DNA from: Ktedonobacter robiniae
Lineage (GTDB): Bacteria > Chloroflexota > Ktedonobacteria > Ktedonobacterales > Ktedonobacteraceae
Length of the DNA: 64,000 bases
Direction of reading: 5' to 3'
NCBI RefSeq assembly: GCF_016587375.1
Contig: NZ_BNJG01000002.1
Location: 62,001 to 126,000, forward strand
The position numbers were made by a program, and so were the translations under genes. This document shows, piece after piece, positions 1 to 64,000 of the stretch. The notes below the pieces were generated by a model, which had not been told where the DNA came from, ran no database searches, and was given only the letters and a program-made list of their open reading frames with translations. Numbering within the stretch: position 1 is the stretch's first letter; each line of letters starts with the position of its first letter.

Positions 1-10
1 GAACGCATCA

Positions 11-205
11 ATGGAGCGTACAGCATTCGGGGACCAGGATGCGAGACATGAGCGTTTTCCACAACATCAAGAAGGCCCGATGACGGCACGTCCATTGAGA
101 TCGCAGAAGGATGAAATGCCAAAGCTTTCGGAGGAAGAAGAGAAGGCTGAATCGCAGTGGAAAAATCTTATTCGTGGACGATCACTAGAGGATGAGACGA
201 AGTAG
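11..205 (+). CDS. small hypothetical protein (doubtful)
   Basis: A 64-residue open frame, strongly charged, with an acidic and lysine-rich second half (EEEEKAESQWKN). I recognise no domain, signal peptide or membrane segment. There is no clear ribosome binding site upstream within the window, and the gene could be the tail of something that starts outside it. Kept only because it is a clean ATG-to-stop frame with no better gene on either strand. Confidence 0.25.
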   Translation: MERTAFGDQDARHERFPQHQEGPMTARPLRSQKDEMPKLSEEEEKAESQWKNLIRGRSLEDETK

Positions 206-522
206 GTATCATGTCACCAAACCTCACGCATAAATGCGGGGGCTTGCATCTCTCCTCACGCTAGCCCGTGGATCAGAGGAGGATACATGAACCATCAAGA
301 CGAGCTTAATGACCATTAGGACAGGTGACAGACCGCTTTAACCAAGCGGTACAGGCCGTAGCCTATCGCCCCACACCGAGAGGGTACTCACAGGTTGAAC
401 GAGCGAGTAGAGCTTTGGCTCCATGCCGATCCGTGCATGTTGAACAGTTCGACCAATCGGTATCCATCGATTGCAAACAGTTTCTCATGCAAGTGGAGGA
501 GTGCCTTTGTGCTGACCTGTTC
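206..522. other. intergenic, no gene recognised
   Basis: No convincing coding frame. There are two weak hairpins: around 229-241 (CGCAT/ATGCG) and around 334-352 (ACCGCTT/AAGCGGT). They might be leftovers of a mobile-element end, but I cannot assign them. Confidence 0.3.
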
Positions 523-1344
523 TCAACTTATGGTTCCCTTGCAGAGAACAAAGCTGCGATATTCGACAGCGCCAGTGCGAAATGCCTCATACGTTTTTGA
601 CCCCTGCACTCCCGCAAACAATTGGAAGATTTTTTGTAACTTCTTGGGTATTTTTTGTTGAATAAGATTCATTTTGCGCTGATTGTCAAGATCCAATGCT
701 CTCACAACATTTGGGGTGATACATGTTTCTTCCAGCGCTACGAAACCAGCATCTTGTAGCTGCTTACGTAACATCTCAACGTGATTCTTGTTACGAAAGT
801 CAGTAAAGAGGAAGGAGCCATGTGGGCGAAGGACTCGAAAGACTTCGCGCAGAAAATCTTCCATTGACTCGTAACAATGGGAGGATTCGATATTCACGAC
901 TGCATCAAAGGTGTTTTCTCTAAATGGGAGCGATTGGGCATTTCCGAGGGAAAAGGAGAGTCCTTCTACCGAATACTGCTCGCGGCAGAATTGCACAGCG
1001 GTCACACAGCGATCAATACCAACCACTGATTTGGGCTGCAGATAACGCATCATGTAAGAGGCCCCTCCTCCACGTCCACACCCTATTTCCAGCACATCCA
1101 GGTTTTTTAGCGTAATCGCGCCAGCGACTGCGTGATACAATTGGATACAATAGCGATCCTTCTCATCTTCGTCTTGCAATGCTATCGCTCCTGCATCAGG
1201 TCTAAGGTCAATATATCCGTAATTCATGAAGAGCATCTGTGCTTCTTTATCTAATTGTGCCAGAGCCTGAAACCAGATTTTGAGGAGGAACCGTTTCGTG
1301 GCTGGAGAGATACGACAGGCCACATCAATCATTCCGGTTAACAT
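523..1344 (-). CDS. class I SAM-dependent methyltransferase
   Basis: A 273-residue protein with the Rossmann methyltransferase fold. Motif I is VLEIGCGRGGG (about residues 84-94). It is followed by an acidic strand end in VVGIDRC, the SFSLGNAQSLPF segment typical of motif II, then the motif III/post-III stretch FDAVVNIESSHCY and VLRPHGSFLFTDF. Overall it resembles small-molecule or lipid methyltransferases of the phthiotriol-dimycocerosate type, but the substrate cannot be read from sequence. The start at MLTGMIDVACR is preferred because the extra upstream residues overlap the neighbouring fragment. It overlaps the GlsB-like remnant (1338-1541) by a few bases, so the two may once have been cotranscribed. 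Confidence 0.8.
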   Translation of the reverse strand: MLTGMIDVACRISPATKRFLLKIWFQALAQLDKEAQMLFMNYGYIDLRPDAGAIALQDEDEKDRYCIQLYHAVAGAITLKNLDVLEIGCGRGGGASYMMRYLQPKSVVGIDRCVTAVQFCREQYSVEGLSFSLGNAQSLPFRENTFDAVVNIESSHCYESMEDFLREVFRVLRPHGSFLFTDFRNKNHVEMLRKQLQDAGFVALEETCITPNVVRALDLDNQRKMNLIQQKIPKKLQKIFQLFAGVQGSKTYEAFRTGAVEYRSFVLCKGTIS

Positions 1345-1541
1345 ACCTTCACCTCTTCCGTATAACAAAGCGTAAGAACGCAATCAGAATATATGCACTG
1401 TTCGACGATGGCAACAATGATGCTCCCAATGAGACCAACGTTGGTACCAGAGGTCATCTGGCTCGCGAGAAAACTACCGAGAAAAGCTCCAACGAAGCCA
1501 ACCATGCTATCACTCGCGAGTCTGTAGCCACCACGACGCAT
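1338..1541 (-). pseudogene. GlsB/YeaQ/YmgE-family membrane protein fragment
   Basis: The translated segment RRGGYRLASDSMVGFVGAFL...GGLIGSIIVAIV-like matches the glycine-rich repeat of the GlsB/YeaQ/YmgE (transglycosylase-associated) stress membrane proteins. These are normally about 80 residues, with a first transmembrane helix before this motif. That first helix is absent: a stop codon lies 15 nt upstream of the first Met. The C-terminus runs into foreign sequence (CIYSDCVLTLCYTEE). I read it as a decayed fragment. Confidence 0.55.
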
Positions 1542-2025
1542 AATTCGACTAAACTAGCGATTAAATCGATAACAAGTCAGATGACAATGCCTACGACACT
1601 CACACTGCGGCAAACATGAACGTTACAAATGTTCTATTGATCTTCTCCTTTGCATGAATACCAATGGCACATACAGTGAGAAGCATCCTTGACCTGTGAA
1701 AAGCTTCCCTTCAAAATTATTGAACGTAAAGATGCACATCAATCAGATGCACATCAATCATAGGAGATACGAATGATGTGAGTAGAGGTTTTCAGATCAA
1801 TTGAGCATAGTTTATACGCAATTCAGCTAATTCATAATGAAAGATGGGTAGAAATATGTTTGTTCCTCCTCACGTAGACTTTATCCAATCGGTAGACAAA
1901 AACGAAAGGCAGAGTAAGCTTCTCTCAAATTCTTACCAAGGAAAAAGAAGAGATGCTGACGCTGCTTACAAGGATTATACAGTATCGAAAACTCATGACA
2001 AATATGACATTTGCATGAGATGTGT
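1542..2025. other. intergenic, AT-rich, no gene recognised
   Basis: An AT-rich stretch. A short direct repeat, gatgcacatcaatca (about 1732-1759), is present in two near-adjacent copies. No credible gene is visible. Confidence 0.4.
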
Positions 2026-2640
2026 TTAGACGGCAAGCCGCCTGGGCCTCACTGCCACGGCCTCTACCCCCTGCCCGAAGGAGTCGGGGAATGCTTTTCG
2101 TAGGATGTTGTAGCTCGCGTTCACATCGGCGTGGATCCGCCTTCCACTCGCTGCCCGGTACAAGCCACGCCGCTCTCGTTTCCCACTGAAGCTCGGTTTC
2201 TCGGTTCGCTTCGGATCGTAGGTGGGGAGCGCGTCCAGGTCCAGGAAGGACGCCTTGCTGGTATAGCTTTCCTCGACCAGCACCACCTCGATGCCCACGA
2301 GCTTCGCCTTGTAGGTGAGCATCTCGATGAACCGTGCGTGCGGGATCTGCACGAAGGTTTGGTTGGTTTTGTGTCCCAGGTTCACCTCTTGCTTCCAGAG
2401 GGGGTTCTTGCCCACCACCAGCGTTCCAATGCCTTCCTCGACGAGATGATCAATGATCCGACGGCTTGCCGTGTGCAAATAGGCCTGCACGCGACGATGG
2501 CGCTTCGCCGTGATCCGATCCAGTCGGTGCGAGATGAAACGGTTGGTCTTGGCGAGCTGGCGTTGGACGTGGGCACGCTGTTTGTTAAGGAGTTTTTTGT
2601 GAAAACGAACGGGTTGCGCTGGATCTGTATGATGCTGCTG
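2026..2640 (-). pseudogene. tnpB: TnpB (IS200/IS605 OrfB) C-terminal remnant
   Basis: The C-terminal half of a TnpB RNA-guided nuclease. The helical region LDRITAKRHRRVQAYLHTAS, the GTLVVGKNPLWKQEV strand, the EESYTSKAS motif with the second RuvC acid, and the HADVNASYNILRK motif with the third RuvC acid are present. The N-terminal half with the first RuvC aspartate is missing, and the frame runs upstream into unrelated sequence near the start of the next gene. It cannot encode an active nuclease. The divergent flavoprotein gene begins about 120 bp away. Confidence 0.8.
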
Positions 2641-2763
2641 GCTCCCGTCCCCTGGGCGCAGCGGGTCTGGGCTTTGCCCTTTTTGACCGTTTGTGTAGGA
2701 AAGAAGGCGAGCGACGAACAAACTGAATGATGAAGAGTATGCTCCCCTGGGAAGGAAATGGCA

Positions 2764-3876
2764 ATGGCTCGTTACATGGAGACAAAGAAGCAGTCTCTCT
2801 CCTCTGATACAAAGAATGTATCTCATGAGCATATGTTGTTGATTCCTCGCCTCAGAGGGCAAGGTAGCGTGTATGAAGAGCGCATTGCCATCATTGGCTC
2901 TGGCCCCGTTGGACTCGCTGCCGCAAATATTCTTTTTCAATACGGCTACTGCCATGTGACGATCTTTGATGCAAACCCGACGGTAGGAGGAGTGCTAGCG
3001 ATGATGACGCCCTCCTTCGGTGTATCTCCACAAGCAGGAAAACAACTGATAGAGATGCTCCTTCGACCCGGTATAGAGGTTCGTTTGCATACAAAAATCG
3101 GGCGAGAGGTGATGTTTGAACAGATACTGCAAGACTTTGATGCGACATTGCTAGCTGTTGGGGCTCAACATGGTTTAGGTGGCGGCATTCCTGGTGAGAA
3201 AGAACTTCAAGGCGTGTTCTCCGCACTCGATATTCTACGTAACTCTTGCGCAGTCAAAAAAAGATTTTTCCAGGGGAGCATCGCTATCCTGGGTGGAAGC
3301 CGAGCCGCTTTTGAGGTTGCCGCTGTGGTCTTACAGGCAGGAGCACGTGTTGTCCATATCTTCTATCCAGGGCCATTGTCTGAGCTTCCCTTACAAGCTT
3401 GGAATCGAGTGACCTTACTGAAGAAGGAACTGTATCTTCATCCTTTTACCATGCCAATCAGCCTCATTGGAACCGAGGACATGAACATCTGCGGACTGCA
3501 TTGTCGACAGACACGATGGATCTACGAAGAAAAAGGGCGTCGTCTTGCTTTTGTTCCTGGGTACGGTCGTCGTTATCCCGCCGAAACAGTCATCATTGCG
3601 ATTGAAGAGGTGCCAGATCTGTCATTCCTCCCTCCGAGCATGGTCATTTCACGTCCTTCTGCTGAGGAACTTCGACTCGTCGACGTGCTGACGACTCCTC
3701 TTCCAGGAGTCTTCGCAGCAGGTGATGTCATGGCAAACATGAAATCGTTATATGAGGCCTTTATGCAGGGAGAAGAAGCCGCGCACCGTATTCATGTATA
3801 TCTACGAAGAAAGGCCGAAATGGAGCTTCCAGCAGCACTCACTTCGTCTCATCCTCTAATGACCGTCCACGAATAA
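2764..3876 (+). CDS. GltD-like FAD/NAD(P)-dependent oxidoreductase
   Basis: A 370-residue flavoprotein. The FAD-binding dinucleotide fold is IAIIGSGPVGLAAA (about residues 42-55), followed by TVGGVLAMM and a DATLLAVGA strand. A second nucleotide-binding stretch, IAILGGSRAAFEVA, follows; it is degenerate relative to the usual GGGNVA motif of glutamate synthase small subunits. The C-terminal FAD motif PGVFAAGDV closes the fold. The N-terminal cysteine-rich iron-sulfur domain of true GltD is missing, so electron delivery to a GltB partner is unlikely. The start is placed at 2764 because an AAGGAA sequence lies 6 nt upstream. It stands alone, with no partner subunit nearby, and its substrate is unknown. 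Confidence 0.75.
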   Translation: MARYMETKKQSLSSDTKNVSHEHMLLIPRLRGQGSVYEERIAIIGSGPVGLAAANILFQYGYCHVTIFDANPTVGGVLAMMTPSFGVSPQAGKQLIEMLLRPGIEVRLHTKIGREVMFEQILQDFDATLLAVGAQHGLGGGIPGEKELQGVFSALDILRNSCAVKKRFFQGSIAILGGSRAAFEVAAVVLQAGARVVHIFYPGPLSELPLQAWNRVTLLKKELYLHPFTMPISLIGTEDMNICGLHCRQTRWIYEEKGRRLAFVPGYGRRYPAETVIIAIEEVPDLSFLPPSMVISRPSAEELRLVDVLTTPLPGVFAAGDVMANMKSLYEAFMQGEEAAHRIHVYLRRKAEMELPAALTSSHPLMTVHE

Positions 3877-4259
3877 GGTTTTTCCACTAGGAGATGCTTG
3901 CTTTCCAACGCTCTCCATACATGGTATGATGAGGACAATACAGCGTAACGAAATTATGCTGTCCTCCCTTTTTGCTCTTTAGCAGAGAAGGATCGTCAAA
4001 CAGCCTGTTTGAGAAATATCGTGCTCTCGTGGCATTGCCTCTTCTCGTTCTCGACAAGCGTCCCGAATACCTTGACCTTTCCCCGCTCATCTTCTGGTCA
4101 GAAGCATATACGGTTGTGCTATCTTTCGCGCATAGAGAATGCAAACAACAACACATCCAGATGTTGTCCTCCTCTCTGTACTACTTGTACGTACACCATG
4201 TTTGTATTTCATGACACCCAGGTTTTTGCATGCCCATTGAAGAGGAAAAGAGGCTGGAT
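3877..4259. other. intergenic, no gene recognised
   Basis: About 380 bp between the flavoprotein and the kinase. It presumably holds the kinase promoter. I see no clear promoter elements and no convincing hairpin. Confidence 0.3.
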
Positions 4260-7200
4260 ATGGGAAACGATCTCAAAGGACTGACGCTGTCTGATGCGTC
4301 CAGGGAGGCGCCCTTTCCTATTGTGGGAATCGGTGCCTCTGCTGGAGGCTTAGAAGCATTTACCCATTTGCTCTCTCACTTGCCACCAACGACAGGAATG
4401 GCCTACGTCTTTGTACAGCACCTGGACCCCATACATCACAGCATGTTACCGGATCTGCTTGCACGCGTCACCAAGATGCCTGTGTGTGTGGTCCAGGATC
4501 TGATGCAGGTGGAAGTGGATCAGGTCTATGTCATTCCTCCAAATGTCGATCTGACGCTGGAACAAGGAACCCTGCATCTTCTGCCACGAACGCAGCACGG
4601 CGGTCAGCACTTCACGATAGACCGCTTCTTCCGTTCGCTAGCGGCTGATCAGAAGCGTCAGGCTATCGGGGTGCTTCTTTCGGGAACGGCCACTGATGGC
4701 ACCAAGGGTTTACAAGCGATTCAGGCGCAAGGGGGGATGACGTTTGCTCAAAACGCGGAGTCAGCAGCGTACCCACAGATGCCTCAGCATGCGATTTCCT
4801 CCCACTGCGTGGATCGGATCCTGCCACCAGAGCAAATTGCCCTGGCGCTGCTGGCTGATCTGGGGCATCTCACCTTCAAAACAACCGTCTCACGGGAACC
4901 GGAGCGATTGTCTGCTGATGAGCAGCAGGCGTTCACAACGATTTGTCTGTTGCTCAGCGCTGCTACCGGTGTGGATTTTCTCGCGTATCGGACCGCCACG
5001 CTGCAACGGCGCATCTTTCGTCGCATGGCCGTCATGCACCTGGACCAATTTCTTACGTATGCGACCTATCTGAAAGATCATCCGGCTGAGACGGAAGCGT
5101 TGAGTCAGGAAGTCCTGATCCATGTCACGCGTTTTTTTCGCGATCCACCCGCCTTTGAAGCTGTCACCCGCCTGGTCTTTCCAGAAGTCGTGCAGCATCT
5201 CTTGCCAGCAGAGCCCATCAGGATCTGGGTCGTAGGCTGTTCCACGGGCGAGGAAGTGTACTCGCTCGCCATCTCGTTGTTTGAGTTTCGTGAAGCACAA
5301 GAGCTTCCATTCTCTTTTCAAATCTTTGCGACTGATCTGGATGCGGGGGCTCTCAAGCAGGCCAGGGCGGGCATCTACCAGCCAGAGACCTTACAGGCAG
5401 TATCCTCGGAGCGCTTGCAGCGCTTCTTTCTTCCTCTCGATAGGAGTAGAGGGCGCTACCAGGTCAACGAAGCCATCCGTGAACGGTGTGTTTTTGCACG
5501 ACACGACGTTATGCACGATCCGCCATTTTCGCGGGTAGATCTGATCAGTTGCCGCAACGTCCTCATGTATCTGATGCCTCCTGCGCAAGAGAAGGTCTTG
5601 CAAACCCTGCATTATGCCATCAAATCACATGGCTTCTTGCTGCTTGGGGCCTCAGAAAGTGTTGGTCCAGATTCCACGCTTTTTACCCGTGTGGAGCAGC
5701 ACCAGAAAGTGTTTACCAAAAAAAGCTGGGCGCAACACCTCTTGCCGCCTGTTCTCAGCACAGGAGTTGAGCGTGCTACCAGACAAGAGAGCGTCAAGAA
5801 GGAGCTAAAGGAGATGATCCATGAACCTACTCTTCAACAAGAAGCTGAACGTCTACTGCTGACCACGTATGCACCGGCCAGCGTCATTCTCGATGCAAAT
5901 CTGCACATCCTCCACCTGCGTGGAAACACCGGCCCCTACCTGGAGCCAAGCGCCGGGAAAGCCACTTTTCATGTGCTCAAATGGGTCCGTGAAGGGTTAA
6001 AATTGGGTCTGCGTGCAGCCATTTTTACCGCACAGAAGGAAGATCGTCCTATCACGAGAGAAGGATTACACCTGAGCAACACGAATCGCCTGGTGCAGAT
6101 TACAGTCGTGCCACTCAAAACGTCTTCCCTCATCCGTGGTTTTCTCGTCCTCTTTGCAGAGGGACCGCCTCTGGCCCCGCTCGTCGCAGCACCGCTCTCC
6201 CTGAGGAAGCTCCTGGGTAGACAAGCCGGGCGCACCACCGGTGCCACCCGAATCGCCACCCTGGAACAAGAACTGGCACAGACTCAGGTAGAGGTGCAGG
6301 CCACGCTGGATGCAGACGAGAGAGCCAATGTGTCCTTGCAGGAAGCCAACGAGGAGGTCCGGTCAAGCAATGAGGAACTGCAAAGCCTCAATGAAGAATT
6401 AGAGACATCCCAGGCCGAAGTACAAGCCATCAATGAAGAACTGACCAGCACGAACCAGGAACTGCAAACGCGCAATGAGCAACTGCGTGTGGCCCAGGAC
6501 TATGCGGAGTCTATTGTCGAGACGGTTCGCGAACCGCTGGTTGTCCTCAATGCAGAGATGCAAGTGCAGAGTGCCAATACGGCTTTCTATGCGTTCTTTC
6601 ATGTCGTTCCCCCACAGATTGCGCAACAGACGCTATGGGAACTGGGCAATGGGCAATGGGATCGTCCCCAGGTCCGAGCGCTCCTCCAGCAGGTCCGAGA
6701 CACACACCACTCGTTCCAGGATATTGAGGTCGAACACGACTTTCCCACCATTGGGCGCAAGATCATGCTGCTCAGCGGTCGCGCTATCGTCAGCGAACGA
6801 AAAGGCGCCAGGGATCATTTGATCCTGCTGGCGATGGAGGATGTCACTGCACGCAAGGAGCTCGAGCGGCAGAAAGAGACGTTCCTTGGCATGGTCAGCC
6901 ATGAACTCAAAACGCCCCTCACCAGTGCGAAGGGCTTCGTCCAACTGCTCCAACGGCGTCTGAGCAACGCGGGAGATGAGCACATGGCACCCGAGCTTGA
7001 GCAGGTCGATAGAAGCCTGGAGAAGCTATCGCGCTTGATCAGCAGTTTGCTCGATGCCAGCGCGTTGGAAACAGGCATGCTCTCCATCCACGCAAGCGTC
7101 TTTGCGGTGGATGATCTGGTACGAGAGATGGTCAAGGAACAAAAACAGCTCTGGCCTCATCGCCTCTTTCTTGAGAGTACCATCCAGATACGGGCTTACG

Positions 7201-7541
7201 CTGATCGAGAACGTAGCGGACAAGTCTTACAGAACCTGCTCAGCAATGCATTGAAATATTCCCCTGTGAATGACCCGGTGTGGGTGAGCGTCTCAGTCGA
7301 TGACGATATGATTCGGTTGAGCGTGCAGAACCGGGGCAAAGGTATTCCCCAGGACCAGCACGCCAGGATCTTTGAGCGCTTCGTTCGGGGTGCTCAACCC
7401 GAACAGAACACAGTGAAAGGTATGGGACTAGGGCTCTATATTGCCGCACAGATCGTGACGCAGCAGGGAGGGCGGATCTGGGTGGAAAGCACCCTCAATG
7501 AGGGAGCAACGTTCTTCTTTACCCTTCCTCTGGCGGCTTAA
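4260..7541 (+). CDS. CheB/CheR fusion hybrid with PAS and histidine kinase
   Basis: A 1093-residue cytoplasmic signalling protein. The first domain is a CheB-type methylesterase with an intact catalytic triad: Ser in GASAGGLEAF (about 27), His in VQHLD (about 54) and Asp in GTATDGTKG (about 145). A CheR methyltransferase follows, with its SAM site VVGCSTGEEVYSLA near 323. Next comes a long heptad-rich coiled coil (repeated SNEELQSLNEELETS units, about 690-760), a PAS domain, a HisKA box with the phospho-acceptor in MVSHELKTPLTSAK (His near 881) and an ATPase domain with NLLSNALKYS and GMGLGLYIAA. No receiver domain and no transmembrane segment is visible. The start is set at 4260 because AAGAGG lies 7 nt upstream. 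No chemotaxis genes are adjacent, so it probably acts in a non-chemotactic pathway. Confidence 0.92.
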   Translation: MGNDLKGLTLSDASREAPFPIVGIGASAGGLEAFTHLLSHLPPTTGMAYVFVQHLDPIHHSMLPDLLARVTKMPVCVVQDLMQVEVDQVYVIPPNVDLTLEQGTLHLLPRTQHGGQHFTIDRFFRSLAADQKRQAIGVLLSGTATDGTKGLQAIQAQGGMTFAQNAESAAYPQMPQHAISSHCVDRILPPEQIALALLADLGHLTFKTTVSREPERLSADEQQAFTTICLLLSAATGVDFLAYRTATLQRRIFRRMAVMHLDQFLTYATYLKDHPAETEALSQEVLIHVTRFFRDPPAFEAVTRLVFPEVVQHLLPAEPIRIWVVGCSTGEEVYSLAISLFEFREAQELPFSFQIFATDLDAGALKQARAGIYQPETLQAVSSERLQRFFLPLDRSRGRYQVNEAIRERCVFARHDVMHDPPFSRVDLISCRNVLMYLMPPAQEKVLQTLHYAIKSHGFLLLGASESVGPDSTLFTRVEQHQKVFTKKSWAQHLLPPVLSTGVERATRQESVKKELKEMIHEPTLQQEAERLLLTTYAPASVILDANLHILHLRGNTGPYLEPSAGKATFHVLKWVREGLKLGLRAAIFTAQKEDRPITREGLHLSNTNRLVQITVVPLKTSSLIRGFLVLFAEGPPLAPLVAAPLSLRKLLGRQAGRTTGATRIATLEQELAQTQVEVQATLDADERANVSLQEANEEVRSSNEELQSLNEELETSQAEVQAINEELTSTNQELQTRNEQLRVAQDYAESIVETVREPLVVLNAEMQVQSANTAFYAFFHVVPPQIAQQTLWELGNGQWDRPQVRALLQQVRDTHHSFQDIEVEHDFPTIGRKIMLLSGRAIVSERKGARDHLILLAMEDVTARKELERQKETFLGMVSHELKTPLTSAKGFVQLLQRRLSNAGDEHMAPELEQVDRSLEKLSRLISSLLDASALETGMLSIHASVFAVDDLVREMVKEQKQLWPHRLFLESTIQIRAYADRERSGQVLQNLLSNALKYSPVNDPVWVSVSVDDDMIRLSVQNRGKGIPQDQHARIFERFVRGAQPEQNTVKGMGLGLYIAAQIVTQQGGRIWVESTLNEGATFFFTLPLAA

Positions 7542-7856
7542 GCTGATTATCCTCTTGCTGGTTGCGAGCCTCGTCTCGGCAATACTGAGTGATCCCGTTG
7601 ACGCCAGCATCATCGTTGTCATCGTCCTGCTCAGCAACGTGCTCAACTTTGTTCAGACCTCACGGTCTCAGAACGCCGTTGAGAAGCTGCGTGCGAATGT
7701 TGCCCCCACGACAAGCGTGCGACGCGATGGTGCATGGCTTGAACTGCCACGTCGCGTAGTGGCACCAGGGGATATCGTTCGCCTAGCGGCAGGAGGCCTG
7801 GTGCCTGCTGATGCGTGCCTGGTCAATGCCACCGATCTCCATGTGCAGCAGACTGG
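7531..7856 (+). pseudogene. mgtA: Mg2+-transporting P-type ATPase fragment
   Basis: About 108 residues of an MgtA/MgtB-type P-type ATPase. Visible are membrane helix 2 (LILLLVASLVSAIL-like), the helix DASIIVVIVLLSNVLNF and the start of the actuator domain (VVAPGDIVRLAAGGLVPADA, ending LHVQQ, just before the expected TGES motif). The N-terminus is absent and the match begins exactly at the end of the kinase gene. The C-terminus stops where the IS607-type element begins. The phosphorylation, ATP-binding and remaining membrane domains are not found beyond the element, so this is a dead remnant. Confidence 0.85.
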
Positions 7857-7941
7857 AATTTATCCTTTTTTTTCCGACAAATGTGTACAGAGTATAGTTG
7901 CTCATTGTATGGACAGGTATTCCCTGCCTACACAACTCGCC

Positions 7942-9361
7942 TTAACCTACGTCCGTTGACATCTCTGAGCACGCCCAAAGATCCAACTGGACGGGCGGTT
8001 CCACTACGAGGAACCGGAATTCTTGCTTCCACTGCTCATGCCGCAAGAGGAGCAGTGCTTTGATTTGGTGCCGGTCCTGGCAGGCACGCAACTCCCGATC
8101 GCCGAGCCGCGATGCAATATTCTGCGCGGCGTTAGTGTCTGCGTGGGTCGTGTGACCGCAAACCCGGCAACAGAACGTCTGCTGATTGGGGCGATTTTTG
8201 CGGTCTATGGAGTGGCACACATGGCACTCTTGCGACGAATAGGCGCTCTTAACCTTTGTGGCGGTGACACCGCGTTTGGTGGCATTCCACTCAAGTTGCA
8301 CTGGAATATGCGCGAGGTTGGAGGCACGCAGGTACGCGTTCATGGCGCGGGCTTTGAAGCGCATCGAGGGCACTGATAATTGTTCGTAGGCAAACTGACA
8401 GCCTTCGTGTTCTTCAAAACAGAGGTTGACGGTTCGATTGATCGATTGCTTGATATGCCGGATGAGTCTCTGTCCTGTGCGACTGGTGGTGGAGGGGAGT
8501 TTCTCCTTAGGGACGCCTTTCTTTTTCAAGCAGGCTCGCAGTTTCGCCTTGCGCCGTCGTTTTTCGCGATCCTGCCGATTCCGTTCTTTCATCCGCCCAT
8601 TGAACGAGCCGTACTGTTTGCCATCGGAGGTGGTGATGAAATTGGCGATACCGACGTCAATGCCAATGACCGGCGCGTCGTTCCTGGTCTCTGGCAGGAT
8701 TTCTTCGTCATAGGTCAGGGTCAACCACCACGCCCCTGCTCGTTTATTGAGGGCCACACTACTATTGATCTTCCGACGCTTGCCCGTGTGAGGATCAGTG
8801 AGCTGTATTTTGTGGTAGTTAGCAAGCACAACCGGAATGAGAAGTTGCTTTCTGAACGTCAGGGTCGAAACCTTGAGCCAGTAATCCACGGTCGAATCGG
8901 TGGCTGCTTCCAATTGGACCACATTGACATTGGCTTGAATGCAGGGTTGGCGCAACGTCGGAATGTTCCACTCCCGCCATTGCGGTTCCTTTGCTTCTGC
9001 TTTGAGCGTGCCTTCTTCCCGTTGTTTCTGATACTCAGCCAACGCGTCCAGATACACTTGATAGGCGTTGGCGCGATTGGTCCGCCAGGACGCGGGCGAT
9101 GCCCGCCGCCTGTTGGATCGCGACGCGCTGCCATCGCTCGGAGAGAGCGGTCGGAAAGCAAGGAGCGCGAAAGCCGTTGGGGAGTTCCTCATCGCAAAAT
9201 AGAGTCACATACTGCTGCATCAACGCAAGATAGACCTCGGCCAGTTCGTTCAGGGCAGCGAGTTTGCCTGGATTTGCACGTTCCAATCCAATATGGGTGA
9301 TTGCACGCGTGATGGTACGCGGCTCACCCTTCTTGGGGGGCTTCTTGCGCTTCTTCATAGC
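7942..9361 (-). pseudogene. tnpB: TnpB nuclease, frameshifted
   Basis: The protein begins MKKRKKPPKKGEPRTITRAI at about 9361. It runs in one frame to about 9085 (QQAAGIAR) and continues in another frame (WRTNRANAYQVYLDALAEYQ) to the stop at 7942. A single-base change has therefore split it. All three RuvC acids are present downstream of the shift (GIDVGIANF, FAYEQLS, HADTNAAQNI), as is a four-cysteine zinc finger (CHVCHS and CCRVCGH). If the shift is real the gene is dead; if it is a sequencing error this is a normal TnpB of about 470 residues. It lies immediately downstream of the recombinase gene, its usual partner in IS607 elements. The guide-RNA region would be expected at its 3' side, 7857-7960. 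Confidence 0.85.
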
Positions 9362-9935
9362 TTCCCTGCTCCAATTCTTGCACAATTTTTTCCGTTTTGC
9401 GCTTTGCCCGGCGTTGCCCATACAATCGAGCACAGAACGAATAAATGATGCTGGTGAGGTCAGCCAGCAAATCTTCGGTGCCACTCTCTGCTTGATTGAC
9501 CACTTCAATCTCGCGCCCATAGGTTTTGAGCAACGTTTCGATGTAGCGAAAGCCAAAGCGCGTGCCACGATCTTTGTGTTCAATCACGATGTGCCCAATG
9601 CTTGGATCAGCCAGCAACGCCAGAAACTTGGGCCGAGTGTCATTGACCCCAGAACCGATTTCTTTGACCACCTTGCTCACCTGATAGCCTCGCGCCGTAC
9701 AGTAGGCTACCAACCGTTCCGCCTGGCTGTCCAGGTTTGACTTGTTTTCGGCTGAGGACACCCGTGTGTACACCACCACATTGGGAAGGGCAGGCCGTTC
9801 TTTCACGGGCACTGGTTCTGTCACCAGAATAGTGCCCGTATCCATTTGGTGCCCGGCGATCTTGCCTGCCTTATACCACCTCCAGGCGGTTCGGTAGCTA
9901 ATGCCTTGTTGTTTCGCATAATCGATCAATTTCAT
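9324..9935 (-). CDS. tnpA: IS607-type serine recombinase TnpA
   Basis: 203 residues. The N-terminus is a MerR-like helix-turn-helix (YAKQQGISYRTAWRWYKAGK). It is followed by a small serine-recombinase domain with the catalytic serine in VVVYTRVSSAENKSNLDSQ (Ser near 60) and the conserved VKEIGSGVNDTRPKF and IVIEHKDRGTRFGF motifs. The domain order (DNA binding first, catalytic second) is diagnostic of IS607. The gene overlaps the tnpB start by about 38 bp, which suggests coupled translation. Confidence 0.93.
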   Translation of the reverse strand: MKLIDYAKQQGISYRTAWRWYKAGKIAGHQMDTGTILVTEPVPVKERPALPNVVVYTRVSSAENKSNLDSQAERLVAYCTARGYQVSKVVKEIGSGVNDTRPKFLALLADPSIGHIVIEHKDRGTRFGFRYIETLLKTYGREIEVVNQAESGTEDLLADLTSIIYSFCARLYGQRRAKRKTEKIVQELEQGSYEEAQEAPQEG

Positions 9936-9956
9936 ATCATGATTATAGCATACATG

Positions 9957-10249
9957 GCCGTATTTGTCTATATCTGTCTATTCCTCGAGTGAACGTTTCC
10001 CAATATCTGTCGTAATGGCGCATTTTGATCAGTTTGAGCAAGTAAAGGACCGGGTTATCAATCAATCGGTCCAGAAGCTGATACGACATTGCAGTCGTAG
10101 ATCGAAGGAAAGTAATGCCAATCACCAGAGGTGCCTGCACGTCCTACCACATTTTTGAGCAAACCCCTCTCGAAGAGAGGCAAGGACGAATATGTTGGAG
10201 GAACAAGGATCTAACGTACTCATCACACTGCCAGGTGAGGTCTCTCCTG
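9957..10249. other. intergenic, no gene recognised
   Basis: Sequence between the IS607-type element and the decayed sigma factor. No gene is visible. A short frame beginning ATG at 10191 stops after 29 codons. Confidence 0.3.
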
Positions 10250-10818
10250 AGCATTGCCTTCTCCCAAACCAAGCAAAATGACGCTCAACTTGTCCAAGCG
10301 AGTCAACAGGGGAATCAGGACGCCTTTGCACTTCTCGTGCAAAGATACCAGCATTGCGTCTTCACTTTGAGTGTGCAGATACTCCTGGACGACGACGCTG
10401 CCAGTGAGCGTACTCAGGAGACGTTCCTGGCGGCGTGGCGGGGGTTGCCATCGGTTCCGTGGCGAAGTGCGCTTTTCGACCTGGCTGTATCGCATCGCCC
10501 TCACATCTTGTGTTCAGCAACGGGAAAGACGCACGCGGGGGAACGTGCGACACGCGAACAAGCAGATGGACCAGAGGCTTGAGGGGATGAACACCGAGCA
10601 GGCAGACGAGACCATCGTACGCGAGCAATTGGTACAACTGCCGAGCAGATATCGGCACCATCTTGATCTTGCGCTATCTTCACGACAGGACGTATGAAGA
10701 GATGGCGTACATCCTCAGCCTGTCTATTGGCACCGTCAAGACGCAGTTCTTTCGGGCTAGAACGCAGCTCTCGGAATGCATCCTGGCACAGCACTCGCTC
10801 GCACAAGAAACGGCTTAG
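10250..10818 (+). pseudogene. ECF sigma-70 factor, two frameshifts
   Basis: Three successive frames make one sigma factor. They are QLVQASQQGNQDAFALLVQR with TQETFLAAW (region 2), then FRGEVRFSTWLYRIALTSC (end of region 2), then LRYLHDRTYEEMAYILSLSI with GTVKTQFFRARTQL (region 4 helix-turn-helix) to a stop near 10818. The shifts fall near 10455-10465 and near 10653. The order and wording closely follow the intact ECF factor at 35486-36079, so this looks like a decayed paralogue. No anti-sigma gene is recognisable after it. Confidence 0.8.
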
Positions 10819-11361
10819 CGACCTTACGCAGGGAACGAGAACAGGATGGAGACATCTGAGCAAGGTCGCTTTCACGCAAGGAGGCAGAACAGTCCTGCCG
10901 TCAACCAGGAGGCGAAGTGCTTTTCGCAGCAACAGCATGCCAGGCGAGAGCAGCAATAGGGCTGGGGAGAGAGCAACAGCACAGCGCGTTGATCTAAACA
11001 GAATGCCTGATTGAACCAATGGCGCGAGTGGTTGGGAGAGCACAACGGAGTTGGATTGAGCAACGACACGGCTGGGTGAGCCAGCAGGACGAAAAGCTGA
11101 TGCAACAGAAAACAGGGGTCATCCCGCAAGTAGCGTGGCTGTACTGGCATTGACCCAATGTGAGAGTGGCTTGAATGTGGGAGAGCCATATCCTAGGCTG
11201 CGGGCCTGATTCGCTATGAACGTGGACATCGAGTCAGCCCAATCCTCTTCCATTGATGAAGGTGGGTATAGAGAACCTCACGACGTAGAGGACATACTGA
11301 GTGGCATCCATGGATTGTTTGAGAAAAAAGGAATAGCGGTCATAATTTAATGGGGCTATAA
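10819..11361. other. non-coding or eroded sequence
   Basis: About 540 bp with no sustained frame that I can assign. It may be the eroded remains of a gene that followed the sigma factor. Confidence 0.35.
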
Positions 11362-11418
11362 AAATAACGCACAAGAGGCTAAAGTAAAAAAGTCATTTTA
11401 GCCTCTTGTGCGTTATTT
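11362..11418. terminator. perfect 22-bp stem hairpin
   Basis: The arms 11362-11383 and 11397-11418 (AAATAACGCACAAGAGGC... and its complement) are perfectly complementary around a 13-base loop. The stem is unusually long and AT-flanked. It could be a bidirectional terminator upstream of the permease, or a small palindromic mobile or regulatory element. There is no long T-run after either arm, which weakens the simple terminator reading. Confidence 0.6.
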
Positions 11419-11507
11419 AGTGAAGGTTTTACAGCAAGCGACTGTGTATTCTCCTGTTCAAAGTGTATCTTTTTCATAGGTCGAGAAGAGGAGTTCTTAT
11501 GTTCTTC

Positions 11508-12516
11508 TTCACCCACGCTATGCCTCGTGTGCTCCTGGAGTTAAAGTATTGCAACGCTTTATGCCGCGTTTTCTGGCGATCCTGTTTATGTACCTGGTTG
11601 TGCTGGGTGCTCTAAGTTTCCTGATCTACCTTATTGTATCGACTGCGATAGCCCAGGTCAGCTCTCTAGCCTCGACTATTCACACATTGCTCACACCTAC
11701 GAGTGCAACGCGGCTCTCTCCTTTTGAGCAGGCATTGCGTTTGTTTGGTCTCACTCCAGACCAAATGCATCGTTTCGCACTCAGATAACCAGTCGACTTG
11801 AAGGAACTGCCGGAAGCGCACTGCCCTTTGTCACTGGTGTATTCGATGTGCTTTTTGACGTCATCGTGATTGCGGTCCTGAGTGTCTATCTGCTTCTCGA
11901 CGGATCGCGGGCATCAAATTGGATTCGTCAAAATGCGCCAAGGCTTACGCAGGCCAATTTCGTGCTTGATGCGGTACCGCATATTGTGGGGGGCTATATT
12001 CGAGGTCAACTGCTTCTCTCAACCTTAATAGGTGGCCTGGTGGGCGGCGGAATGTTCGCCTTTCATGTTCCCTATGCTGTATTGCTGGGCGTGCTTGCAT
12101 TTGTACTGGAGTTTATTCCCGTTCTAGGGACGTTGGTATCGGGTTCTATCTGCATCCTGATTGCGCTGACACAAGGATGGTTGATCGCGTTAGGTGTGTT
12201 GATCTACTTCGTAGTTGTTCACATTATTGAAGGTGATGTCGTAGGGCCGCGCGTCGTCGGGAAAGCGATTGGATTGCATCCAGTGATTTCTATTGCGGCC
12301 CTGATTGCGGGCGCTGAACTCTTTGGTATCTGGGGCGTGCTCTTTGCCTCACCTGTCGTGGGCGTCCTTCAGGTAATGATTGTCGCACTCTGGTCTAGCT
12401 GGCGCCAGCATCGCCCTGAACAATTTGTACAGGTGAAGCAACAGGTCACTGACCAGGTTGAAGGGGAGTATACGGCACCGGTAATGAGAGGGGTACAGGA
12501 AGAAACCATGTCATAG
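11508..12516 (+). pseudogene. AI-2E (YdiK/PerM) family permease, broken
   Basis: Two frames give one membrane protein: MPRFLAILFMYLVVLGALSF onward to about 11780, then TGVFDVLFDVIVIAVLSVYL to the stop at 12516. Between them the second frame is open back through QITSRLEGTAGSALPF, so a single shift near 11775-11782 separates the halves. The C-terminal half has the family hallmarks GGYIRGQLLLSTLIGG, LEFIPVLGTLV, VGPRVVGKAIGLHP and multiple helices. The usual N-terminal helices (about 40 residues before LQRFMPRF) are missing. Functional export is therefore unlikely. The C-terminus (about 40 polar residues) is cytosolic by prediction. Confidence 0.8.
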
Positions 12517-12685
12517 CGACGCATGAGAACGTGCGCTGTCGTTGTTTTGTATGCCAATCTACCAGGAGGAAGATGTTGTTGTCGTCTTTCTGCTCATGTG
12601 GTGGTAATGCGTATGAGAAGTGAGGAGCAAATACCCGAAAAACGCTCTAACGTGCTCAATACCTACGTAACAGAGATAACCATCT

Positions 12686-14113
12686 TCACGAGGAGTGCTG
12701 AACAATCCGATTCTTTGGACCTTCCTTGCGGAGTGGGGAATAGTGCCCTGTCCGGTGACGGTGATGCAGTTCAGGGTCATAAAGGGTCAGTGGAGGAGGT
12801 TCCGCGCCAGGCGAAAGCTTGTTGAGGAGTTCGTAATCCTTCTTGAGGAGCGCAAAGATCAGTGTAATTAAGCGGCCAATGATATGGCCCAAAGCCTTCC
12901 CTTTTCCTTTGTAGGCTTGCATTCTCTCATCATAGAAACAGAGTCGAGGAACCAAACGCTTGTAGAGCTTTGCCCATTCGGTGTTCATCTGGATCGCTTT
13001 CCAGGCCACAAGGAACATCACTTTCTTCATCTCACGTGATCCCGCCCTTGTGAGGCGAGTGCGATCAAAAGACACACCTGTTTGCGTTCTGATTGGTGCC
13101 CAGCCAAAATAGGATTTGAGATGAGCTGCATCTTCAAAATTGCCAATAGAGCCGATAGTCGCGATGATCGACGCTGCAAAGAGCGGACCAATGGGAGGGA
13201 TGGAGGTCAGAATCTGGCCCTCGCGACTTTTCTCAACGATCTGGCCGATTTTCTCTTCAAGTTGCTCCAGATGGTTTTGAAGGAGTCGAAGTTCTTGAAT
13301 CAACAAGGTTTGTTCGACAATCAGGCTGTCTTGTCGGGCGGTGTCTTTCGTTCCAATACTCTGCCTGGCGAGCTGCTGGATCTGTACGAACTGGGCTTCG
13401 GAGGGATGATTTCTCCTTCGCACTGTTCGAAGTTCTACTGAAGTCGCGGCAGCTATAGCGCTTGGCGTAGGAAAATGCTCACGCAGATCTAAGGCAAGAG
13501 CAGCATTCGGGTCTTTAAAGACTTGGGTGAATTCGGGAAAAAGTTCGTCACAAATGGCTGTCAGCTTGTTTTTCCGCTGAGTGGCTTCGTTCACCAGTTC
13601 ATAGCGGTGGCGCACCAATCCTTTGAGTTGGGCTGCGGCCTCAGAGGGAGGAAGTGCCCGACGAATTGCCTGAAGCGTGTTGGCAACCTGTGCACCGAGT
13701 TCAAGTTGGGTGTAGAGCTGGTTTGCTAACCCTAACGCATCGCGTTTATCGGTTTTGACCATGCCCTCCTGACGGCGTTGAATATGGATAACAAAAACCG
13801 GAAGATCCAGCTCTAACAAATACTGGAGGAGCGATTGATGATAATGGCCCGTTTGTTCCATGAGAATGAAACACTGCTCAAGAGGACAATAGGCTTGGAT
13901 ACGCTCTACAAAAGCCCGGAAACCTTCTCGCGATTGCTCAAAGGTGAAGGCAGGACAATGATCAAAATGTTTATGGCGTTCTAAAAGTGTTTTCGAGAGG
14001 AAGCCAGCAACATGCTTGAATTTGCCGATATCAATACCAATGTAAAGGGCCTCATTCGAGAGAGTGGGCTGGCCCTGGACTTCGCGTCTCTGTTTGCTGC
14101 TGGTCATTGTCAT
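12686..14113 (-). CDS. IS110-family transposase
   Basis: A 475-residue DEDD transposase. The N-terminal RuvC-like domain has YIGIDIGKFKHVAGF, ILMEQTGHYH and MVKTDKRDALGLA, holding the acidic residues. The C-terminal Tnp_20 domain has SIPPIGPLFAASIIATIG, the LKSYFGWAPIRTQTG segment and the LTRAGSREMKKVMFLVAW region with the catalytic serine expected in IS110 proteins. An AGGAG lies just upstream of two close ATGs (14113, 14107); the second has the better spacing. The upstream leader, where IS110 elements encode their bridge RNA, is interrupted by a group II intron ending near 14197. Confidence 0.9.
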   Translation of the reverse strand: MTMTSSKQRREVQGQPTLSNEALYIGIDIGKFKHVAGFLSKTLLERHKHFDHCPAFTFEQSREGFRAFVERIQAYCPLEQCFILMEQTGHYHQSLLQYLLELDLPVFVIHIQRRQEGMVKTDKRDALGLANQLYTQLELGAQVANTLQAIRRALPPSEAAAQLKGLVRHRYELVNEATQRKNKLTAICDELFPEFTQVFKDPNAALALDLREHFPTPSAIAAATSVELRTVRRRNHPSEAQFVQIQQLARQSIGTKDTARQDSLIVEQTLLIQELRLLQNHLEQLEEKIGQIVEKSREGQILTSIPPIGPLFAASIIATIGSIGNFEDAAHLKSYFGWAPIRTQTGVSFDRTRLTRAGSREMKKVMFLVAWKAIQMNTEWAKLYKRLVPRLCFYDERMQAYKGKGKALGHIIGRLITLIFALLKKDYELLNKLSPGAEPPPLTLYDPELHHRHRTGHYSPLRKEGPKNRIVQHSS

Positions 14114-14248
14114 ATCTCCTGGTGGGTAGAGAGGCAAAGACCCGTGGACGTGGCCTGCCCAGTTACATACGAAAAGTTGTACTGGCCTTCAATGAAGTAG
14201 GGCACCAGCGAGGTACTTTTGCAGGTCCTTTTCCGTTACCCTCTTCCC

Positions 14249-14284
14249 AAACCGGACGGGACGATTTCTCGTCATCTCGGCTTT
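14249..14284 (-). ncRNA. group II intron domain V
   Basis: Read on the minus strand this is a 34-36 nt hairpin starting AAAGCCG and ending CGTCCGGTT. It has a GAGAAA-type apical loop and an asymmetric bulge, the catalytic domain V pattern of bacterial group II introns. It lies directly after the maturase stop codon, where domain V should be. Confidence 0.8.
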
Positions 14285-14307
14285 CCAGCGATCTGTTTCG
14301 AGGATGG

Positions 14308-16095
14308 TCATCGTGTTGGTTTACCAGCATGGATGGCATGGTGACACTCGTGACACGTAATCAGTGTTTTACGTCGTCTTGCGGCCATGACATGCATCCA
14401 GGCAGGCTTTTCTTTCTGTTCCTTCTTGTTGAGATCCGCAAGTTTTCGGACATGATGCACTTCTACGTTCTCCGTCGAACCGCAGAGTTCGCACGTATCC
14501 GCCAGTAACCGTTTCAAAAGTTCATTGCGTTTCATCATCACATAGATGGGTGCTTGATCTTTGAGAATTGCCACTTTTTGTCGTCGAAGGGGTATGCCTC
14601 CAAATCGGGCCACGAGGGGCTTCTTTCCTGCTCTTGGAACTACTACTTCGAGGCACTTCATCGAGCCAGAAGGTGTTTCAATGGTCCTGGTGTACTTGCA
14701 TCGCATGACACTGGAGCGTGTCTTGTGTTTCGCTGCAAGTGTTTTGAGCAAAGAACTTTTCATGGTCCAGTGGAGTCTGTTGAGCCAACTCACATTGGTC
14801 GCCAGCAGGTAGTATTGGACCAATCCTCGGTATTCGGATTGATATTGTGAGACGATGCTGAAATCATCGTCGTGTATCAGCCCTGGTCGGTGGATCGGTT
14901 TTCCCTTCTTTTGATACAATGTACGCTTCTTCTCGACTACTTGTGCTGGTAATCGTAGTTCTATCTTGCTATTGATGCTGCGCCGACCATGTCGATCATG
15001 CTTATCATTAGCATGAAGAACCACAATTTCATAGCCGAGGAATAACGCTGTTTTGGTTTTCGCATGGGTGATGAGCGTCTTTTCCTGAGAGAGTTCTAGT
15101 TTGAGATGATCGCGTAAAAACGCTCCCAGTTCTTGTTTGATCGCTTCTACCTCTGCTTTTGGGCCAGCAAATCCGAGCAATATGTCATCGGCATAGCGTA
15201 CATAGTGAAGCCGTCTGAAATCGGGGTCAGAGGGGTCGAGAGATGGGAGCCGCTGAGCAAGCTTTCGCAACTCTTTTGCTTCATCAAGGCGTCCTTGCTT
15301 CTTTCTTCGCACAGCAGCGTGACTGAGACGTTGATAGTCTTTGTTTCTCCTTCTCCCTTCGCCTCTGGTGTATTTAGGAAGAAGTACCTGTTCTACGTAT
15401 TGGTCTAGTTCATTCATGTAGATATTCGCAAGAAGCGGGCTCAGGGGGCCGCCTTGAGGTGTACCACTGAGTGTTTCATTGTACCGCCAGTCTTCCAAAT
15501 ATCCTGCTTGTAGAAGATTCTGAATCAATCGTAGAAATCGATTGTCGTGGATTTTTCTGCGTAGGATCGAGAGTAACGTTTGATGGTCGATTCGCTCGAA
15601 GCATTTAGAAATATCACCCTCCAAGAACCAGCGGTCGCCAGTCCATGTGGTGACAATCTCGTTGAAGGCGGTATGACAGCCCCGTTGTGGGCGGAAACCA
15701 TGTGAGTGCGTGCTGAATTGGGGTTCGTAGAGAGCCTCAAAGAGAGCCTCAAGCAGCATACGTATGACTTCCTGAAGGAGCTTGTCTTTCCAGGTCGCAA
15801 TGCCGAGTGGTCGCTTTTTTCCATTTTTCTTGGGGATGTATTTGCGTCGGGCGGGTGCCCATCGATGCCGTTCATGTCGAACGTCATCAATGAGTTGCCT
15901 GATTTTGGTCAGCGACATGGCATCAACGGTTTCATCGGTACTTCCAGGGGTCATGGCCCCGTCATTGGTGTACAGACGGGCGTAGGCGTGTAAGTAAAAC
16001 TCTGGATTGTAGAGTTTTCGATACAGGTCGTTGATGGGCAATCCTCGTTTGCCACGTTCTCGGATGATATTGAGGGTCGTTTCTGCGTTCCGCAT
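14308..16095 (-). CDS. ltrA: group II intron reverse transcriptase/maturase/HNH
   Basis: About 595 residues from MRNAETTLNIIRERG. Reverse-transcriptase blocks are in order: KRPLGIATWKDKLLQE, FSTHSHGFRPQRGCHTAF, WFLEGDISKCFERIDH, GTPQGGPLSPLLANIYM and the catalytic YVRYADDILLGF (about residue 300). A maturase domain X with SEYRGLVQYY follows, then a C-terminal HNH endonuclease (CELCGSTENVEVHHVRKLAD and CHECHHAIH). The protein is complete, so the intron could splice and retrohome. The upstream start (16131, non-ATG) is less likely than 16095. Confidence 0.93.
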   Translation of the reverse strand: MRNAETTLNIIRERGKRGLPINDLYRKLYNPEFYLHAYARLYTNDGAMTPGSTDETVDAMSLTKIRQLIDDVRHERHRWAPARRKYIPKKNGKKRPLGIATWKDKLLQEVIRMLLEALFEALYEPQFSTHSHGFRPQRGCHTAFNEIVTTWTGDRWFLEGDISKCFERIDHQTLLSILRRKIHDNRFLRLIQNLLQAGYLEDWRYNETLSGTPQGGPLSPLLANIYMNELDQYVEQVLLPKYTRGEGRRRNKDYQRLSHAAVRRKKQGRLDEAKELRKLAQRLPSLDPSDPDFRRLHYVRYADDILLGFAGPKAEVEAIKQELGAFLRDHLKLELSQEKTLITHAKTKTALFLGYEIVVLHANDKHDRHGRRSINSKIELRLPAQVVEKKRTLYQKKGKPIHRPGLIHDDDFSIVSQYQSEYRGLVQYYLLATNVSWLNRLHWTMKSSLLKTLAAKHKTRSSVMRCKYTRTIETPSGSMKCLEVVVPRAGKKPLVARFGGIPLRRQKVAILKDQAPIYVMMKRNELLKRLLADTCELCGSTENVEVHHVRKLADLNKKEQKEKPAWMHVMAARRRKTLITCHECHHAIHAGKPTR

Positions 16096-16887
16096 CTCGC
16101 TTGCATCCCGCCTCTCGAATATCAAGATCACATTCTATTTCCCTTTGCCCTGTGCTGGTCTTTCTCCAGCGCCCTGGTGCGGCGTGACTCGCACGACTAC
16201 TATGGAAACTCTGTGCCCTTGCCTCTCTCGACGTTTAGGGCATCCCATGTTCCGTCGCCAAAAGACGTACTAGAAGCAACGTAGGCTCCCAACGCATGCC
16301 CTTGAATGTGTTCACTACACATCGTTTCCTCAGTCGGGAGTACAACGAACCGCCTTTGAGTTCGTAGTTCTGAGGAGCATCGGGGTACAGACGTGCTACC
16401 GATGGGCGTTCATATTCACCACTGGGCATTTGGGTTCAAGCAGTTTCGCTTTAGCCATATTGTTCAGATGTTGCGGAGCGAGAGCTTTCACGTCTTCTTT
16501 TCTCCCCCGCTTTATGCACATGCTCTGGTCCCCATCTCCTTTCGGATAAGGGTAAGTACATTCATCTCAGCGTCTTTTCCCGAAACGCTGACCATCTCTG
16601 ATGGTGATCTTTTGGTGCGTGACATGGCGCACAATGCGTATGAAGGATTTCGCGCACGCCCCCCAATTACCACCGAAAGGTTGTGCCTCAAAATGACCTG
16701 AAGGTTCTCCGAGTCCTCTTCTGAGGGGAGCTACTCCTCAGTGCCTCTCCATTTGCAAGAGTACCTGAAATATGGAAAACAATCAACAAACAGGTAGCGA
16801 TAGCTTATCATCAAATATTGTATGTAAATGACCTACCATGTGAGCAGCTTTTGCCCTCAAACATGGATCTGGCACCTTTCTGGTGAA

Positions 16888-17217
16888 TCAGCCTGCTTGC
16901 TTCAAAAGAGACTCCTGATGCTCCGCGCCAGCGAGCGGATAGGTAAAGGTACAGTCAAAGGCTCCCTTTGATGGACCCTCAAACGGATCTTGAGATTTTA
17001 TAGCGAAACAGACATGCAGTTGGGTGCTTGCGTGATCAAAGCGCAACTGGGTTTGAATAGTTTTTGGATCTAAGGTATCGCTGTCTCCCTCGCGCGCATG
17101 GAGTGTATCGATCCCGATATCTTGTCGCACGAGATGCCACCACCAGCCAGACTGATCACACTGATAGAGGTCCAACGCATAGGCATCATTGAAATAGTGA
17201 CTAGAACCATCACTCAT
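16888..17217 (-). CDS. hypothetical protein, cargo of element 1
   Basis: A 109-residue soluble protein with no family I recognise. It is rich in aromatic residues (SGWWWHLVRQDIGID) and has a beta-type alternating pattern (TQLRFDHASTQLHVCFAIK, FDCTFTYPLAG). Its start is 2 nt beyond the stop of the upstream membrane-protein gene, so the two almost certainly form one operon. Its 3' end reaches to within 12 bp of the left terminal repeat, typical of cargo packed against an element end. Confidence 0.55.
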   Translation of the reverse strand: MSDGSSHYFNDAYALDLYQCDQSGWWWHLVRQDIGIDTLHAREGDSDTLDPKTIQTQLRFDHASTQLHVCFAIKSQDPFEGPSKGAFDCTFTYPLAGAEHQESLLKQAG

Positions 17218-17219
17218 CT

Positions 17220-17726
17220 TTAGGGAGCAGAATTGACGGGTTTGAGAACCAGGTGATAGACACTGCCCTGAAACGAGATACTAGCCTGGTCTGAGGGGAA
17301 AGTGGGGACATCAAGGAGAGGTCTTGTAAAAACGATTGCGAGCCCAGCTGCTAGACAGAGGGACCCTACGAGCATACCGAGGGCACCACATCCCAGCCCG
17401 ACGCGAAGCCCGGTCGAGATGCTAGAATGATCCTCGTGAGGAAGTAAGTGTTGGACCCATCTCATAAACCGCCCATTGTGAAGAGGCGAATGCTGGATCG
17501 ATTTCATGAACCACCTACTCAATACGAAACACCCGGCCATAACCCAGCAGAACAGAGCCAAATCGATATCAAAATCATCCCAGTAAAGCCACCACCACAA
17601 CAGGCGGATACCTGTGATCAAAAACAGCACTTGGGGAAGAAAAGCCAAACAGCCAGCCAAAACGGAGACCAGCGTGACAATGAGCGGCCAACGCCGAACC
17701 GGGCGCGATGACAAAGATGTCTGCAT
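17220..17726 (-). CDS. hypothetical membrane protein, cargo of element 1
   Basis: 168 residues with about three hydrophobic segments: WPLIVTLVSVLAGCLAFLPQ with VLFLITGIRLLWWW, the DIDLALFCWVMAGCFVL stretch, and VGLGCGALGMLVGSLCLAAG. There is a polar extracellular-type tail. The start is well supported by GCAGGAGG about 10 nt upstream. The family is unknown. It is directly followed by the 109-residue gene. A frame upstream of it (QLVLDWLHALSQQEGLCID, near 17800) looks like the tail of a third, truncated gene. Confidence 0.6.
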   Translation of the reverse strand: MQTSLSSRPVRRWPLIVTLVSVLAGCLAFLPQVLFLITGIRLLWWWLYWDDFDIDLALFCWVMAGCFVLSRWFMKSIQHSPLHNGRFMRWVQHLLPHEDHSSISTGLRVGLGCGALGMLVGSLCLAAGLAIVFTRPLLDVPTFPSDQASISFQGSVYHLVLKPVNSAP

Positions 17727-17978
17727 ATGTCAGAAAGCCTCCTGCTTTATAGTTCTCAAGATCAATGCAGAGCCCTTCTTGTTGAGAGAGCGCATGGAGC
17801 CAGTCTAGCACCAGTTGGAGGTATCTCGCAAGTTCTCAGAAGTGTATCCGGGGATTTGAGAGCCTTCTCTGCATCTCACAGGATGCTGTGCCCTCGCCTC
17901 AACGAGAACTGAAAGGGGAGAGATAGCTCCTCTCACTGGGAAGAGGTGTGCCCGGTAGATTCTCATTTCACCAAAAGC

Positions 17979-18031
17979 GTGCCAGATCCAGGTTTCAGGG
18001 CAAAATCCGTTCACATTTCAGGTCATGTCCA
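17979..18031 (-). repeat. right terminal repeat of element 1
   Basis: On the minus strand it reads TGGACATGACC, then ATGTGAAC, ATTTTGCCCTGAAACC and GGATCTGGCAC. It matches the left end at 16823-16876 and, more loosely, the ends at 18767, 22620 and 22625. The spaced repeats probably correspond to TnsB binding sites. Confidence 0.65.
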
Positions 18032-18237
18032 CTGGGGCCGCCATGTACGCGTCCTTGAGCCTGTGTCCCTGCGCCAGCGCCTCACAGAAGAAGCGGCAGC
18101 TATTGCATGCCAATACCAGGAAGACCTGGCAGAATTTGAATAAAGCTTCTGGCTACTGACATAAGGTTGTCACTCGCCACGACTATACTGCCCATAAACG
18201 TGCGTAACTATAGTACAAAGAAAGCGAGCACAGATCC

Positions 18238-18633
18238 ATGACAACCTTGCACAAACTCACGCCCAATCTGATGGTTGAAAGCGTCGACGAAACGCTTCAG
18301 TTTTATCGCGATGTCCTGGGATTTACCATCAATGCCACCGCTCCTGAAGAGAGGCCCTTCAACTGGGCGAGTCTTGAACGCGATGGCGTCTCGTTTATGT
18401 TTCAGAGCCGCGAGAGCCTGGCCGAAGAGCTCCCCGCCTTTCAGCAGGCCCCTCTCGGCGCGAGCCTGACATTTTTCATCTTCATCTCAGACCTGGAGGA
18501 GCTCTATGCCCAGGTCAAGGAGCGGGCTCACATTCTGAAGCCCCCCTACACCACCTTCTACAATATGCGTGAATTCGTCCTGAGCGACAACAACGGCTAT
18601 CTCCTGGTCTTCGCGGAAGAAATAAAGGCCTGA
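18238..18633 (+). CDS. VOC-family (glyoxalase/bleomycin-resistance-like) protein
   Basis: 131 residues with a single vicinal-oxygen-chelate fold. It has KLTPNLMVESVDETLQFYRD at the N-terminus, LGFTINATAPEERPFNWASL, a second half with LTFFIFISDLEELYAQVKE and FYNMREFVLSDNNGYLLVFA. The metal or ligand residues H/E/E are only partly recognisable (E in REFVLSD and YLLVFAEE), so it may bind a ligand rather than act as a lyase. It lies between two Tn7-like elements and is followed by a strong perfect hairpin. Confidence 0.8.
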   Translation: MTTLHKLTPNLMVESVDETLQFYRDVLGFTINATAPEERPFNWASLERDGVSFMFQSRESLAEELPAFQQAPLGASLTFFIFISDLEELYAQVKERAHILKPPYTTFYNMREFVLSDNNGYLLVFAEEIKA

Positions 18634-18663
18634 TCAGCCTCTAAATTAGAGAGGCATGCCAGG

Positions 18664-18727
18664 AAGTGCTTGTAAACGGCGCACCTCCCCTTCGCCGTAA
18701 GGGGAGGTGCGCCGTTTACAAGCACTT
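18664..18727. terminator. perfect 29-bp stem hairpin
   Basis: The arms 18664-18692 and 18699-18727 are exactly complementary around the loop CGCCGT. The position, about 30 bp after the VOC stop codon, suits a terminator, but the stem is much longer than needed and lacks a T-run. It could also be a small palindromic mobile repeat. Confidence 0.6.
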
Positions 18728-18766
18728 ACCCATCTGATAATATGTCGGGCGCACCAATTATCGTCT

Positions 18767-19162
18767 TGTGGTAAATGACCCGAAATGTGTGCATGTTTTG
18801 CCCTGAAACCTGGATCTGTCTCAATCTTGATACTGGTGGCGAAGTCTTCCCAGCCACATGAACGTGGCTTGGTAAGAACATTCTCTGAATCGGAACGTGT
18901 GAAAGACGTTTACATCTTCCACTGACATGCACGATCTTTTAACATCTGCACGATATGCTAGACATAATGTCGCTCCTCCACTTGGAGGGCTTCGCCAGGT
19001 GCTTCATGCTTGGCTGAATCATCATGCGTATCGGACTTCGCCACCAGTATCAATCTTGGTGATAAGCTCTTCCTTTAGCAGGAACCAATGAAATTCTTGA
19101 GCTCAAGAAGTGGAGGTTGCTAGGGGAATAAACTCATCCTTCACCAAGATTGAGACAGATCC
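18767..19162. mobile_element. degenerate Tn7-like element 2
   Basis: The left end at 18767-18846 (TGTGGTAAATGACC, TTTTGCCCTGAAACC, then GATACTGGTGGCGAAGTC) is followed by inverted matches. 19034-19052 is the exact complement of 18828-18846, and 19146-19162 (AAGATTGAGACAGATCC) complements 18811-18827 closely. The interior encodes nothing recognisable. The right end is fused to the left end of element 3, with the outer part lost. Confidence 0.5.
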
Positions 19163-19577
19163 CAAACATGAGCAGTTGCCCTCAATCTTGAGCAGCACAA
19201 CCATTGGTAACGGATCAAGCCGCTCCACAAGCGAATGGTTGCAAATCGTTTTTGTAAATGAGGAAGGAGGAAAGAGGTCCTTCATTTTTCTGTTACGGTG
19301 GAAAAGCTAAGTAGCAAAAACCTTGGGTTTCTTGAGATGTATCCATGCATCGAGGGGCAGCCAACGCTCTTCATTTACGTGCGAGAAAGGCGTAGAGCGT
19401 TAGCCAGCAGATATGAGCAATCGCCCACACGGTCCTCATACGCTCCAATTCCTTCCTGAATAATAACTGCGTGTGGTTTCCTTCCCCCCTCAACACCGAT
19501 GCGAGGAGGAAACAGATGTGTCCCGGAACCCGCGTACAGGCGTCGATGAGAGGAAGGCTCATTTCACGCAGCCGCCT

Positions 19578-20573
19578 TTAGTTTTTGTGCCACCCAGGGA
19601 GCAGCACGATTTTGCCAGTGCTCTGGCGCGTTTCCATCAAGCGATGCGCCGCTGCGGCTTCCTCCAATGGAAAGCGGTGATGGACCTGCACGTGCAACTG
19701 CCCCGCTAGCACATACTGGAACAGCTTTTTCAACGCGGGCACCACGAGATCGGGGCGTGTTCCGGCATACCCCGCGTAGAAGCCGGTCACGGTGGAGCAA
19801 CGCGCCGTCAGCTTTTCGGAGTCGATGACCGCGCGCTGCCCGCTGGCTTTGCCGAACGTGACGATGCGTCCCAGTGGGGCGAGGCACGTGAAGTTCTCAG
19901 AAAATTGCACCCCGCCAATCATATCCAGCATGAGGTCAACCCCTTTGCCATCGGTGGCCTGCAAGACCTGCGTGGTCCAGTCTGGTTGGGTATAGTTGAT
20001 GCCTACATCCGCGCCCAGCGACAATGCGAGGTCCAGTTTCGCTGGGGTGCTGGCAGTAGCGATGATCTGCCCGGCTTCCAGGAGCCGGGCGAGTTGAACG
20101 GCCAGCGTGCCAACGCCGCCCGCCGCCGCCTGAATGAGAATGCGCTCCCCTGGCTGGATGTGCCCAAAAGTAGCGAGAATGTGATAGGCGGTCAATCCTT
20201 GGAGAGGAATGGCCACCGCTTGAGCGGCATCCAGACCAGGGGGTACCGGAATGATCGAGGCTGCTGGCACCGCCACATATTCAGCATAACCACCGTGCGA
20301 GAGCAACCCGATCACCCGTGTTCCCACAGGAAGAGCCGTTGCGCCTTCGCCCGCTTCGACGATGACACCGACGACCTCTACTCCTGGGGTAGAGGGGAAA
20401 GTGAGCGGTTCTCTTGAGGCAGAGGAACTGCGGCGGTGGTCAACATCAGTATAGTTGACGCCGCTCGCTTCAACTTGGAGCAACACCTGCCCGGCTTTGG
20501 GGTGAGGGATCGCGGTTTCCTCCAGCCGCAGCACATCCGGTTCACCACATTCGTAAAAGCGAACAATTTTCAT
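19578..20573 (-). CDS. NADPH:quinone oxidoreductase-like MDR protein
   Basis: A 331-residue medium-chain dehydrogenase/reductase without the structural or catalytic zinc cysteines, like quinone oxidoreductases. Motifs are VEASGVNYTDVDHR, TPGVEVVGVIVEAGEG, the nucleotide-binding ILIQAAAGGVGTLAVQLARL and a GKIVLLPGW end. It probably reduces quinones or enones with NADPH. It is the last gene of a minus-strand operon: it starts 28 nt after the TetR stop and presumably is controlled by that repressor. Its base composition is richer in G+C than that of the surrounding transposon ends. Confidence 0.88.
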   Translation of the reverse strand: MKIVRFYECGEPDVLRLEETAIPHPKAGQVLLQVEASGVNYTDVDHRRSSSASREPLTFPSTPGVEVVGVIVEAGEGATALPVGTRVIGLLSHGGYAEYVAVPAASIIPVPPGLDAAQAVAIPLQGLTAYHILATFGHIQPGERILIQAAAGGVGTLAVQLARLLEAGQIIATASTPAKLDLALSLGADVGINYTQPDWTTQVLQATDGKGVDLMLDMIGGVQFSENFTCLAPLGRIVTFGKASGQRAVIDSEKLTARCSTVTGFYAGYAGTRPDLVVPALKKLFQYVLAGQLHVQVHHRFPLEEAAAAHRLMETRQSTGKIVLLPGWHKN

Positions 20574-20600
20574 CCTGTCTATCCTTTCATAGCTGTGAGG

Positions 20601-21146
20601 TTACTCTTGCGGGGCTTCTTCAATGCGCGCGAAACGCCAGAGGGCGCGCCGTGCAGCTTCGTTGCGTCCAGTTTCCAGTTCCACCAGGGCCGTCTCGGCA
20701 CCCAGAGCGGCAAAGAAACGGGCGCTGATTTCGGCATCAGGCCAGCCCATTGCCTGAAAATCTGCCTGTGCTATAGCGGCGAATTCCCCGCTGCGCCGTT
20801 GCACCTCTGCAGCGATGAGCGGCTCAGAGCGTGCTTCTAACAAGAGGGCTTTGACGGCTCGCTCGTGCAGGCAGCCATCCAGGTAGGTTTCCATGCTCTT
20901 GCGTAGCCGCTCAGCGCCAGGGGAGAGTGGGGCGATGGCCTGGAGAAGAGCGTCGCGCAGCCGCTCATAAAACTGTACGTGCAGCGCCACCAGGAAGGCG
21001 GTGCGATCAGGAAAATGCACATAAAACGTGCCTTTTGCAACGCCCGCCTTGTTGACAACGGCATCGACCGTGAGGCGATTCAGGCCACCGCTGGTGGCCA
21101 GGTCAAGTCCTGCGTCAACGAGCGCCTGACGAGTGGGATGAGACAT
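20601..21146 (-). CDS. TetR-family transcriptional regulator
   Basis: 181 residues. The N-terminal helix-turn-helix is RQALVDAGLDLATSGGLNRL with VDAVVNKAGVAKGTFYVHF; the rest is an all-helical ligand-binding domain. The start MSHPTRQALVDAG overlaps the 3' end of the hydrolase gene by 32 nt, so translation is probably coupled. A near-perfect 18-bp palindrome at 22034-22051, upstream of the hydrolase, is the likely operator, which would make the operon self-regulated. Confidence 0.9.
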   Translation of the reverse strand: MSHPTRQALVDAGLDLATSGGLNRLTVDAVVNKAGVAKGTFYVHFPDRTAFLVALHVQFYERLRDALLQAIAPLSPGAERLRKSMETYLDGCLHERAVKALLLEARSEPLIAAEVQRRSGEFAAIAQADFQAMGWPDAEISARFFAALGAETALVELETGRNEAARRALWRFARIEEAPQE

Positions 21147-21948
21147 GGGACCTCCGATCGTCGGGAATGGAAAGGAAAAAGGCTTCAAGCGCTTTGAGGA
21201 AGGCGTCAGGATCCTCTGCAAAGGGTTCGTGGCCGGTTTCCAGCACCACATACTGGGCATGCGGAATACTCGCGCGCGCGTTGTCCCCATCTCGGATCAC
21301 CGGGTCAAAGCGTCCGTAGATCAGCAGGGTGGGGGCAAGGATCTGAGCCGCCGCCGCGCGCAAATCATGGTCGGGGTGGGTAAAACTACGCCAGATGGCA
21401 GCATCGACGGCGACGCGTGAGGGGATGGCCCGCCCCGCGTCGATCTCGGCAATCAGCCGGTTCACCAGAGGCGTGCGCCGTTTGAGATAGAACCTGGCAA
21501 AGCTCGTCGCCATCAGGCGGGTCACGAACTCGCGCCCTTTGAGCCAGCAACCCAGCCGTATAAAGAGTGTTGGCGGACTAAACCCGCCCGAATCCACCAG
21601 GATGAGCGCGCGTACGCGCTCGGGATGCCGGATGGCAAGCCGTGCTGCCGCGTAGCCACCAACCGAGTTGCCTAAAAAAATGGCCGACTCCAGGTGCAGA
21701 CCATCTACCACCTCCTCCAGCACGTCGGCCAGGAACATGGCCGAGGCCGACTGAGGCGGCTCTGGCGCAGGCGAGTCACCGTAGCCGGGCCAGTCCAGGG
21801 CAATCGTGCGGAAAGAACGCGAAAGCTGGGGCACGATGCTGTCAAAATGATGATGGTCGCCCGGATTCGCGGGCAGGAGCACGAGCGGAAGACCTGCCCC
21901 TTGCTCCTCATACGCGACGCGTCCAACACGTGTTCCAATCGTAAGCAT
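21115..21948 (-). CDS. alpha/beta-fold hydrolase
   Basis: 277 residues with the complete catalytic triad of the fold. The nucleophile elbow is FLGNSVGGYAA (Ser), the acid lies in YGRFDPVIRDGD (Asp) and the histidine in LETGHEPFAED. The oxyanion-loop region is LPANPGDHHHFDSIVP. It resembles epoxide hydrolases and C-C bond hydrolases, but the substrate is unknown. It is the first gene of the operon with TetR and the quinone oxidoreductase, so a role in degrading or detoxifying a small organic molecule is a reasonable inference. No signal peptide. Confidence 0.88.
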   Translation of the reverse strand: MLTIGTRVGRVAYEEQGAGLPLVLLPANPGDHHHFDSIVPQLSRSFRTIALDWPGYGDSPAPEPPQSASAMFLADVLEEVVDGLHLESAIFLGNSVGGYAAARLAIRHPERVRALILVDSGGFSPPTLFIRLGCWLKGREFVTRLMATSFARFYLKRRTPLVNRLIAEIDAGRAIPSRVAVDAAIWRSFTHPDHDLRAAAAQILAPTLLIYGRFDPVIRDGDNARASIPHAQYVVLETGHEPFAEDPDAFLKALEAFFLSIPDDRRSHVSSHSSGAR

Positions 21949-22033
21949 GAGTATCTCCTTCGAAAGACCAGGAGCCTGCGCGCTGCTGCTCCCGGCCCAA
22001 AGACAGCAGAGGGAAGCTGCTATTCATTGGCCA

Positions 22034-22051
22034 TGACTGACTAGTCGGTCA
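22034..22051. promoter_or_regulatory. putative TetR operator palindrome
   Basis: TGACTGACTAGTCGGTCA reads the same on both strands except at one symmetric pair of positions. It lies about 85 bp upstream of the hydrolase start codon and is the only strong palindrome in that gap, as expected for the operator of the TetR protein encoded in the operon. Confidence 0.6.
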
Positions 22052-22486
22052 CAGCATAGCAGACGAAAAGGGAGGCTGTCAAGGGACCTCAGGCGCATAG
22101 GGAGGCAGTACCAGAATTTCGTTGGTTCCAAGGGATCATCAGCAAGGGGAAAAGGAGGTGTTTACTAGGCTACCAGACTTCTGCCTTATACCATATTGAA
22201 ATAAAACGGGTAAGTGAAGCTGATTGATGAGTTGCAGAATCGACCGTTTTCTGACATTCATAGTTCTGTTTTTCTGTCAGAGAAATGCGCTATCTCCGCA
22301 AGCGTGAGCACAGCGATTGGAAGAGTATCAAAAAACGTACCACAATCAAAGTGTCATTTTCTCCAGAGGCGAGATGAGTATCTGACACTCACAGGAGAGG
22401 TTTTTTGTAAGCTGGAGCAATCGGTGTTTCCTTAGCGGAATTTAGAGAGGTTTTTATGTTGGGACTCCAATTTCGCAGATAGGCTG
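22052..22486. other. intergenic within element 3
   Basis: No gene is recognised between the operon promoter region and the right end of element 3. Short frames exist but none has a family match or a good start. Confidence 0.35.
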
Positions 22487-22620
22487 AATTTACAAAAACG
22501 GTGTGCAACAATCCGCCTCTCTGGCGCTTTTTCAGCGTGTCAACCGCTGTGCTGCTCAACATTGAGGGCAAGTGCTAACCTTTGAGGTCAAAACCTGCCC
22601 ACTTGGTAGGTCATTTACCA
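22487..22620 (-). repeat. right end of Tn7-like element 3
   Basis: Contains the terminal CATTTACCA, the inner cores TTGAGGTCAAAACC and ATTGAGGGCAA, and the deeper GCGCTTTTTCAGC block. The orphan end at 47379-47472 has the same order of blocks, including the 13-mer GCGCTTTTTCAGC. Confidence 0.7.
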
Positions 22621-22624
22621 GTAA

Positions 22625-22703
22625 TGGTAAATGCCTTACGAAGTGAGCAGATCTGGCCTGCGAACGTGAAAAATTGCCCTCAATCTTGAACATTGGGACA
22701 CAC
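22625..22703 (+). repeat. left end of the tnsABC element
   Basis: Starts TGGTAAATGCC, continues GAAGTGAGCAG, TCTGGCCTG, AACGTG, ATTGCCCTCAATCTTGA and GGACACACG. Its complement, with few changes, is found at 27357-27433. Only the four bases GTAA separate it from the right end of element 3. Confidence 0.75.
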
Positions 22704-22827
22704 GTTCCTAGAAAAACGGCTTTCTGTCGGGTATACTTTTCTGAAATCTGTAAATTGCATGCCGAGTTTCGGGAGTGGCGACCAGTTCGTAAGCGCAAGA
22801 CGGACGCACATATCAAGCGAGGATGCG

Positions 22828-24024
22828 ATGGCCGTACCAGAAGTCCAGGGCATTGATCTGTTCAAAATAGCGGGCCGTTCCATTTCAGGATGGGTTCCCA
22901 GTTTCAAAACGGGCATGATTGTCAGGCAACCGTTCTGTAGCCAGCTCGAAGAACGATTACTGCTCTGGCTTGAGTATCATCCCCAGGTGAAAAGCTATGC
23001 ACGTGGCGACATCAGCCCAGCGTTCGCGAGCACCTATCGGCTGCCAATCCCGCAACACGCGCCTTTCGCGATTGGCTACACGTTTGAGGATAAACCCCAT
23101 CATTATCTGCCCGATGCGGTGGGAACGCTCTCCAACGGGCAGCCGTTCATCGCCGAGGCGGGCATGGAGGATAACAAGCGAGGAGATCGTAACCTCGCCA
23201 AAGCGGAAGCCGCACGAAGGCTGGCCCGCTTGCAACAAGGTATCTTCTGGATTGGCACAGAGCGCACCCTGACCAAACGTCGTTACTACAACCTGGTCTT
23301 TTTGCACGCCAGGCGCAAGGCGTTTCCAGCCTTTGCAGACATTGCCGAATCCCTCGTTTCTGTCTGGCCGTGGGGAGAAATGGCCCCGGTCAGCGAGGTG
23401 GCAAGTAGGCTTTCACACCAGTTTCCCGTCGATCTGGTGGAAGCGGCGATCTGGAAAGTTGTGGCAGAAGCGGCTGCCCAAGGACATCTTCTGATCGATC
23501 TGGAGCAGTTCACACTCTCTCGCACGCTTCCCCTGGCTCTCCTTCCACCTGATGCTCCGGCGATTGTACCCTCACCTCTCCCTGACACGCTTCTGTCTGA
23601 ACCAGAGACGTTGGAGGTTCAAACCGTTTCACATGCGCCGCCTCCCCTCATTCCTGGTCCAACATTTGATGCTTCGCGGCTTTCTTCGTCACAACGAGAG
23701 CAATTTCACCGTAACCTGCGAGCCGTCGAACAGGTGCTGGCCGGGGCGACCCAAAGCAGTGTCTCAATCCAGGAGGGCATCCCCCGTTCGACGCTTTCGC
23801 GACTGGTGAGTCGTACCCGTGAGAGAGGCCAGATGGCTTGTGTCCCTCATGGCAGCTACCGTCGAGCCACACGTCTGCATCCAGCTTTTGCCGAGTGTAT
23901 CCGTCGGCTGTTTTTACTCCCCACACGCCTCACCATGACCGCGATTCGGGAGCACACAGAAATGCAACAGGTGGCAGCCCGAATATCCTCGGAAATGGGA
24001 ACACCCATCAGTCTTCCCTCCTAA
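22828..24024 (+). pseudogene. tnsA: TnsA-like endonuclease fused to TnsB N-terminus
   Basis: About 398 residues. The first half is a TnsA-type restriction-like domain: SQLEERLLLWLEYHPQVKSY, then YLPDAVGTLSNGQPFIAEAG and AKAEAARRLARLQQGIFW with a winged-helix-like tail. The expected E-x-K of the PD-(D/E)xK site reads E-A-G here, so 5'-strand cleavage is uncertain. The second half (SSSQREQFHRNLRAVEQVL, TQSSVSIQEGIPRSTLSRLV) is a helix-turn-helix region like the N-terminus of TnsB. It ends at a stop near 24022. One extra base there (TAAC instead of TAC) would, if removed, join it in frame to the next segment (SYKQVRTAVEHLK). I read an ancestral TnsA-TnsB fusion. Confidence 0.75.
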
Positions 24025-24031
24025 CAAGCAG

Positions 24032-24930
24032 GTGCGAACAGCCGTAGAGCACTTGAAGATGGACCTAGACCTGGTGGCGGTGCGCGAGGGAGCCAAGTCG
24101 GTTGCACGGCCACGCGAGTCTGCCGAGTCATTTGTGCTTTCCATTCCGGCTCCAGCACTGCTCACGCAGGTCGACGAGCACACAATGGACTTGTATGTCG
24201 TTACTCCCTCCGGGGAAACTGTTGCGAGCCGTGTGCATGCGGCGGTCCTCATCTGTGTCAAAACGGCAGCGATTCTGGGCGCGATCCTGGCGTTGGGGCC
24301 ACTAAAGGAAGAGGACTACATGCGCTTGGTCAAGGTCAGCATGAAAAGGAAAGATCACCTGGTCGCCATCAATGGATGTGAGCGCTCATGGCACTGTTTT
24401 GGCAAGCCAGCCATTATCTTTCATGACCGAGGGAAGATTTTCACTTCCGAGCGCGCGCGGCAGGTGCTCGTGGATCGATTAGGAATCATTACCGAACAAG
24501 CCCCACCCTACGCGCCATCAGCAAAAGGAACAGTCGAATCGCTCTTTCGGTGGATGACGGAGCGTTTTGAAAAGAGGCTCCCCAACACGTCGTACGGCGT
24601 CCACGACGCTGAAACAGCGGCGCAAGCGGGAGGCATGACGCTGGAAGAGTTGGAGCGTTGCTTCTATCAGGCTATCGTTGACGATTACCAACGAGACTTC
24701 GATACCCTACGGCAACAGCGTCGGTATGTGCTGTGGGAGCAGGCCGTGGCGGCATCTGGGGTGCCACAGTATCTGGGTTCACCTGATGACTTGAAATTGT
24801 TGCTCATGAAGGCAGTCAATCGAAAGACCCCGCATCATGGGTACCGTGTGCAAAATGGGAACAGGCTCTCGTTTCAGGGCCGTTGGTATGTGTGTCCAGG
24901 CCTTCTCTCACGGCTTCGGGGCCGTGAGAG
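24032..24930 (+). pseudogene. tnsB: TnsB DDE transposase core
   Basis: Integrase-fold transposase core with all three catalytic acids: LLTQVDEHTMDLYVV (D), PAIIFHDRGKIFTS (D) and SAKGTVESLFRWMTERF (E). It then continues into the beta-barrel domain (YRVQNGNRLSFQGRWYVCPG). It begins in a different frame from the TnsA-like part. Within a 19-bp inverted repeat at 24896-24939 the meaningful frame changes again, so the C-terminal domain is read from the following segment. As it stands it could make only a truncated transposase. Confidence 0.82.
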
Positions 24931-24939
24931 AAGGCCTGG
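24896..24939. repeat. 19-bp perfect inverted repeat inside tnsB
   Basis: The arms 24896-24914 and 24921-24939 are exactly complementary around TTCGGG. It lies in the middle of the transposase coding region and coincides with the second frameshift, so a small inverted duplication probably caused the break. Confidence 0.8.
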
Positions 24940-25358
24940 ACTACGACAGGAGGGACGTAGGAGTGCTCTACATCTTTGTCGGCGGCGAATATGTTGGCGA
25001 AGCGTACTGTCCGCAACTAATGGGGAGCCGCGTCAGCGAATGGGAAGCCAGAGCCATACGTAAACACGATGAGGAACAGGCCAGAATCGCCCGTGAGCAA
25101 GGGTTGCCCGTTCGTGCTCGTATTCAGGACGAAGCACGAACAGCACGCCGTCGTCGGAGCACAGAGATTCGAGCAAGTGAACAAGCCCGCCAATGGGATC
25201 GCCAACGGAGAGACATTCATCCAGCTTTCGTGGCTGAGCGATTAGCAGAAGTACAAGCTGAGATCACGCAATTCGTTACGCTTGCGGAGGCAGTCCCAGA
25301 TGCTGAACCTGATCGTCCTGTATCCATCCTACCCGTCCGCAGGATGCGAGAGGAGTAA
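24931..25358 (+). pseudogene. tnsB: TnsB C-terminal domain (frameshifted part)
   Basis: Continues the transposase as YDRRDVGVLYIFVGGEYVGE (Mu-transposase C-terminal beta barrel). A strongly charged helical tail follows (ARIQDEARTARRRRSTEIRA, RQRRDIHPAFVAERLAEVQA), of the kind that contacts the AAA+ regulator. It stops 5 nt before the tnsC start region, which fits an operon. Confidence 0.75.
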
Positions 25359-25363
25359 CGGTG

Positions 25364-26635
25364 ATGACTCATCCACTTTTCAGAAAGCCCGTTTTCGTCG
25401 AAACGGCCTTCGAGAAACGCTTCCAACAGATGCTGCATGATGCGTGGGACAATCGTTCGTGGCATCTCATTGTGGCTGATCCGGGCGCGGGTAAAACAGT
25501 GGGCATTCGCGACATGCAAAAAAGGGCTGGTGGGCGCTCCGTGCTTGCTGTGGTGGCTCCAAAGAACAATGAAGATGAGCAGGCATTGGGCGACCAGTTT
25601 TTTACCGCATTAGGCATTCCGTTGCGAGGACACTGGCGCACTCGCAAGCCGAAACTCATGGGATACTTGTATCAGTACGGCACCGAGTGTTTAATTGTGG
25701 ATGATGCACACGATCTCTCTTTGGAGCACCTGATGCTGCTCAAGGAAGTGACGGACCAGGGGCGGTTGCAATACGATCACCCGCTAGGGTTGTGCTTGGT
25801 GGCAGCGGGGCGCGGAGACACAATTCCCTTGAAGGAGACATTCGATCTGCCTGATTCAACCTGGCTCCAATTCCGCCGCCGTTTCGACAAATTGTCCCCT
25901 TTTTGCCGCATTGCCAGCCACACCTCGGATGAAGTCCGTGCTATTCTCGCCACGCTAGAAACAGTGTACCAGGAGATCTTTCCGCAGCTCAATCTCCGCC
26001 AATGGACCAGTTCCATCTATACCTGGTTAACACATCCAGTCCTCGACCCAACCCGGTCAGGCCGCGTGACGATGGACAACCTGATGAAATTGGTGACGAC
26101 TGCCTTGGAAGGGTCCTATCTCGCTGGGGCAACTGATGTGGTTCCCTCATGGCTCAAGTCCGCCGCAGAGTTGCTTGTGCTGCGCCATGATACGCTCAAG
26201 CTCATTGATGGGGCAGGGAAGGATATTGGAAATCAAGATCAGAACAAAGCAGAATCGGCCAATAGGAATGGAAAAGAACCCGAACGGCAAACCGTTCCAG
26301 AAAGCGGACAAGCTGAAACGCCCCAACTGCACGAAACGATGAAAGAACAGGAGCGTACGGACACATCTTCCAACTGCATGTTTTCTGGAGAACTGATCCC
26401 CATTGATCTCAAACGATTTACAGAAAGTTCCATTAAGCTTGTGGAGTGTCCTCATTGTGGAAGAATGCGTACCCTCTCCCCAAGTAAAGGTGTTCTCCGG
26501 TTCAAACCACATACCCGACGCAAGCAGCAGACTCCTGTGACAGAGAAACGGTGGTCAGCCACGGGAAAAACAGGCTGGGATGTTGTCGGTGGGCAAGGCG
26601 AAACACTCAAATCAACAGATATTTTCTCATTTTGA
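25364..26635 (+). CDS. tnsC: TnsC/TniB-like AAA+ ATPase
   Basis: About 423 residues. Walker A is VADPGAGKTVG (about 39-48) and Walker B is ECLIVDDAHDL (about 107-117). The sensor-like region LCLVAAGRG and an arginine-rich RRRFDKLSPF follow, as in TnsC and TniB ATPases that recruit the transposase to the target. After about residue 290 comes a low-complexity linker and an unusual tail with one CPHCG-type pair (VECPHCGRMRTL) and basic residues. GAGGAG lies 8 nt before the ATG. It is the only intact core transposition gene of the element. Confidence 0.85.
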   Translation: MTHPLFRKPVFVETAFEKRFQQMLHDAWDNRSWHLIVADPGAGKTVGIRDMQKRAGGRSVLAVVAPKNNEDEQALGDQFFTALGIPLRGHWRTRKPKLMGYLYQYGTECLIVDDAHDLSLEHLMLLKEVTDQGRLQYDHPLGLCLVAAGRGDTIPLKETFDLPDSTWLQFRRRFDKLSPFCRIASHTSDEVRAILATLETVYQEIFPQLNLRQWTSSIYTWLTHPVLDPTRSGRVTMDNLMKLVTTALEGSYLAGATDVVPSWLKSAAELLVLRHDTLKLIDGAGKDIGNQDQNKAESANRNGKEPERQTVPESGQAETPQLHETMKEQERTDTSSNCMFSGELIPIDLKRFTESSIKLVECPHCGRMRTLSPSKGVLRFKPHTRRKQQTPVTEKRWSATGKTGWDVVGGQGETLKSTDIFSF

Positions 26636-26688
26636 TATTATCGCCAATGTTGTTTCTCTGAATATTATCGCCAATGTTGTTTCTTTGA
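26635..26688 (+). repeat. 27-bp tandem duplication
   Basis: Two adjacent 27-base units (26635-26661 and 26662-26688) starting ATATTATCGCCAATGTTG differ at one base. They begin at the tnsC stop codon and end before the ribosome binding site of the cargo gene, so they could be a regulatory site or a replication-slippage scar. Confidence 0.75.
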
Positions 26689-26715
26689 ATTCTTTCTGTG
26701 AAAGGAATATCTCCA

Positions 26716-27114
26716 ATGCGTAAAAAAAACATGGTGATCCTTACGGTCTTGAGTATGGGGCTTGGTCTCCCTGGGGCGTACTTTCAAGCGATTGTCTCGG
26801 CGGAGTGTGATGGCCGCTGTTTTGGGTCTTACACTCCCCCACTCCTCTATGTATGGTTTCCGCTTTTTCTTCTCGGCTTTATGCTCGGTTTTGCGGCCTG
26901 GACCGTTCTTTTCGTCACACAAATCAGCCAGCGCAAATGGGCGTGGGTGGGCCTCACGCTCATCAGTGGGGCGCTAGGTTTCTTTGGATTTTGGGGAGCC
27001 TTTTTTGGTGCACCAGAAGCTACGTTCCTCCTGCTTGCTTCCATCATGTATGTGCTGATTGCTCTGCTCGTCGCACCAGAGGCATCGTTCTGGTACGGTC
27101 CCAACCGGGCGTAA
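26716..27114 (+). CDS. hypothetical membrane protein, Tn cargo
   Basis: 132 residues with four hydrophobic helices: MVILTVLSMGLGLPGAYFQ, the LLYVWFPLFLLGFMLGFAAW stretch, WVGLTLISGALGFFGFWGAF and ATFLLLASIMYVLIALLV. A short loop after helix 1 has two cysteines (SAECDGRCFGSY). No family is recognised. The start MRKKNMVIL has AAAGGAA upstream. It lies between tnsC and the right end, the usual cargo position. Confidence 0.6.
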   Translation: MRKKNMVILTVLSMGLGLPGAYFQAIVSAECDGRCFGSYTPPLLYVWFPLFLLGFMLGFAAWTVLFVTQISQRKWAWVGLTLISGALGFFGFWGAFFGAPEATFLLLASIMYVLIALLVAPEASFWYGPNRA

Positions 27115-27356
27115 TGCAGCGTTTTCTCAATGCTCATCCAGTTTGATCCAATGGACACATCCAGGAGACTCAGCACCTTCCGTGGCAAGAAGGGCATCTC
27201 GCGGGCGAGATCCGTGCCGCTTGTCGCTAGTGCCAATGGGCTGCGTCTCCACGCGTTCTGGCGATAAGAAGGTTCTCTCTATCGAGAAAATCGCAGATGA
27301 TGTATTTTCAATACTTCATGCTGATATTCCAGATGAGAAGCAGTTTGTTCAGGGGA

Positions 27357-27433
27357 TGCGTGTCCTGATGCTCAATATTGAGGGCAATATTCCACGTTTG
27401 AGGGCCAAACTGGCTCACTTCCTATGAAAATCA
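27357..27433 (-). repeat. right end of the tnsABC element
   Basis: On the minus strand it reads TGATTTTCATAGGAAGTGAGC, then TTTGGCCCTCAAACGTG, ATTGCCCTCAATATTGAGC and GGACACGC. It matches the left end block for block. Immediately outside lies the 3' end of an IS110 element. Confidence 0.75.
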
Positions 27434-27451
27434 GAATCCTAACCCGACTCG

Positions 27452-28687
27452 CTAAGCAACCTCCTTGGGAACGAGCGTCACCGTGTAGCCGAGAGCCTCA
27501 AGTTGCCGGACAGAACGTTGTGTCAGCCGCGTGCTATCTCGTTGCTCGAAATAGTCTGCCCCCAGATCGCGGTAAGGTTGCTTGGTAGAGAGCACGTGAT
27601 AGATGATCACCAGAAGGCTGTGGGAAACCGCCACGACCGCCTTCTTCTTTCCCAGACGACGCGCCAAGCGGTGGTACTGGGCGGAAAGATAGTTATCTTT
27701 CATGTGCGAGAGCACCCAGACCACTTCTGCCAGAATGGCCCGTAACGTGGCATTGCCTTGGGTCGTCTTGCCGCTGAGCCGTTTGCCCCCACTTTGCTTG
27801 TTGCCTGGGCACACCCCAGCCCACGACGCGAGATGCTTGGCGGAAGGGAACCGCGTCATATCATCGCCAATTTCGCCTACAATAGTAGCGGCGGCCAGGG
27901 CCTGAATGCCGGGAATACTCATGAGCAGTGTCATGGCTTCCTCAAAAGGGCAGAGGTGTTGCTCGATCTCCTGTTGCAGCTGCTCCAAGGTCTCTTCCAG
28001 AAAGATGATATGAGCCAGAATATGTTTGAGTAAGAGTCGATGATGGGCCTGGACACGACCATCTAAAGCCTGCTGTAATTGAGGAAGCTGCTTTCGCAAT
28101 TTCCCACGCGCTAGCTCGGCGAGGGTTTCGGCATCAGTGGTCCCTTCAATCAATGCAGAGAGCATATCCCGCCCACTTTTGCCCAACACATCGGTTGCTA
28201 CCGAGGACAGCTTGATATTGGCGGTTTCCAACACTTTTTGCACACGATTGACCTCTCGCGCACGCTCCTGAACCAAATTCTTGCGGTATCTGGTGAGATC
28301 GCGCAGTTCACGAATTGGGGCCGGAGGAATGAAACTAGCTTTGAGCAGCCCATGGCGCAACAAATCGGCGAGCCATTCGCTATCTTTAATATCGGTCTTG
28401 CGACCGGGAATGGCTTTCATATGCTGAGCATTGACCAGGATGACGCTGCGGCCCTCTTCCAACAAGTTAAACACCGGTCTCCAGTAAATTCCGGTCGATT
28501 CCATGGCGATCACTGTGACGGCCAGGCTCTCCAACCAATCAGAAAGCGCCAACAAACCAGCCGTCATGGTAGAGAAGGTCCTGATATGACGCTGAACTTC
28601 TCCATTGGCCAGGGTGATCAAAATACAGGCCACGACCGTCTTTTTATGCACATCTAAGCCACAACAGCGCTCATGGACGACTTGCAT
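27452..28687 (-). CDS. IS110-family transposase
   Basis: A 411-residue DEDD transposase. The RuvC-like acids are in CCGLDVHKKTVVACI, IAMESTGIYWRPV and GRKTDIKDSEWLADLL. The Tn_20 part has SIPGIQALAAATIVGEIG, HLASWAGVCPGNKQSGGK and the RLSGKTTQGNATLRAILAEV segment with the expected catalytic serine. The start at MQVVHERCCGL is preferred because GGTAGGAG lies just upstream. The extra upstream frame belongs to the leader, where a bridge RNA is expected. The gene is intact and unlike the IS110 copy at 12686-14113. Confidence 0.92.
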   Translation of the reverse strand: MQVVHERCCGLDVHKKTVVACILITLANGEVQRHIRTFSTMTAGLLALSDWLESLAVTVIAMESTGIYWRPVFNLLEEGRSVILVNAQHMKAIPGRKTDIKDSEWLADLLRHGLLKASFIPPAPIRELRDLTRYRKNLVQERAREVNRVQKVLETANIKLSSVATDVLGKSGRDMLSALIEGTTDAETLAELARGKLRKQLPQLQQALDGRVQAHHRLLLKHILAHIIFLEETLEQLQQEIEQHLCPFEEAMTLLMSIPGIQALAAATIVGEIGDDMTRFPSAKHLASWAGVCPGNKQSGGKRLSGKTTQGNATLRAILAEVVWVLSHMKDNYLSAQYHRLARRLGKKKAVVAVSHSLLVIIYHVLSTKQPYRDLGADYFEQRDSTRLTQRSVRQLEALGYTVTLVPKEVA

Positions 28688-28900
28688 ACCAACTCCTACC
28701 TCTCTCAATAGGCGTTCTTCATCTTCGCTGAGACCAACGAGAGGTGCGAAGTAAGACACAAATTTCCTACGCGTGCTCAGTTCTTTCAATCTGGCGACAA
28801 TCAGCTCTGCTGGACGCACCCGGATCAGCTTCGTAGACGGGTTGATGCACACCACTGTGAGCCGACCTCTACACGTTGGCCTCCTGGGTATTCTATCCCA
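28688..28900 (-). ncRNA. candidate IS110 bridge-RNA leader
   Basis: IS110-group elements encode a structured bridge RNA between the left end and the transposase gene. This 210-nt leader lies in that position and contains several self-complementary segments, for example around 28690-28750. I cannot fold it or identify the target and donor loops by eye, so this is a positional inference only. Confidence 0.35.
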
Positions 28901-29014
28901 TTTTCATCATTTTCTCTGACTCAGAGAGTCATCATGCTTCGTAGGGAATTTACCATGTGGTTATGAAAACGAGCAAGAATAATGCCAGTAGTGATCCCTG
29001 CTCGTTACTGCCGT

Positions 29015-30421
29015 TTAGCCGACGCTTCCCGACATCTCCAACTGGATCAGGCGGTTCAATTCAACCGCGTACTCCATAGGAAGTTCCTTCATGATCGGCT
29101 CGATGAAGCCATTGACGATCAACGAATAGGCCTCTGCCTCATCGAGGCCACGGCTCATCAGGTAGAAAAGCTGATCATCACCGACCTTCGAGACGGTTGC
29201 CTCATGACCGATTTCAGTCTGGTTCTCTTCAACGCGAATAGTCGGATAGGTATCGGTGCGAGCGTGCTCATCGAGCAAGAGCGCGTCACAGCGCACACTG
29301 GACTTGGTGTGGTGCGCACCCGGGTTAACGCGAACCAGGCCACGATAAGAAGCTCGACCATTTCCTTTCGAGACCGACTTCGAGAGAATCTGCGATGTCG
29401 TGTGCGGAGCAAGATGCGTGACCTTCGCTCCAGCATCCAGGTGCATCCCATTACTAGCGAATGCCACTGAGAGAATATCACCACGAGCGCCCGGCTCCAT
29501 CAACAGGACCGCGGGATACTTCATTGTTACCTTCGAGCCGAGGTTCCCATCGACCCATTCCATCGTCGCGTCTCGGTATGCCACCGCGCGCTTTGTCACG
29601 AGATTATAGACGTTCTTCGACCAGTTTTGGATGGTTGTGTAGCGAACACGCGCACCTTCCATCACTTTAATCTCTACGACGGCGCTATGCAGGCTGTCGC
29701 TTGCATAGGAAGGTGCGGTACATCCCTCCACATAGTGAACATAGGAGCCGGGGGCCGCGATAATCAACGTGCGCTCGAACTGGCCCATGTTCTGAGCATT
29801 GATACGAAAGTAGGCTTGCAAAGGGATTTCCACCCGCACACCCTCTGGCACATACACAAAACTGCCACCACTCCACACCGCGCTGTTGAGCGAGGCAAAT
29901 TTGTTATCAGACGGCGGAATAACGGTGCCGAAATGCTCTTTGACGATGTCGGGATACTCGCGCAGAGCCGTATCCATATCAGTGAAAATCACGCCGAGCT
30001 TTTCAAGGTCGGCCCGCATCTTGTGATACACGGCTTCACTCTCATACTGCGCCGTGACACCTGCCAGGAACTTCTGCTCAGCCTGCGGAATACCAAGTCG
30101 ATCAAAGGTCTCCTTGATTTCCGCTGGAATGTCATCCCAGGTCTTTCCCTGTTGGGCAACCGGCTTAATATAGTAGTAAATGTTCTCGAAATCGATTCCC
30201 GATAAATCAGCGCCCCAGGTTGGCATGGGACGCTTCTCGAAGAGGGCCAGGCTCTTGAGGCGGAATTGGCGCATCCAATCAGGCTCGCCCTTCATTTCGG
30301 AAATTTGCTCAACGACCTTCTTACTTAGTCCTCGCTCAGACTTGAAGACATACTTTTCTGCCATGTGGAATCCGGCAGTATACTCCTGTTGTTCTGTACC
30401 GTATACCTGAGTACCCATCAT
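29015..30421 (-). CDS. sufB: Fe-S cluster assembly protein SufB
   Basis: A full-length SufB of 468 residues. Characteristic stretches are [79 protein letters not shown] and [16 protein letters not shown] conserved cysteine ([16 protein letters not shown]) and an acid/histidine-rich C-terminal helix region follow. With SufC and SufD it forms the scaffold on which iron-sulfur clusters are built. No sufC, sufD or sufS gene is next to it, which is unusual: it must work with genes elsewhere or be a separated second copy. Confidence 0.96.
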
Positions 30422-30725
30422 ACTTTGTTCCTTCTCACATTGCTCTTCGTGCAGGAAACTCGGTATTCCTGTATATAAATTCTGACTTAACCACCTTTAC
30501 CGAAAGGGGACTGTGGAAAAGGAGATCTCAAAAAATCGGTGGAAGCGCAAAAATGGAAATCAAGACGTGCCACCATTGAGGATGACTCTGCGGTTTAGCG
30601 TCGATGCCCTGAAGACTTCCGTGCGAAAGCAGCGGGGGTTCTGAGCATTCCTTCCACGCTTCCAGCTTCCCTGCTTGGGCAAGGAAGGCTGGCTCTTGTG
30701 TGGGTTCACTCAGATTTTTGGACAG
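30422..30725. other. intergenic, contains a hairpin
   Basis: No gene. A stem around 30660-30690 (CAGCTTCC pairing with GGAAGGCTG) could act as a terminator for the flanking minus-strand gene or belong to the sufB promoter region. Confidence 0.35.
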
Positions 30726-31592
30726 TCAGGGTCTCCACAGATCTGGGTGATGGTCAGTTTTCGTTTCCAAAACGCTACGATGAATAAGGTGGAGCTTCTG
30801 TTCCATTCTCTGCATCTGGGTAGCCATCATACTCATCTCCAATTCCGCTTTGAGGTTGATCTGATAATCCAGATTGGCGTTCACGCGATCTTTGGCTGAT
30901 TGTCGATTCTGGCTCACCAGGACAAAAATCGAGAGGAAGATCGCCTCCAATGATACTGCCATTGTCAGGAATTGGAAGGGGTAAGGATCGAAATGAATGT
31001 CATTTCGTCCAACCGTATTTGCCACAATCCAGATCACAAAAACAATAAAATTGATCAGTAGAAAAGGAAGGGATCCACTGAATGCTGCAATGATATCAGC
31101 CACGTGCTGGCCAGCAGAGAGATGCTCATCACGGGTGTCATCAGGATTGCGGCTCACGCGTGTGCTGAGAATATCATCGGTGTGTTTAAGGCGATCACCT
31201 AACACCATCAGGACATCGAGTGCTGCCTCTGGCCTGCGACGCAAGAACGCGAAGAAGTCTGCACGACTGAGTTCCAATGTGGTGACGGTCTGCTTTGAGG
31301 TGGCGCTGGCAGAGCGCGTCTCCCCTGAAAGCATCGACAATTCGCCGAAGAATTTCCCTGAGCCAAGGACATCGAGCACCACTTTTTTTCCTTCGGAGTC
31401 TATGAGCCAGAGTTCTACCTCGCCTTGCTCGATGACATGAAAGGCTTCTTCCGTCTCTCCTGCCTTCATCACTACCTGGCCTGGCCGAAACAGCCGTTCA
31501 GTCATCAGTGCGCGCAGTTCGCCACGTTCCTCCTCATCCATCGTAGAAAAGAGGGCAATTTCTGCCAGTAACTGTGTGGTCACAATACTCAT
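30726..31592 (-). CDS. cNMP-binding domain plus DUF1003 membrane protein
   Basis: 288 residues. Residues about 10-125 form a CRP-type cyclic-nucleotide-binding beta barrel: FRPGQVVMKAGETEEAFHVI, the phosphate-cassette region FFGELSMLSGETRSASA. A DUF1003 domain follows, with two transmembrane helices (LPFLLINFIVFVIWIVANTV and FLTMAVSLEAIFLSIFVLVS) and a conserved SQNRQSAKDRVNANLDYQIN end. There is no helix-turn-helix, so it is not a CRP transcription factor. It probably senses a nucleotide or other ligand at the membrane. Confidence 0.88.
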   Translation of the reverse strand: MSIVTTQLLAEIALFSTMDEEERGELRALMTERLFRPGQVVMKAGETEEAFHVIEQGEVELWLIDSEGKKVVLDVLGSGKFFGELSMLSGETRSASATSKQTVTTLELSRADFFAFLRRRPEAALDVLMVLGDRLKHTDDILSTRVSRNPDDTRDEHLSAGQHVADIIAAFSGSLPFLLINFIVFVIWIVANTVGRNDIHFDPYPFQFLTMAVSLEAIFLSIFVLVSQNRQSAKDRVNANLDYQINLKAELEMSMMATQMQRMEQKLHLIHRSVLETKTDHHPDLWRP

Positions 31593-31692
31593 TGTCCCGT
31601 CCTTTCATGAGAATTCTCGCACCTGATTGCCAGTGTAGAGAGCTTCCTGATAAGATAAGAGAAGCGAAAACCCAGACTTTTTTCCTGCAGCC

Positions 31693-31899
31693 TCAAGCAA
31701 GCTTCTTCAACACTGTCCGAACAGCATCAACAAGTTCTGGAGTAAGCGTATGCTGCGTACGAGCGACGTCAGCTATATGCCATACTGTACCCCACTCCGC
31801 TTTGTAAAGAGCATCGCTTCTGACGTGCTTGTCCGTATACTCCCTGAGATAAGCGTCTAAGCGCATGGAAAGTCGCATTTGCGTGATGGTATCACTCAT
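31693..31899 (-). CDS. small hypothetical protein
   Basis: 68 residues, mainly helical (MSDTITQMRLSMRLDAYLRE ... ELVDAVRTVLKKLA). GAGGTGACAGT precedes the ATG, a good ribosome binding site. No family recognised. It ends about 100 bp before the cNMP/DUF1003 gene on the same strand, so it could be cotranscribed with it. Confidence 0.5.
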   Translation of the reverse strand: MSDTITQMRLSMRLDAYLREYTDKHVRSDALYKAEWGTVWHIADVARTQHTLTPELVDAVRTVLKKLA

Positions 31900-31949
31900 A
31901 CTGTCACCTCAACAAGAGAATGCTTTGCAGCAGTTCTCCTCTCTCTTTT

Positions 31950-31984
31950 CGCCCAGTGAGAAAAGAAGCTCACTGGGCGTTTTA
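31950..31984 (+). terminator. hairpin with T-run
   Basis: The arms CGCCCAGTGAG (31950-31960) and CTCACTGGGCG (31969-31979) are followed by TTTTAT, the pattern of a rho-independent terminator on the plus strand. I find no plus-strand gene directly upstream, so it may serve antisense or decayed transcription. Confidence 0.6.
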
Positions 31985-32072
31985 TATCAACCCTTCGAAC
32001 ACGCTGTCTTGCCTCATCAATCCGTACCCAGTCTCGAATATTCGGCAAGCCTTTAAAGGCACACACTCCATC

Positions 32073-32627
32073 TCAGGTGAGCCAGGGGAAGCGGCGGACG
32101 AGGCTGGTCTGGGTCCACCAACGACCCAGCCCAAAGGTGTTACCTGCGCCGACGACGGCGAGCCCGAGGAGGACGAGCGCGTAGACGATGTGATTGTCCA
32201 TGAAGATGTTGTCCTGGGGCGGCAACGACGCGCTCCACATCAAGACGAGTAGGACCGCTCCGGCGACGGCAGCGATCCGCATCCCAATGCCCAGCAGCAG
32301 TGCCAAAGCGATCCCAAGGAGGCCGATCATAAACATCCAGTTCACCCAGCCAGCACCCGCAATGGAGTGGTAGATGCTCGCAAAGGGGCCAACCGCGCCA
32401 CTGAGGAAGCCATTGCTTGGCGAACCTCCGTTGATCCATGCGTGGGCGGCGGTCGTCTCGTGGCCGAGTCCTAACGTCTTGTCTAGAAACGGCCACAGGA
32501 AGGTCCAGCCCAGGCACAGCCGGGTTATTGCCCACAGGTAGCGAGCCGTCACCTCGTGGGACAGGAAGCGGGTTGTCTTCGTCTCCCTGGCTGGATCCAC
32601 GGGGGTCGTAAGATGTATTTGTGTCAT
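32073..32627 (-). CDS. DoxX/DoxD-family membrane protein
   Basis: 184 residues with about four transmembrane helices. Motifs typical of DoxX-family quinol-linked membrane proteins are present: ATRYLWAITRLCLGWTFLWP-like first helix, FLDKTLGLGHETTAAHAWIN, NWMFMIGLLGIALALLLGIG and HIVYALVLLGLAVVGAGNTF. Related proteins are thiosulfate:quinone oxidoreductase small subunits, but the presence of this subunit alone does not establish that activity. Single gene, no evident operon. Confidence 0.85.
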   Translation of the reverse strand: MTQIHLTTPVDPARETKTTRFLSHEVTARYLWAITRLCLGWTFLWPFLDKTLGLGHETTAAHAWINGGSPSNGFLSGAVGPFASIYHSIAGAGWVNWMFMIGLLGIALALLLGIGMRIAAVAGAVLLVLMWSASLPPQDNIFMDNHIVYALVLLGLAVVGAGNTFGLGRWWTQTSLVRRFPWLT

Positions 32628-32843
32628 AAACGTTCTCTTTCTGGTAGTGTTGCAAAACAGCTAAGAGGAAGACAGGAGACATGTCGTTTTCTTCCCTATC
32701 CCTTGGGGGAATGACGCTCAATGGACTATGGAAGAGAAAAGATGTGTCGAGTAGGAGAACACGAAGTCAATAGGTAGAGAGGGTTTCACTCCAGTAAACC
32801 ACGACGCATTTACACGGAGATATCTCAAGTGAGATGTCTCTTG
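32628..32843. other. intergenic, no gene recognised
   Basis: Promoter region of the DoxX-family gene. AGAAAGAGAA precedes its start. No other feature is visible. Confidence 0.3.
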
Positions 32844-33354
32844 TTACATGCGTAACATCCTGGTAGCGTGTGTTAAGGGACAGATAGACCTAAATGCTTT
32901 CTTTCTCACCATCAGATGGAGTTGCAAATGCTGAGAACTATTCTTCGCGTTAAGAGTGGTACGTAGACCACAGCAAAAAAGCTTCAGAAGTCGGAGCCTG
33001 CCTCTGGTTGGAACAGAAACCCGGATGATTGGGCTATTCTTGGCCATCGAAAATCGGAGCAGACATGGATTTTTGGAATTTCTGAGAGGGTTTTCGCTCT
33101 TGCACGGTAGTGCGCATCAAGTCATCATGAGAGGCGAGGAACGAGCGTAAACGCAGGATCTCCTCAGAAATGGAAAGCCAGGCCGCTGGCCGCTCGTCTT
33201 TGCCATAAATCCTTCTGCAGGATTGGCCCGCGAGACGATGGATGTGTTGGTCCTCCAGCAAAAGCACGGCATCAAACTTGCGTTTGGCGACGTCAATTCC
33301 CGCGTATGCTCTGGGGAGTGGTGAGGAAGGAGGCATATATCCCTCCCGTTGCAT
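32844..33354 (-). pseudogene. IS110-family transposase remnant
   Basis: The N-terminal RuvC-like start is clear (AYAGIDVAKRKFDAVLLLED). After IHRLAG the sequence jumps to a later region (ISEEILRLRSFLASHDDLMR) that then runs out of frame near 33034. The rest of the transposase is missing. It is a deletion derivative of a third IS110-type element. Confidence 0.65.
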
Positions 33355-33755
33355 GTTCCAATGAACCCACGAGAAGAGAGGCTAACTCACATGAGGATCA
33401 TCCTTGTATGCAAGCTCATCTCGTGCGAACGAGAGACAAGAGTTTACCGTCCGATCTGGCGAGTTGAACAGGAGTGGGATCGCCATCTTTCGTTCGAGGT
33501 CGACGCCTCATGGGTCAAGCTAGATTCACCGCTCCCGGCTCCCTTCTCACACCATCTCGTGGTGTATCCACTCCTCTCGTTCTGTGGTAAACATACAAGC
33601 GGGTCAAGGTCAAGAGATCGTATGATGAACAACTGCATATTTCCCTGTTCGAGAGAGATCGTTTTTCTACTCATGGCTCTCTTCTGTTCTCGGTTTCCAC
33701 CGAATGGGGCAACTCCAATGAACGCCAGAGAGAGGGAGAGGATACGTTATGCCTC
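33355..33755. other. intergenic, no gene recognised
   Basis: About 400 bp without a gene that I can support. Confidence 0.35.
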
Positions 33756-34106
33756 TCATTGTAACCTTCTTCGCCGTTGCTCTGGACTCCAGCGAGTCAG
33801 GGTGAAGGTCTCGCCTTCATTCTTTGGCTCGTAATAGACGGTTGCCAGATCAAAGTCCGTCACCGTGCTGAAACTTACATAATCAGGGCTGTGCTGACAT
33901 TGCAACCATTCCGCCAGCTTTTTCTGCGCACATCCCTCACAAAGGTAACTGAAAGAAGGGCGTCCTTGCTCATCCCGGTGTTCATGCTCGAAGACAGGGA
34001 TGACCTGTTTGCATCGCTCACAGACGCGATCCCAGTCTTCTCCACCAGTGGTGGTGGTACATCGCCTGAGACTCCAAACGAGTTGGCCTGTTGGTATTCT
34101 GTTCAT
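33756..34106 (-). CDS. hypothetical protein with zinc-binding cysteines
   Basis: About 116 residues. Two CxxC pairs (DRVCERCKQV and SYLCEGCAQKK) are 30 residues apart and probably bind one zinc ion. The rest is WLQCQHSPDYVSFSTVTDFD, then FTLTRWSPEQRRRR. AGGAGAGG lies upstream of the start. I recognise no named family. Neighbouring minus-strand genes also encode a zinc ribbon and ribosomal protein bS21. Confidence 0.55.
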   Translation of the reverse strand: MNRIPTGQLVWSLRRCTTTTGGEDWDRVCERCKQVIPVFEHEHRDEQGRPSFSYLCEGCAQKKLAEWLQCQHSPDYVSFSTVTDFDLATVYYEPKNEGETFTLTRWSPEQRRRRLQ

Positions 34107-34263
34107 AGACACATAGCCTCTCCTGAAGAAAACGAGGGAGAAAGTACAGTAGACTGGGTACGCCTATCCCACCCTCATATGCCTGTTCTCGAAAAGATGG
34201 TGTGCTTCTCCATGTAAGCACGCCATCTTTGAGGATGTCTTTATGGGTTCAACCGACTTGTGG

Positions 34264-34455
34264 CTAGAAGCGAGATCGTTTTTGTCTTCGGCGTTGTGCC
34301 TCTGCTTTGCGCTTCCGTCGAGCCTGGGGTGTCTCATAGTGACGACGACGGCGAGCCTCAGCCAGAATGCCCGCATTTTGTACGCTGCGGCTAAATTGTT
34401 TCACCGCAACTTCAAATGGTCTATCCGGGTTGACAATAATCTGGCACAACGGCAT
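34264..34455 (-). CDS. rpsU: 30S ribosomal protein bS21
   Basis: 63 residues matching bS21: NPDRPFEVAVKQFSRSVQNA, GILAEARRRRHYETP and a basic ARRKRKAEAQRRRQ tail. It binds the 30S subunit near the anti-Shine-Dalgarno region. The start codon overlaps the stop of the upstream zinc-ribbon gene (TAATG), so translation is coupled to it. Length is normal for the family. Confidence 0.92.
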   Translation of the reverse strand: MPLCQIIVNPDRPFEVAVKQFSRSVQNAGILAEARRRRHYETPQARRKRKAEAQRRRQKRSRF

Positions 34456-34781
34456 TACCAGCTCGATCGGTTGTTGGTGGAATATGACGTTTCACGGGGC
34501 TGATAACAATCCCGGCAATAGACGGGACGGTCATCTCGTGGCTGGAAAGGAACAGTGGCTTCGTTTCCACAACTCGCGCAGGTAGCGGTGTACATTTGGC
34601 GTGCTTCGCGCTGCTGGAAGCCTCCATGTGAGCCTCCGTTTGCTTGTTTGCGGGCTGCCCGGCACTCAGGGCAACGGCTTGGGGTATTCGTCAGTCCACG
34701 GCTCGCATAAAATTCTTGCTCGCCTATGGTGAAGGTAAACTCCTGGTTGCAATCGCGACAATACAGTATCTGGTCAGTCAA
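34455..34781 (-). CDS. zinc-ribbon (CxxC-x17-CxxC type) protein
   Basis: 108 residues with two zinc ribbons. The first is ILYCRDCNQEFTFT with SRCPECRAARK, the second ATCASCGNEATVPF with VYCRDCYQPRE. These small proteins are common but functionally undefined; the ribbons suggest nucleic-acid or protein binding. It is the first gene of a two-gene operon with rpsU (1-base stop/start overlap), which suggests a ribosome-associated role. This is an inference. Confidence 0.85.
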   Translation of the reverse strand: MTDQILYCRDCNQEFTFTIGEQEFYASRGLTNTPSRCPECRAARKQANGGSHGGFQQREARQMYTATCASCGNEATVPFQPRDDRPVYCRDCYQPRETSYSTNNRSSW

Positions 34782-35004
34782 AAGGAACTCTCTTTCTCAT
34801 TCTCCGCTATGCGGAGTGAATAGGTAAACTTCTGTATTGCGCACCATCACCTCAGTCAGTTTACTCGGAGCAACAAAGCACTATACAGTATCTATTTAGT
34901 ATAGCACATTTTCTCCGTTTCTGCGAGAGTAGCAGCCTCTCAGATCCAGGGCTGTTGCAAAGTCGCCATCACCCTTTTCCTCAAAGGTCTGGAGCATGTT
35001 TCAC
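34782..35004. other. intergenic, promoter region
   Basis: AT-rich leader of the zinc-ribbon/rpsU operon. No gene. Confidence 0.3.
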
Positions 35005-35320
35005 ACGTGCTCATCACCAGTAAACTGGCCAGCTATGCTGCCGCCAAGAAAGACATCATGCCCAGCGTCGAGCATTGCCAGCACAAAGACCTCAACAATA
35101 GAGCAGAAACTTCGCATCAACCCACCCGACAACGCGAACAAACCACGCGCCGATTCACATCACCTGGTAGCGCAATGCTTCTTCTCGGCCTTTGGACCCA
35201 TCTCGGATCATTTTCGATCCAAAAGGCATCGTCTCAAGGCCTCGAACTATCGCGCCCTCATGCGAGACAATTTGAAATCTGCAGCGAGATCACCGTTGGA
35301 CAGAAGGTTGCATAACAGGG
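35005..35320 (+). pseudogene. IS6-type DDE transposase C-terminal remnant
   Basis: The frame ITSKLASYAAAKKDIMPSVE, HKDLNNRAETSHQPTRQRE continues after a shift near 35165 as FRSKRHRLKASNYRALMRDN. This is the C-terminal third of an IS6-family transposase, including the last catalytic glutamate (NNRAE). The rest of the gene is missing. Confidence 0.75.
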
Positions 35321-35485
35321 TCTCTTTCCTCAGTTCTCACCTGCAATTGTTCACCTGACAAGCTTTTTCTCAGCCCTATGCTCTCACTCAATCACTCATT
35401 TGACAATGCCCCGTCCGCTGGATTCGTCATCAATACGTTGCTTAGGGTGGTAACGCTCGATGCTCTGATCGCTCTCGACTCCGCT

Positions 35486-36079
35486 TCAATCCTCGCCTTG
35501 TTGACGAGCCTGCCCTTGTTCTTTCAGGAGATTTCTCGCCCCAAATAGGTGGCCTTTAATAGTGTGGACTGGAAGGGTGAGAACCAGGGCCATTTCTTCA
35601 TAGGTCAATTCTTGAAGATAGCGCAGGATCAAAACTACGCGAGCAATGGTCGGCAGTCTGGACAGATCTCCTCCTGCAACCATGGTCTGCTGATGCTGTC
35701 TTTCCCGTCGAGGTACAGCGGGCTGCGTTGCGTGCCCCCTCTTTTCTGATGTCTGCTGTTTCCGCTGTTGCATGCACCGTTGATAGGTCAGACGCGAGAG
35801 CCAGAGAGAAAATGGAGCGTCTTTGGGGAACGAGGGGAGCGCCTTCCATGCGGTCAGGAACATTTCCTGCGTGATGCTATCGGCTTCCTCATCGTTTTGC
35901 AGGATATGTAAAGCGAGCGTGAAGATAGGGCGTTGATATTTGCGCACAAGGAGTGCAAATGCTTCCTGATTGCGGTGTTGACTAGCGTTGATGAGGAGAA
36001 CGTCGTCCTGCGCGGAAAGCGAGGGGTAGGAAACCAGAGAGATCTGTGTGAATTGGGATGAGTGTCTGTCGTTATTCAT
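35486..36079 (-). CDS. ECF-type RNA polymerase sigma factor
   Basis: About 197 residues from MNNDRHSSQF. Region 2 is LLINASQHRNQEAFALLVRK with DEEADSITQEMFLTAWKALP and FSLWLSRLTYQRCMQQ. Region 4 is RVVLILRYLQELTYEEMALV with LPVHTIKGHLFGARNLL. It lacks an obvious anti-sigma partner in the next kilobase. The decayed gene at 10250-10818 is a close relative, so this family is represented twice in the window. Confidence 0.9.
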   Translation of the reverse strand: MNNDRHSSQFTQISLVSYPSLSAQDDVLLINASQHRNQEAFALLVRKYQRPIFTLALHILQNDEEADSITQEMFLTAWKALPSFPKDAPFSLWLSRLTYQRCMQQRKQQTSEKRGHATQPAVPRRERQHQQTMVAGGDLSRLPTIARVVLILRYLQELTYEEMALVLTLPVHTIKGHLFGARNLLKEQGQARQQGED

Positions 36080-36682
36080 ACCAAACGCTTTTGTGCATAC
36101 AAGTAACGAGAGATGCGAGTGAGACCTATCAGCAGCGTTGTCTTGTTGGGAAACACGCAACACTCCACCCAAAAACAATAGGCGTTTTGCGCCCGATGTT
36201 CTTTTGTTGTGTTCATCACACACGTTTCCATCTCCGCGTCACGTGTGTTGCCTTCCTCCGTAGAAATGGATTTTGGCAATTGCTTGCGTGCCTGGAAGCG
36301 TTTCTTGTGTGCTTCTCTGCTCAGGAGCAGCAAGGAAATACCTCCATTGTCTGTCGGCAGCAAGGTCTTGCATCCCAAACAGAGAGCCCATACACTGATA
36401 CTCTGCAGGGATAGAGCAAGTGTAGCATTTCTGCACGATTGCTGTCAACGTTCGGTCCCGTCCCTTTTTTGGCTCATCTCTTCGACGCATACAGCTCTAT
36501 CTGACTTCCGCGAAGATGGGTGAGGATGCAGATGCAAGAAAGTCGTTGCAGGGCGAGGGCGAATGGACTTCTTCGGGCGGGAGAGAAAGGGGCCAGCGGC
36601 TGAAAGTCCAACTCATGTCTCAGCAGCCGCCAGGGGAGAAGTGTTCCCTTTCCTCTGGGAAGAGCTATGCTATCGCATCACG
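36080..36682. other. intergenic, no gene recognised
   Basis: About 600 bp between the sigma factor and the split kinase. Short frames with cysteines exist (around 36240-36490, minus), but none is convincing. Confidence 0.35.
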
Positions 36683-37366
36683 TCAGGAGTTCGCTCTCTC
36701 AACTAGGGGAAGGGTGAACCAGAACGTGGAGCCTTGTCCAGGGGAACTCTCTACCCCCACTTCCCCTCCCTGTCGTTGAATAAGCTGTCCGCAAATATAC
36801 AATCCCAGGCCAAGATTGACACCTGTTCCACTTTGGACGGTAATTCCTTCAGCACGATAGAAGCGTTCCCAGATCTGTTTTTGTTGTTGCGGTGTAAGCC
36901 CCTGTCCCCTATCAGTTACAGCGACGCGCACCCGATGCCCTTCTTTCGTGACCGCAATCACCACAGGTTGGCTGGCAATCGAATATTTGAGTGCATTCGA
37001 GAGATAATTGGCAATGACTTGCCCTATGCGATCCGCATCCGCATGGATTGGCAGCTCTTCTTCTCTGGTCTGTAAGGAAATGGTGCGCATTGGAGCAATG
37101 GTATGTTGGTCATCAACTGCTTCGCGTACAATCGTGATCACGTTGCAGGGAGCAAGATGAAGTTCTAAGCCATTGACTTGAAGACGTGAGATATCAAGAA
37201 GATCATTCACCAGTCGACCCTGCACCCGTACCTGCCGCTCCACTCGCTCAAGGGCGGTTTGCATCGAACTGATCGTGGCGTGGAGCTCAGGATACTGCGC
37301 GGCATTCTCGCTCAATTGCGCGAGGCGTCGACTCACAAGCTGAAGATTCCCCTTAATGGTGGTCAT
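36683..37366 (-). CDS. histidine kinase C-terminal half (DHp helix 2 + ATPase)
   Basis: 227 residues. It starts MTTIKGNLQLVSRRLAQ, which is the sequence that directly follows the phosphorylated histidine box in HisKA kinases. It then has the N box VIANYLSNALKYS, the G1 box VAVTDRGQGLTPQQQKQIWE and the G2 box GVNLGLGLYICGQLI. It therefore has the ATPase but not the phospho-acceptor. Its ATG overlaps the stop of the upstream half (ATGA). Either a one-base deletion split the gene or the halves are coupled by termination-reinitiation and assemble. Confidence 0.85.
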   Translation of the reverse strand: MTTIKGNLQLVSRRLAQLSENAAQYPELHATISSMQTALERVERQVRVQGRLVNDLLDISRLQVNGLELHLAPCNVITIVREAVDDQHTIAPMRTISLQTREEELPIHADADRIGQVIANYLSNALKYSIASQPVVIAVTKEGHRVRVAVTDRGQGLTPQQQKQIWERFYRAEGITVQSGTGVNLGLGLYICGQLIQRQGGEVGVESSPGQGSTFWFTLPLVERANS

Positions 37367-37914
37367 GGGGTCTGTAATTCATGTCCGGTAATGCCAATAA
37401 ACTCGTCCATGCGCCGAACCGTTTCACGGAGCACCAGTTCCGTTGCGTGAGAGATGGCCTGCTCTTCTGCAAGACGCTCACGTTGGGTAATATCATGGTT
37501 TATCTCTACAATAGCGGTTATGCGTCCTGAGGATGGATGTTGAATCAGTCCCTGACGACTTTCCACGATCACCTCTTGTCCATCACGACACGTATGGATC
37601 AGTATGCCCTCCCATTGGCCTTCCTGGCTGAGCAGAGTCGTTACTTCTTCCAGTGAATGGGGGAAGCGTGTCTTGAGCAGGATATGGGCCGTTTTCCCCA
37701 CCGCATCCTCTGCACTCCAGCCGTAGAGTTCTTGTGCTCCTCGATTCCAGGAGAGAATCACATCATGAGGATCACGAACGAGAATTGCATCATGGGCACG
37801 TTCGAGCAACTGTGCCTGAAGCTGAAGAAAGTTGTCAAAAGAGGCGTCCGTAGCACGAGGATGGTCATGGGGTAAAGAAGAAACATTATCGTGATTCTGA
37901 GCAATGTTCCGCAT
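37363..37914 (-). CDS. PAS domain + HisKA His-box half of a kinase
   Basis: 183 residues. A PAS domain (DAILVRDPHDVILSWNRGAQ, ELYGWSAEDAVGKTAHILLK) leads to HisKA helix 1, which ends exactly after the phospho-acceptor box DEFIGITGHELQTP. One extra C in the CCCC run at the junction would restore a single 410-residue kinase. The stop TGA overlaps the start of the next frame. No transmembrane segment, so the kinase is cytoplasmic. Confidence 0.85.
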   Translation of the reverse strand: MRNIAQNHDNVSSLPHDHPRATDASFDNFLQLQAQLLERAHDAILVRDPHDVILSWNRGAQELYGWSAEDAVGKTAHILLKTRFPHSLEEVTTLLSQEGQWEGILIHTCRDGQEVIVESRQGLIQHPSSGRITAIVEINHDITQRERLAEEQAISHATELVLRETVRRMDEFIGITGHELQTP

Positions 37915-38234
37915 CTGTTACAAGAGAGCTCCTTTCTTTGAGCATAGGCATGCTCTCATAGAGAAGAAGGAAGAGGCAGAGCCTGCCTTTGCCTCCTCTT
38001 ACCGCATCCGTATCCCTTATCTTGTGGGGTGTAGAGCAGAAGGGCAAGCTATGAGGTGAGCACAACGAGCAGGGAATGCTCTGTTGATGCCCAGAGAACG
38101 CTGACACGATCGTGCGCATCAAAAACAGTGTGATACCTTTTATGAGGGCGTTGGATAAGAACCGTTGTGTCTCATTATGGTCAATTGCTGGGGAAAGATC
38201 TCCCCATTTCCCGCTCTAGTATAGCACAGACGAA
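37915..38234. other. intergenic, kinase promoter region
   Basis: No gene. The upstream part is GC-poor and holds no clear promoter. Confidence 0.3.
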
Positions 38235-38290
38235 AAGGAAACAGTCAGATACTCCATGGCGAAAGCCAGGGGCTTGTCCCTAAGCCGAAG
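38235..38290 (-). ncRNA. candidate omega-RNA 3' part / right end of TnpB element
   Basis: Minus-strand sequence after the TnpB stop: AAGCCCCTGGCTTTCGCCAT, preceded by a CTTCGG-loop stem. In IS200/IS605 elements such hairpins form the right end, and the guide (omega) RNA overlaps the 3' end of tnpB here. Assigned by position and pattern only. Confidence 0.5.
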
Positions 38291-39485
38291 CTTGAGACGA
38301 GAGGACGTCTGACAGCGACCCACTCAGGACAGGTCTACCACCCTGAGCAAGACAAAATTTGTCTCGGATGTTACATGCAGCATTGAGGTCGGCATTCAGT
38401 TGATACCCGCAGGAGCGACAGTGAAAGACCGATTGAGAACGCCGATTGTTGCGTGCTTGATGCCCACAACGAGAACAGGTCTGCGAGGTATGACGCGGAT
38501 CAATGCGTTCAACCACCATTCCCTGTTCTTGCCCTTTGTAGACAATGAAGCCGTACAACTGCGCAAAGGACCAGGAATGCAACTTACGTTGTCCTTCACC
38601 TTTGCGATGTCGGACTCCTTCTCGAATATTGGTCAAGTTCTCAAGCACAATTGTTGCTCCAGGGGGTACGCTTTGCACGATGCGTTTGGAGAGAACATGG
38701 TCACAGTCCCGGTGGAAAAGCATCTGCTTACGCGACAGCTTTTTGAGATGCCGTTTGGCAGACGTGGTTCCTTTGGACTGAAGTTTGCGACGGAGACGGA
38801 AAGTACGGCGGTCAACCTCTTTCCAGTGGCGAGAGCCAAGGAAGTGACGGTTGGAAGTCACAGCAGGACGATTCAAGCCCAAGTCCACACCAACAACCGT
38901 GTCATTGGCTTGAACAACAGGTTCGGGAACATTGACCACGACATGCAGCCACCATTTCCCTTTGCGGTGGATCAGGTCAGCAGTAGCAATTTTACACCCA
39001 CGATATCGCTCACTGAAATGAGGAACGGTAAAGGGAAGAGTCATTTTGCCTTGTGTGGTCGAAACGCGAATCGTTTGTGTTTCCCAATTGAGGGAGTAGG
39101 TGTGAACATTGTAACGAACCGCACACTGCTCAGAGGAAGGGCAACGAACAGGCTTGAAGAGAGGAACGGGTTTCCCCTGTTTCTGTGCTGTAGCAACCTT
39201 TTTCGGATAGGACGCTTCCTTCTTGGCTTTCCAGGTGAAAGCACTGCGAAGCGTTTCGGTGGCTTTGACCCGAGCCTGAATGAGCAAGTCACTCACCAGA
39301 CCAGGACACAAGGATTTCGTCTCGTAGTAGGTGGCATGATGAAGCCTGACACCGTTCTTCTCGCTATGCTGCCAACCATAGACACACACATGATTGTAGG
39401 CAACGGTAAACTGCACCAACGTTTCCTGCAAGACTTGGAACTGTTCTGTATTCGGTTGAAGTTGAATCCGCACCGTTCTATCCAT
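38280..39485 (-). CDS. tnpB: TnpB RNA-guided nuclease (IS200/IS605)
   Basis: 401 residues from MDRTVRIQLQPNTEQF. The RuvC acids are complete: DTVVGVDLGLNRPAV, ATIVLENLTNI and YQLNADLNAACNIRD. The four-cysteine zinc finger (SQTCSRCGHQ and FHCRSCGY) lies between the last two. An N-terminal helix-turn-helix region and the characteristic IDPRHTSQTC are present. No tnpA gene accompanies it, so it would need one in trans to move. It is complete and could be an active guide-RNA nuclease. Confidence 0.92.
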   Translation of the reverse strand: MDRTVRIQLQPNTEQFQVLQETLVQFTVAYNHVCVYGWQHSEKNGVRLHHATYYETKSLCPGLVSDLLIQARVKATETLRSAFTWKAKKEASYPKKVATAQKQGKPVPLFKPVRCPSSEQCAVRYNVHTYSLNWETQTIRVSTTQGKMTLPFTVPHFSERYRGCKIATADLIHRKGKWWLHVVVNVPEPVVQANDTVVGVDLGLNRPAVTSNRHFLGSRHWKEVDRRTFRLRRKLQSKGTTSAKRHLKKLSRKQMLFHRDCDHVLSKRIVQSVPPGATIVLENLTNIREGVRHRKGEGQRKLHSWSFAQLYGFIVYKGQEQGMVVERIDPRHTSQTCSRCGHQARNNRRSQSVFHCRSCGYQLNADLNAACNIRDKFCLAQGGRPVLSGSLSDVLSSQASA

Positions 39486-39994
39486 GCACAAATCATACCA
39501 TATATGTGGTATTTGTACCAAATAGCAAAAAAAAAGGAGTGTGCCATGCTCTTCCCCATGTCTCAAGCCAGAGGTCCCGCATGGCGCGGTTCTTATGATG
39601 GAAAATGACAAAAATGATGTTTTGCCCTTTTGCACTCTATTTTTTTCTTTGACGGCTCCGCTCAATTTTTGAAAAAATACCCGTTTCGGGTATACTATCA
39701 TTGACAATCGCTTGCCAAAGATGACTTACTAGGAAGGGAAGAACATCGTGCGAATTTTCTTCCCTTCCCATCTGCGCTCACTCATTACTGGTGATGACGT
39801 GCTTTGACGATCCCCATACCATCCGCAAGCCTTCTCGTAGAGAGCATGATGCGCGTAGCCGATAGCGTGTGGTCATCCAAGGAGTGATTATTCCAGTCAA
39901 GACATCCATGAGCCGCATTCCCCTCATTTTTATCGTGGAATGTTCTTCCCAGAAGAGGCAGGTTTCCTATCTGCCTTGAGAGGAGCCATAGCCG
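39486..39994. other. intergenic with two hairpins
   Basis: A stem ATACCA/TGGTAT at 39494-39511 lies just before tnpB and may be the left-end hairpin of the element. A second stem, ATACCCG/CGGGTAT at 39677-39693, is a further candidate. No gene. Confidence 0.4.
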
Positions 39995-40693
39995 ATGACC
40001 TACTCACCTCAAAACAGGAGCAAGGAACGCCAAGAAGCCTGTCACCAAGCCGAGCAGATCACAGCCATCTGCGAACAATTTCATATCACGCTCGATGCTA
40101 TTGACTGGCAACAGTTTGGCATGCAGGCTTCAGTAAAAGTGGATAGCATTGAGATTGCTTCGCTCCTGACCCTCAGCCGGCGTACAAGTGATAATCTTCT
40201 TCGTCAAATCCAAATCAAGCTTTTTGAACATGCAGCACTCAAGGCTATTCACGCACACCCCAACCTGAAAGCCTTGATGTGGACCCCTGTTGAGGTTGTA
40301 CAGCCACAGACCTTTTTCAGTTTCTGGATTGTGACGATGGAAACGGATGAGCGCGTCTCCATCATTGAGTCTCTTAAAAATGGGCGTCGCGTCTATGAAC
40401 TCTATACGCTTGACGGAAGTGATGAACAACTCATCCAGCTTTTTGGGCCGATGGGTGAAGGAACGTACCCGCTTGGGGAGAAGGTCACCATTCAGGTGCG
40501 GGAACGTCAATATACCGGAGAAATCCGCTACATTCTTTCTCCCGGTAAAAATCCTCTGCTTCGCAAATATGTATCAAAGGGATCTCCAAACATGTCAGGC
40601 AAAGCGTACCCTAGTGAAAGCGTTGCAAGATATCTGGTGAATTGCCATGATGGCTTTCCCCATATTGTGACTCAGTTACAAATCGTCGGCTAG
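39995..40693 (+). CDS. hypothetical protein
   Basis: 232 residues, soluble. An N-terminal helical region (RQEACHQAEQITAICEQFHI) precedes a mixed region (KALMWTPVEVVQPQTFFSFW, then RVSIIESLKNGRRVYELYTL). I recognise no family. GAGGAG lies 9 nt before the ATG, so the gene is probably real. It is flanked by a TnpB element and by minus-strand genes. Confidence 0.6.
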   Translation: MTYSPQNRSKERQEACHQAEQITAICEQFHITLDAIDWQQFGMQASVKVDSIEIASLLTLSRRTSDNLLRQIQIKLFEHAALKAIHAHPNLKALMWTPVEVVQPQTFFSFWIVTMETDERVSIIESLKNGRRVYELYTLDGSDEQLIQLFGPMGEGTYPLGEKVTIQVRERQYTGEIRYILSPGKNPLLRKYVSKGSPNMSGKAYPSESVARYLVNCHDGFPHIVTQLQIVG

Positions 40694-41009
40694 TGAGAAA
40701 TGCACTCCTGAAAAGAGGATGGGCCTGCTGGAAGCAGGACAGGTGGAGAGACGAAAGAGGCAGAGAGGCCCCCGGCACGAACGGAAAAAGTAGAGAGCGT
40801 AGCCACGTCTCCCTTGCGAAGGGCTGCGCCTTCCTATTTCAGTGCGCATATCGCATGTTAAGCTATTCTTTTCTTCTCTCGTTGGTTTCGCCGTATGGAT
40901 GGAGAATCCAACAGGTTATGCCCCGTCAGAACCTTCAAAAAGGTTCTACGGTAGAAATGGAAAAATTGATGGCGATACTAACGCTGAACCAGATCGAAGG
41001 GGTGAGAAG
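40694..41009. other. intergenic, no gene recognised
   Basis: No supported gene. A 159-codon frame starting at 40693 has unlikely composition and overlaps the terminator and the minus-strand gene. Confidence 0.35.
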
Positions 41010-41042
41010 AAGGCGGGTATGCCCATGGGATACCCGCCTTTT
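41010..41042 (-). terminator. bidirectional terminator-like hairpin
   Basis: The arms AAGGCGGGTAT (41010-41020) and ATACCCGCCTT (41030-41040) form a perfect 11-bp stem, 14 bp beyond the stop codon of the 41056-41403 gene. It most likely ends that minus-strand operon. Confidence 0.65.
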
Positions 41043-41055
41043 GCGTCCCCTGCTC

Positions 41056-41403
41056 TTAGGGATGGGATGTCTGGTTCTCCGTTCGCTTGGTAGAGGCAAG
41101 TTTCATCCAATCGAGGGCATAGGTAGGGGTGGAATACCCAAGAAAGTTGCCGCTATCGAGCATGAGTTTTAACTTGCTGGTTTCCAGATCTGGTGCCATC
41201 GCCGCCACAAAGCGGTGCCCATCGCTTGCTTCCACCAAAGCCCAGCACACGACCGGCTCCGTAAAGTATCCTGGTTCGCCTTGTTCTGGCTCTTCTATCG
41301 TGCCCCAGACGGCACCCCAGCCTGGCAGCGCAGGCATAATCTGCACTATAGTGAGGTTCTCTGTTTCCAGTTCTGCTCCTTCGAGTTCTCTGATTGGTTC
41401 CAT
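41056..41403 (-). CDS. hypothetical protein
   Basis: About 115 residues, acidic (EPIRELEGAELETENLTIVQ; EEPEQGEPGYFTEPVVCWAL). No domain recognised. AAAGGTGG lies upstream of the start. It follows the 41478-41717 gene on the same strand and ends just before a terminator, so the two probably form an operon. Confidence 0.55.
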   Translation of the reverse strand: MEPIRELEGAELETENLTIVQIMPALPGWGAVWGTIEEPEQGEPGYFTEPVVCWALVEASDGHRFVAAMAPDLETSKLKLMLDSGNFLGYSTPTYALDWMKLASTKRTENQTSHP

Positions 41404-41477
41404 GCTTTCCACCTTTCTTTTATGTCTTGTTTTTCGTCATCCTTGAAGAGGATGCCAGCTCTTTCTCTGGGGAGAGC

Positions 41478-41717
41478 TCACGCAAGCCCAGAGCTGTAGC
41501 CCTCCAGAAACGCTCTTATGCAGACCCCTGCGCGTTCATGAGTCGCGGCTACGCTCATCTGTTGGTTGGATTTAAAGAGAGAGATCTGGGCAAAATCAGC
41601 AGCCAGAATCGCAAGGGCCTCCTCCGTGAGGACGCGCTGCTGTTGGTTGTGCCATTGCTTCATCTGTTGGCCTTGCACATAGGCTTCTTGCTGGATCTGT
41701 TCCTTACTTTCTGGCAT
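41478..41717 (-). CDS. small hypothetical protein
   Basis: 79 residues, glutamine-rich and helical (MPESKEQIQQEAYVQGQQMK; LTEEALAILAADFAQ). GAAGGAG lies 6 nt before the start. No family recognised. Probably cotranscribed with the following gene. Confidence 0.55.
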   Translation of the reverse strand: MPESKEQIQQEAYVQGQQMKQWHNQQQRVLTEEALAILAADFAQISLFKSNQQMSVAATHERAGVCIRAFLEGYSSGLA

Positions 41718-41923
41718 GTCGGGCTCCTTCTCTGCTGAACATGCGAAAAGAGGACCATCCTCTTCCCCGTTCCCCTGTAGTGCAGTGTACACCCGCTTCT
41801 CTTGCGCGTCAACGCGCTAACCAAATCTCCTCGCCTTTCAACCGTGGTGCGGGTCTTTCTGAGACAAAAAGCATTTCGGGCATGAGGACGAGCACGCTCA
41901 TGCCTGAGAAGAAGAAGGGGAAC

Positions 41924-42409
41924 TTAACGCCTCCCCGCTTCCACTGCCACCTGCTTCTGCTCACTTCTCGTGATACTGATGCGCTTGGGCCGGTTTGACT
42001 CATGAATAGGAACAGTAATCATGAGGAGACCATTGATATACTGGGTTTCGATGTGCTCACTGTCAATGGGTTTGGGAAACGTGACGGAACGCTCAAAGGA
42101 CCCGGGCGCGATTTCCTGGGCTAACCAGGTCACCTGTTGTTCTGGTTTGATAGGGGACTGGAATTGCCCACGAAAGGTAAGGGTGTTGCCCTGAACGGTG
42201 AGTTCAATCTCTTCGGGGGCAATTCCGGGAAGTAAGACATGGACATGGTACGCCTGTTCGCTCTCGAAGACATTGATGGGCGTAGCAAGAGATGATGAGG
42301 GGCCTGCACTCCAAGTCGGCTGGACAAAGCTTTGGGCAAACAGCTGGTTCATCGCATCATGAAGGGTTAATACTTCGCTCAACGGGCTAAAGCGTCGGAC
42401 GATAGTCAT
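41924..42409 (-). CDS. small heat-shock protein Hsp20
   Basis: 161 residues of the alpha-crystallin family from MTIVRRFSPLSEVLTL. The core domain runs from TPINVFESEQAYHVHVLLPG through GNTLTFRGQF, APGSFERSVTFPKPID and YINGLLMITVPIHES to a short RPKRISI (IxI-type) C-terminal motif. It acts as an ATP-independent holdase chaperone. The IS3 element has inserted about 40 bp upstream of its start, which may have separated it from its promoter. Confidence 0.93.
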   Translation of the reverse strand: MTIVRRFSPLSEVLTLHDAMNQLFAQSFVQPTWSAGPSSSLATPINVFESEQAYHVHVLLPGIAPEEIELTVQGNTLTFRGQFQSPIKPEQQVTWLAQEIAPGSFERSVTFPKPIDSEHIETQYINGLLMITVPIHESNRPKRISITRSEQKQVAVEAGRR

Positions 42410-42528
42410 GAGTGTCAACCTTCTGTCAAAAATGTGGTATTTGATTGGAGTGAACCCAAGAGGCCAGACCAAAGGGTAAGGAACCCAGTGGTAGAGTGAA
42501 AAGAGAACACCAACAAGGAGTCAAACAC

Positions 42529-42843
42529 ATGAACGGAAGGGTTCACTCACAAGCCTTCAAACTGATGATTGTGCATCAATTAGCAACGGGCGAACGACGT
42601 CCTGCCCAAATTTGCCGAGAGCATAACCTGCCGTCCAGTCTGGTCTCGCGTTGGCAAAAAGAATACCAGATGCATGGGGAAGCCGCCTTTGCCAGCAAGC
42701 GAGAAGCAGAGCCATCTGCCGAAGCGAAAATTGCTGAGTTGGAGTGTTTCTGTGGACAGTTGGCGATGGAGAATGCCTTATTAAAAAAAGCCTTGGGCAA
42801 GCTCCCGTTGAGCAACGGCATGCCGTCGTTGAACATGCTCTAG
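42529..42843 (+). CDS. IS3 OrfA (transposase HTH subunit)
   Basis: 104 residues with a helix-turn-helix (FKLMIVHQLATGERRPAQIC, LPSSLVSRWQKEYQ) and a leucine-zipper region (IAELECFCGQLAMENALLKK). AGGAG lies 7 nt before the ATG. An A7G run at 42783-42790 near its end is a typical -1 frameshift site for making the OrfAB fusion. Confidence 0.9.
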   Translation: MNGRVHSQAFKLMIVHQLATGERRPAQICREHNLPSSLVSRWQKEYQMHGEAAFASKREAEPSAEAKIAELECFCGQLAMENALLKKALGKLPLSNGMPSLNML

Positions 42844-43691
42844 AGGAGCAGATGCCCTTTTCCATTCGCCAGCTCTGCCAGCTGATGCAGATCAATCGTG
42901 CGTGGTACTCTGCCAAGCGGCACCAACCTGATGAACATTGGAAACAGGAAGCACAGGTGGCATTGCGCGATGAGATCGAACGGATTGTCTTGGATTTTCC
43001 AGGCTATGGGTATCGTCGGGTGACGAAGGCATTACAGCGGGCAGGGCAGCCGATCAACCACAAACGAGTTCTGCGCATCATGCGGGAAGAGTCTTTGTTG
43101 TGTCACTTAAAGCGACATTTTGTGCCCACGACGGATTCGCATCATCCCTACCCAGTGTATCCCAATCTGGTCAATGGACACACCCCAGACGCTCCTGATC
43201 GGATCTGGGTAGCGGACTTGACCTATATTCGCCTCAGAAACGAGTTTGTGTACCTGGCTTGCATTGTCGATGCCTACTCACGACGATGCGTGGGATGGAA
43301 TCTCTCACGCCGAATGGATGCATTGCTGGTGCTTGGAGCCCTGGAGGATGCGCTGGCAACGCGAGAGGTGACCCCTGGGTTGATCCATCATTCCGACCGT
43401 GGTGTACAGTATGCTTGCACCGCCTATGTGGAACGACTCCAGAGTGTGGGCATTCAGATCAGTATGTCAGCCAAGGGCAACGTCTACGACAACGCCAAGG
43501 CAGAGAGTTTCTTCAAGACTTTAAAACAGGAGGAGGTATATCTCAAAGCCTATCAATCCTTTGAGGAGGCAGAGAGCAACATCAGCCAATTTCTTGACGA
43601 TGTCTACAATACCAAACGCTTGCATTCGAGCCTGGGATATGTGCCTCCTGCTGAATTTGAAGCTGCTTACTACCAGCAGCTGTTGCCTTGA
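42744..43691 (+). CDS. IS3 OrfB (DDE transposase)
   Basis: The catalytic part, in the -1 frame relative to OrfA, from about 42852 (MPFSIRQLCQLMQINRAWY) onward. The HTH_21 region is GYGYRRVTKALQRAG. The integrase core has DRIWVADLTYIRL (D), GLIHHSDRGVQYAC (D) and YDNAKAESFFKTLKQE (E). It ends with TKRLHSSLGYVPPAEFE. Complete and apparently active after frameshifting. Confidence 0.93.
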   Translation: MFLWTVGDGECLIKKSLGQAPVEQRHAVVEHALEEQMPFSIRQLCQLMQINRAWYSAKRHQPDEHWKQEAQVALRDEIERIVLDFPGYGYRRVTKALQRAGQPINHKRVLRIMREESLLCHLKRHFVPTTDSHHPYPVYPNLVNGHTPDAPDRIWVADLTYIRLRNEFVYLACIVDAYSRRCVGWNLSRRMDALLVLGALEDALATREVTPGLIHHSDRGVQYACTAYVERLQSVGIQISMSAKGNVYDNAKAESFFKTLKQEEVYLKAYQSFEEAESNISQFLDDVYNTKRLHSSLGYVPPAEFEAAYYQQLLP

Positions 43692-43725
43692 CTTTCCTTC
43701 TGGTCTGCTACCAAGGGTTCACTCC

Positions 43726-43854
43726 ACTGCAAATGCGTCTTGTGGATGATGCAAGAGCCAAGGGGCCTTCTTGACTGTGCAAGCCACATCACCAAACGAG
43801 TCTAAGAGCCATATCGTGCCGCTCTCCTTGTGAAGCATGTCGCGCTCAATTTTT
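43726..43854 (+). repeat. dispersed 129-bp repeat, copy 1 (with MITE)
   Basis: Nearly identical to 52528-52656 (only a few single-base differences seen by eye). It begins ACTGCAAATGCG and ends CGCTCAATTTT. It is interrupted here by the 231-bp insertion at 43855-44085; the continuing sequence (TTTTGCCACAATATG) resumes at about 44091, as in copy 2. Confidence 0.85.
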
Positions 43855-44085
43855 TCTTTTGAGACACAGACGTACCGCAAAAAACGATAAAAACGAGAAC
43901 GTTTGACGTGAGAACGCCTTCGTTGTTGTCCTGTTCTCATGAGAACGCTAAACGTGACGCTAACGTTCTGAGTGACGCTCTCAAGCCGAACGAGATCTTT
44001 CCATGAAAGACGTATCAAACGTTTTTTGCCAGAAGAAACAACGGCGATGTGGCTTCTGTCCTCACACTAACGTTTTTTCAAAAGA
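43855..44085. mobile_element. MITE-like insertion with 7-bp target duplication
   Basis: A 231-bp sequence that splits the dispersed repeat. The flanks show the duplication CAATTTT on both sides (43847-43853 and 44087-44093). Copy 2 of the repeat at 52648-52654 has a single CAATTTT, the empty site. Terminal octamers TCTTTTGA/TCAAAAGA are inverted. The interior is full of AACGTT- and GAACG-type words and encodes nothing evident. Confidence 0.7.
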
Positions 44086-44105
44086 CCAATTTTGCCACAA
44101 TATGA

Positions 44106-44395
44106 TGCAAAATCACACGTATCGCTGGTTCTTAACGCGCGGCATGCCGATGCGCGATGATACTGGCCAGATCCTCAAGTGGTTTGGTACCAGCACCGAC
44201 ATTGAGAAGCAGAAACGAGCGGAGGAAGCACTGCGCCAGAGTCAGGAGCGCGTGAACGCCTTGATGAACTCCAACATTATTGGAATCGATGTCATCGAAA
44301 GGGAGCAGATTGTGGACGCCAACGACACCTTTCTGCGCATGACCGATTATACCCGAGAAGACCTGCATGCCCGGCGCATGAACATGATTGTGATT
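44106..44395 (+). pseudogene. PAS-domain fragment of a sensor kinase
   Basis: The frame YRWFLTRGMPMRDDTGQILK, TSTDIEKQKRAEEALRQSQE, NSNIIGIDVIEREQIVDAND, DYTREDLHARRMNM is a close copy of one PAS linker of the kinase at 44902-47109 (opposite strand). It lacks both ends and any kinase domain. It is a duplicated, truncated remnant. Confidence 0.8.
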
Positions 44396-44901
44396 TTACC
44401 CATAATGTTGCGAAAATCGGCGCAATATGCTTCATTTGTCTATCACCATTTTCTGGCTCACAGACCAGTTTTGCGTTGCGATTGTTGCTCAATCCAGTCG
44501 TAGCCTGAATTGGAGGCGTATCGGAGAAAAACCCGTCAGGACAACGCATTGGGACTCCAGGTGCTTCTGTTGCGTTTGGACATCGGCAATATATGCTACA
44601 CAAAGGCATTTCGAGTTGGTATCAATTGGTGTTCCTTGAAGCAGTTTTGGGGTATGTTCTTGCCCTCCGCTTTGTTGCCCGCTACACTACAAGGACAACG
44701 AGAGGTCAGGCAGAGGAAGGAACCAACGGAACCCAGGAACACGTAGAACTGCTTAAGCAAGGGGCCACCGTATGAAATGCCGGGTTCCGGGAGCACCCAG
44801 AGGTTCGGCCAAACCTCAATACTGTCGACCTCCGCTCTGCTGATCTTCGTCATGTCAACCTCAACTCTGCTGACCTCTGACAAAAGGCGTACTTTCCCTG
44901 C
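44396..44901. other. no clear gene; short pentapeptide-repeat-like frame
   Basis: No intact gene. A plus-strand frame at about 44800-44881 reads LNTVDLRSADLRHVNLNSAD, the A(D/N)LxxA pattern of pentapeptide-repeat proteins. It ends at a stop after four or five repeats, so it is probably a remnant. Confidence 0.35.
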
Positions 44902-47142
44902 TCAGGCATCCCTCTTGAAGGGAAGGATCACCGTAAAGGTCGAGCCTTTCCCGACGGCGCTGTCCACTGTGATGGTTCCCCCATGGCTCTTGACAATCTC
45001 TGCCACAATGTAGAGCCCCATGCCCAGGCCGGGGATCGCTCTCTTCTTGGGATCAGCCGCCCGATAGAATCGCTCAAAAATCTTGTCGCGTTGTTCTCGT
45101 GGGATGCCCAGGCCATGATCTCGGACGCGGACGGTGACCGCATCTTCGGAGGTGCTGAGGTCCATTTCGACCGTCTCAGCGTCCGGGGAATACTTGATGG
45201 CATTACTGATCAGATTGATGAAGACCTGTCCCAGTCGGTCCGGGTCCCCGATCAGGCTGGTCTGGAGCGCTCCATGCACCAGGATGCGATGGCTGGGATG
45301 GGTTTGCTGCATGGTCTCGGCAATTTCCCGCAGCAAGGCATCAAGATCCACCGTTTCCCAGACGTACTCCACTTTGCCCGCCTGGATTTTGGAGACATCC
45401 AGCAGCTCTTCCACCAGCCGGATGACTTTCTTGATCTGGGCCTCCATGCTGGCAAGGGCCGGAGCCTGATCCAGTGTGCCTTGCTTGACCAGTTGCCGAT
45501 GCAGCAAGGAGGTCTGCAGTTTCAAGGCCGTGAGCGGATTCCGCAGTTCATGACTGGCCATGCTGATAAAATCATCCTTGCGTCGTTCCAGTTCCTTGCG
45601 GGCCGAATTATCAAGCACAAAGCTGATGATCTGGCGCGGACCTTTCTGAAGAAGGATAGAGCCCGTTACGATCGGAAGAAGACTGCCATCTTTACACACC
45701 ACCTCGGTTTCAATAGGCGTGTGTTGCCCACGTTCGGCTAACTCCTGGAGCGCGTGCTGAAAGAGAGGTTGTTCTGGGGCTATGATCTTCGCCCTTGTCA
45801 GCGTTTTGCTGCGCACATCCTCTCGGGTATAGCCGGTCAGATGAAGAAACGCCTCATTGGCGTCCACCAACACGTCCTCCTCCTCTTCAAGAGAAACAAT
45901 CCCGATAATATTGGAATCGATGAGCGCGCGGATACGCTCCTGGCTCTGGCGCAAGACTTCCTCGATCCGCTTCTGGTCCTCGATGTCGGTGCTGGTACCA
46001 AACCACTTGAGGATCTGGCCAGTATCATCGCGCATCGGCATGCCGCGCGTTAAGAACCAGCGATACGCTCCATTCTGGCCATTTCTGAGACGCTCTTCGT
46101 GCTCATACATGGTTCCCGTGTCCAGGGCATGCTGCCAGAGAGCCTGGCTGCCTGCACGATCATCAGGGTGGATGAACGGAAGATGAGCCCATGGGTTGCT
46201 TTGCATGTGTTCAGCCGTGAGCCCGAGGTAGTCACAGCAGCGCTGGTTCACATACTCATTCAGACCGTCGGGGCCTACCACCCACACCAATTGCGGCAGC
46301 GTTTCGGCAAGCACACGCAAGCTCTGCTCGCTTTCTTTGAGCTGCTGCTCGGCGCGCTTGCGTGCGGTGATGTCGAGACCAGCGAAGACGAGGTACTCAA
46401 CGTGGTGATCCGCATCCATGTGAGGGGTGATCGCGACTTGCAGGTGATGGTCTATGCCTTTCTTGGGGTGAACCACTGTCTCAAAATGCACCGTTTCACC
46501 CCTGCGGGCTCGCGCGATGGCGGCGCGCAGTTGCTCTTGACTGGTCGGATAAAAGGACCACCACCGGGCTTCGGCAAGTGGTTGGCCAATGACCTCCTCG
46601 CGTCGGATCTGCGCATACGCCAGGGGGACCTCATTGACCTCCAGGACGATCCCCTCGGGGGTCAGAACGCCGATCCTGCTTAACAAGCCATCCAGATCCT
46701 CGATGCAGGGACGCTCGCCCTGGGGAACCAGCGCCTCTCGTCGAGCTGCGGCTCTGCCCTGGTGGATCTGCACCATCAGCCCCCCAACCGTGGGAGAGAG
46801 CTGCACGTGCAGCCAGTTCCGGGTCACAGGGGACACATACTCCACTTCGGCGGGTTTTCGGGTTTGTCTGGTCTGCTGGACGGCCTGATAGAGCGCGGTG
46901 CTTACCAACTGGGGAGCGCCGCGCCACAAGGGCTTGCCCAATACATCCTCTCGTGTGGCTCCTGTGAGCGTCTGCGCGCTCACATTGGCATACACAATCG
47001 TCTCGGTGTCATTGACGACAAAGAAGGCACCGGGAAGCGTCTCAAGAATCTGTACGAGCGTATCACGCGACGCCAGCGTGACACGCCTGGTCTGTGGTGT
47101 ATTCGACATAGTGCGGTAGATGTCCCTTTCATGTGTCCCCAT
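44902..47142 (-). CDS. multi-PAS sensor histidine kinase
   Basis: About 735-746 residues, without transmembrane segments. Four PAS units follow each other: QILETLPGAFFVVNDTETIV; IGVLTPEGIVLEVNEVPLA; VLAETLPQLVWVVGPDGLNE with its PAC motif YRWFLTRGMPM; and LIDSNIIGIVSLEEEEDVLV. Next is a HisKA box (FISMASHELRNPLTALKLQT) and an ATPase domain (VFINLISNAIKYSPDAETVE, VRDHGLGIPREQRDKIFERF, GLGMGLYIVAEIV). All kinase boxes are intact. No response regulator lies beside it. The start may be MGTHERD or MSNTPQT, 11 residues later. Confidence 0.93.
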   Translation of the reverse strand: MGTHERDIYRTMSNTPQTRRVTLASRDTLVQILETLPGAFFVVNDTETIVYANVSAQTLTGATREDVLGKPLWRGAPQLVSTALYQAVQQTRQTRKPAEVEYVSPVTRNWLHVQLSPTVGGLMVQIHQGRAAARREALVPQGERPCIEDLDGLLSRIGVLTPEGIVLEVNEVPLAYAQIRREEVIGQPLAEARWWSFYPTSQEQLRAAIARARRGETVHFETVVHPKKGIDHHLQVAITPHMDADHHVEYLVFAGLDITARKRAEQQLKESEQSLRVLAETLPQLVWVVGPDGLNEYVNQRCCDYLGLTAEHMQSNPWAHLPFIHPDDRAGSQALWQHALDTGTMYEHEERLRNGQNGAYRWFLTRGMPMRDDTGQILKWFGTSTDIEDQKRIEEVLRQSQERIRALIDSNIIGIVSLEEEEDVLVDANEAFLHLTGYTREDVRSKTLTRAKIIAPEQPLFQHALQELAERGQHTPIETEVVCKDGSLLPIVTGSILLQKGPRQIISFVLDNSARKELERRKDDFISMASHELRNPLTALKLQTSLLHRQLVKQGTLDQAPALASMEAQIKKVIRLVEELLDVSKIQAGKVEYVWETVDLDALLREIAETMQQTHPSHRILVHGALQTSLIGDPDRLGQVFINLISNAIKYSPDAETVEMDLSTSEDAVTVRVRDHGLGIPREQRDKIFERFYRAADPKKRAIPGLGMGLYIVAEIVKSHGGTITVDSAVGKGSTFTVILPFKRDA

Positions 47143-47378
47143 CCCAGGTGGCGAAGCTGCGTACCAGCCCTCACCTCAAGAATTCTGTTGAAATGATGGG
47201 CACTCTTTGAGCAACAAGCAAGCTGTACAATGTAGCTATCGGTGAAATCGCTCGTCCTCTTCATAGGACTATCGGCCTATGCACATCAAGGAGACGTTTA
47301 GCCCTCAGAGGAACGTGTAAAAGTAGACTCAACATCTCTCTATAGCTGTTATTTGCCAGAATTCTTGGCGGCCTTGTA
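47143..47378. other. intergenic, kinase promoter region
   Basis: No gene. It presumably contains the promoter of the multi-PAS kinase. Confidence 0.3.
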
Positions 47379-47472
47379 AATTTACAATTTCTGTACGCAA
47401 CCATCCGCATCTGGAGCGCTTTTTCAGCTCGTCAATGGTTGAGTTGCTCACTTTTCTTCGGGGCATTTACCA
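47379..47472 (-). repeat. orphan Tn7-like right end
   Basis: On the minus strand it begins TGGTAAATGCC, identical to the first 11 bases of the tnsABC left end at 22625. It then has GTGAGCAAC and ACCATTGACGAGCTGAAAAA, and the 13-mer GCTGAAAAAGCGC shared with the element-3 right end (22487-22620). It is a right-end-type sequence 20 kb from the cluster, with no left partner found nearby. Confidence 0.65.
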
Positions 47473-47882
47473 ATTAACCCAGAAAGAACTGGAGAGCGCC
47501 TTGGCCTCTCCGTCTCCGGCGCGAAATCGCGCGCCCAAAGGGCAAGGGAAAAACTCAAGCAAGAACTGTTGGCCTGCTGTCATTTTGAACTGGATCGGCG
47601 AGGACACATTCTGAATTACCAACGGCATTGCTGTTGAGGTGAGACACTTCTCAGGCAATACATGTAGATCCCAGAATGAAGTGAGGCCAAATCTGTACAA
47701 TGAAGCGGGCGACTCTCTCGTTTCAGAAAGGGTTGCCCGCTTCATTTCCTCCATTTTCTCCCATACAATTTTGGGATCTCCACACCAGCGGCTGCTTCTG
47801 CGGCCAAGAGATTGCGACTTGCTGTCTCGAAAAACGCTAAAACGGCCTTCTGCCATCCTGAGTGGTCAATTGCAACGCAGCC
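47473..47882. other. intergenic with a hairpin
   Basis: No gene is supported. A stem AATGAAGCGGGC/GCCCGCTTCATT at about 47699-47748, around a 24-base loop, may be a terminator for the block to its right. Confidence 0.4.
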
Positions 47883-48761
47883 CTAGCGTGTGGTGGTTGC
47901 GGTGCGGTAGAACTCGGCTGCGGAGACGCTGGCGGGAACACCGAGTTCGGCGGCGACCGCGGAAATCGCGCTGGCGCCGACGGCGAGGTCAGCCTGGCCG
48001 TCGGTGCTGAAATACGGTGCGTAGAACGTCTCGTAGTAGGCTCGGACCTCGTCTGCGGTGTATCGGCTGAGGAACGTCTGCATGTGCCGCACCGTGGTGT
48101 CGGGGTCGTTGTGGATCACCTGCAAGGCGCGCCGGTGGGCTCGTACGACGGCCTGGACCGCGGGGTCGTCCGGATGGATGTACGTGGGGTCAACGGCTAC
48201 GCCTGCGGTGGGGATCTGGAAGTGGTCGCCGACCCAGCCCAGCACCTGCCAGCCGTGTTCAGCCGCTATCACCTCCGGTACGACGGCGCTGCCGACCAGG
48301 GCGGCGTCGATCCTGCCCTCGTACAGCCAGCGCAGGTCCATGCCGTAGTCGCCGGGCAGGCGGACGATGGTGTGGATGTCGCGGTCCGGGTCGAGGCCGA
48401 CCTGGCGCAGCATGATCCGAGCGAAGCACCCGGGTCCGGTGTGGGGAGGGTGTACCGCCAACCGTCGGCCAGCCAGGTCGGCCAGGGAGGTCAGGCCGGG
48501 GCGGGCGAGGAACCAGAACAGCGGGCGGTGGGTGTTAACCTGGAGTGCGACCCAGGGAATGCCATTGGCCAGCCGGGACAGCAGTGTCCGGCCGAGCCCG
48601 ATGGTGGCGCTGTGGCGCAGCCGCTCCTTGTTCCAGGAGCAGGCGTCGCGCAGCGCGACGTGGACTCCCTCATCGGCGTAGTAGCCCTCCTGGTCGGCGA
48701 TATAGGCGGCCAGTTCCTCGTGCAGGCCCCGCTCAACGTAGGCGAGATCGATCGTGTCCAT
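47883..48761 (-). CDS. NMT1/THI5-like ABC transporter substrate-binding protein
   Basis: 292 residues. The opening DTIDLAYVERGLHEELAAYI, AYIADQEGYYADEGVHVAL, LTSLADLAGRRLAVHPPHTG and AALVGSAVVPEVIAAEHGWQ follow the periplasmic-binding-protein fold of the NMT1/SsuA/THI5 class. There is no signal peptide or lipobox, unusual for a transport protein, so it may be a cytoplasmic ligand-binding protein. GGAG lies 7 nt before the start. The G+C content is visibly higher than the surroundings, suggesting transfer from a high-GC donor. A truncated paralogue lies at 49951-50277. Confidence 0.85.
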   Translation of the reverse strand: MDTIDLAYVERGLHEELAAYIADQEGYYADEGVHVALRDACSWNKERLRHSATIGLGRTLLSRLANGIPWVALQVNTHRPLFWFLARPGLTSLADLAGRRLAVHPPHTGPGCFARIMLRQVGLDPDRDIHTIVRLPGDYGMDLRWLYEGRIDAALVGSAVVPEVIAAEHGWQVLGWVGDHFQIPTAGVAVDPTYIHPDDPAVQAVVRAHRRALQVIHNDPDTTVRHMQTFLSRYTADEVRAYYETFYAPYFSTDGQADLAVGASAISAVAAELGVPASVSAAEFYRTATTTR

Positions 48762-48900
48762 GAACGTTTCTCCTTGATTGTGTCACGGCCATGCGCCAGT
48801 GCGGCCTTGGCCGTGCCCAGGCTAAGAGCATATCTTTCTCCAGAACAATGCTCTCAGCATTGAGACTCATGCAAGATTCTGGCAACTTCAGATGGACTCT

Positions 48901-49839
48901 CTACGCCAGATACAGAACAGCTTTGCCGGTGAATTGCCTTTGCCGCAAGCGTTGCACGATTTCACCGATGTCGTGCCAGGAAGCCTCCACCTCGATGGGC
49001 GTCCGCAATTGCTGCTCGGCTACCAGTTGTGCGAGCCAGGCCAGGTCCTCAGATGCAGCACGACGATCGAATTCTGCAAACATCACCAGCTTGTAGAGGG
49101 TAACTCCCCCGGCAACCATGAAATTTCTGATATCAATGGTGACTTCTGGAGATGCCGACCAGCCCAGCGTGACGCAGGTTGCACCTGGTGCCAGCAGAGA
49201 GAATGCGCTCTTCAGTGCTTTTCCACCGAGCGAGTCGATAATCAAGTCGTAAGGGCCATAGGCACGTGCAGGCTCAAGATCGTCCCCCACGATCACCTCA
49301 TCGGCACCCGCCTCGCGGACTACCGCCTCGTTGCGAGCATCGCGAGCCGTGCCGACGACAAAGGCACCGCTTCGCCGGGCGAGCTGATGCGCGAAGAGTC
49401 CCACCCCACCGGTGGAACCGGTAATCAACACGCGCTTGTGCAGGAGCGACCCTCCTTTCTCAAGTGCCCTGAGCGCGGTGAGTCCAGCAGTAGGTAAGGT
49501 GGCCGCCTGAGCAAACGTCACGCTGGCGGGAAGTTCGGCCAGCCTGTTCGTAGGAACCGCCACCTGCTCAGCCCATGCGCCTGCATTAACTATGCCCATC
49601 ACCCGGCTCCCGACCTTCGGACCCGTCCCATTCGCCGCTTGCTTGATGACGGTTCCTGCCAGATCCCAACCGGGTCGCCTGCGCTCTTTGACCCGTATGA
49701 TCGCATCTCCTCGATTCAAAGAAAATGCCTCAACCTGAACAAGCGCTTCCGACGGGCCAGGCTGGGGCGCTTCGACCTCTTCGATGGCGAACCGTCCTGG
49801 AACATCAGGATCAACGACTATCGCACGTATTGGACCCAT
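48901..49839 (-). CDS. zinc-type alcohol dehydrogenase/quinone oxidoreductase (MDR)
   Basis: A 312-residue medium-chain reductase. Motifs are VEAFSLNRGDAIIR, RRRPGWDLAGTVIKQAANG, the cofactor-binding RVLITGSTGGVGLFAHQLAR and YGPYDLIIDSLGG. Zinc-binding cysteines are absent, as in quinone/enone reductases. It lies between the complete and truncated binding-protein genes on the same strand, and downstream of a broken SDR. The block may be a small catabolic operon. Confidence 0.88.
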   Translation of the reverse strand: MGPIRAIVVDPDVPGRFAIEEVEAPQPGPSEALVQVEAFSLNRGDAIIRVKERRRPGWDLAGTVIKQAANGTGPKVGSRVMGIVNAGAWAEQVAVPTNRLAELPASVTFAQAATLPTAGLTALRALEKGGSLLHKRVLITGSTGGVGLFAHQLARRSGAFVVGTARDARNEAVVREAGADEVIVGDDLEPARAYGPYDLIIDSLGGKALKSAFSLLAPGATCVTLGWSASPEVTIDIRNFMVAGGVTLYKLVMFAEFDRRAASEDLAWLAQLVAEQQLRTPIEVEASWHDIGEIVQRLRQRQFTGKAVLYLA

Positions 49840-49950
49840 TTATCTCTTTCCTTTCGTCTTTGACCAATTTCGCCTTGTGTCAGACACTACTTGTGCAAAA
49901 ATGGCATCGCTCTTTGCCGGCGATTTCAGCAACAGCTTTCCCGCCTTAGA

Positions 49951-50277
49951 TTATACGCCTCTGACCCATTTGAGAGGGCCGCACGTTACGCCAATAGCCA
50001 GGGAGGTCAGGCCGGGGCGGGCGAGGAACCAGAACAGCGGGCGGTAGGTGTTGACATGGAGTGCGACCCAGGGGATGCCATCGGTCAGTCGGGACAGCAG
50101 TGTCCCGCCAAGCCCGATGACGGCTCCGTGGCGCAGCCGCTCCTTGTTCCAGGGGATGCCATCGCGCAGCGCGACGTGGACGCCCTCATCGGCGTAGTAG
50201 TCTTGCTGGTCGGCGATGTAGGCAACCAGCTCCTCGTGCAGGCCCCGTCCGACGTAGGCGAGATCAATCGTGTCCAT
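49951..50277 (-). pseudogene. truncated duplicate of the NMT1-like protein
   Basis: The N-terminal 80 residues (DTIDLAYVGRGLHEELVAYI, NKERLRHGAVIGLGG, THRP/TYRPLFWFLARPGLTSL) repeat 48440-48761 with scattered substitutions. The sequence then departs (AIGVTCGPLKWVRGV) and stops. The two copies flank the dehydrogenase gene as direct repeats of about 300 bp. Confidence 0.85.
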
Positions 50278-50381
50278 AACGTTTTTCCTTTCTTGTGTCA
50301 CCGCCATGCTCCCGCGCGTGCCGCGGGCCCGGCTGCTGTGGTGACGGTATGGCCCCGTGTGCGGAGGACAGCGGGACGTTA

Positions 50382-51128
50382 CTACATGTGCATCCCGCCG
50401 TTGACCGCAGCTATGGTGCCGGTCATGAAGGAGTTGTCCTCGCTGGCATAGAAGGCAACCACCTGGGCAACGTCATCCGGGTATGCCAGACGGCCCAGGG
50501 GAATAGCGGCCACCAGCCGCTGCTTGTGTGCCTCGCCGAATAGACCCGCATGGCGGGTGTCCTCCACATGGCCGGGCTCGACGACGTTGACGGTGATGCC
50601 CCGCGGGCCCAGTTCCTGGGCGAGGTACCGGGCGAACTGCGTCAATGTGGCCTTGGCTGTACCCAGTGCGATCATACCCTCACGGGGCCGATGGCTGAGG
50701 ACGGTACCGAGATAGATGATGCGTCCCCAACCCTGTTCGGTCATGGCGGGCAGGACGGCTTTGGTGACCGCGAACGCCGCACGCATCTCGTCGTCGAGCT
50801 TGCCGCCCAGCTCTTCCCACGTCATGTCCTGGAACGGCTTGACCACATACGGGGTGAGCGCGTTATGCACGAGCACCTCGATGCCGCCCTATGCCGCCTG
50901 GACCTGCTCGATTATGCACACAACCTTCGCTGCCTCGCGCACGTCGGCCTGCATGGCCATAGCCTGGCCGCCTGCGGCCTTGATGCCGGCCACGACTTCC
51001 TCGGCTGCCGTGCCGCTGCGGAGGTTGTTGACCACCACTCGCATCCCTCGCGCGGCCAGAAGGCGCGCGGTGGCCGCACCGATTCCGCTGCTGGCCCCTG
51101 TCACCAATGCCACTGTCAGGAAGATCAT
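50382..51128 (-). pseudogene. SDR-family dehydrogenase with in-frame amber codon
   Basis: A classical short-chain dehydrogenase of about 248 codons. The cofactor motif VALVTGASSGIGAATARLLA is at the N-terminus. It continues as AFAVTKAVLPAMTEQGWGRI, the SHRPREGMIALGTAKATLTQ region with the Y-x-x-x-K position altered to G-T-A-K, and NVVEPGHVEDTRHAGLFGEA. A TAG at 50889-50891 interrupts an otherwise unbroken frame (QVQAA*GGIEVLVHNA). The catalytic tyrosine is also missing (GTAK), so the enzyme was probably already inactive or divergent. Confidence 0.85.
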
Positions 51129-51520
51129 AAACTCGCCATTTTTGACTCATAATGTCGCCACCCATTTGAGCTTGAATGGATGAGCCAATACTGAATTTTC
51201 TGACGCATAAATTCGTACAAATACAGATCGACTCATAAACTCGCCTTTTTTTCTCATTGCGGAAAAGAGTCGAATTTCTGCTCTGGGAAAGCCGCAAATC
51301 GCCGAATTTAGGTGAGTATATGCATCAAAGTGGCAATGATATGGATACACACGCCATTTTTGCCGCGAATCGTTGCCGGAGAGGTCACTGTGACCTTTTC
51401 CAGATCGAAGTCGCCAAAAAGGCGGGCAGAGAGACGAGGCAACCAGGTCCTAATGCTGTGAAGCAAGGCCAGTCCTTGATTGAGTAGCTGACACATATAT
51501 TCGCCATGTTTGACCTATGA
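51129..51520. repeat. dispersed TCGCCATTTTTGAC-type repeats
   Basis: At least four imperfect copies in the same orientation, at about 51130-51155, 51231-51252, 51348-51363 and 51498-51520. They share (A/T)(A/C)TCGCC(A/T)TxTTTGAC and often a CTCATAA. Spaced direct repeats of this sort are typical of transposase binding sites at the ends of Tn7-like/Tn5053-like elements, but no transposase is nearby. Confidence 0.45.
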
Positions 51521-51535
51521 CCCATTAACGCCCCT

Positions 51536-51615
51536 TTCGGCGAAGTTATGGTATTAATGACAGCCACTCTGCCAGTTGCCCCAGTCACGGGCCCACTGCT
51601 GCCAATAACTACCAT
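51536..51615 (-). pseudogene. N-terminal fragment of an NAD(P)-binding protein
   Basis: A good ribosome binding site (GTAGGAGG) precedes MVVIGSSGPVTGATGRVAVI. The VTGATGRV motif resembles the Rossmann glycine motif of NmrA/atypical SDR proteins. After about 25 residues the frame enters unrelated repeat sequence, so only the start survives. Confidence 0.4.
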
Positions 51616-52017
51616 ACTGAACCTCCTACTTCGTAGCCCGTACGTCGGGCTTGTGATGTCTCAACAGAGAGTCCGATGAGGGCTGGAAAGCCCTGGATAA
51701 GCATGCTATGGAAATGCCATAGCCGATCATCAGCATCTCTGGTACCAATCAAAGGCTCGCCAGTTCGATGGGCAAAGCCCTGAGCGCAACACGATCGCGG
51801 ATTGTCTCTGCAATCGTGCTTTCCTTTGGATAATAAGAAGCATTATGTATTCTCCAGCCTCTTTCAATAGAACCAGAGGCACGAGAATATATCTGTTCCC
51901 TTCACTCTGCATCGTGTGTTTCTCTTCTGAAGAAGATACCATCGTTTTCTCATACTGTCCAATATATCATATTATATATATATCATATGTTTGACAGTAT
52001 TAAAAAGGAGAGATACC
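51616..52017. other. intergenic, AT-rich, no gene recognised
   Basis: The divergent promoter gap between the NAD(P)-binding fragment and the LysR fragment. The last 60 bp are almost purely A/T. A small stem AGCCCG/CGGGCT lies at about 51635-51651. Confidence 0.4.
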
Positions 52018-52125
52018 GTGGAACTCTTGCAGCTCAAATATTTTCTGACGGTTGCACGATTGGAGCACATGACCCGCGCACCTGAACTATTCAAGCTCAC
52101 AACTTGCTGTGATAAAAAAGCATAA
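52018..52125 (+). pseudogene. LysR-family regulator N-terminal fragment
   Basis: GTG start with AAAGGAG 7 nt upstream. The 35 codons read MELLQLKYFLTVARLEHMTR, then APELFKLTT. This is the first helix pair of a LysR winged helix-turn-helix domain, which normally continues AQPALS. It is truncated by rearrangement soon after. It lies divergent from the NAD(P)-binding fragment, the usual LysR-target layout. Confidence 0.75.
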
Positions 52126-52527
52126 CTTGGCCGGAAGTACAAGTTTCCAGAGTGGTTTATCTCGGCTTCTGAAGCGGTTTCTGCTCTTAGGCTCTGCCAA
52201 AGCAAGCCAGTTCGAGCGGAAAATTCCGAATGGAGATCTCCTGACTGCTGATGACCCAGATACGCTCTGTGAAGGATATTTTGGAAGCAAATCATGTGAC
52301 GAAAAGTGCCAGGTCGGCTTTTCAACCCAAATCTCTGCTGGCTTGAGAAAAGTGGCGAAAATGGAGCTACTCAATCGTGAACGCATCCCACAAGCCAATT
52401 GAGATGGTGAGAGGTCTCCCATTTCAACTCCCGCCCCCTTTGTGAAGTATATCGTGGCTCATCGACACGTTTGGTGATAAAAAAGAGAACTATATCAGCC
52501 TGGGAACTGAGAAGAATGCCCAGAGTC
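52126..52527. other. no gene recognised
   Basis: About 400 bp with open but unassignable frames on both strands. Probably rearranged mobile-element debris. Confidence 0.35.
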
Positions 52528-52656
52528 ACTGCAAATGCGTCTTGTGGATGATGCAAGAGCCAAGGGGCCTTCTTGACTGTGCAAGCCACATCACCAAACG
52601 AGTCTAAGAGCCATATCGTGCCACTCTCTTTGTGAAGCATATCGCGCTCAATTTTG
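52528..52656 (+). repeat. dispersed 129-bp repeat, copy 2 (empty site)
   Basis: Matches 43726-43854 and continues into TTTTGCCACAATATG without the 231-bp insertion seen in copy 1. It fuses into the start of the following gene. Confidence 0.85.
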
Positions 52657-52985
52657 CCACAATATGCAGCAAAATCACAGAAATCTTTGTGCCGTACAGG
52701 GACAGGATGCGCATCAAAGACGAACTCGTCGGACCAGAATGCGAAGGCGTCGAGCTGCTTCCTGCTCGCTCAAGGGAAGTAGACACTTCGAACCAATTTC
52801 ACACGTGGATTATCGATAGTTCCACGTTCCGTTTTCCCTTTGGGTTCACGAAGCGTGTGGTTACCGAAGTAGCTCTTGATGGCGCCCGGCAGGAACCATG
52901 GCCTGATAGCGAGCGTCCAGCAGATTGCCTTTCTGAAGAAGAAATGAGAGCCCTACTCCAGCAAGAGAAATGGAAGCATTTCTAA
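52632..52985 (+). CDS. DUF7694-like hypothetical protein, chimeric N-terminus
   Basis: 117 residues. The part from about residue 22 (YRDRMRIKDELVGPECEGVE, ARSREVDTSNQFHTWIID, FRFPFGFTKRVV) resembles the DUF7694 family found in phages and plasmids. The first 20 residues are encoded by the dispersed repeat, and the family's own N-terminus is absent, so the gene has lost its start and may not be expressed. Family assignment is from memory of the motif. Confidence 0.5.
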   Translation: MKHIALNFATICSKITEIFVPYRDRMRIKDELVGPECEGVELLPARSREVDTSNQFHTWIIDSSTFRFPFGFTKRVVTEVALDGARQEPWPDSERPADCLSEEEMRALLQQEKWKHF

Positions 52986-53271
52986 CATATAATGATAGGC
53001 GCCTTCAGGTATTACGTGTGAAAGGATGTAGCCCCTGAAGGCGTCAATAAAGGGCCTGTCAAATGTGCTTTTCTTTGCTCGGGTAATTCTATAAATAATC
53101 GTATTACCAAAGTTTGGTAATCTTGAGCTTCTTAAGAGCGGAGAGCGTCTTTTCTTTGTTCTCGAACGCGAGTACTGATTCTCACCCACGTGATTCCCTC
53201 TCTCGCCTTTCAATCGTTTCGGGACATCTGCTCTGGTCCTTTCACTACATTGATATCTCTTCTTACCATTT
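52986..53271. other. intergenic, no gene recognised
   Basis: No gene. A hairpin-like CTTCAGG/CCTGAAG pair near 53002-53040 may terminate the preceding gene. Confidence 0.35.
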
Positions 53272-54426
53272 TCAAGAAAGAAGAGACGTATCCATAAGGC
53301 GAGGCAATGAGAACTCTCGGCCATTTCGGCTGATTGCCACAGCTGTTTCGCTGAGTGAGAGGGCATACTCTTCCACCCGTGGATCGCCCAGGTCATGATA
53401 AGTTTGGAGACAAGACTGGATAGCACTTGCTATGGGCTCTGCTTGCCCATAGCAGGTCAGACAGCCTTTTTGAACACAGACGATGGTTTCGTGTTGCGGC
53501 TGCGAAATCAGGTAGAGGGCATAGGGTTGTTCCTGCTCATGAGAAGGGCGAAAGTAGGCTTTTGTGAGCGTGGGGCAAAAACAATGGAGCAGAATGGCAA
53601 AGCCGTTTGATTGTTTTAAGAGCGCTTCAATATCCTCCTCAAGCTGAAGCGTTTTCTTGGGTAAAGTTGACAACTCTTTCCAGCCAAATCTGCGGATGAT
53701 AGGTCTGCTATGGGTGCCGGTGAGTTGCATATAACCACCTCGAATGGGAAGGAGCGTCCCAACACCAGTATTTCCGACCTTCTCAATACGCACAAAGATA
53801 CTTGCCAGGGGAAGGAGCACATTGGAAATCAGGATCCCCCCCTCTCGAAGTTGCGGAAGCCAAAATGGAGGAATGGCCGTCACGCCACACGTTGCTAACA
53901 GCCGATCATAGGGCGCATACGGTGCGTATCCTTCATATCCATCGGCAGCGAATGCCTGTACATTGATGATGCCTGCATGCCGGAGCCGATATGCCGCGCG
54001 CAGCACCAGATCCTCAGCGATATCAACGCTGACCACTGTTCCTGTTGGTTCCACTATATGGGCCATAAGACCTGCGTTATACCCCGTTCCTGACCCGATT
54101 TCCAGAACACGTTGCCCTGGGGCAAGTGCGAGTACTTCCAGTTGAGCGGCCATAATAGAAGGCTGTGAACTCGAGCTGCCTGGCATCTTGCGTTCATTGA
54201 TTCTGGTTACCAAATACTCATCCTGATAGAGTTCCTCGAGAGTAGGGTGAAGGATCACACCCCAGTCTAACGTATTGCCGCGTTGCTGATAGTATTGGTC
54301 TACAAAGGCTTCACGAGGAATCGTTAGAAAGGCATCGCGAACAAGTGCGGAAAGATGATGTCCAAGTGCAACCTCGATGGTTTCCACAAGCTGCTGGCGA
54401 TATTGTGCTGTTTGGGGCTGCCTCAT
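53272..54426 (-). CDS. PCMT-like (protein-L-isoaspartate) methyltransferase
   Basis: About 384 residues from MRQPQTAQYRQQLVETIEVA. The region to about 220 is of the isoaspartyl-methyltransferase type: VRDAFLTIPREAFVDQYYQQ, the pre-motif SSSSQPSIMAAQLEVLALAP, motif I RVLEIGSGTGYNAGLMA and VVSVDIAEDLV. The C-terminal 160 residues are an extension of unknown function, including a cysteine pair (VQKGCLTCYGQ). Such extended proteins may repair damaged proteins or modify peptides; I see no lanthipeptide genes next to it. AAAGGA lies about 13 nt before the start. Confidence 0.82.
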   Translation of the reverse strand: MRQPQTAQYRQQLVETIEVALGHHLSALVRDAFLTIPREAFVDQYYQQRGNTLDWGVILHPTLEELYQDEYLVTRINERKMPGSSSSQPSIMAAQLEVLALAPGQRVLEIGSGTGYNAGLMAHIVEPTGTVVSVDIAEDLVLRAAYRLRHAGIINVQAFAADGYEGYAPYAPYDRLLATCGVTAIPPFWLPQLREGGILISNVLLPLASIFVRIEKVGNTGVGTLLPIRGGYMQLTGTHSRPIIRRFGWKELSTLPKKTLQLEEDIEALLKQSNGFAILLHCFCPTLTKAYFRPSHEQEQPYALYLISQPQHETIVCVQKGCLTCYGQAEPIASAIQSCLQTYHDLGDPRVEEYALSLSETAVAISRNGREFSLPRLMDTSLLS

Positions 54427-54847
54427 TAGCTGGGTTATGTTCCTTTCTCGGCTCTTGTGAGAGGTGATAGACAGGACGTCCCTGGCTACATACGTAATAC
54501 ATTTTTTCAGGAACGAGATAAATATTCCTGTAAGGCGTGTATATCCTACGTGTTTTTTGTTTGTTGACACCCCACCATCCTCTCCTTTGCCTTTTTATAA
54601 CCTATTCGTGATTTTTGCTTTTTCTTCTTTGAGTGTACCATGTTTATTGGGACAAAAGTGGGACGGGAGTGGGACAATTAGGCTTTTCAGGTAAAAGAAG
54701 ATGAGATCTCTTGCCTCGTTTTGTGGCTGGTTTTCGCTGGTCCAAGTGCTCCCATTCCCGCGTTTCTCAGCAAAAGGGCTTTGGTAAAGGCAAAAGGAAC
54801 ATTTGTTATAATGCCTGTAAGTATTTTGCTGAGGAGCGATGTATACG
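54427..54847. other. intergenic, divergent promoter region
   Basis: About 420 bp between the methyltransferase (minus) and dnaE (plus). No gene. Confidence 0.35.
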
Positions 54848-57800
54848 ATGGCGAGCGATTTCGCGCACTTACATGTGCATACTGAATATTCCTTGCTTGA
54901 TGGTCTCAGCCGCATTCCAACTCTGGTGAAGCAGGCCAGGGCGTTGGGGATGGAGCACCTGGCGATCACCGATCATGGCGCGATGTATGGTGCCATGGAG
55001 TTTTATCTGGAGTGCCAGAAACAGGACATCCATCCAGTGATTGGCATGGAGGCCTATCTGGTTGAAGATGTCAACTACAAACCCAAGAAGAGCAATGCCT
55101 ACTGGCATCTGGTGCTTCTCGCTCGATCCCAGGCCGGGTACGAAAACCTCATGAAGCTCACCACGCTGGGGTTTACGCAGGGCCTCTACTATGGCAAACC
55201 TCGTATTGATAAGAAAATGCTCCAGGCCCATGCCGAGGGGCTGATCGCGACGTCTTCCTGTCTGGGCGGAGAAATTCCCGAACTCCTGGTGGAGAAGCAG
55301 GATATGGAGGCAGCGCAACAGGCGGTTCGCTGGTACCAGGATGTCTTTGGTCCCGAGAATTTCTACCTGGAATTTCAACAGCATTATGGGAAAGGTTCTC
55401 CACAAGATGCATGCAACGCTGGTCTCTACCAGATCTACCGGGATATGCACGTACCTGCCATTCTTACCAATGACCTCCATTATGTCAACAAAGAGCAAGC
55501 AAAGGCCCATGACCTCTTTCTCTGCATCCAGATGAACAATCGCTATGATGACCCAGACCGGTTCCGCTTTGACTCTGATGAATATTTCCTGAAATCTCCA
55601 CAAGAGATGGCCCTCCTCTATCCCGATATCCCTGAGGTGTTGCACAATACGGTGACACTTGCCGAACGCTGCCGGATTGATCCCACCGCAAAGAAGGCCG
55701 GGTTACCCATCTTCGATATTCCTGATGGTTTCTCATCTCCCGACGACTACCTCTATGATCTCTGTCAAAAGGGGGCAAGATGGCGCTTTGGTGAGGTCAG
55801 CACGCGCGTTCAGGAGCAGATTGACTATGAGTTTAGCATCATCAAGCAGAAAGGCTTTGCAAGTTATTTTCTCATTCAGCAGGATGTGACGAACTATGCT
55901 CGCGACCATGGCATCACCTGCCTGGCCAGGGGATCGGCTGCGGGAAGCCTCATCGCGTATTGTCTGGGGATTACCAATGTTGACCCGTTGCGTTATGGCC
56001 TGCTCTTTGAGCGCTTCATGAATCCTGAGCGTAACGATATGCCCGATATCGACATGGATTACCCCGACTCCAGGCGTGAAGAAGTGATCAACTATACCAT
56101 GCAGCGCTATGGGCTGGAGAAGACGGCTCAGATGGTTACCTTTAACACGCTGGCTGCCAAAGGATCAGTTAAGGATGTGGCTCGCGCTCTCGGCAAAACG
56201 GAGCTTGGAGAACGGATTACGCGCCTGATCCCAATAGGACCCAAGGTGACGCTCCAGAGCTCGCTCGATGAGGTGTCTGAGCTCAATGTGCTCTACAGTC
56301 AGAATGGAGAGGTGCATGAAATCATTGACTTTGCTCGCCAGTTGGAGGGCCTCAATCGCTCGACTGGCGTTCACGCGGCAGGTGTCTTGCTCTCGGCCAG
56401 GCCACTCAATGAGATTGTGCCTCTTTCGCGCAAAGATCCCAAAGATCCCACGACGCCTCTGGTCTGTGGCTACGAGCACAAGTGGCTGGAAGATAATTTA
56501 GGGCTCATCAAATATGACTTCCTGGGGCTTGCCAACCTCTCTGTGCTCAGAGAGGCCCTCGCGTTTGTTGCCAGGACGCAGAGGGAAGAACTGCTTCTAG
56601 AGCAAATTCCTGTCGATCCTACACCTGATCCTGTCTTGAGTGAGAAGAGGGAGAAAGCCTTTGCGATGCTCTCGCGTGGCGATGCCATTGCAGTCTTCCA
56701 GCTTGAGTCAGCAAAGATGCGCGAATATCTTAAGCAACTCAAACCGACATGTATCGAAGACATCATGGCCATGGTGGCTCTCTATCGTCCTGGACCCATG
56801 GATAGTATCCCGGAGTTTGTGGCCTGTAAACATGGGCGCAAGAAGGTCACCTATCTCGACCCACGCCTTTCGGAATGGCTTGCCGAGTCCTATGGCGTCA
56901 TTGTCTATCAGGACCAGGTGCTCCAGATCGCTAACAACCTGGCAGGCTTCTCCTGGGGCAAAGTGAACAAGTTCCGTAAAGCCCTGAGCAAAAAGAAGAT
57001 GGATGAAGTCGAGGGGTACAAAGGCGATTTTATACAGGGCTGTGTCCATAATGGCATGAAGGCAGCGGATGCAGAAAAGCTCTTTACTCTCGTCTTGCCC
57101 TTTGGCGGCTACGGCTTCAACAAGGCACATGCCGCAAGTTATGGGGTAGTTGCCTACTATACCGCCTATCTGAAGGCGAACTATCCAGCGGAGTATATGG
57201 CGGCGGCCCTCACGGCTGATGCTGGTGACTCGAAGCAGGTCGCCGTCTTTATTGCCGAAGCCCACAAAATGGGTGTCAAAGTGCTGGGTCCTGATGTGAA
57301 CACCAGCGAGCTTGGTTTCTCGGTCGAAGAGGGCAATATTCGCTTTGGCTTGCTTGCCATCAAAGGCATCGGTGAAGGGCCAATCACAGAGATTCTACGT
57401 GCGCGTGCCGACGGGGGACCATTCACCTCGCTCGTCGATTTCTGTGTTCGCGTCACTGTGGGCAAAGGTGTGATTGAAAATCTTATTAAGGCGGGCGCCC
57501 TGGATTCTATCGAGGGAGAAGGGAAACGCCATCGGCTTCTGGCCTCAGTTGAGACGGCAATCACCTATGGCAAACGAGAGCGCCAGGCGCGAGAACGAGA
57601 AGTCTTTAGTCTCTTTAAAGATCTCGCGTCTGCCCCGGCGGCGCTTGTCTTTTCTCTTTCAGAGGCCGCAGAGATCTCACGCAAACAGCTCCTGGACTGG
57701 GAAAAGGAGCTGATTGGCGTCTATATTTCGCCTCATCCGCTGACCTATCTGGCGCACCTGTTTGATGGACGCGTTACACATAACACCACAGAATTGCTGG

Positions 57801-58360
57801 AAAAAGGAGCGGAGGTCGGGAAAGGGACGGTCACGCTGGGAGGCGTCATCACCAACATTCGTGCCTTTAGCACCAAGAAGGGCGATATGATGTGCAGTTT
57901 CACCCTTGAGGATGCTCAAGGTGGCATGGTAGTTACCGTCTTTCCTCGTGACTATGAGACCTTTAAAGAATACATCGAGGAAGACAAGGTGGTACTCCTG
58001 ACTGGCGAGACCCAGTATCGAGAGCAGCGTGATGAGGTCAATGTTCTCTGTAACAAGATCGAGCCACTTCAGGCAGTAGAAAAGGAGATGAACCGCCAGC
58101 GTCAACTGGTCTGGTTTACGCTGCATTCCTGGGGAGGTGATGAAGTTGCCATCTCCGACGCCAAAATAAAAGTGCAGGATCTTCATGCCTGCCTGCGTCA
58201 TGCTGACAAAGGACATGATCTCTACGAAATCGAGGTCTGCAACGGGGAATGGGGTGTTCGCCTTACTCCTCATGAGAACACTATCGATTTTACGCCCCAA
58301 CTTCATCAGCAGGTAGCAAGCATTCTCGGCAAAGAGAATATCAAGGTCCAGCCTTTGTAG
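54848..58360 (+). CDS. dnaE: DNA polymerase III alpha subunit
   Basis: 1170 residues, complete. The N-terminal PHP domain begins ASDFAHLHVHTEYSLLDGL with LAITDHGAMYGAMEFYLE. The polymerase core has the catalytic acids in MPDIDMDYPDSRR (about 397-409), and further motifs LAARGSAAGSLIAYCLG-like and IKYDFLGLANLSVLREAL. Next are VALYRPGPMDSIPEFVACKH, the helix-hairpin-helix and the OB-fold region (VTLGGVITNIRAFSTKKGDM). A Zn/PHP-dependent proofreading role is possible because the PHP histidines are present. The start at MASDF is preferred over MYTMASDF. This is the only clearly essential housekeeping gene in the right half. Confidence 0.97.
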   Translation: MASDFAHLHVHTEYSLLDGLSRIPTLVKQARALGMEHLAITDHGAMYGAMEFYLECQKQDIHPVIGMEAYLVEDVNYKPKKSNAYWHLVLLARSQAGYENLMKLTTLGFTQGLYYGKPRIDKKMLQAHAEGLIATSSCLGGEIPELLVEKQDMEAAQQAVRWYQDVFGPENFYLEFQQHYGKGSPQDACNAGLYQIYRDMHVPAILTNDLHYVNKEQAKAHDLFLCIQMNNRYDDPDRFRFDSDEYFLKSPQEMALLYPDIPEVLHNTVTLAERCRIDPTAKKAGLPIFDIPDGFSSPDDYLYDLCQKGARWRFGEVSTRVQEQIDYEFSIIKQKGFASYFLIQQDVTNYARDHGITCLARGSAAGSLIAYCLGITNVDPLRYGLLFERFMNPERNDMPDIDMDYPDSRREEVINYTMQRYGLEKTAQMVTFNTLAAKGSVKDVARALGKTELGERITRLIPIGPKVTLQSSLDEVSELNVLYSQNGEVHEIIDFARQLEGLNRSTGVHAAGVLLSARPLNEIVPLSRKDPKDPTTPLVCGYEHKWLEDNLGLIKYDFLGLANLSVLREALAFVARTQREELLLEQIPVDPTPDPVLSEKREKAFAMLSRGDAIAVFQLESAKMREYLKQLKPTCIEDIMAMVALYRPGPMDSIPEFVACKHGRKKVTYLDPRLSEWLAESYGVIVYQDQVLQIANNLAGFSWGKVNKFRKALSKKKMDEVEGYKGDFIQGCVHNGMKAADAEKLFTLVLPFGGYGFNKAHAASYGVVAYYTAYLKANYPAEYMAAALTADAGDSKQVAVFIAEAHKMGVKVLGPDVNTSELGFSVEEGNIRFGLLAIKGIGEGPITEILRARADGGPFTSLVDFCVRVTVGKGVIENLIKAGALDSIEGEGKRHRLLASVETAITYGKRERQAREREVFSLFKDLASAPAALVFSLSEAAEISRKQLLDWEKELIGVYISPHPLTYLAHLFDGRVTHNTTELLEKGAEVGKGTVTLGGVITNIRAFSTKKGDMMCSFTLEDAQGGMVVTVFPRDYETFKEYIEEDKVVLLTGETQYREQRDEVNVLCNKIEPLQAVEKEMNRQRQLVWFTLHSWGGDEVAISDAKIKVQDLHACLRHADKGHDLYEIEVCNGEWGVRLTPHENTIDFTPQLHQQVASILGKENIKVQPL

Positions 58361-58395
58361 GAGAAGAGGGAAGATAGTATGCCTTCCCTCTTCTC
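58361..58395 (+). terminator. hairpin after dnaE
   Basis: GAGAAGAGGGAAG (58361-58373) pairs perfectly with CTTCCCTCTTCTC (58383-58395) immediately after the dnaE stop codon. It has no T-run, but the position fits a terminator serving dnaE and the convergent acetyltransferase. Confidence 0.6.
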
Positions 58396-58429
58396 GTATG
58401 CTATCAGGAGAGCCGTGTGATAACGAGTT

Positions 58430-58939
58430 TTAAGAGCGTTGAGTCTCCCACTCAGGGCGAAGAATGGACATCACGATCTTGTCGTGATACGCTCCATCGC
58501 GATAACAGGCGTCACGTAGTATTCCTTCTTGCTGAAACCCCGCCCTCGTGTACGCTTTTATTCCACCTGTATTCAGCGAAGAAACAGTGAGCATGATACG
58601 ATGCAAATTCAAGCTGGCAAAGCCATAGTGGACAATCAGTTGTGTGGCTTCTGTCCCGTAACCCTGTCCCCAACTCCCTTTCTCTCCCAGCAAAATATAA
58701 TATTCTCCGGAATGGTTAATACTGCTTATCGAGGCGATTCCTGCGTATCCAATCAATTGACTTCCATCTTTTTTCATGACCCCAAGTGTCAGTGTATTTT
58801 TATCCTGAAGCGTTTGTTGTAGCCACTGTTCGGCCTCCTTTTTCGACCAGGGAAACAGCCATGTTCCCATTGAGTACCTGACGACCTCACGATCAGCAAA
58901 CCATGTCCAAAACCTATCGAGATCTTCAAGTTTTGACGT
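58430..58939 (-). pseudogene. GNAT acetyltransferase, N-terminus split off by a transposon
   Basis: Complete from KLEDLDRFWTWFADREVVRY through IGYAGIASISSINHSGEYYI, the acetyl-CoA loop GSWGQGYGTEATQLIV and SSLNTGGIKAYTRAGFQQEG. It is a RimJ/RimL-type acetyltransferase lacking only the first ten or so residues. Those lie on the other side of the inserted element (60358-60395, reading ILIERLVMR), so the insertion is recent. An internal start (MGTWLF) could give a truncated protein. Confidence 0.82.
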
Positions 58940-60357
58940 TTAGACAAAAGAAAACAAAAGGCACCCCAACCTTGCGGAGGGCTGCCTCAAAGAAGTAAAG
59001 TTCTTGTAATTACAAAACCCAAAAAGGACTTTGCTTCCATGGACAGTTGTACCACATTGAAAGGATTTCGTCACGAGGCCTATGCCTGTTTTCTGCGATC
59101 TGCGGACGCGTTGTGGAATGCGGTGGATGCTCTCATGAGCACCCCGCAAGCCACCTCCTTTGCTGAACTCTCGCAATCGTTGTGGTTTGAGCGCAAATGG
59201 CCCAGCCTCTACAAAGCGTTTGTCAGAGGACGCATTGATGAAGGGCGCTTGCGAAGCATCTTCGTACGCTACCTCAAGCCACCAAAGCCGGGGAGCTGGG
59301 TATGGATCGGGATTGATGCCAGTAGCATTGCCCGTGCTGAGGCAGCCACCTCGGCAGATCGGACGGCTCAACACGTGCCGAATCTGCCTGAGTGTAAGAA
59401 GCCCGTGACCTTTGGCTGGCAGTTCTCGACCGTGGTCGCCTTGCCAAGCGTTCCCAGTAGCTGGACCTACATCTTGGATCAACGACGAGTGGATTCGCAG
59501 ACCACAGCCATTGAAGTCGCTTACGAGCAACTGGCGAGCCTGGTTCCCCAATTGGGAGCCAAGGCCATTGTCTTGCTGGATCGAGGCTACGATGCGACCT
59601 GGTTGTGGTGTCGCTGTAGCGGCTTGCAGGCGGGTGTGCTGGGTCGGCTCAAAAGCAACCGCTGCCTGTATCGGGAGGCTCCCCCACCAACGGGGAAAAG
59701 AGGAGCCCCACGCAAAGATGGAGACAAGCTCCAACCCAAAGACACGAGTACGCATGGACACCCTGATGGGGTCTTTAGCGGTACCGATACCAAGGGTCGC
59801 CCGGTGCAAGTCACCTTCTGGAAGCACATGCATGTGAAAGCCGCTCGCTGGCTGCAACTGACCGTGGTCCGTGTGGTGCGGCCTCATGCCAGCAACAAGG
59901 AACGCGATCCCCGTAGCAGTTGGTTTGTCTGGATTGGGGATCAAGAAGCCGATGTGGTGCAGATTGCCTTGGGCTATGTGCTGCGCTTTGGCCAGGAGCA
60001 TGGCTATCGCTTTGACAAACAGGCGCTCTTGTGGGAGCAAGCTCGTTTGCGCACTCCTGAACAATTCGAGCGCTGGAGCCAGGTGGTTGCCATTGTCCAC
60101 AATCAGCTGGTCTTGGCACGTGGCTTGGTGCAACCCCAGTTGCGTCCCTGGGAAAATCGAGAGCGGCAGCCCACGCCTCAGCAGATCAGACGCGGCATGG
60201 ACAAATTGTTGCGCACCCTGGGGACTCCTGCTTGTGCCCCTCAACCACGCGGAAAATCGAAAGGCCGCCAAAAAGGGGAGCGGGTGAAGAAGGCCGAGCG
60301 CTTTGCCGTCATTCGCAAAAGGCCAAAGCTGCCTCACCTTGTTCCATTGTGATCGCA
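58940..60357 (+). mobile_element. DDE insertion element in a GNAT gene
   Basis: 1.42 kb. It encodes one transposase and separates the two halves of the acetyltransferase gene, which brackets its boundaries closely. Short similar words (GGCTGCCTCA / AGCTGCCTCA) occur near both ends, but I could not define clean inverted repeats or the duplication by eye. Confidence 0.75.
59039..60352 (+). CDS. IS4/IS701-like DDE transposase
   Basis: 437 residues. The first acid is in WVWIGIDASSIARAEA and the second in AIVLLDRGYDATWL. The third lies in the C-terminal part, near LRFGQEHGYRFDKQALLWEQ. Between them is the LGRLKSNRCLYREAPPPTGK and RPVQVTFWKHMHVKAARWLQ region of the IS4-like insertion domain. The tail is basic (PRGKSKGRQKGERVKKAERF). 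I assign the DDE superfamily with confidence; the exact IS family is uncertain. Confidence 0.85.
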   Translation: MDSCTTLKGFRHEAYACFLRSADALWNAVDALMSTPQATSFAELSQSLWFERKWPSLYKAFVRGRIDEGRLRSIFVRYLKPPKPGSWVWIGIDASSIARAEAATSADRTAQHVPNLPECKKPVTFGWQFSTVVALPSVPSSWTYILDQRRVDSQTTAIEVAYEQLASLVPQLGAKAIVLLDRGYDATWLWCRCSGLQAGVLGRLKSNRCLYREAPPPTGKRGAPRKDGDKLQPKDTSTHGHPDGVFSGTDTKGRPVQVTFWKHMHVKAARWLQLTVVRVVRPHASNKERDPRSSWFVWIGDQEADVVQIALGYVLRFGQEHGYRFDKQALLWEQARLRTPEQFERWSQVVAIVHNQLVLARGLVQPQLRPWENRERQPTPQQIRRGMDKLLRTLGTPACAPQPRGKSKGRQKGERVKKAERFAVIRKRPKLPHLVPL

Positions 60358-60548
60358 TAACGAGCCTTTCAATCAGAATGCTTGGTGTTCAACTGAACTT
60401 TGTGGAAGTTCTGTCATGGTATTTTTGTCTAAACGACAATCAAGTTCTAAGGAACGCAGAATTACTTTCTCGCCTGCCAGAAATGTATTCATCTTTTTTC
60501 GTGCTCCTCGCCTGTACATATATCGGAAAAGATAAAGTAGCATAAAAT

Positions 60549-60860
60549 GTGAATAGCGGCAAGAGAACTACTTTGCAGAAGGAAGGGTATTCGATATGTG
60601 TCCATGCTCAGAGCATTGATGTTGTCTTACCTCATCAGGTGAGTATGCATCATGCGCTCCAAATCAATCAGGCAGGACTGTATCTGGATGGGATTGAAGA
60701 TGTTGAGGAAGACGGAACCGTCGTCTTTACTGATGAGGCGATGATGTTTTACCGAGATATATTCGGCTATGAGTGTAAGCGCTTACCTCTTTCAGAGGTT
60801 GAAGAGAGGGCAATGGAATTACAGGAGCGATACCTTGTACTCACACATCGGTCTTCATAA
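60549..60860 (+). CDS. hypothetical protein
   Basis: 103 residues (GTG start). There is a hydrophobic-polar alternation around SIDVVLPHQVSMHHALQINQ and an acidic helical part EDVEEDGTVVFTDEAMMFYR. No family recognised, no membrane segment. It faces the convergent phosphatase gene. Confidence 0.45.
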   Translation: MNSGKRTTLQKEGYSICVHAQSIDVVLPHQVSMHHALQINQAGLYLDGIEDVEEDGTVVFTDEAMMFYRDIFGYECKRLPLSEVEERAMELQERYLVLTHRSS

Positions 60861-60979
60861 TGTTGGTATTACTCGGCTCTAGAAGAAGGACCAGAGACAG
60901 ATACGCTCTCAGACATTTGTCGAACCTGTGAATTGTCTCCGGTTCTGTGTGCAGTATTACACAGGAATCCTACTTGTGG

Positions 60980-61831
60980 TTAGCATGGTTGATACAAAAC
61001 ATGGATTGCACTTATATCATCTGGCTTTGCGCGAAAATCAGGTTGTTGAGAACGATGATACGCGGCAGCTACCAGATTTCGCGCGGTACACGCTCCTGAA
61101 GTTGACAAAATCTCTTCTATTTCCTGACCAGTAAGATTGTCATGAACTCCATCCGTGCAGAACACAATGCGATCTCCAGGCTGAAGGGCAAGGCAACGCG
61201 TCGGAATCGACGCAAAGTCAGACCATCCTACTGCACAGGTGATTTTATTCCTTTTTTCAAAGTGCTCCTTGTCACATGGCAATAAATCATGTGCGCTTCT
61301 GGCTTGTTCAATACGCCAGCTCTCGTCTCTACTCAAGTAGCCTCGCTCAATAGCGAACGAAAAGTATCCATGATCTTCCGTGAGTCGTTGGAGGGATTGC
61401 CCATTTCGCAAAAGATAGATTCTGCTATCACCAATATGAGCCAAATAGAAAAAGGCCTGAGATTTCAGGACAGAGAGGATGCCAAGTGCAACCGTTGTTG
61501 CGGGTCTTCTTTGTTCCGGGGGGAGGACCAGTGAAGCAATGGTTGTGTCCGCGAGCTGTATCAATTGCTGCAACAGTGCTTCTCTTTCAATATGCCCAAG
61601 CAAACAATCAGTTTCAGGTAAAGCTTCAAAGGCAGAGGAGATTGTCATGGCAGCGAGATGTGAAACCAGAAGATTTCTATCTCTTCCTCCCACTGAATCA
61701 AATACCCCAAGCAGACCTCTCTCTCCATTCACCAGAACATAGTCTTCACTTTGAGATCGCTGCTCGTGCATTTGATTGGCACTATCAATGAGAAAGTGGT
61801 TTAACTGTAAGCCCATCACATGCTGATTCAA
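60980..61831 (-). CDS. PP2C-type serine/threonine phosphatase
   Basis: 283 residues with the PPM/PP2C metal-binding motifs: QSEDYVLVNGERGLLGVFDS (first Asp/Gly), ATTVALGILSVL, YLAHIGDSRIYLLRNGQSLQ, LTEDHG, RIVFCTDGVHDNLT and the final KPDDISAIHV. All metal-coordinating aspartates are present, so it is probably active. No kinase or STAS-type partner is next to it. It precedes the DUF692 operon on the same strand, with a 180-bp gap. Confidence 0.92.
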   Translation of the reverse strand: MNQHVMGLQLNHFLIDSANQMHEQRSQSEDYVLVNGERGLLGVFDSVGGRDRNLLVSHLAAMTISSAFEALPETDCLLGHIEREALLQQLIQLADTTIASLVLPPEQRRPATTVALGILSVLKSQAFFYLAHIGDSRIYLLRNGQSLQRLTEDHGYFSFAIERGYLSRDESWRIEQARSAHDLLPCDKEHFEKRNKITCAVGWSDFASIPTRCLALQPGDRIVFCTDGVHDNLTGQEIEEILSTSGACTARNLVAAAYHRSQQPDFRAKPDDISAIHVLYQPC

Positions 61832-62008
61832 ATAATTCGTACCTTCCTCTTGTCGCTCACTTCAGAGAAGAAATTTGCGTCTACATTCGCTTTTTATGCA
61901 CATTTATGATGATGAGTGACTGCACATCTGCACCCGGCTGGATTTTACTAATCTCTCTTTTACTACAATTTCCTGTATCCTACTCTTGATGTGCCAAGTC
62001 GTCAATAT
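61832..62008. other. intergenic, no gene recognised
   Basis: Short gap with no gene; probable promoter region of the phosphatase. Confidence 0.3.
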
Positions 62009-62881
62009 TTATGAAGAAACGCATTCATTTGGCATATCATTCCTCTGTTGTCGACGTACAATAGCACGTGCCTGATCCATTTGTTGGAGCAGATCAGTGA
62101 TGGGAGGGAAATGGGCATCATGCTCAAAGATAACGCTTTTTACCTGACACAGTGATACCAGGTATTCAAAAAGGCTGAAAATATTGGGGGGCACAAGCTC
62201 GCTGTGTCCATCAACATACCAACCACCTCTCTGATATCCGCCAGCAAGATGGACTTGCACGAGATGTGAGAGTGGCATGTGCGCTACAAACTGTCGGGCG
62301 TCAAATGCATGATTCGCTGCATTAATGAAGACATTAGTGACATCAAGCAAAATACCACAATCTGTTGCCTCGACCAACCTTTGAAAAAATTCGGTCTGGC
62401 TCATTGGGCTGGAAGGGATTTCCAGCATATAGGTGACGTTCTCCAGAATGAGTGGTTTCTCTAGATAGTCTTGAAGCATCTGAACACGACGGATGACGTG
62501 CTGCAATAATTCCTCTGAGAACCAGAGGGGCGCGAGGTGACCAATGTATCTCCCAGGCGTTTTGGTCATGCACAGATGTTCGCTATAGTAGGGAGCCTTC
62601 GTCACATCCGAAATGCGCTTGATGGCTTTGAGGTACGGTGTCTCGAGCTGCATCATCGATCCTATTGATAAATCCACTCCATGGGGAATGACAGGGAAGT
62701 GATCACACAGCTCTTCTAATGATCGATAGGCATCCGGGTGTGAGAGATAGTTCTCAGTAATAATTTCCAAAAAATCAATACGATCTCGGTTGGAAAATAT
62801 GCCCTCTCTCAGTTCTGAGCGATAGCCTATTCCGACCCCTAGCGCCGGGATAGCCGCTGTGTAATTGGTTATTTCTCGCAT
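62009..62881 (-). CDS. DUF692 (MbnB/TglH-like) iron-dependent oxidase
   Basis: 290 residues of the DUF692 TIM-barrel family. Visible are IPALGVGIGYRSELREGI, DFLEIITENYLSHPDAYRSL, PVIPHGVDLSIGSMMQLETP, YYSEHLCMTK, LILENVTYMLE, CGILLDVTNVFINAANHAFD and VQVHLAGGYQRGGWYVDGHS. The histidines, glutamates and aspartates expected to bind two or three iron ions are all there. Characterised members modify cysteines of ribosomal peptides. It is the last gene of a compact minus-strand operon and overlaps the start of the 71-residue Cys-rich gene's 3' end by 13 nt. Confidence 0.92.
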   Translation of the reverse strand: MREITNYTAAIPALGVGIGYRSELREGIFSNRDRIDFLEIITENYLSHPDAYRSLEELCDHFPVIPHGVDLSIGSMMQLETPYLKAIKRISDVTKAPYYSEHLCMTKTPGRYIGHLAPLWFSEELLQHVIRRVQMLQDYLEKPLILENVTYMLEIPSSPMSQTEFFQRLVEATDCGILLDVTNVFINAANHAFDARQFVAHMPLSHLVQVHLAGGYQRGGWYVDGHSELVPPNIFSLFEYLVSLCQVKSVIFEHDAHFPPITDLLQQMDQARAIVRRQQRNDMPNECVSS

Positions 62882-63084
62882 TGATGACTCCTTTCTTCTT
62901 GTGTCCAGAGAAAGCTCGAAAGGATGGTACGTGTGTCAGCAGACATGAATCGACGCCATAAAGCGCACTGTTGACAGCGTTGGCACCCTGTATCTACCAT
63001 CGTTCTCTGTTGTTGGTTCTTGCCAACGTGCTCAAGGCGAAACCGAGAGAGAGGAACTTGTTTCCCAGAGGTATCTTTGATCAT
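62869..63084 (-). CDS. small Cys-containing protein, candidate RiPP precursor
   Basis: 71 residues. The N-terminus (MIKDTSGKQVPLSRFRLEHV) is polar, as for a leader peptide. The centre has three cysteines in CQRCQQC within DTGCQRCQQCALWRRFM, and a further cysteine lies at the C-terminus. Its ATG overlaps the TGA of the upstream gene (ATGA) and its end overlaps the DUF692 start, so all three are translationally coupled. DUF692 enzymes act on short peptides of this kind, which makes this the best precursor candidate. Direct family evidence is lacking. Confidence 0.5.
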   Translation of the reverse strand: MIKDTSGKQVPLSRFRLEHVGKNQQQRTMVDTGCQRCQQCALWRRFMSADTRTILSSFLWTQEERSHQCEK

Positions 63085-63460
63085 CCGTGTACTCCCACGA
63101 TATGTTTTTCTTGGAGCAATGTCAGCATGGCAAGGATATCGTCGGCCAGGTCAGTTTCGCCTAATTGCTGTTCCGCTTCCCGAATCACATCCTCTACTCT
63201 CGCTTCTTGCTGACAGATATCTAACAAAAGCGATGTTTCCTCGTTCAGGGTCAAAACATTCATAGTGAGTGAATGTCTCTCACGTTGGAACACCAAGTGA
63301 TATTGGCCGGGTTGTATCAAATGGTTGTCCAGAGGCTGTTGTTGTACCAGGGCAGCAACGAGGTCAACGACTGGATAGGAAAAGGTTTCGCGATAGATTC
63401 CTGGAAGGAGAAAAAGAGAGGCATTTCTATGGAGTGGTGGTGGTGGTTGTCCCGCTTTGA
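63081..63460 (-). pseudogene. DUF692-partner-like protein, N-terminus cut off
   Basis: The frame from about 63460 reads FLLPGIYRETFSYPVVDLVA, ALVQQQPLDNHLIQPGQYHL, then LTMNVLTLNEETSLLLDICQ and DILAMLTLLQEKHIVGVHG. The pattern of a beta strand (YHLVFQRERHSLTMNVLTL) followed by helices is like the C-terminal domain of MbnC/DUF2063 partner proteins. No ATG start is evident near 63320 (a TTG is possible), and the upstream part is replaced by an IS3 end at 63465-63482. Family assignment is tentative. Confidence 0.35.
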
Positions 63461-63481
63461 ATGATCAGATGAAGTGAAAAG

Positions 63482-63556
63482 TCAACGCTTCATGATCTCA
63501 AACTGCACTGGGCTGAGATAGCCCAGCGTGGAGTGCTTGCGCACGCGATTGTTAAC
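63482..63556 (-). pseudogene. IS3-family OrfB C-terminal end
   Basis: NNRVRKHSTLGYLSPVQFEI, then MKR and a stop, is the conserved C-terminus of IS3-type OrfB proteins. The coding sequence is broken at 63556, where the group II intron begins, so the intron has inserted into the transposase gene. Confidence 0.8.
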
Positions 63557-64000
63557 CTAAGCGAGGGAGTCACCTCCCCCGCTCGGCTTCAAAACCGTGC
63601 TTGAGGGTTTCCCGTCACACGGCTCCTCAATGATCGGGTCTTTGGCACAGATACCATTGACACGTCGGGCGTGTCGTTCATCATGGCAATGTCGGTGGAG
63701 CAAAAATTTGTTACTGAGTTCTTCGCCGCCGCCTTCACTTTTTGGGGTAATGTGATCGATTTCAATGACATCGGTGTCTTGAAAGAGCAATTCACACCAG
63801 CGACATTTCCCTTGCTGTTTCTGCAAGAGCACTCCCTTGACGCCATTGCACAGGGGATGAGTTTTGAGTCGTTGGCTCCAGTAGAGAAGGTCGCCATTGT
63901 AAGGGCTGGCCGCTCCCTTGACTTTGATGTGTCTCTGGACATGTGCTTGTCCGTGTTTCCACAGCTTTGCTTGCTGGCTTTGAAACTGCCAGCCCTGTCC
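63557..64000 (-). mobile_element. ltrA: group II intron 2, 3' part, maturase C-terminus
   Basis: The frame is open to the window edge: AHVQRHIKVKGAASPYNGDL, WSQRLKTHPLCNGVKGVLLQ, then an HNH endonuclease CRWCELLFQDTDVIEIDHIT with HRHCHDERHARR. It ends at about 63557. The intron RNA follows: domain V at 63592-63625 (GAGCCGTGTGAC ... AAGCACGGTT on the minus strand) and a domain VI-like hairpin at 63561-63588. The rest of the intron lies beyond 64000. Confidence 0.85.
63592..63625 (-). ncRNA. group II intron 2 domain V
   Basis: A 34-nt hairpin beginning GAGCCGTGTGAC, with a GGAAAC loop, and ending AGCACGGTT on the minus strand. This matches the catalytic domain V pattern of group II introns. 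It overlaps the end of the maturase reading frame. Confidence 0.85.

Follow-up and report, generated by a model that had tools for sequence, protein, structure and literature searches.

MNIO (DUF692) enzymes carry out unusual chemistry on the cysteines of peptides. The described systems closest to the locus analyzed here are TglHI/TglA, which is responsible for the 3-thiaglutamate pearlin, the bufferin/HvfB/NGO1945 group with its PME-type 1 partner proteins, and ApyHI, the aminopyruvatide system with PME-type 2 partners. In TglH, iron is held by His71, His107, Glu151, Asp184, Asn187, His216, Asp229, His231 and Glu258, and residues 33–51 of the peptide TglA suffice, with residues 33–35 located at the partner TglI and the C-terminal cysteine (51) undergoing the reaction (PMC10880893). 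Under the name adjamnio, the 2025 MNIO landscape paper describes small proteins whose genes neighbour those of MNIOs, CxxC being carried by one set; its main text makes no mention of a glycosyltransferase, of Chloroflexi or of a Nif11 leader (PMC12452194). Fusions of an RRE to PF00535 (GT2-type) glycosyltransferases have also been reported (PMC12710340).

The window, i.e. the whole 64,000-nucleotide stretch analyzed (G000:C2:62001-126000), belongs to a 10.7-Mb Ktedonobacter genome and ends in an operon-like set of minus-strand genes, comprising the remnant of a partner gene, a 71-aa ORF, an MNIO gene and then a gene for a PP2C-type phosphatase (Table 1). We consider it rather probable that this set is the decayed copy of an MNIO-plus-glycosyltransferase RiPP cluster in which one RRE serves both enzymes. 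The best explanation for the loci compared is that the complete form of the cluster contains one or more genes for Cys-rich precursors, a glycosyltransferase joined to an RRE-bearing MNIO partner domain, a CxxCxxC peptide and the MNIO.

Such a cluster shares with TglHI/TglA an MNIO with nine iron ligands, the TglI partner fold and a recognition strand followed by cysteine, but differs in its Cys-rich peptides, in the glycosyltransferase fused to the partner and in the extra constant CxxCxxC peptide. Cys-rich precursors and an NGO1945-like partner fold are common to the bufferin/HvfB/NGO1945 systems, and BufB and HvfB give the best NCBIfam matches to the MNIO, which nevertheless falls below their cut-offs; in contrast to those systems, the partner gives no DUF2063 Pfam match, and inspection by eye reveals no Sec-type signal sequence in the precursors listed below, some of which carry leaders of the Nif11 or GG type. 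ApyHI likewise has signal-less precursors, and along its full length the partner domain shows weak similarity to ApyI (up to 1e-7), whereas the MNIO stays below the ApyH cut-off, the cores are Cys-rich and a glycosyltransferase is fused. The fusions of PMC12710340 also join an RRE to a glycosyltransferase, but here the enzyme is of the PF00534/GT4 type and coupled to an MNIO partner domain. The adjamnio, as presented in the main text of PMC12452194, resemble the 71-aa peptide in being small proteins beside an MNIO. All parts of the cluster belong to known kinds. The full-text literature searched contained no description of an MNIO/DUF692 system with a glycosyltransferase; subscription papers and supplements were outside its scope, so the apparent novelty of the MNIO-partner/glycosyltransferase fusion is provisional.

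Table 1. Features at the end of the window, with strand and basis of assignment
Feature	Position	Strand	Basis
PP2C-type phosphatase adjoining MNIO	60980..61831	-	PF00481 E=3.6e-8
MNIO (DUF692) oxidase, 290 aa, frame complete	62009..62881	-	PF05114 and nine ligands
71-aa constant peptide	62869..63084	-	Conserved in eight loci; dN/dS; motif and spacing
Partner remnant, RRE/PqqD-like C-terminal end only	63081 to ~63441	-	Similarity to C3-copy partner; PqqD E=5e-4
Putative IS3-like transposase C-terminus fragment (NNRVRKHSTLGYLSPVQFEIMK)	63488..63551	-	Direct reading of the sequence
Group II intron 3' end (domain V)	63552..63628	-	Rfam RF00029, 46 bits, E=1.2e-6 (L010:6552-6628)

The oxidase and its partner domain

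The oxidase scored 267.5 bits against PF05114 (gathering score 25; E=1.4e-79), placing it within the family. The nine TglH ligands correspond to residues H67, H102, E147, D180, N183, H211, D224, H226 and E253, all of which are invariant in an alignment of seven MNIO sequences. The profile built from these seven sequences matched PDB 3bww, TglH and MbnB, the similarity to TglH being only distant (E=4e-35). Among the NCBIfam equivalogs, BufB gave the best match, with HvfB also closest, and every cut-off was missed: 228.7 vs 310 for BufB, 207.6 vs 360 for HvfB, 55.9 vs 325 for MbnB, 63.4 vs 600 for ChrH and 124.2 vs 400 for ApyH. In an unrooted tree, where L068 forms a long branch, the glycosyltransferase-linked MNIOs lie on one side of a supported branch and four MNIOs without a glycosyltransferase on the other. 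Four acidobacterial loci with short partners (L064–L067) encode MNIOs and gave no glycosyltransferase match; they were kept for comparison only.

Upstream of the oxidase and the 71-aa ORF, the partner remnant is 86% identical to residues 259–376 of the partner fragment in the second copy of the locus in the same genome (L009, the C3 copy), and the longest ORF with a start codon within it spans 63081-63320 (79 aa, TTG start). What survives of this MNIO partner is its RRE-like end. We modelled the intact partner domain of a relative (279 aa) with moderate confidence (mean pLDDT 64), and the predicted fold is TglI-like: the top Foldseek matches in the PDB were TglI (8hi7, E=2e-5; 8hci) and NGO1945 (3dee, E=9e-5), followed by weaker matches to leader-bound RREs. 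With a helical domain, an RRE, this fold and an adjoining MNIO, the intact homologue has the features of a PME type 2/TglI-like partner. A search of the plasmid collection with the partner domain returned no match. The first-pass annotation had proposed a DUF692 enzyme with its metal ligands and a partner-like protein truncated at the 5' side, and these assignments hold.

The first ~62 residues of the partner domain (L016:8962-9150) resemble the Os1348/Franean1_4349-type 'RiPP precursor' proteins (NF038399, PF14407), short open frames of which are encoded by ~25 Chloroflexota genomes, suggesting that MNIO partners and this family of annotated precursors may have a common ancestor. Most Chloroflexota matches of the partner profile are small proteins of this type, aligned over the first 60 residues only, and were not counted as members.

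Glycosyltransferase–partner fusion in intact relatives

A search for relatives with the same three genes and an intact partner had been suggested at first pass; in the intact loci the partner is usually the C-terminal half of a glycosyltransferase fusion, and because the glycosyltransferase half is missing from the window copy, this main departure from known MNIO systems could not have been seen there. As read from the sequences, a single frame of 714–755 aa in L011 (Ktedonobacter sp. SOSP1-85), L012 (G036), L014 (Ktedonosporobacter rubrisoli) and L020, and of ~706 aa in L063 (the second of two Anaerolineae-class genomes), encodes a GT4-type glycosyltransferase in its N-terminal half and the MNIO partner domain in its C-terminal half. 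The glycosyltransferase is a separate gene in L019 (an Anaerolineae MAG), L062 (Acidobacteriota) and L068; profile comparison aligns the RRE-like tail of the unfused enzyme with the RRE of the partner (hhalign, 91% probability, E=1e-6), and the tail matches PqqD and HvfC as well. Matches in the relatives to the GT4 Pfam families ranged from 1e-9 to 1e-12 for PF00534 and reached down to 9e-12 for PF13579. The nine glycosyltransferase domains, which come from three classes, are 42–67% identical to the first in the alignment. They share a conserved FLER.F...H.P...E, in which the two glutamates are spaced more widely than in the usual E-x7-E donor-site motif, leaving the activity uncertain. A PDB sequence search with the domain gave no match at E<=0.01.

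Among the NCBIfam glycosyltransferases, those of the exopolysaccharide GT4 type come nearest, although every score lies far under the cut-off, and the enzyme might accordingly act outside peptide maturation, in the synthesis of a polysaccharide or glycolipid, its fusion to the partner being a matter of chance. We regard this as quite improbable, considering that the same subfamily is tied to an MNIO, a partner and Cys precursors in two phyla, either fused or adjacent, that the unfused copies keep an RRE-like tail, and that a chance fusion of this kind is not expected to persist.

The richest cluster of this type found here is L062:3955-13867 in the Acidobacteriota genome G770, with two RRE-tailed glycosyltransferases, about a dozen near-repeated Cys-rich precursors with GG leaders and one MNIO; it would make a good model locus.

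Precursors, the constant peptide and a proposed mechanism

Precursor genes lie beside the glycosyltransferase in L009, L011, L012, L014, L019, L020, L062 and L068. L009, L011 and L012 encode a common peptide upstream of the glycosyltransferase with the core CKETC...TCKLECHSG(S/A)PF. The L014 precursor (...GCHCIACGGC...) is located downstream of a good ribosome-binding site, that of L020 reads FEIEEV...CSCTCIC, those of L019 are Nif11-leader peptides and that of L068 is CIICLICIICVVC, while the ~12 peptides of L062 have leaders of the GG type and cores of which YCTGCEGCDRCNGCDG is an example. An F-x-Φ-x-x-Φ motif is present 16–23 residues before the first cysteine in 15 of 17 precursors (it is missing from the other two) and in all eight members of the 71-aa family, compared with a shuffling expectation of ~1 per set; the pattern was written after the peptides had been seen, making these counts descriptive. 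The spacing from motif to cysteine in both kinds of peptide is close to that from RRE to cysteine in TglA. In the intact loci, short precursor genes encoding a leader motif and a core thus adjoin modifying enzymes, the arrangement of a RiPP cluster, in line with the RiPP-type system proposed at first pass.

The 71-aa family is present in one copy in each of eight loci from Ktedonobacteria, Anaerolineae and Acidobacteriota. Counterparts of the window ORF lie between partner and MNIO in L009, L011, L012, L014, L019, L063 and L062; a profile search of 16 genomes gave no strong matches beyond the known loci. Among the three Ktedonobacter copies differences accumulate at third codon positions, and dN/dS is 0.23–0.30 in the ORF's own frame vs 0.7–1.6 in the other frames, a substitution pattern that identifies the ORF as a true gene, with purifying selection confined to its own frame, and rules out its being out-of-frame noise. 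Homologues with a separate start and stop likewise rule out that it is the N-terminus of the MNIO. The first-pass annotation had correctly placed a separate gene for a Cys peptide between partner and oxidase, and the two outcomes it had named as fatal to its reading, an unconserved ORF or one belonging to the enzyme's N-terminus, did not occur. To its question whether CxxCxxC is variable or conserved, the alignment gives a clear answer: the initial Met, one Phe and GCxxCxxC are invariant, so that CxxCxxC is the constant part of the family. In the window peptide the recognition motif FRLEHV (residues 15–20) is followed by GCQRCQQC, with the first cysteine at position 34. The structure predicted from a shallow alignment is mostly disordered and of low confidence (pLDDT 53).

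As to the role of the peptide, the first-pass annotation treated it as the only, or at least the principal, precursor of the natural product in an MNIO system of three genes. With its leader-like motif and Cys core it adjoins the MNIO and is the sole candidate precursor in the window; yet intact loci carry other Cys-rich leader peptides next to the glycosyltransferase, which vary and in one case comprise about twelve with GG-type leaders, whereas the 71-aa type stays single and constant. We therefore judge this role very improbable, and a peptide adjoining an MNIO gene need not be the main precursor. An accessory function, in which the peptide would not be a substrate at all and would deliver iron or electrons, or occupy the RRE and so regulate or stabilize the complex, would fit a peptide that is constant while the precursors vary, always single-copy and encoded between partner and MNIO. 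In addition, a further cysteine ~28–33 residues downstream in six of the eight members recalls the C-x2-C-x2-C...C iron-sulphur pattern. However, L019 and L063 lack this distal cysteine, and in the Ktedonobacter loci and L012 the codon for it overlaps with the start codon of the MNIO gene, both of which weaken the ferredoxin-like reading; the peptide is predicted to be disordered; and it has the same motif as the precursors, at the same spacing. Furthermore, two related loci, L020 and L068, do without it, indicating that it is not always needed. Taken together, an accessory function appears unlikely. That the constant peptide is a substrate we consider likely, and it probably serves the same two enzymes as an invariant second substrate, sharing the motif and spacing of the variable precursors.

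In the mechanism we propose, the partner's terminal RRE would bind each peptide by the F-x-Φ-x-x-Φ strand of its leader, thereby placing the cysteines ~16–23 residues downstream into the MNIO active site, where they would be oxidized by iron and O2. Tethered to that RRE, the glycosyltransferase domain would then add a sugar to the same peptide. More tentatively, and with a likelihood we put somewhat below even, these loci may define a class of MNIO RiPPs that are glycosylated: one RRE on the glycosyltransferase–partner fusion would present Cys-rich peptides in turn to the oxidase and the sugar transferase, and the invariant CxxCxxC companion would itself be oxidized and would either be required for the variable products or accompany them. 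The intact loci of Ktedonobacter sp. SOSP1-85 and Ktedonosporobacter rubrisoli are ready test systems, which supply precursor candidates as well as a conserved peptide with a directly testable role. The SOSP1-85 set consists of the precursor (L011:6732-6935), the glycosyltransferase–partner fusion (L011:7176-9320), the constant peptide (L011:9317-9532) and the MNIO (L011:9520-10389).

State of the window copy

The 5' side of the partner gene in the window is cut by mobile DNA, namely an IS3-like transposase end, identified by reading, and a group II intron, identified with Rfam, leaving the C-terminal RRE-like end. The intron apparently sits in the IS3-like transposase gene, which itself cuts the partner gene; the intron end with its ORF occupies 63552-64000 of the window and continues beyond it (L010:6552-7379, minus strand), the ORF, which has an HNH-like stretch, running past the window end. 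Across the whole genome, a glycosyltransferase and a precursor gene are found in the C3 copy only, the former in two pieces split by a transposase-like gene. With the partner cut and both glycosyltransferase and precursor absent, the window retains the MNIO, the constant peptide, which is the only candidate precursor left, and an RRE-like remnant, i.e. an incomplete system.

These losses suggest that the window copy may be a mere pseudogene remnant with no present function, and the counterpart in K. racemifer, which has lost its 5' end and contains a 16-bp repeat that shifts the frame, points the same way. Conversely, the MNIO and 71-aa frames are intact with marks of selection, although the pairwise values reflect the whole history of the sequences, and the C3 copy could supply the partner domain, even though a transposase insertion interrupts the glycosyltransferase there. 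We give the loss of function a slightly better than even chance; such a remnant is compatible with the RiPP-system explanation for the family. As both glycosyltransferase copies are broken or missing in the window genome and the K. racemifer MNIO is a pseudogene, the system may be dispensable or dying in Ktedonobacter.

The K. racemifer pseudogene (L013:9200-10150) lacks its 5' end, its frame is shifted by the 16-bp direct repeat, and an insertion of ~2 kb follows it. Beside the remnant locus in the window lies a DDE-type transposase gene (59039-60352, plus strand; PF13546 E=1.2e-17). A 103-aa ORF (60549-60857, plus strand) is similar to the C-terminal end of a protein of 373 aa encoded close to the second copy (L009:14055-15176, minus strand) and is likely a truncated duplicate, which suggests a decayed segmental duplication. 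The PP2C-type phosphatase is a neighbour of the MNIO also in the Ktedonobacter loci and G036, and a phosphatase of this type (L067:8496-9767) is found independently near an MNIO without a glycosyltransferase in an Acidobacteriota genome.
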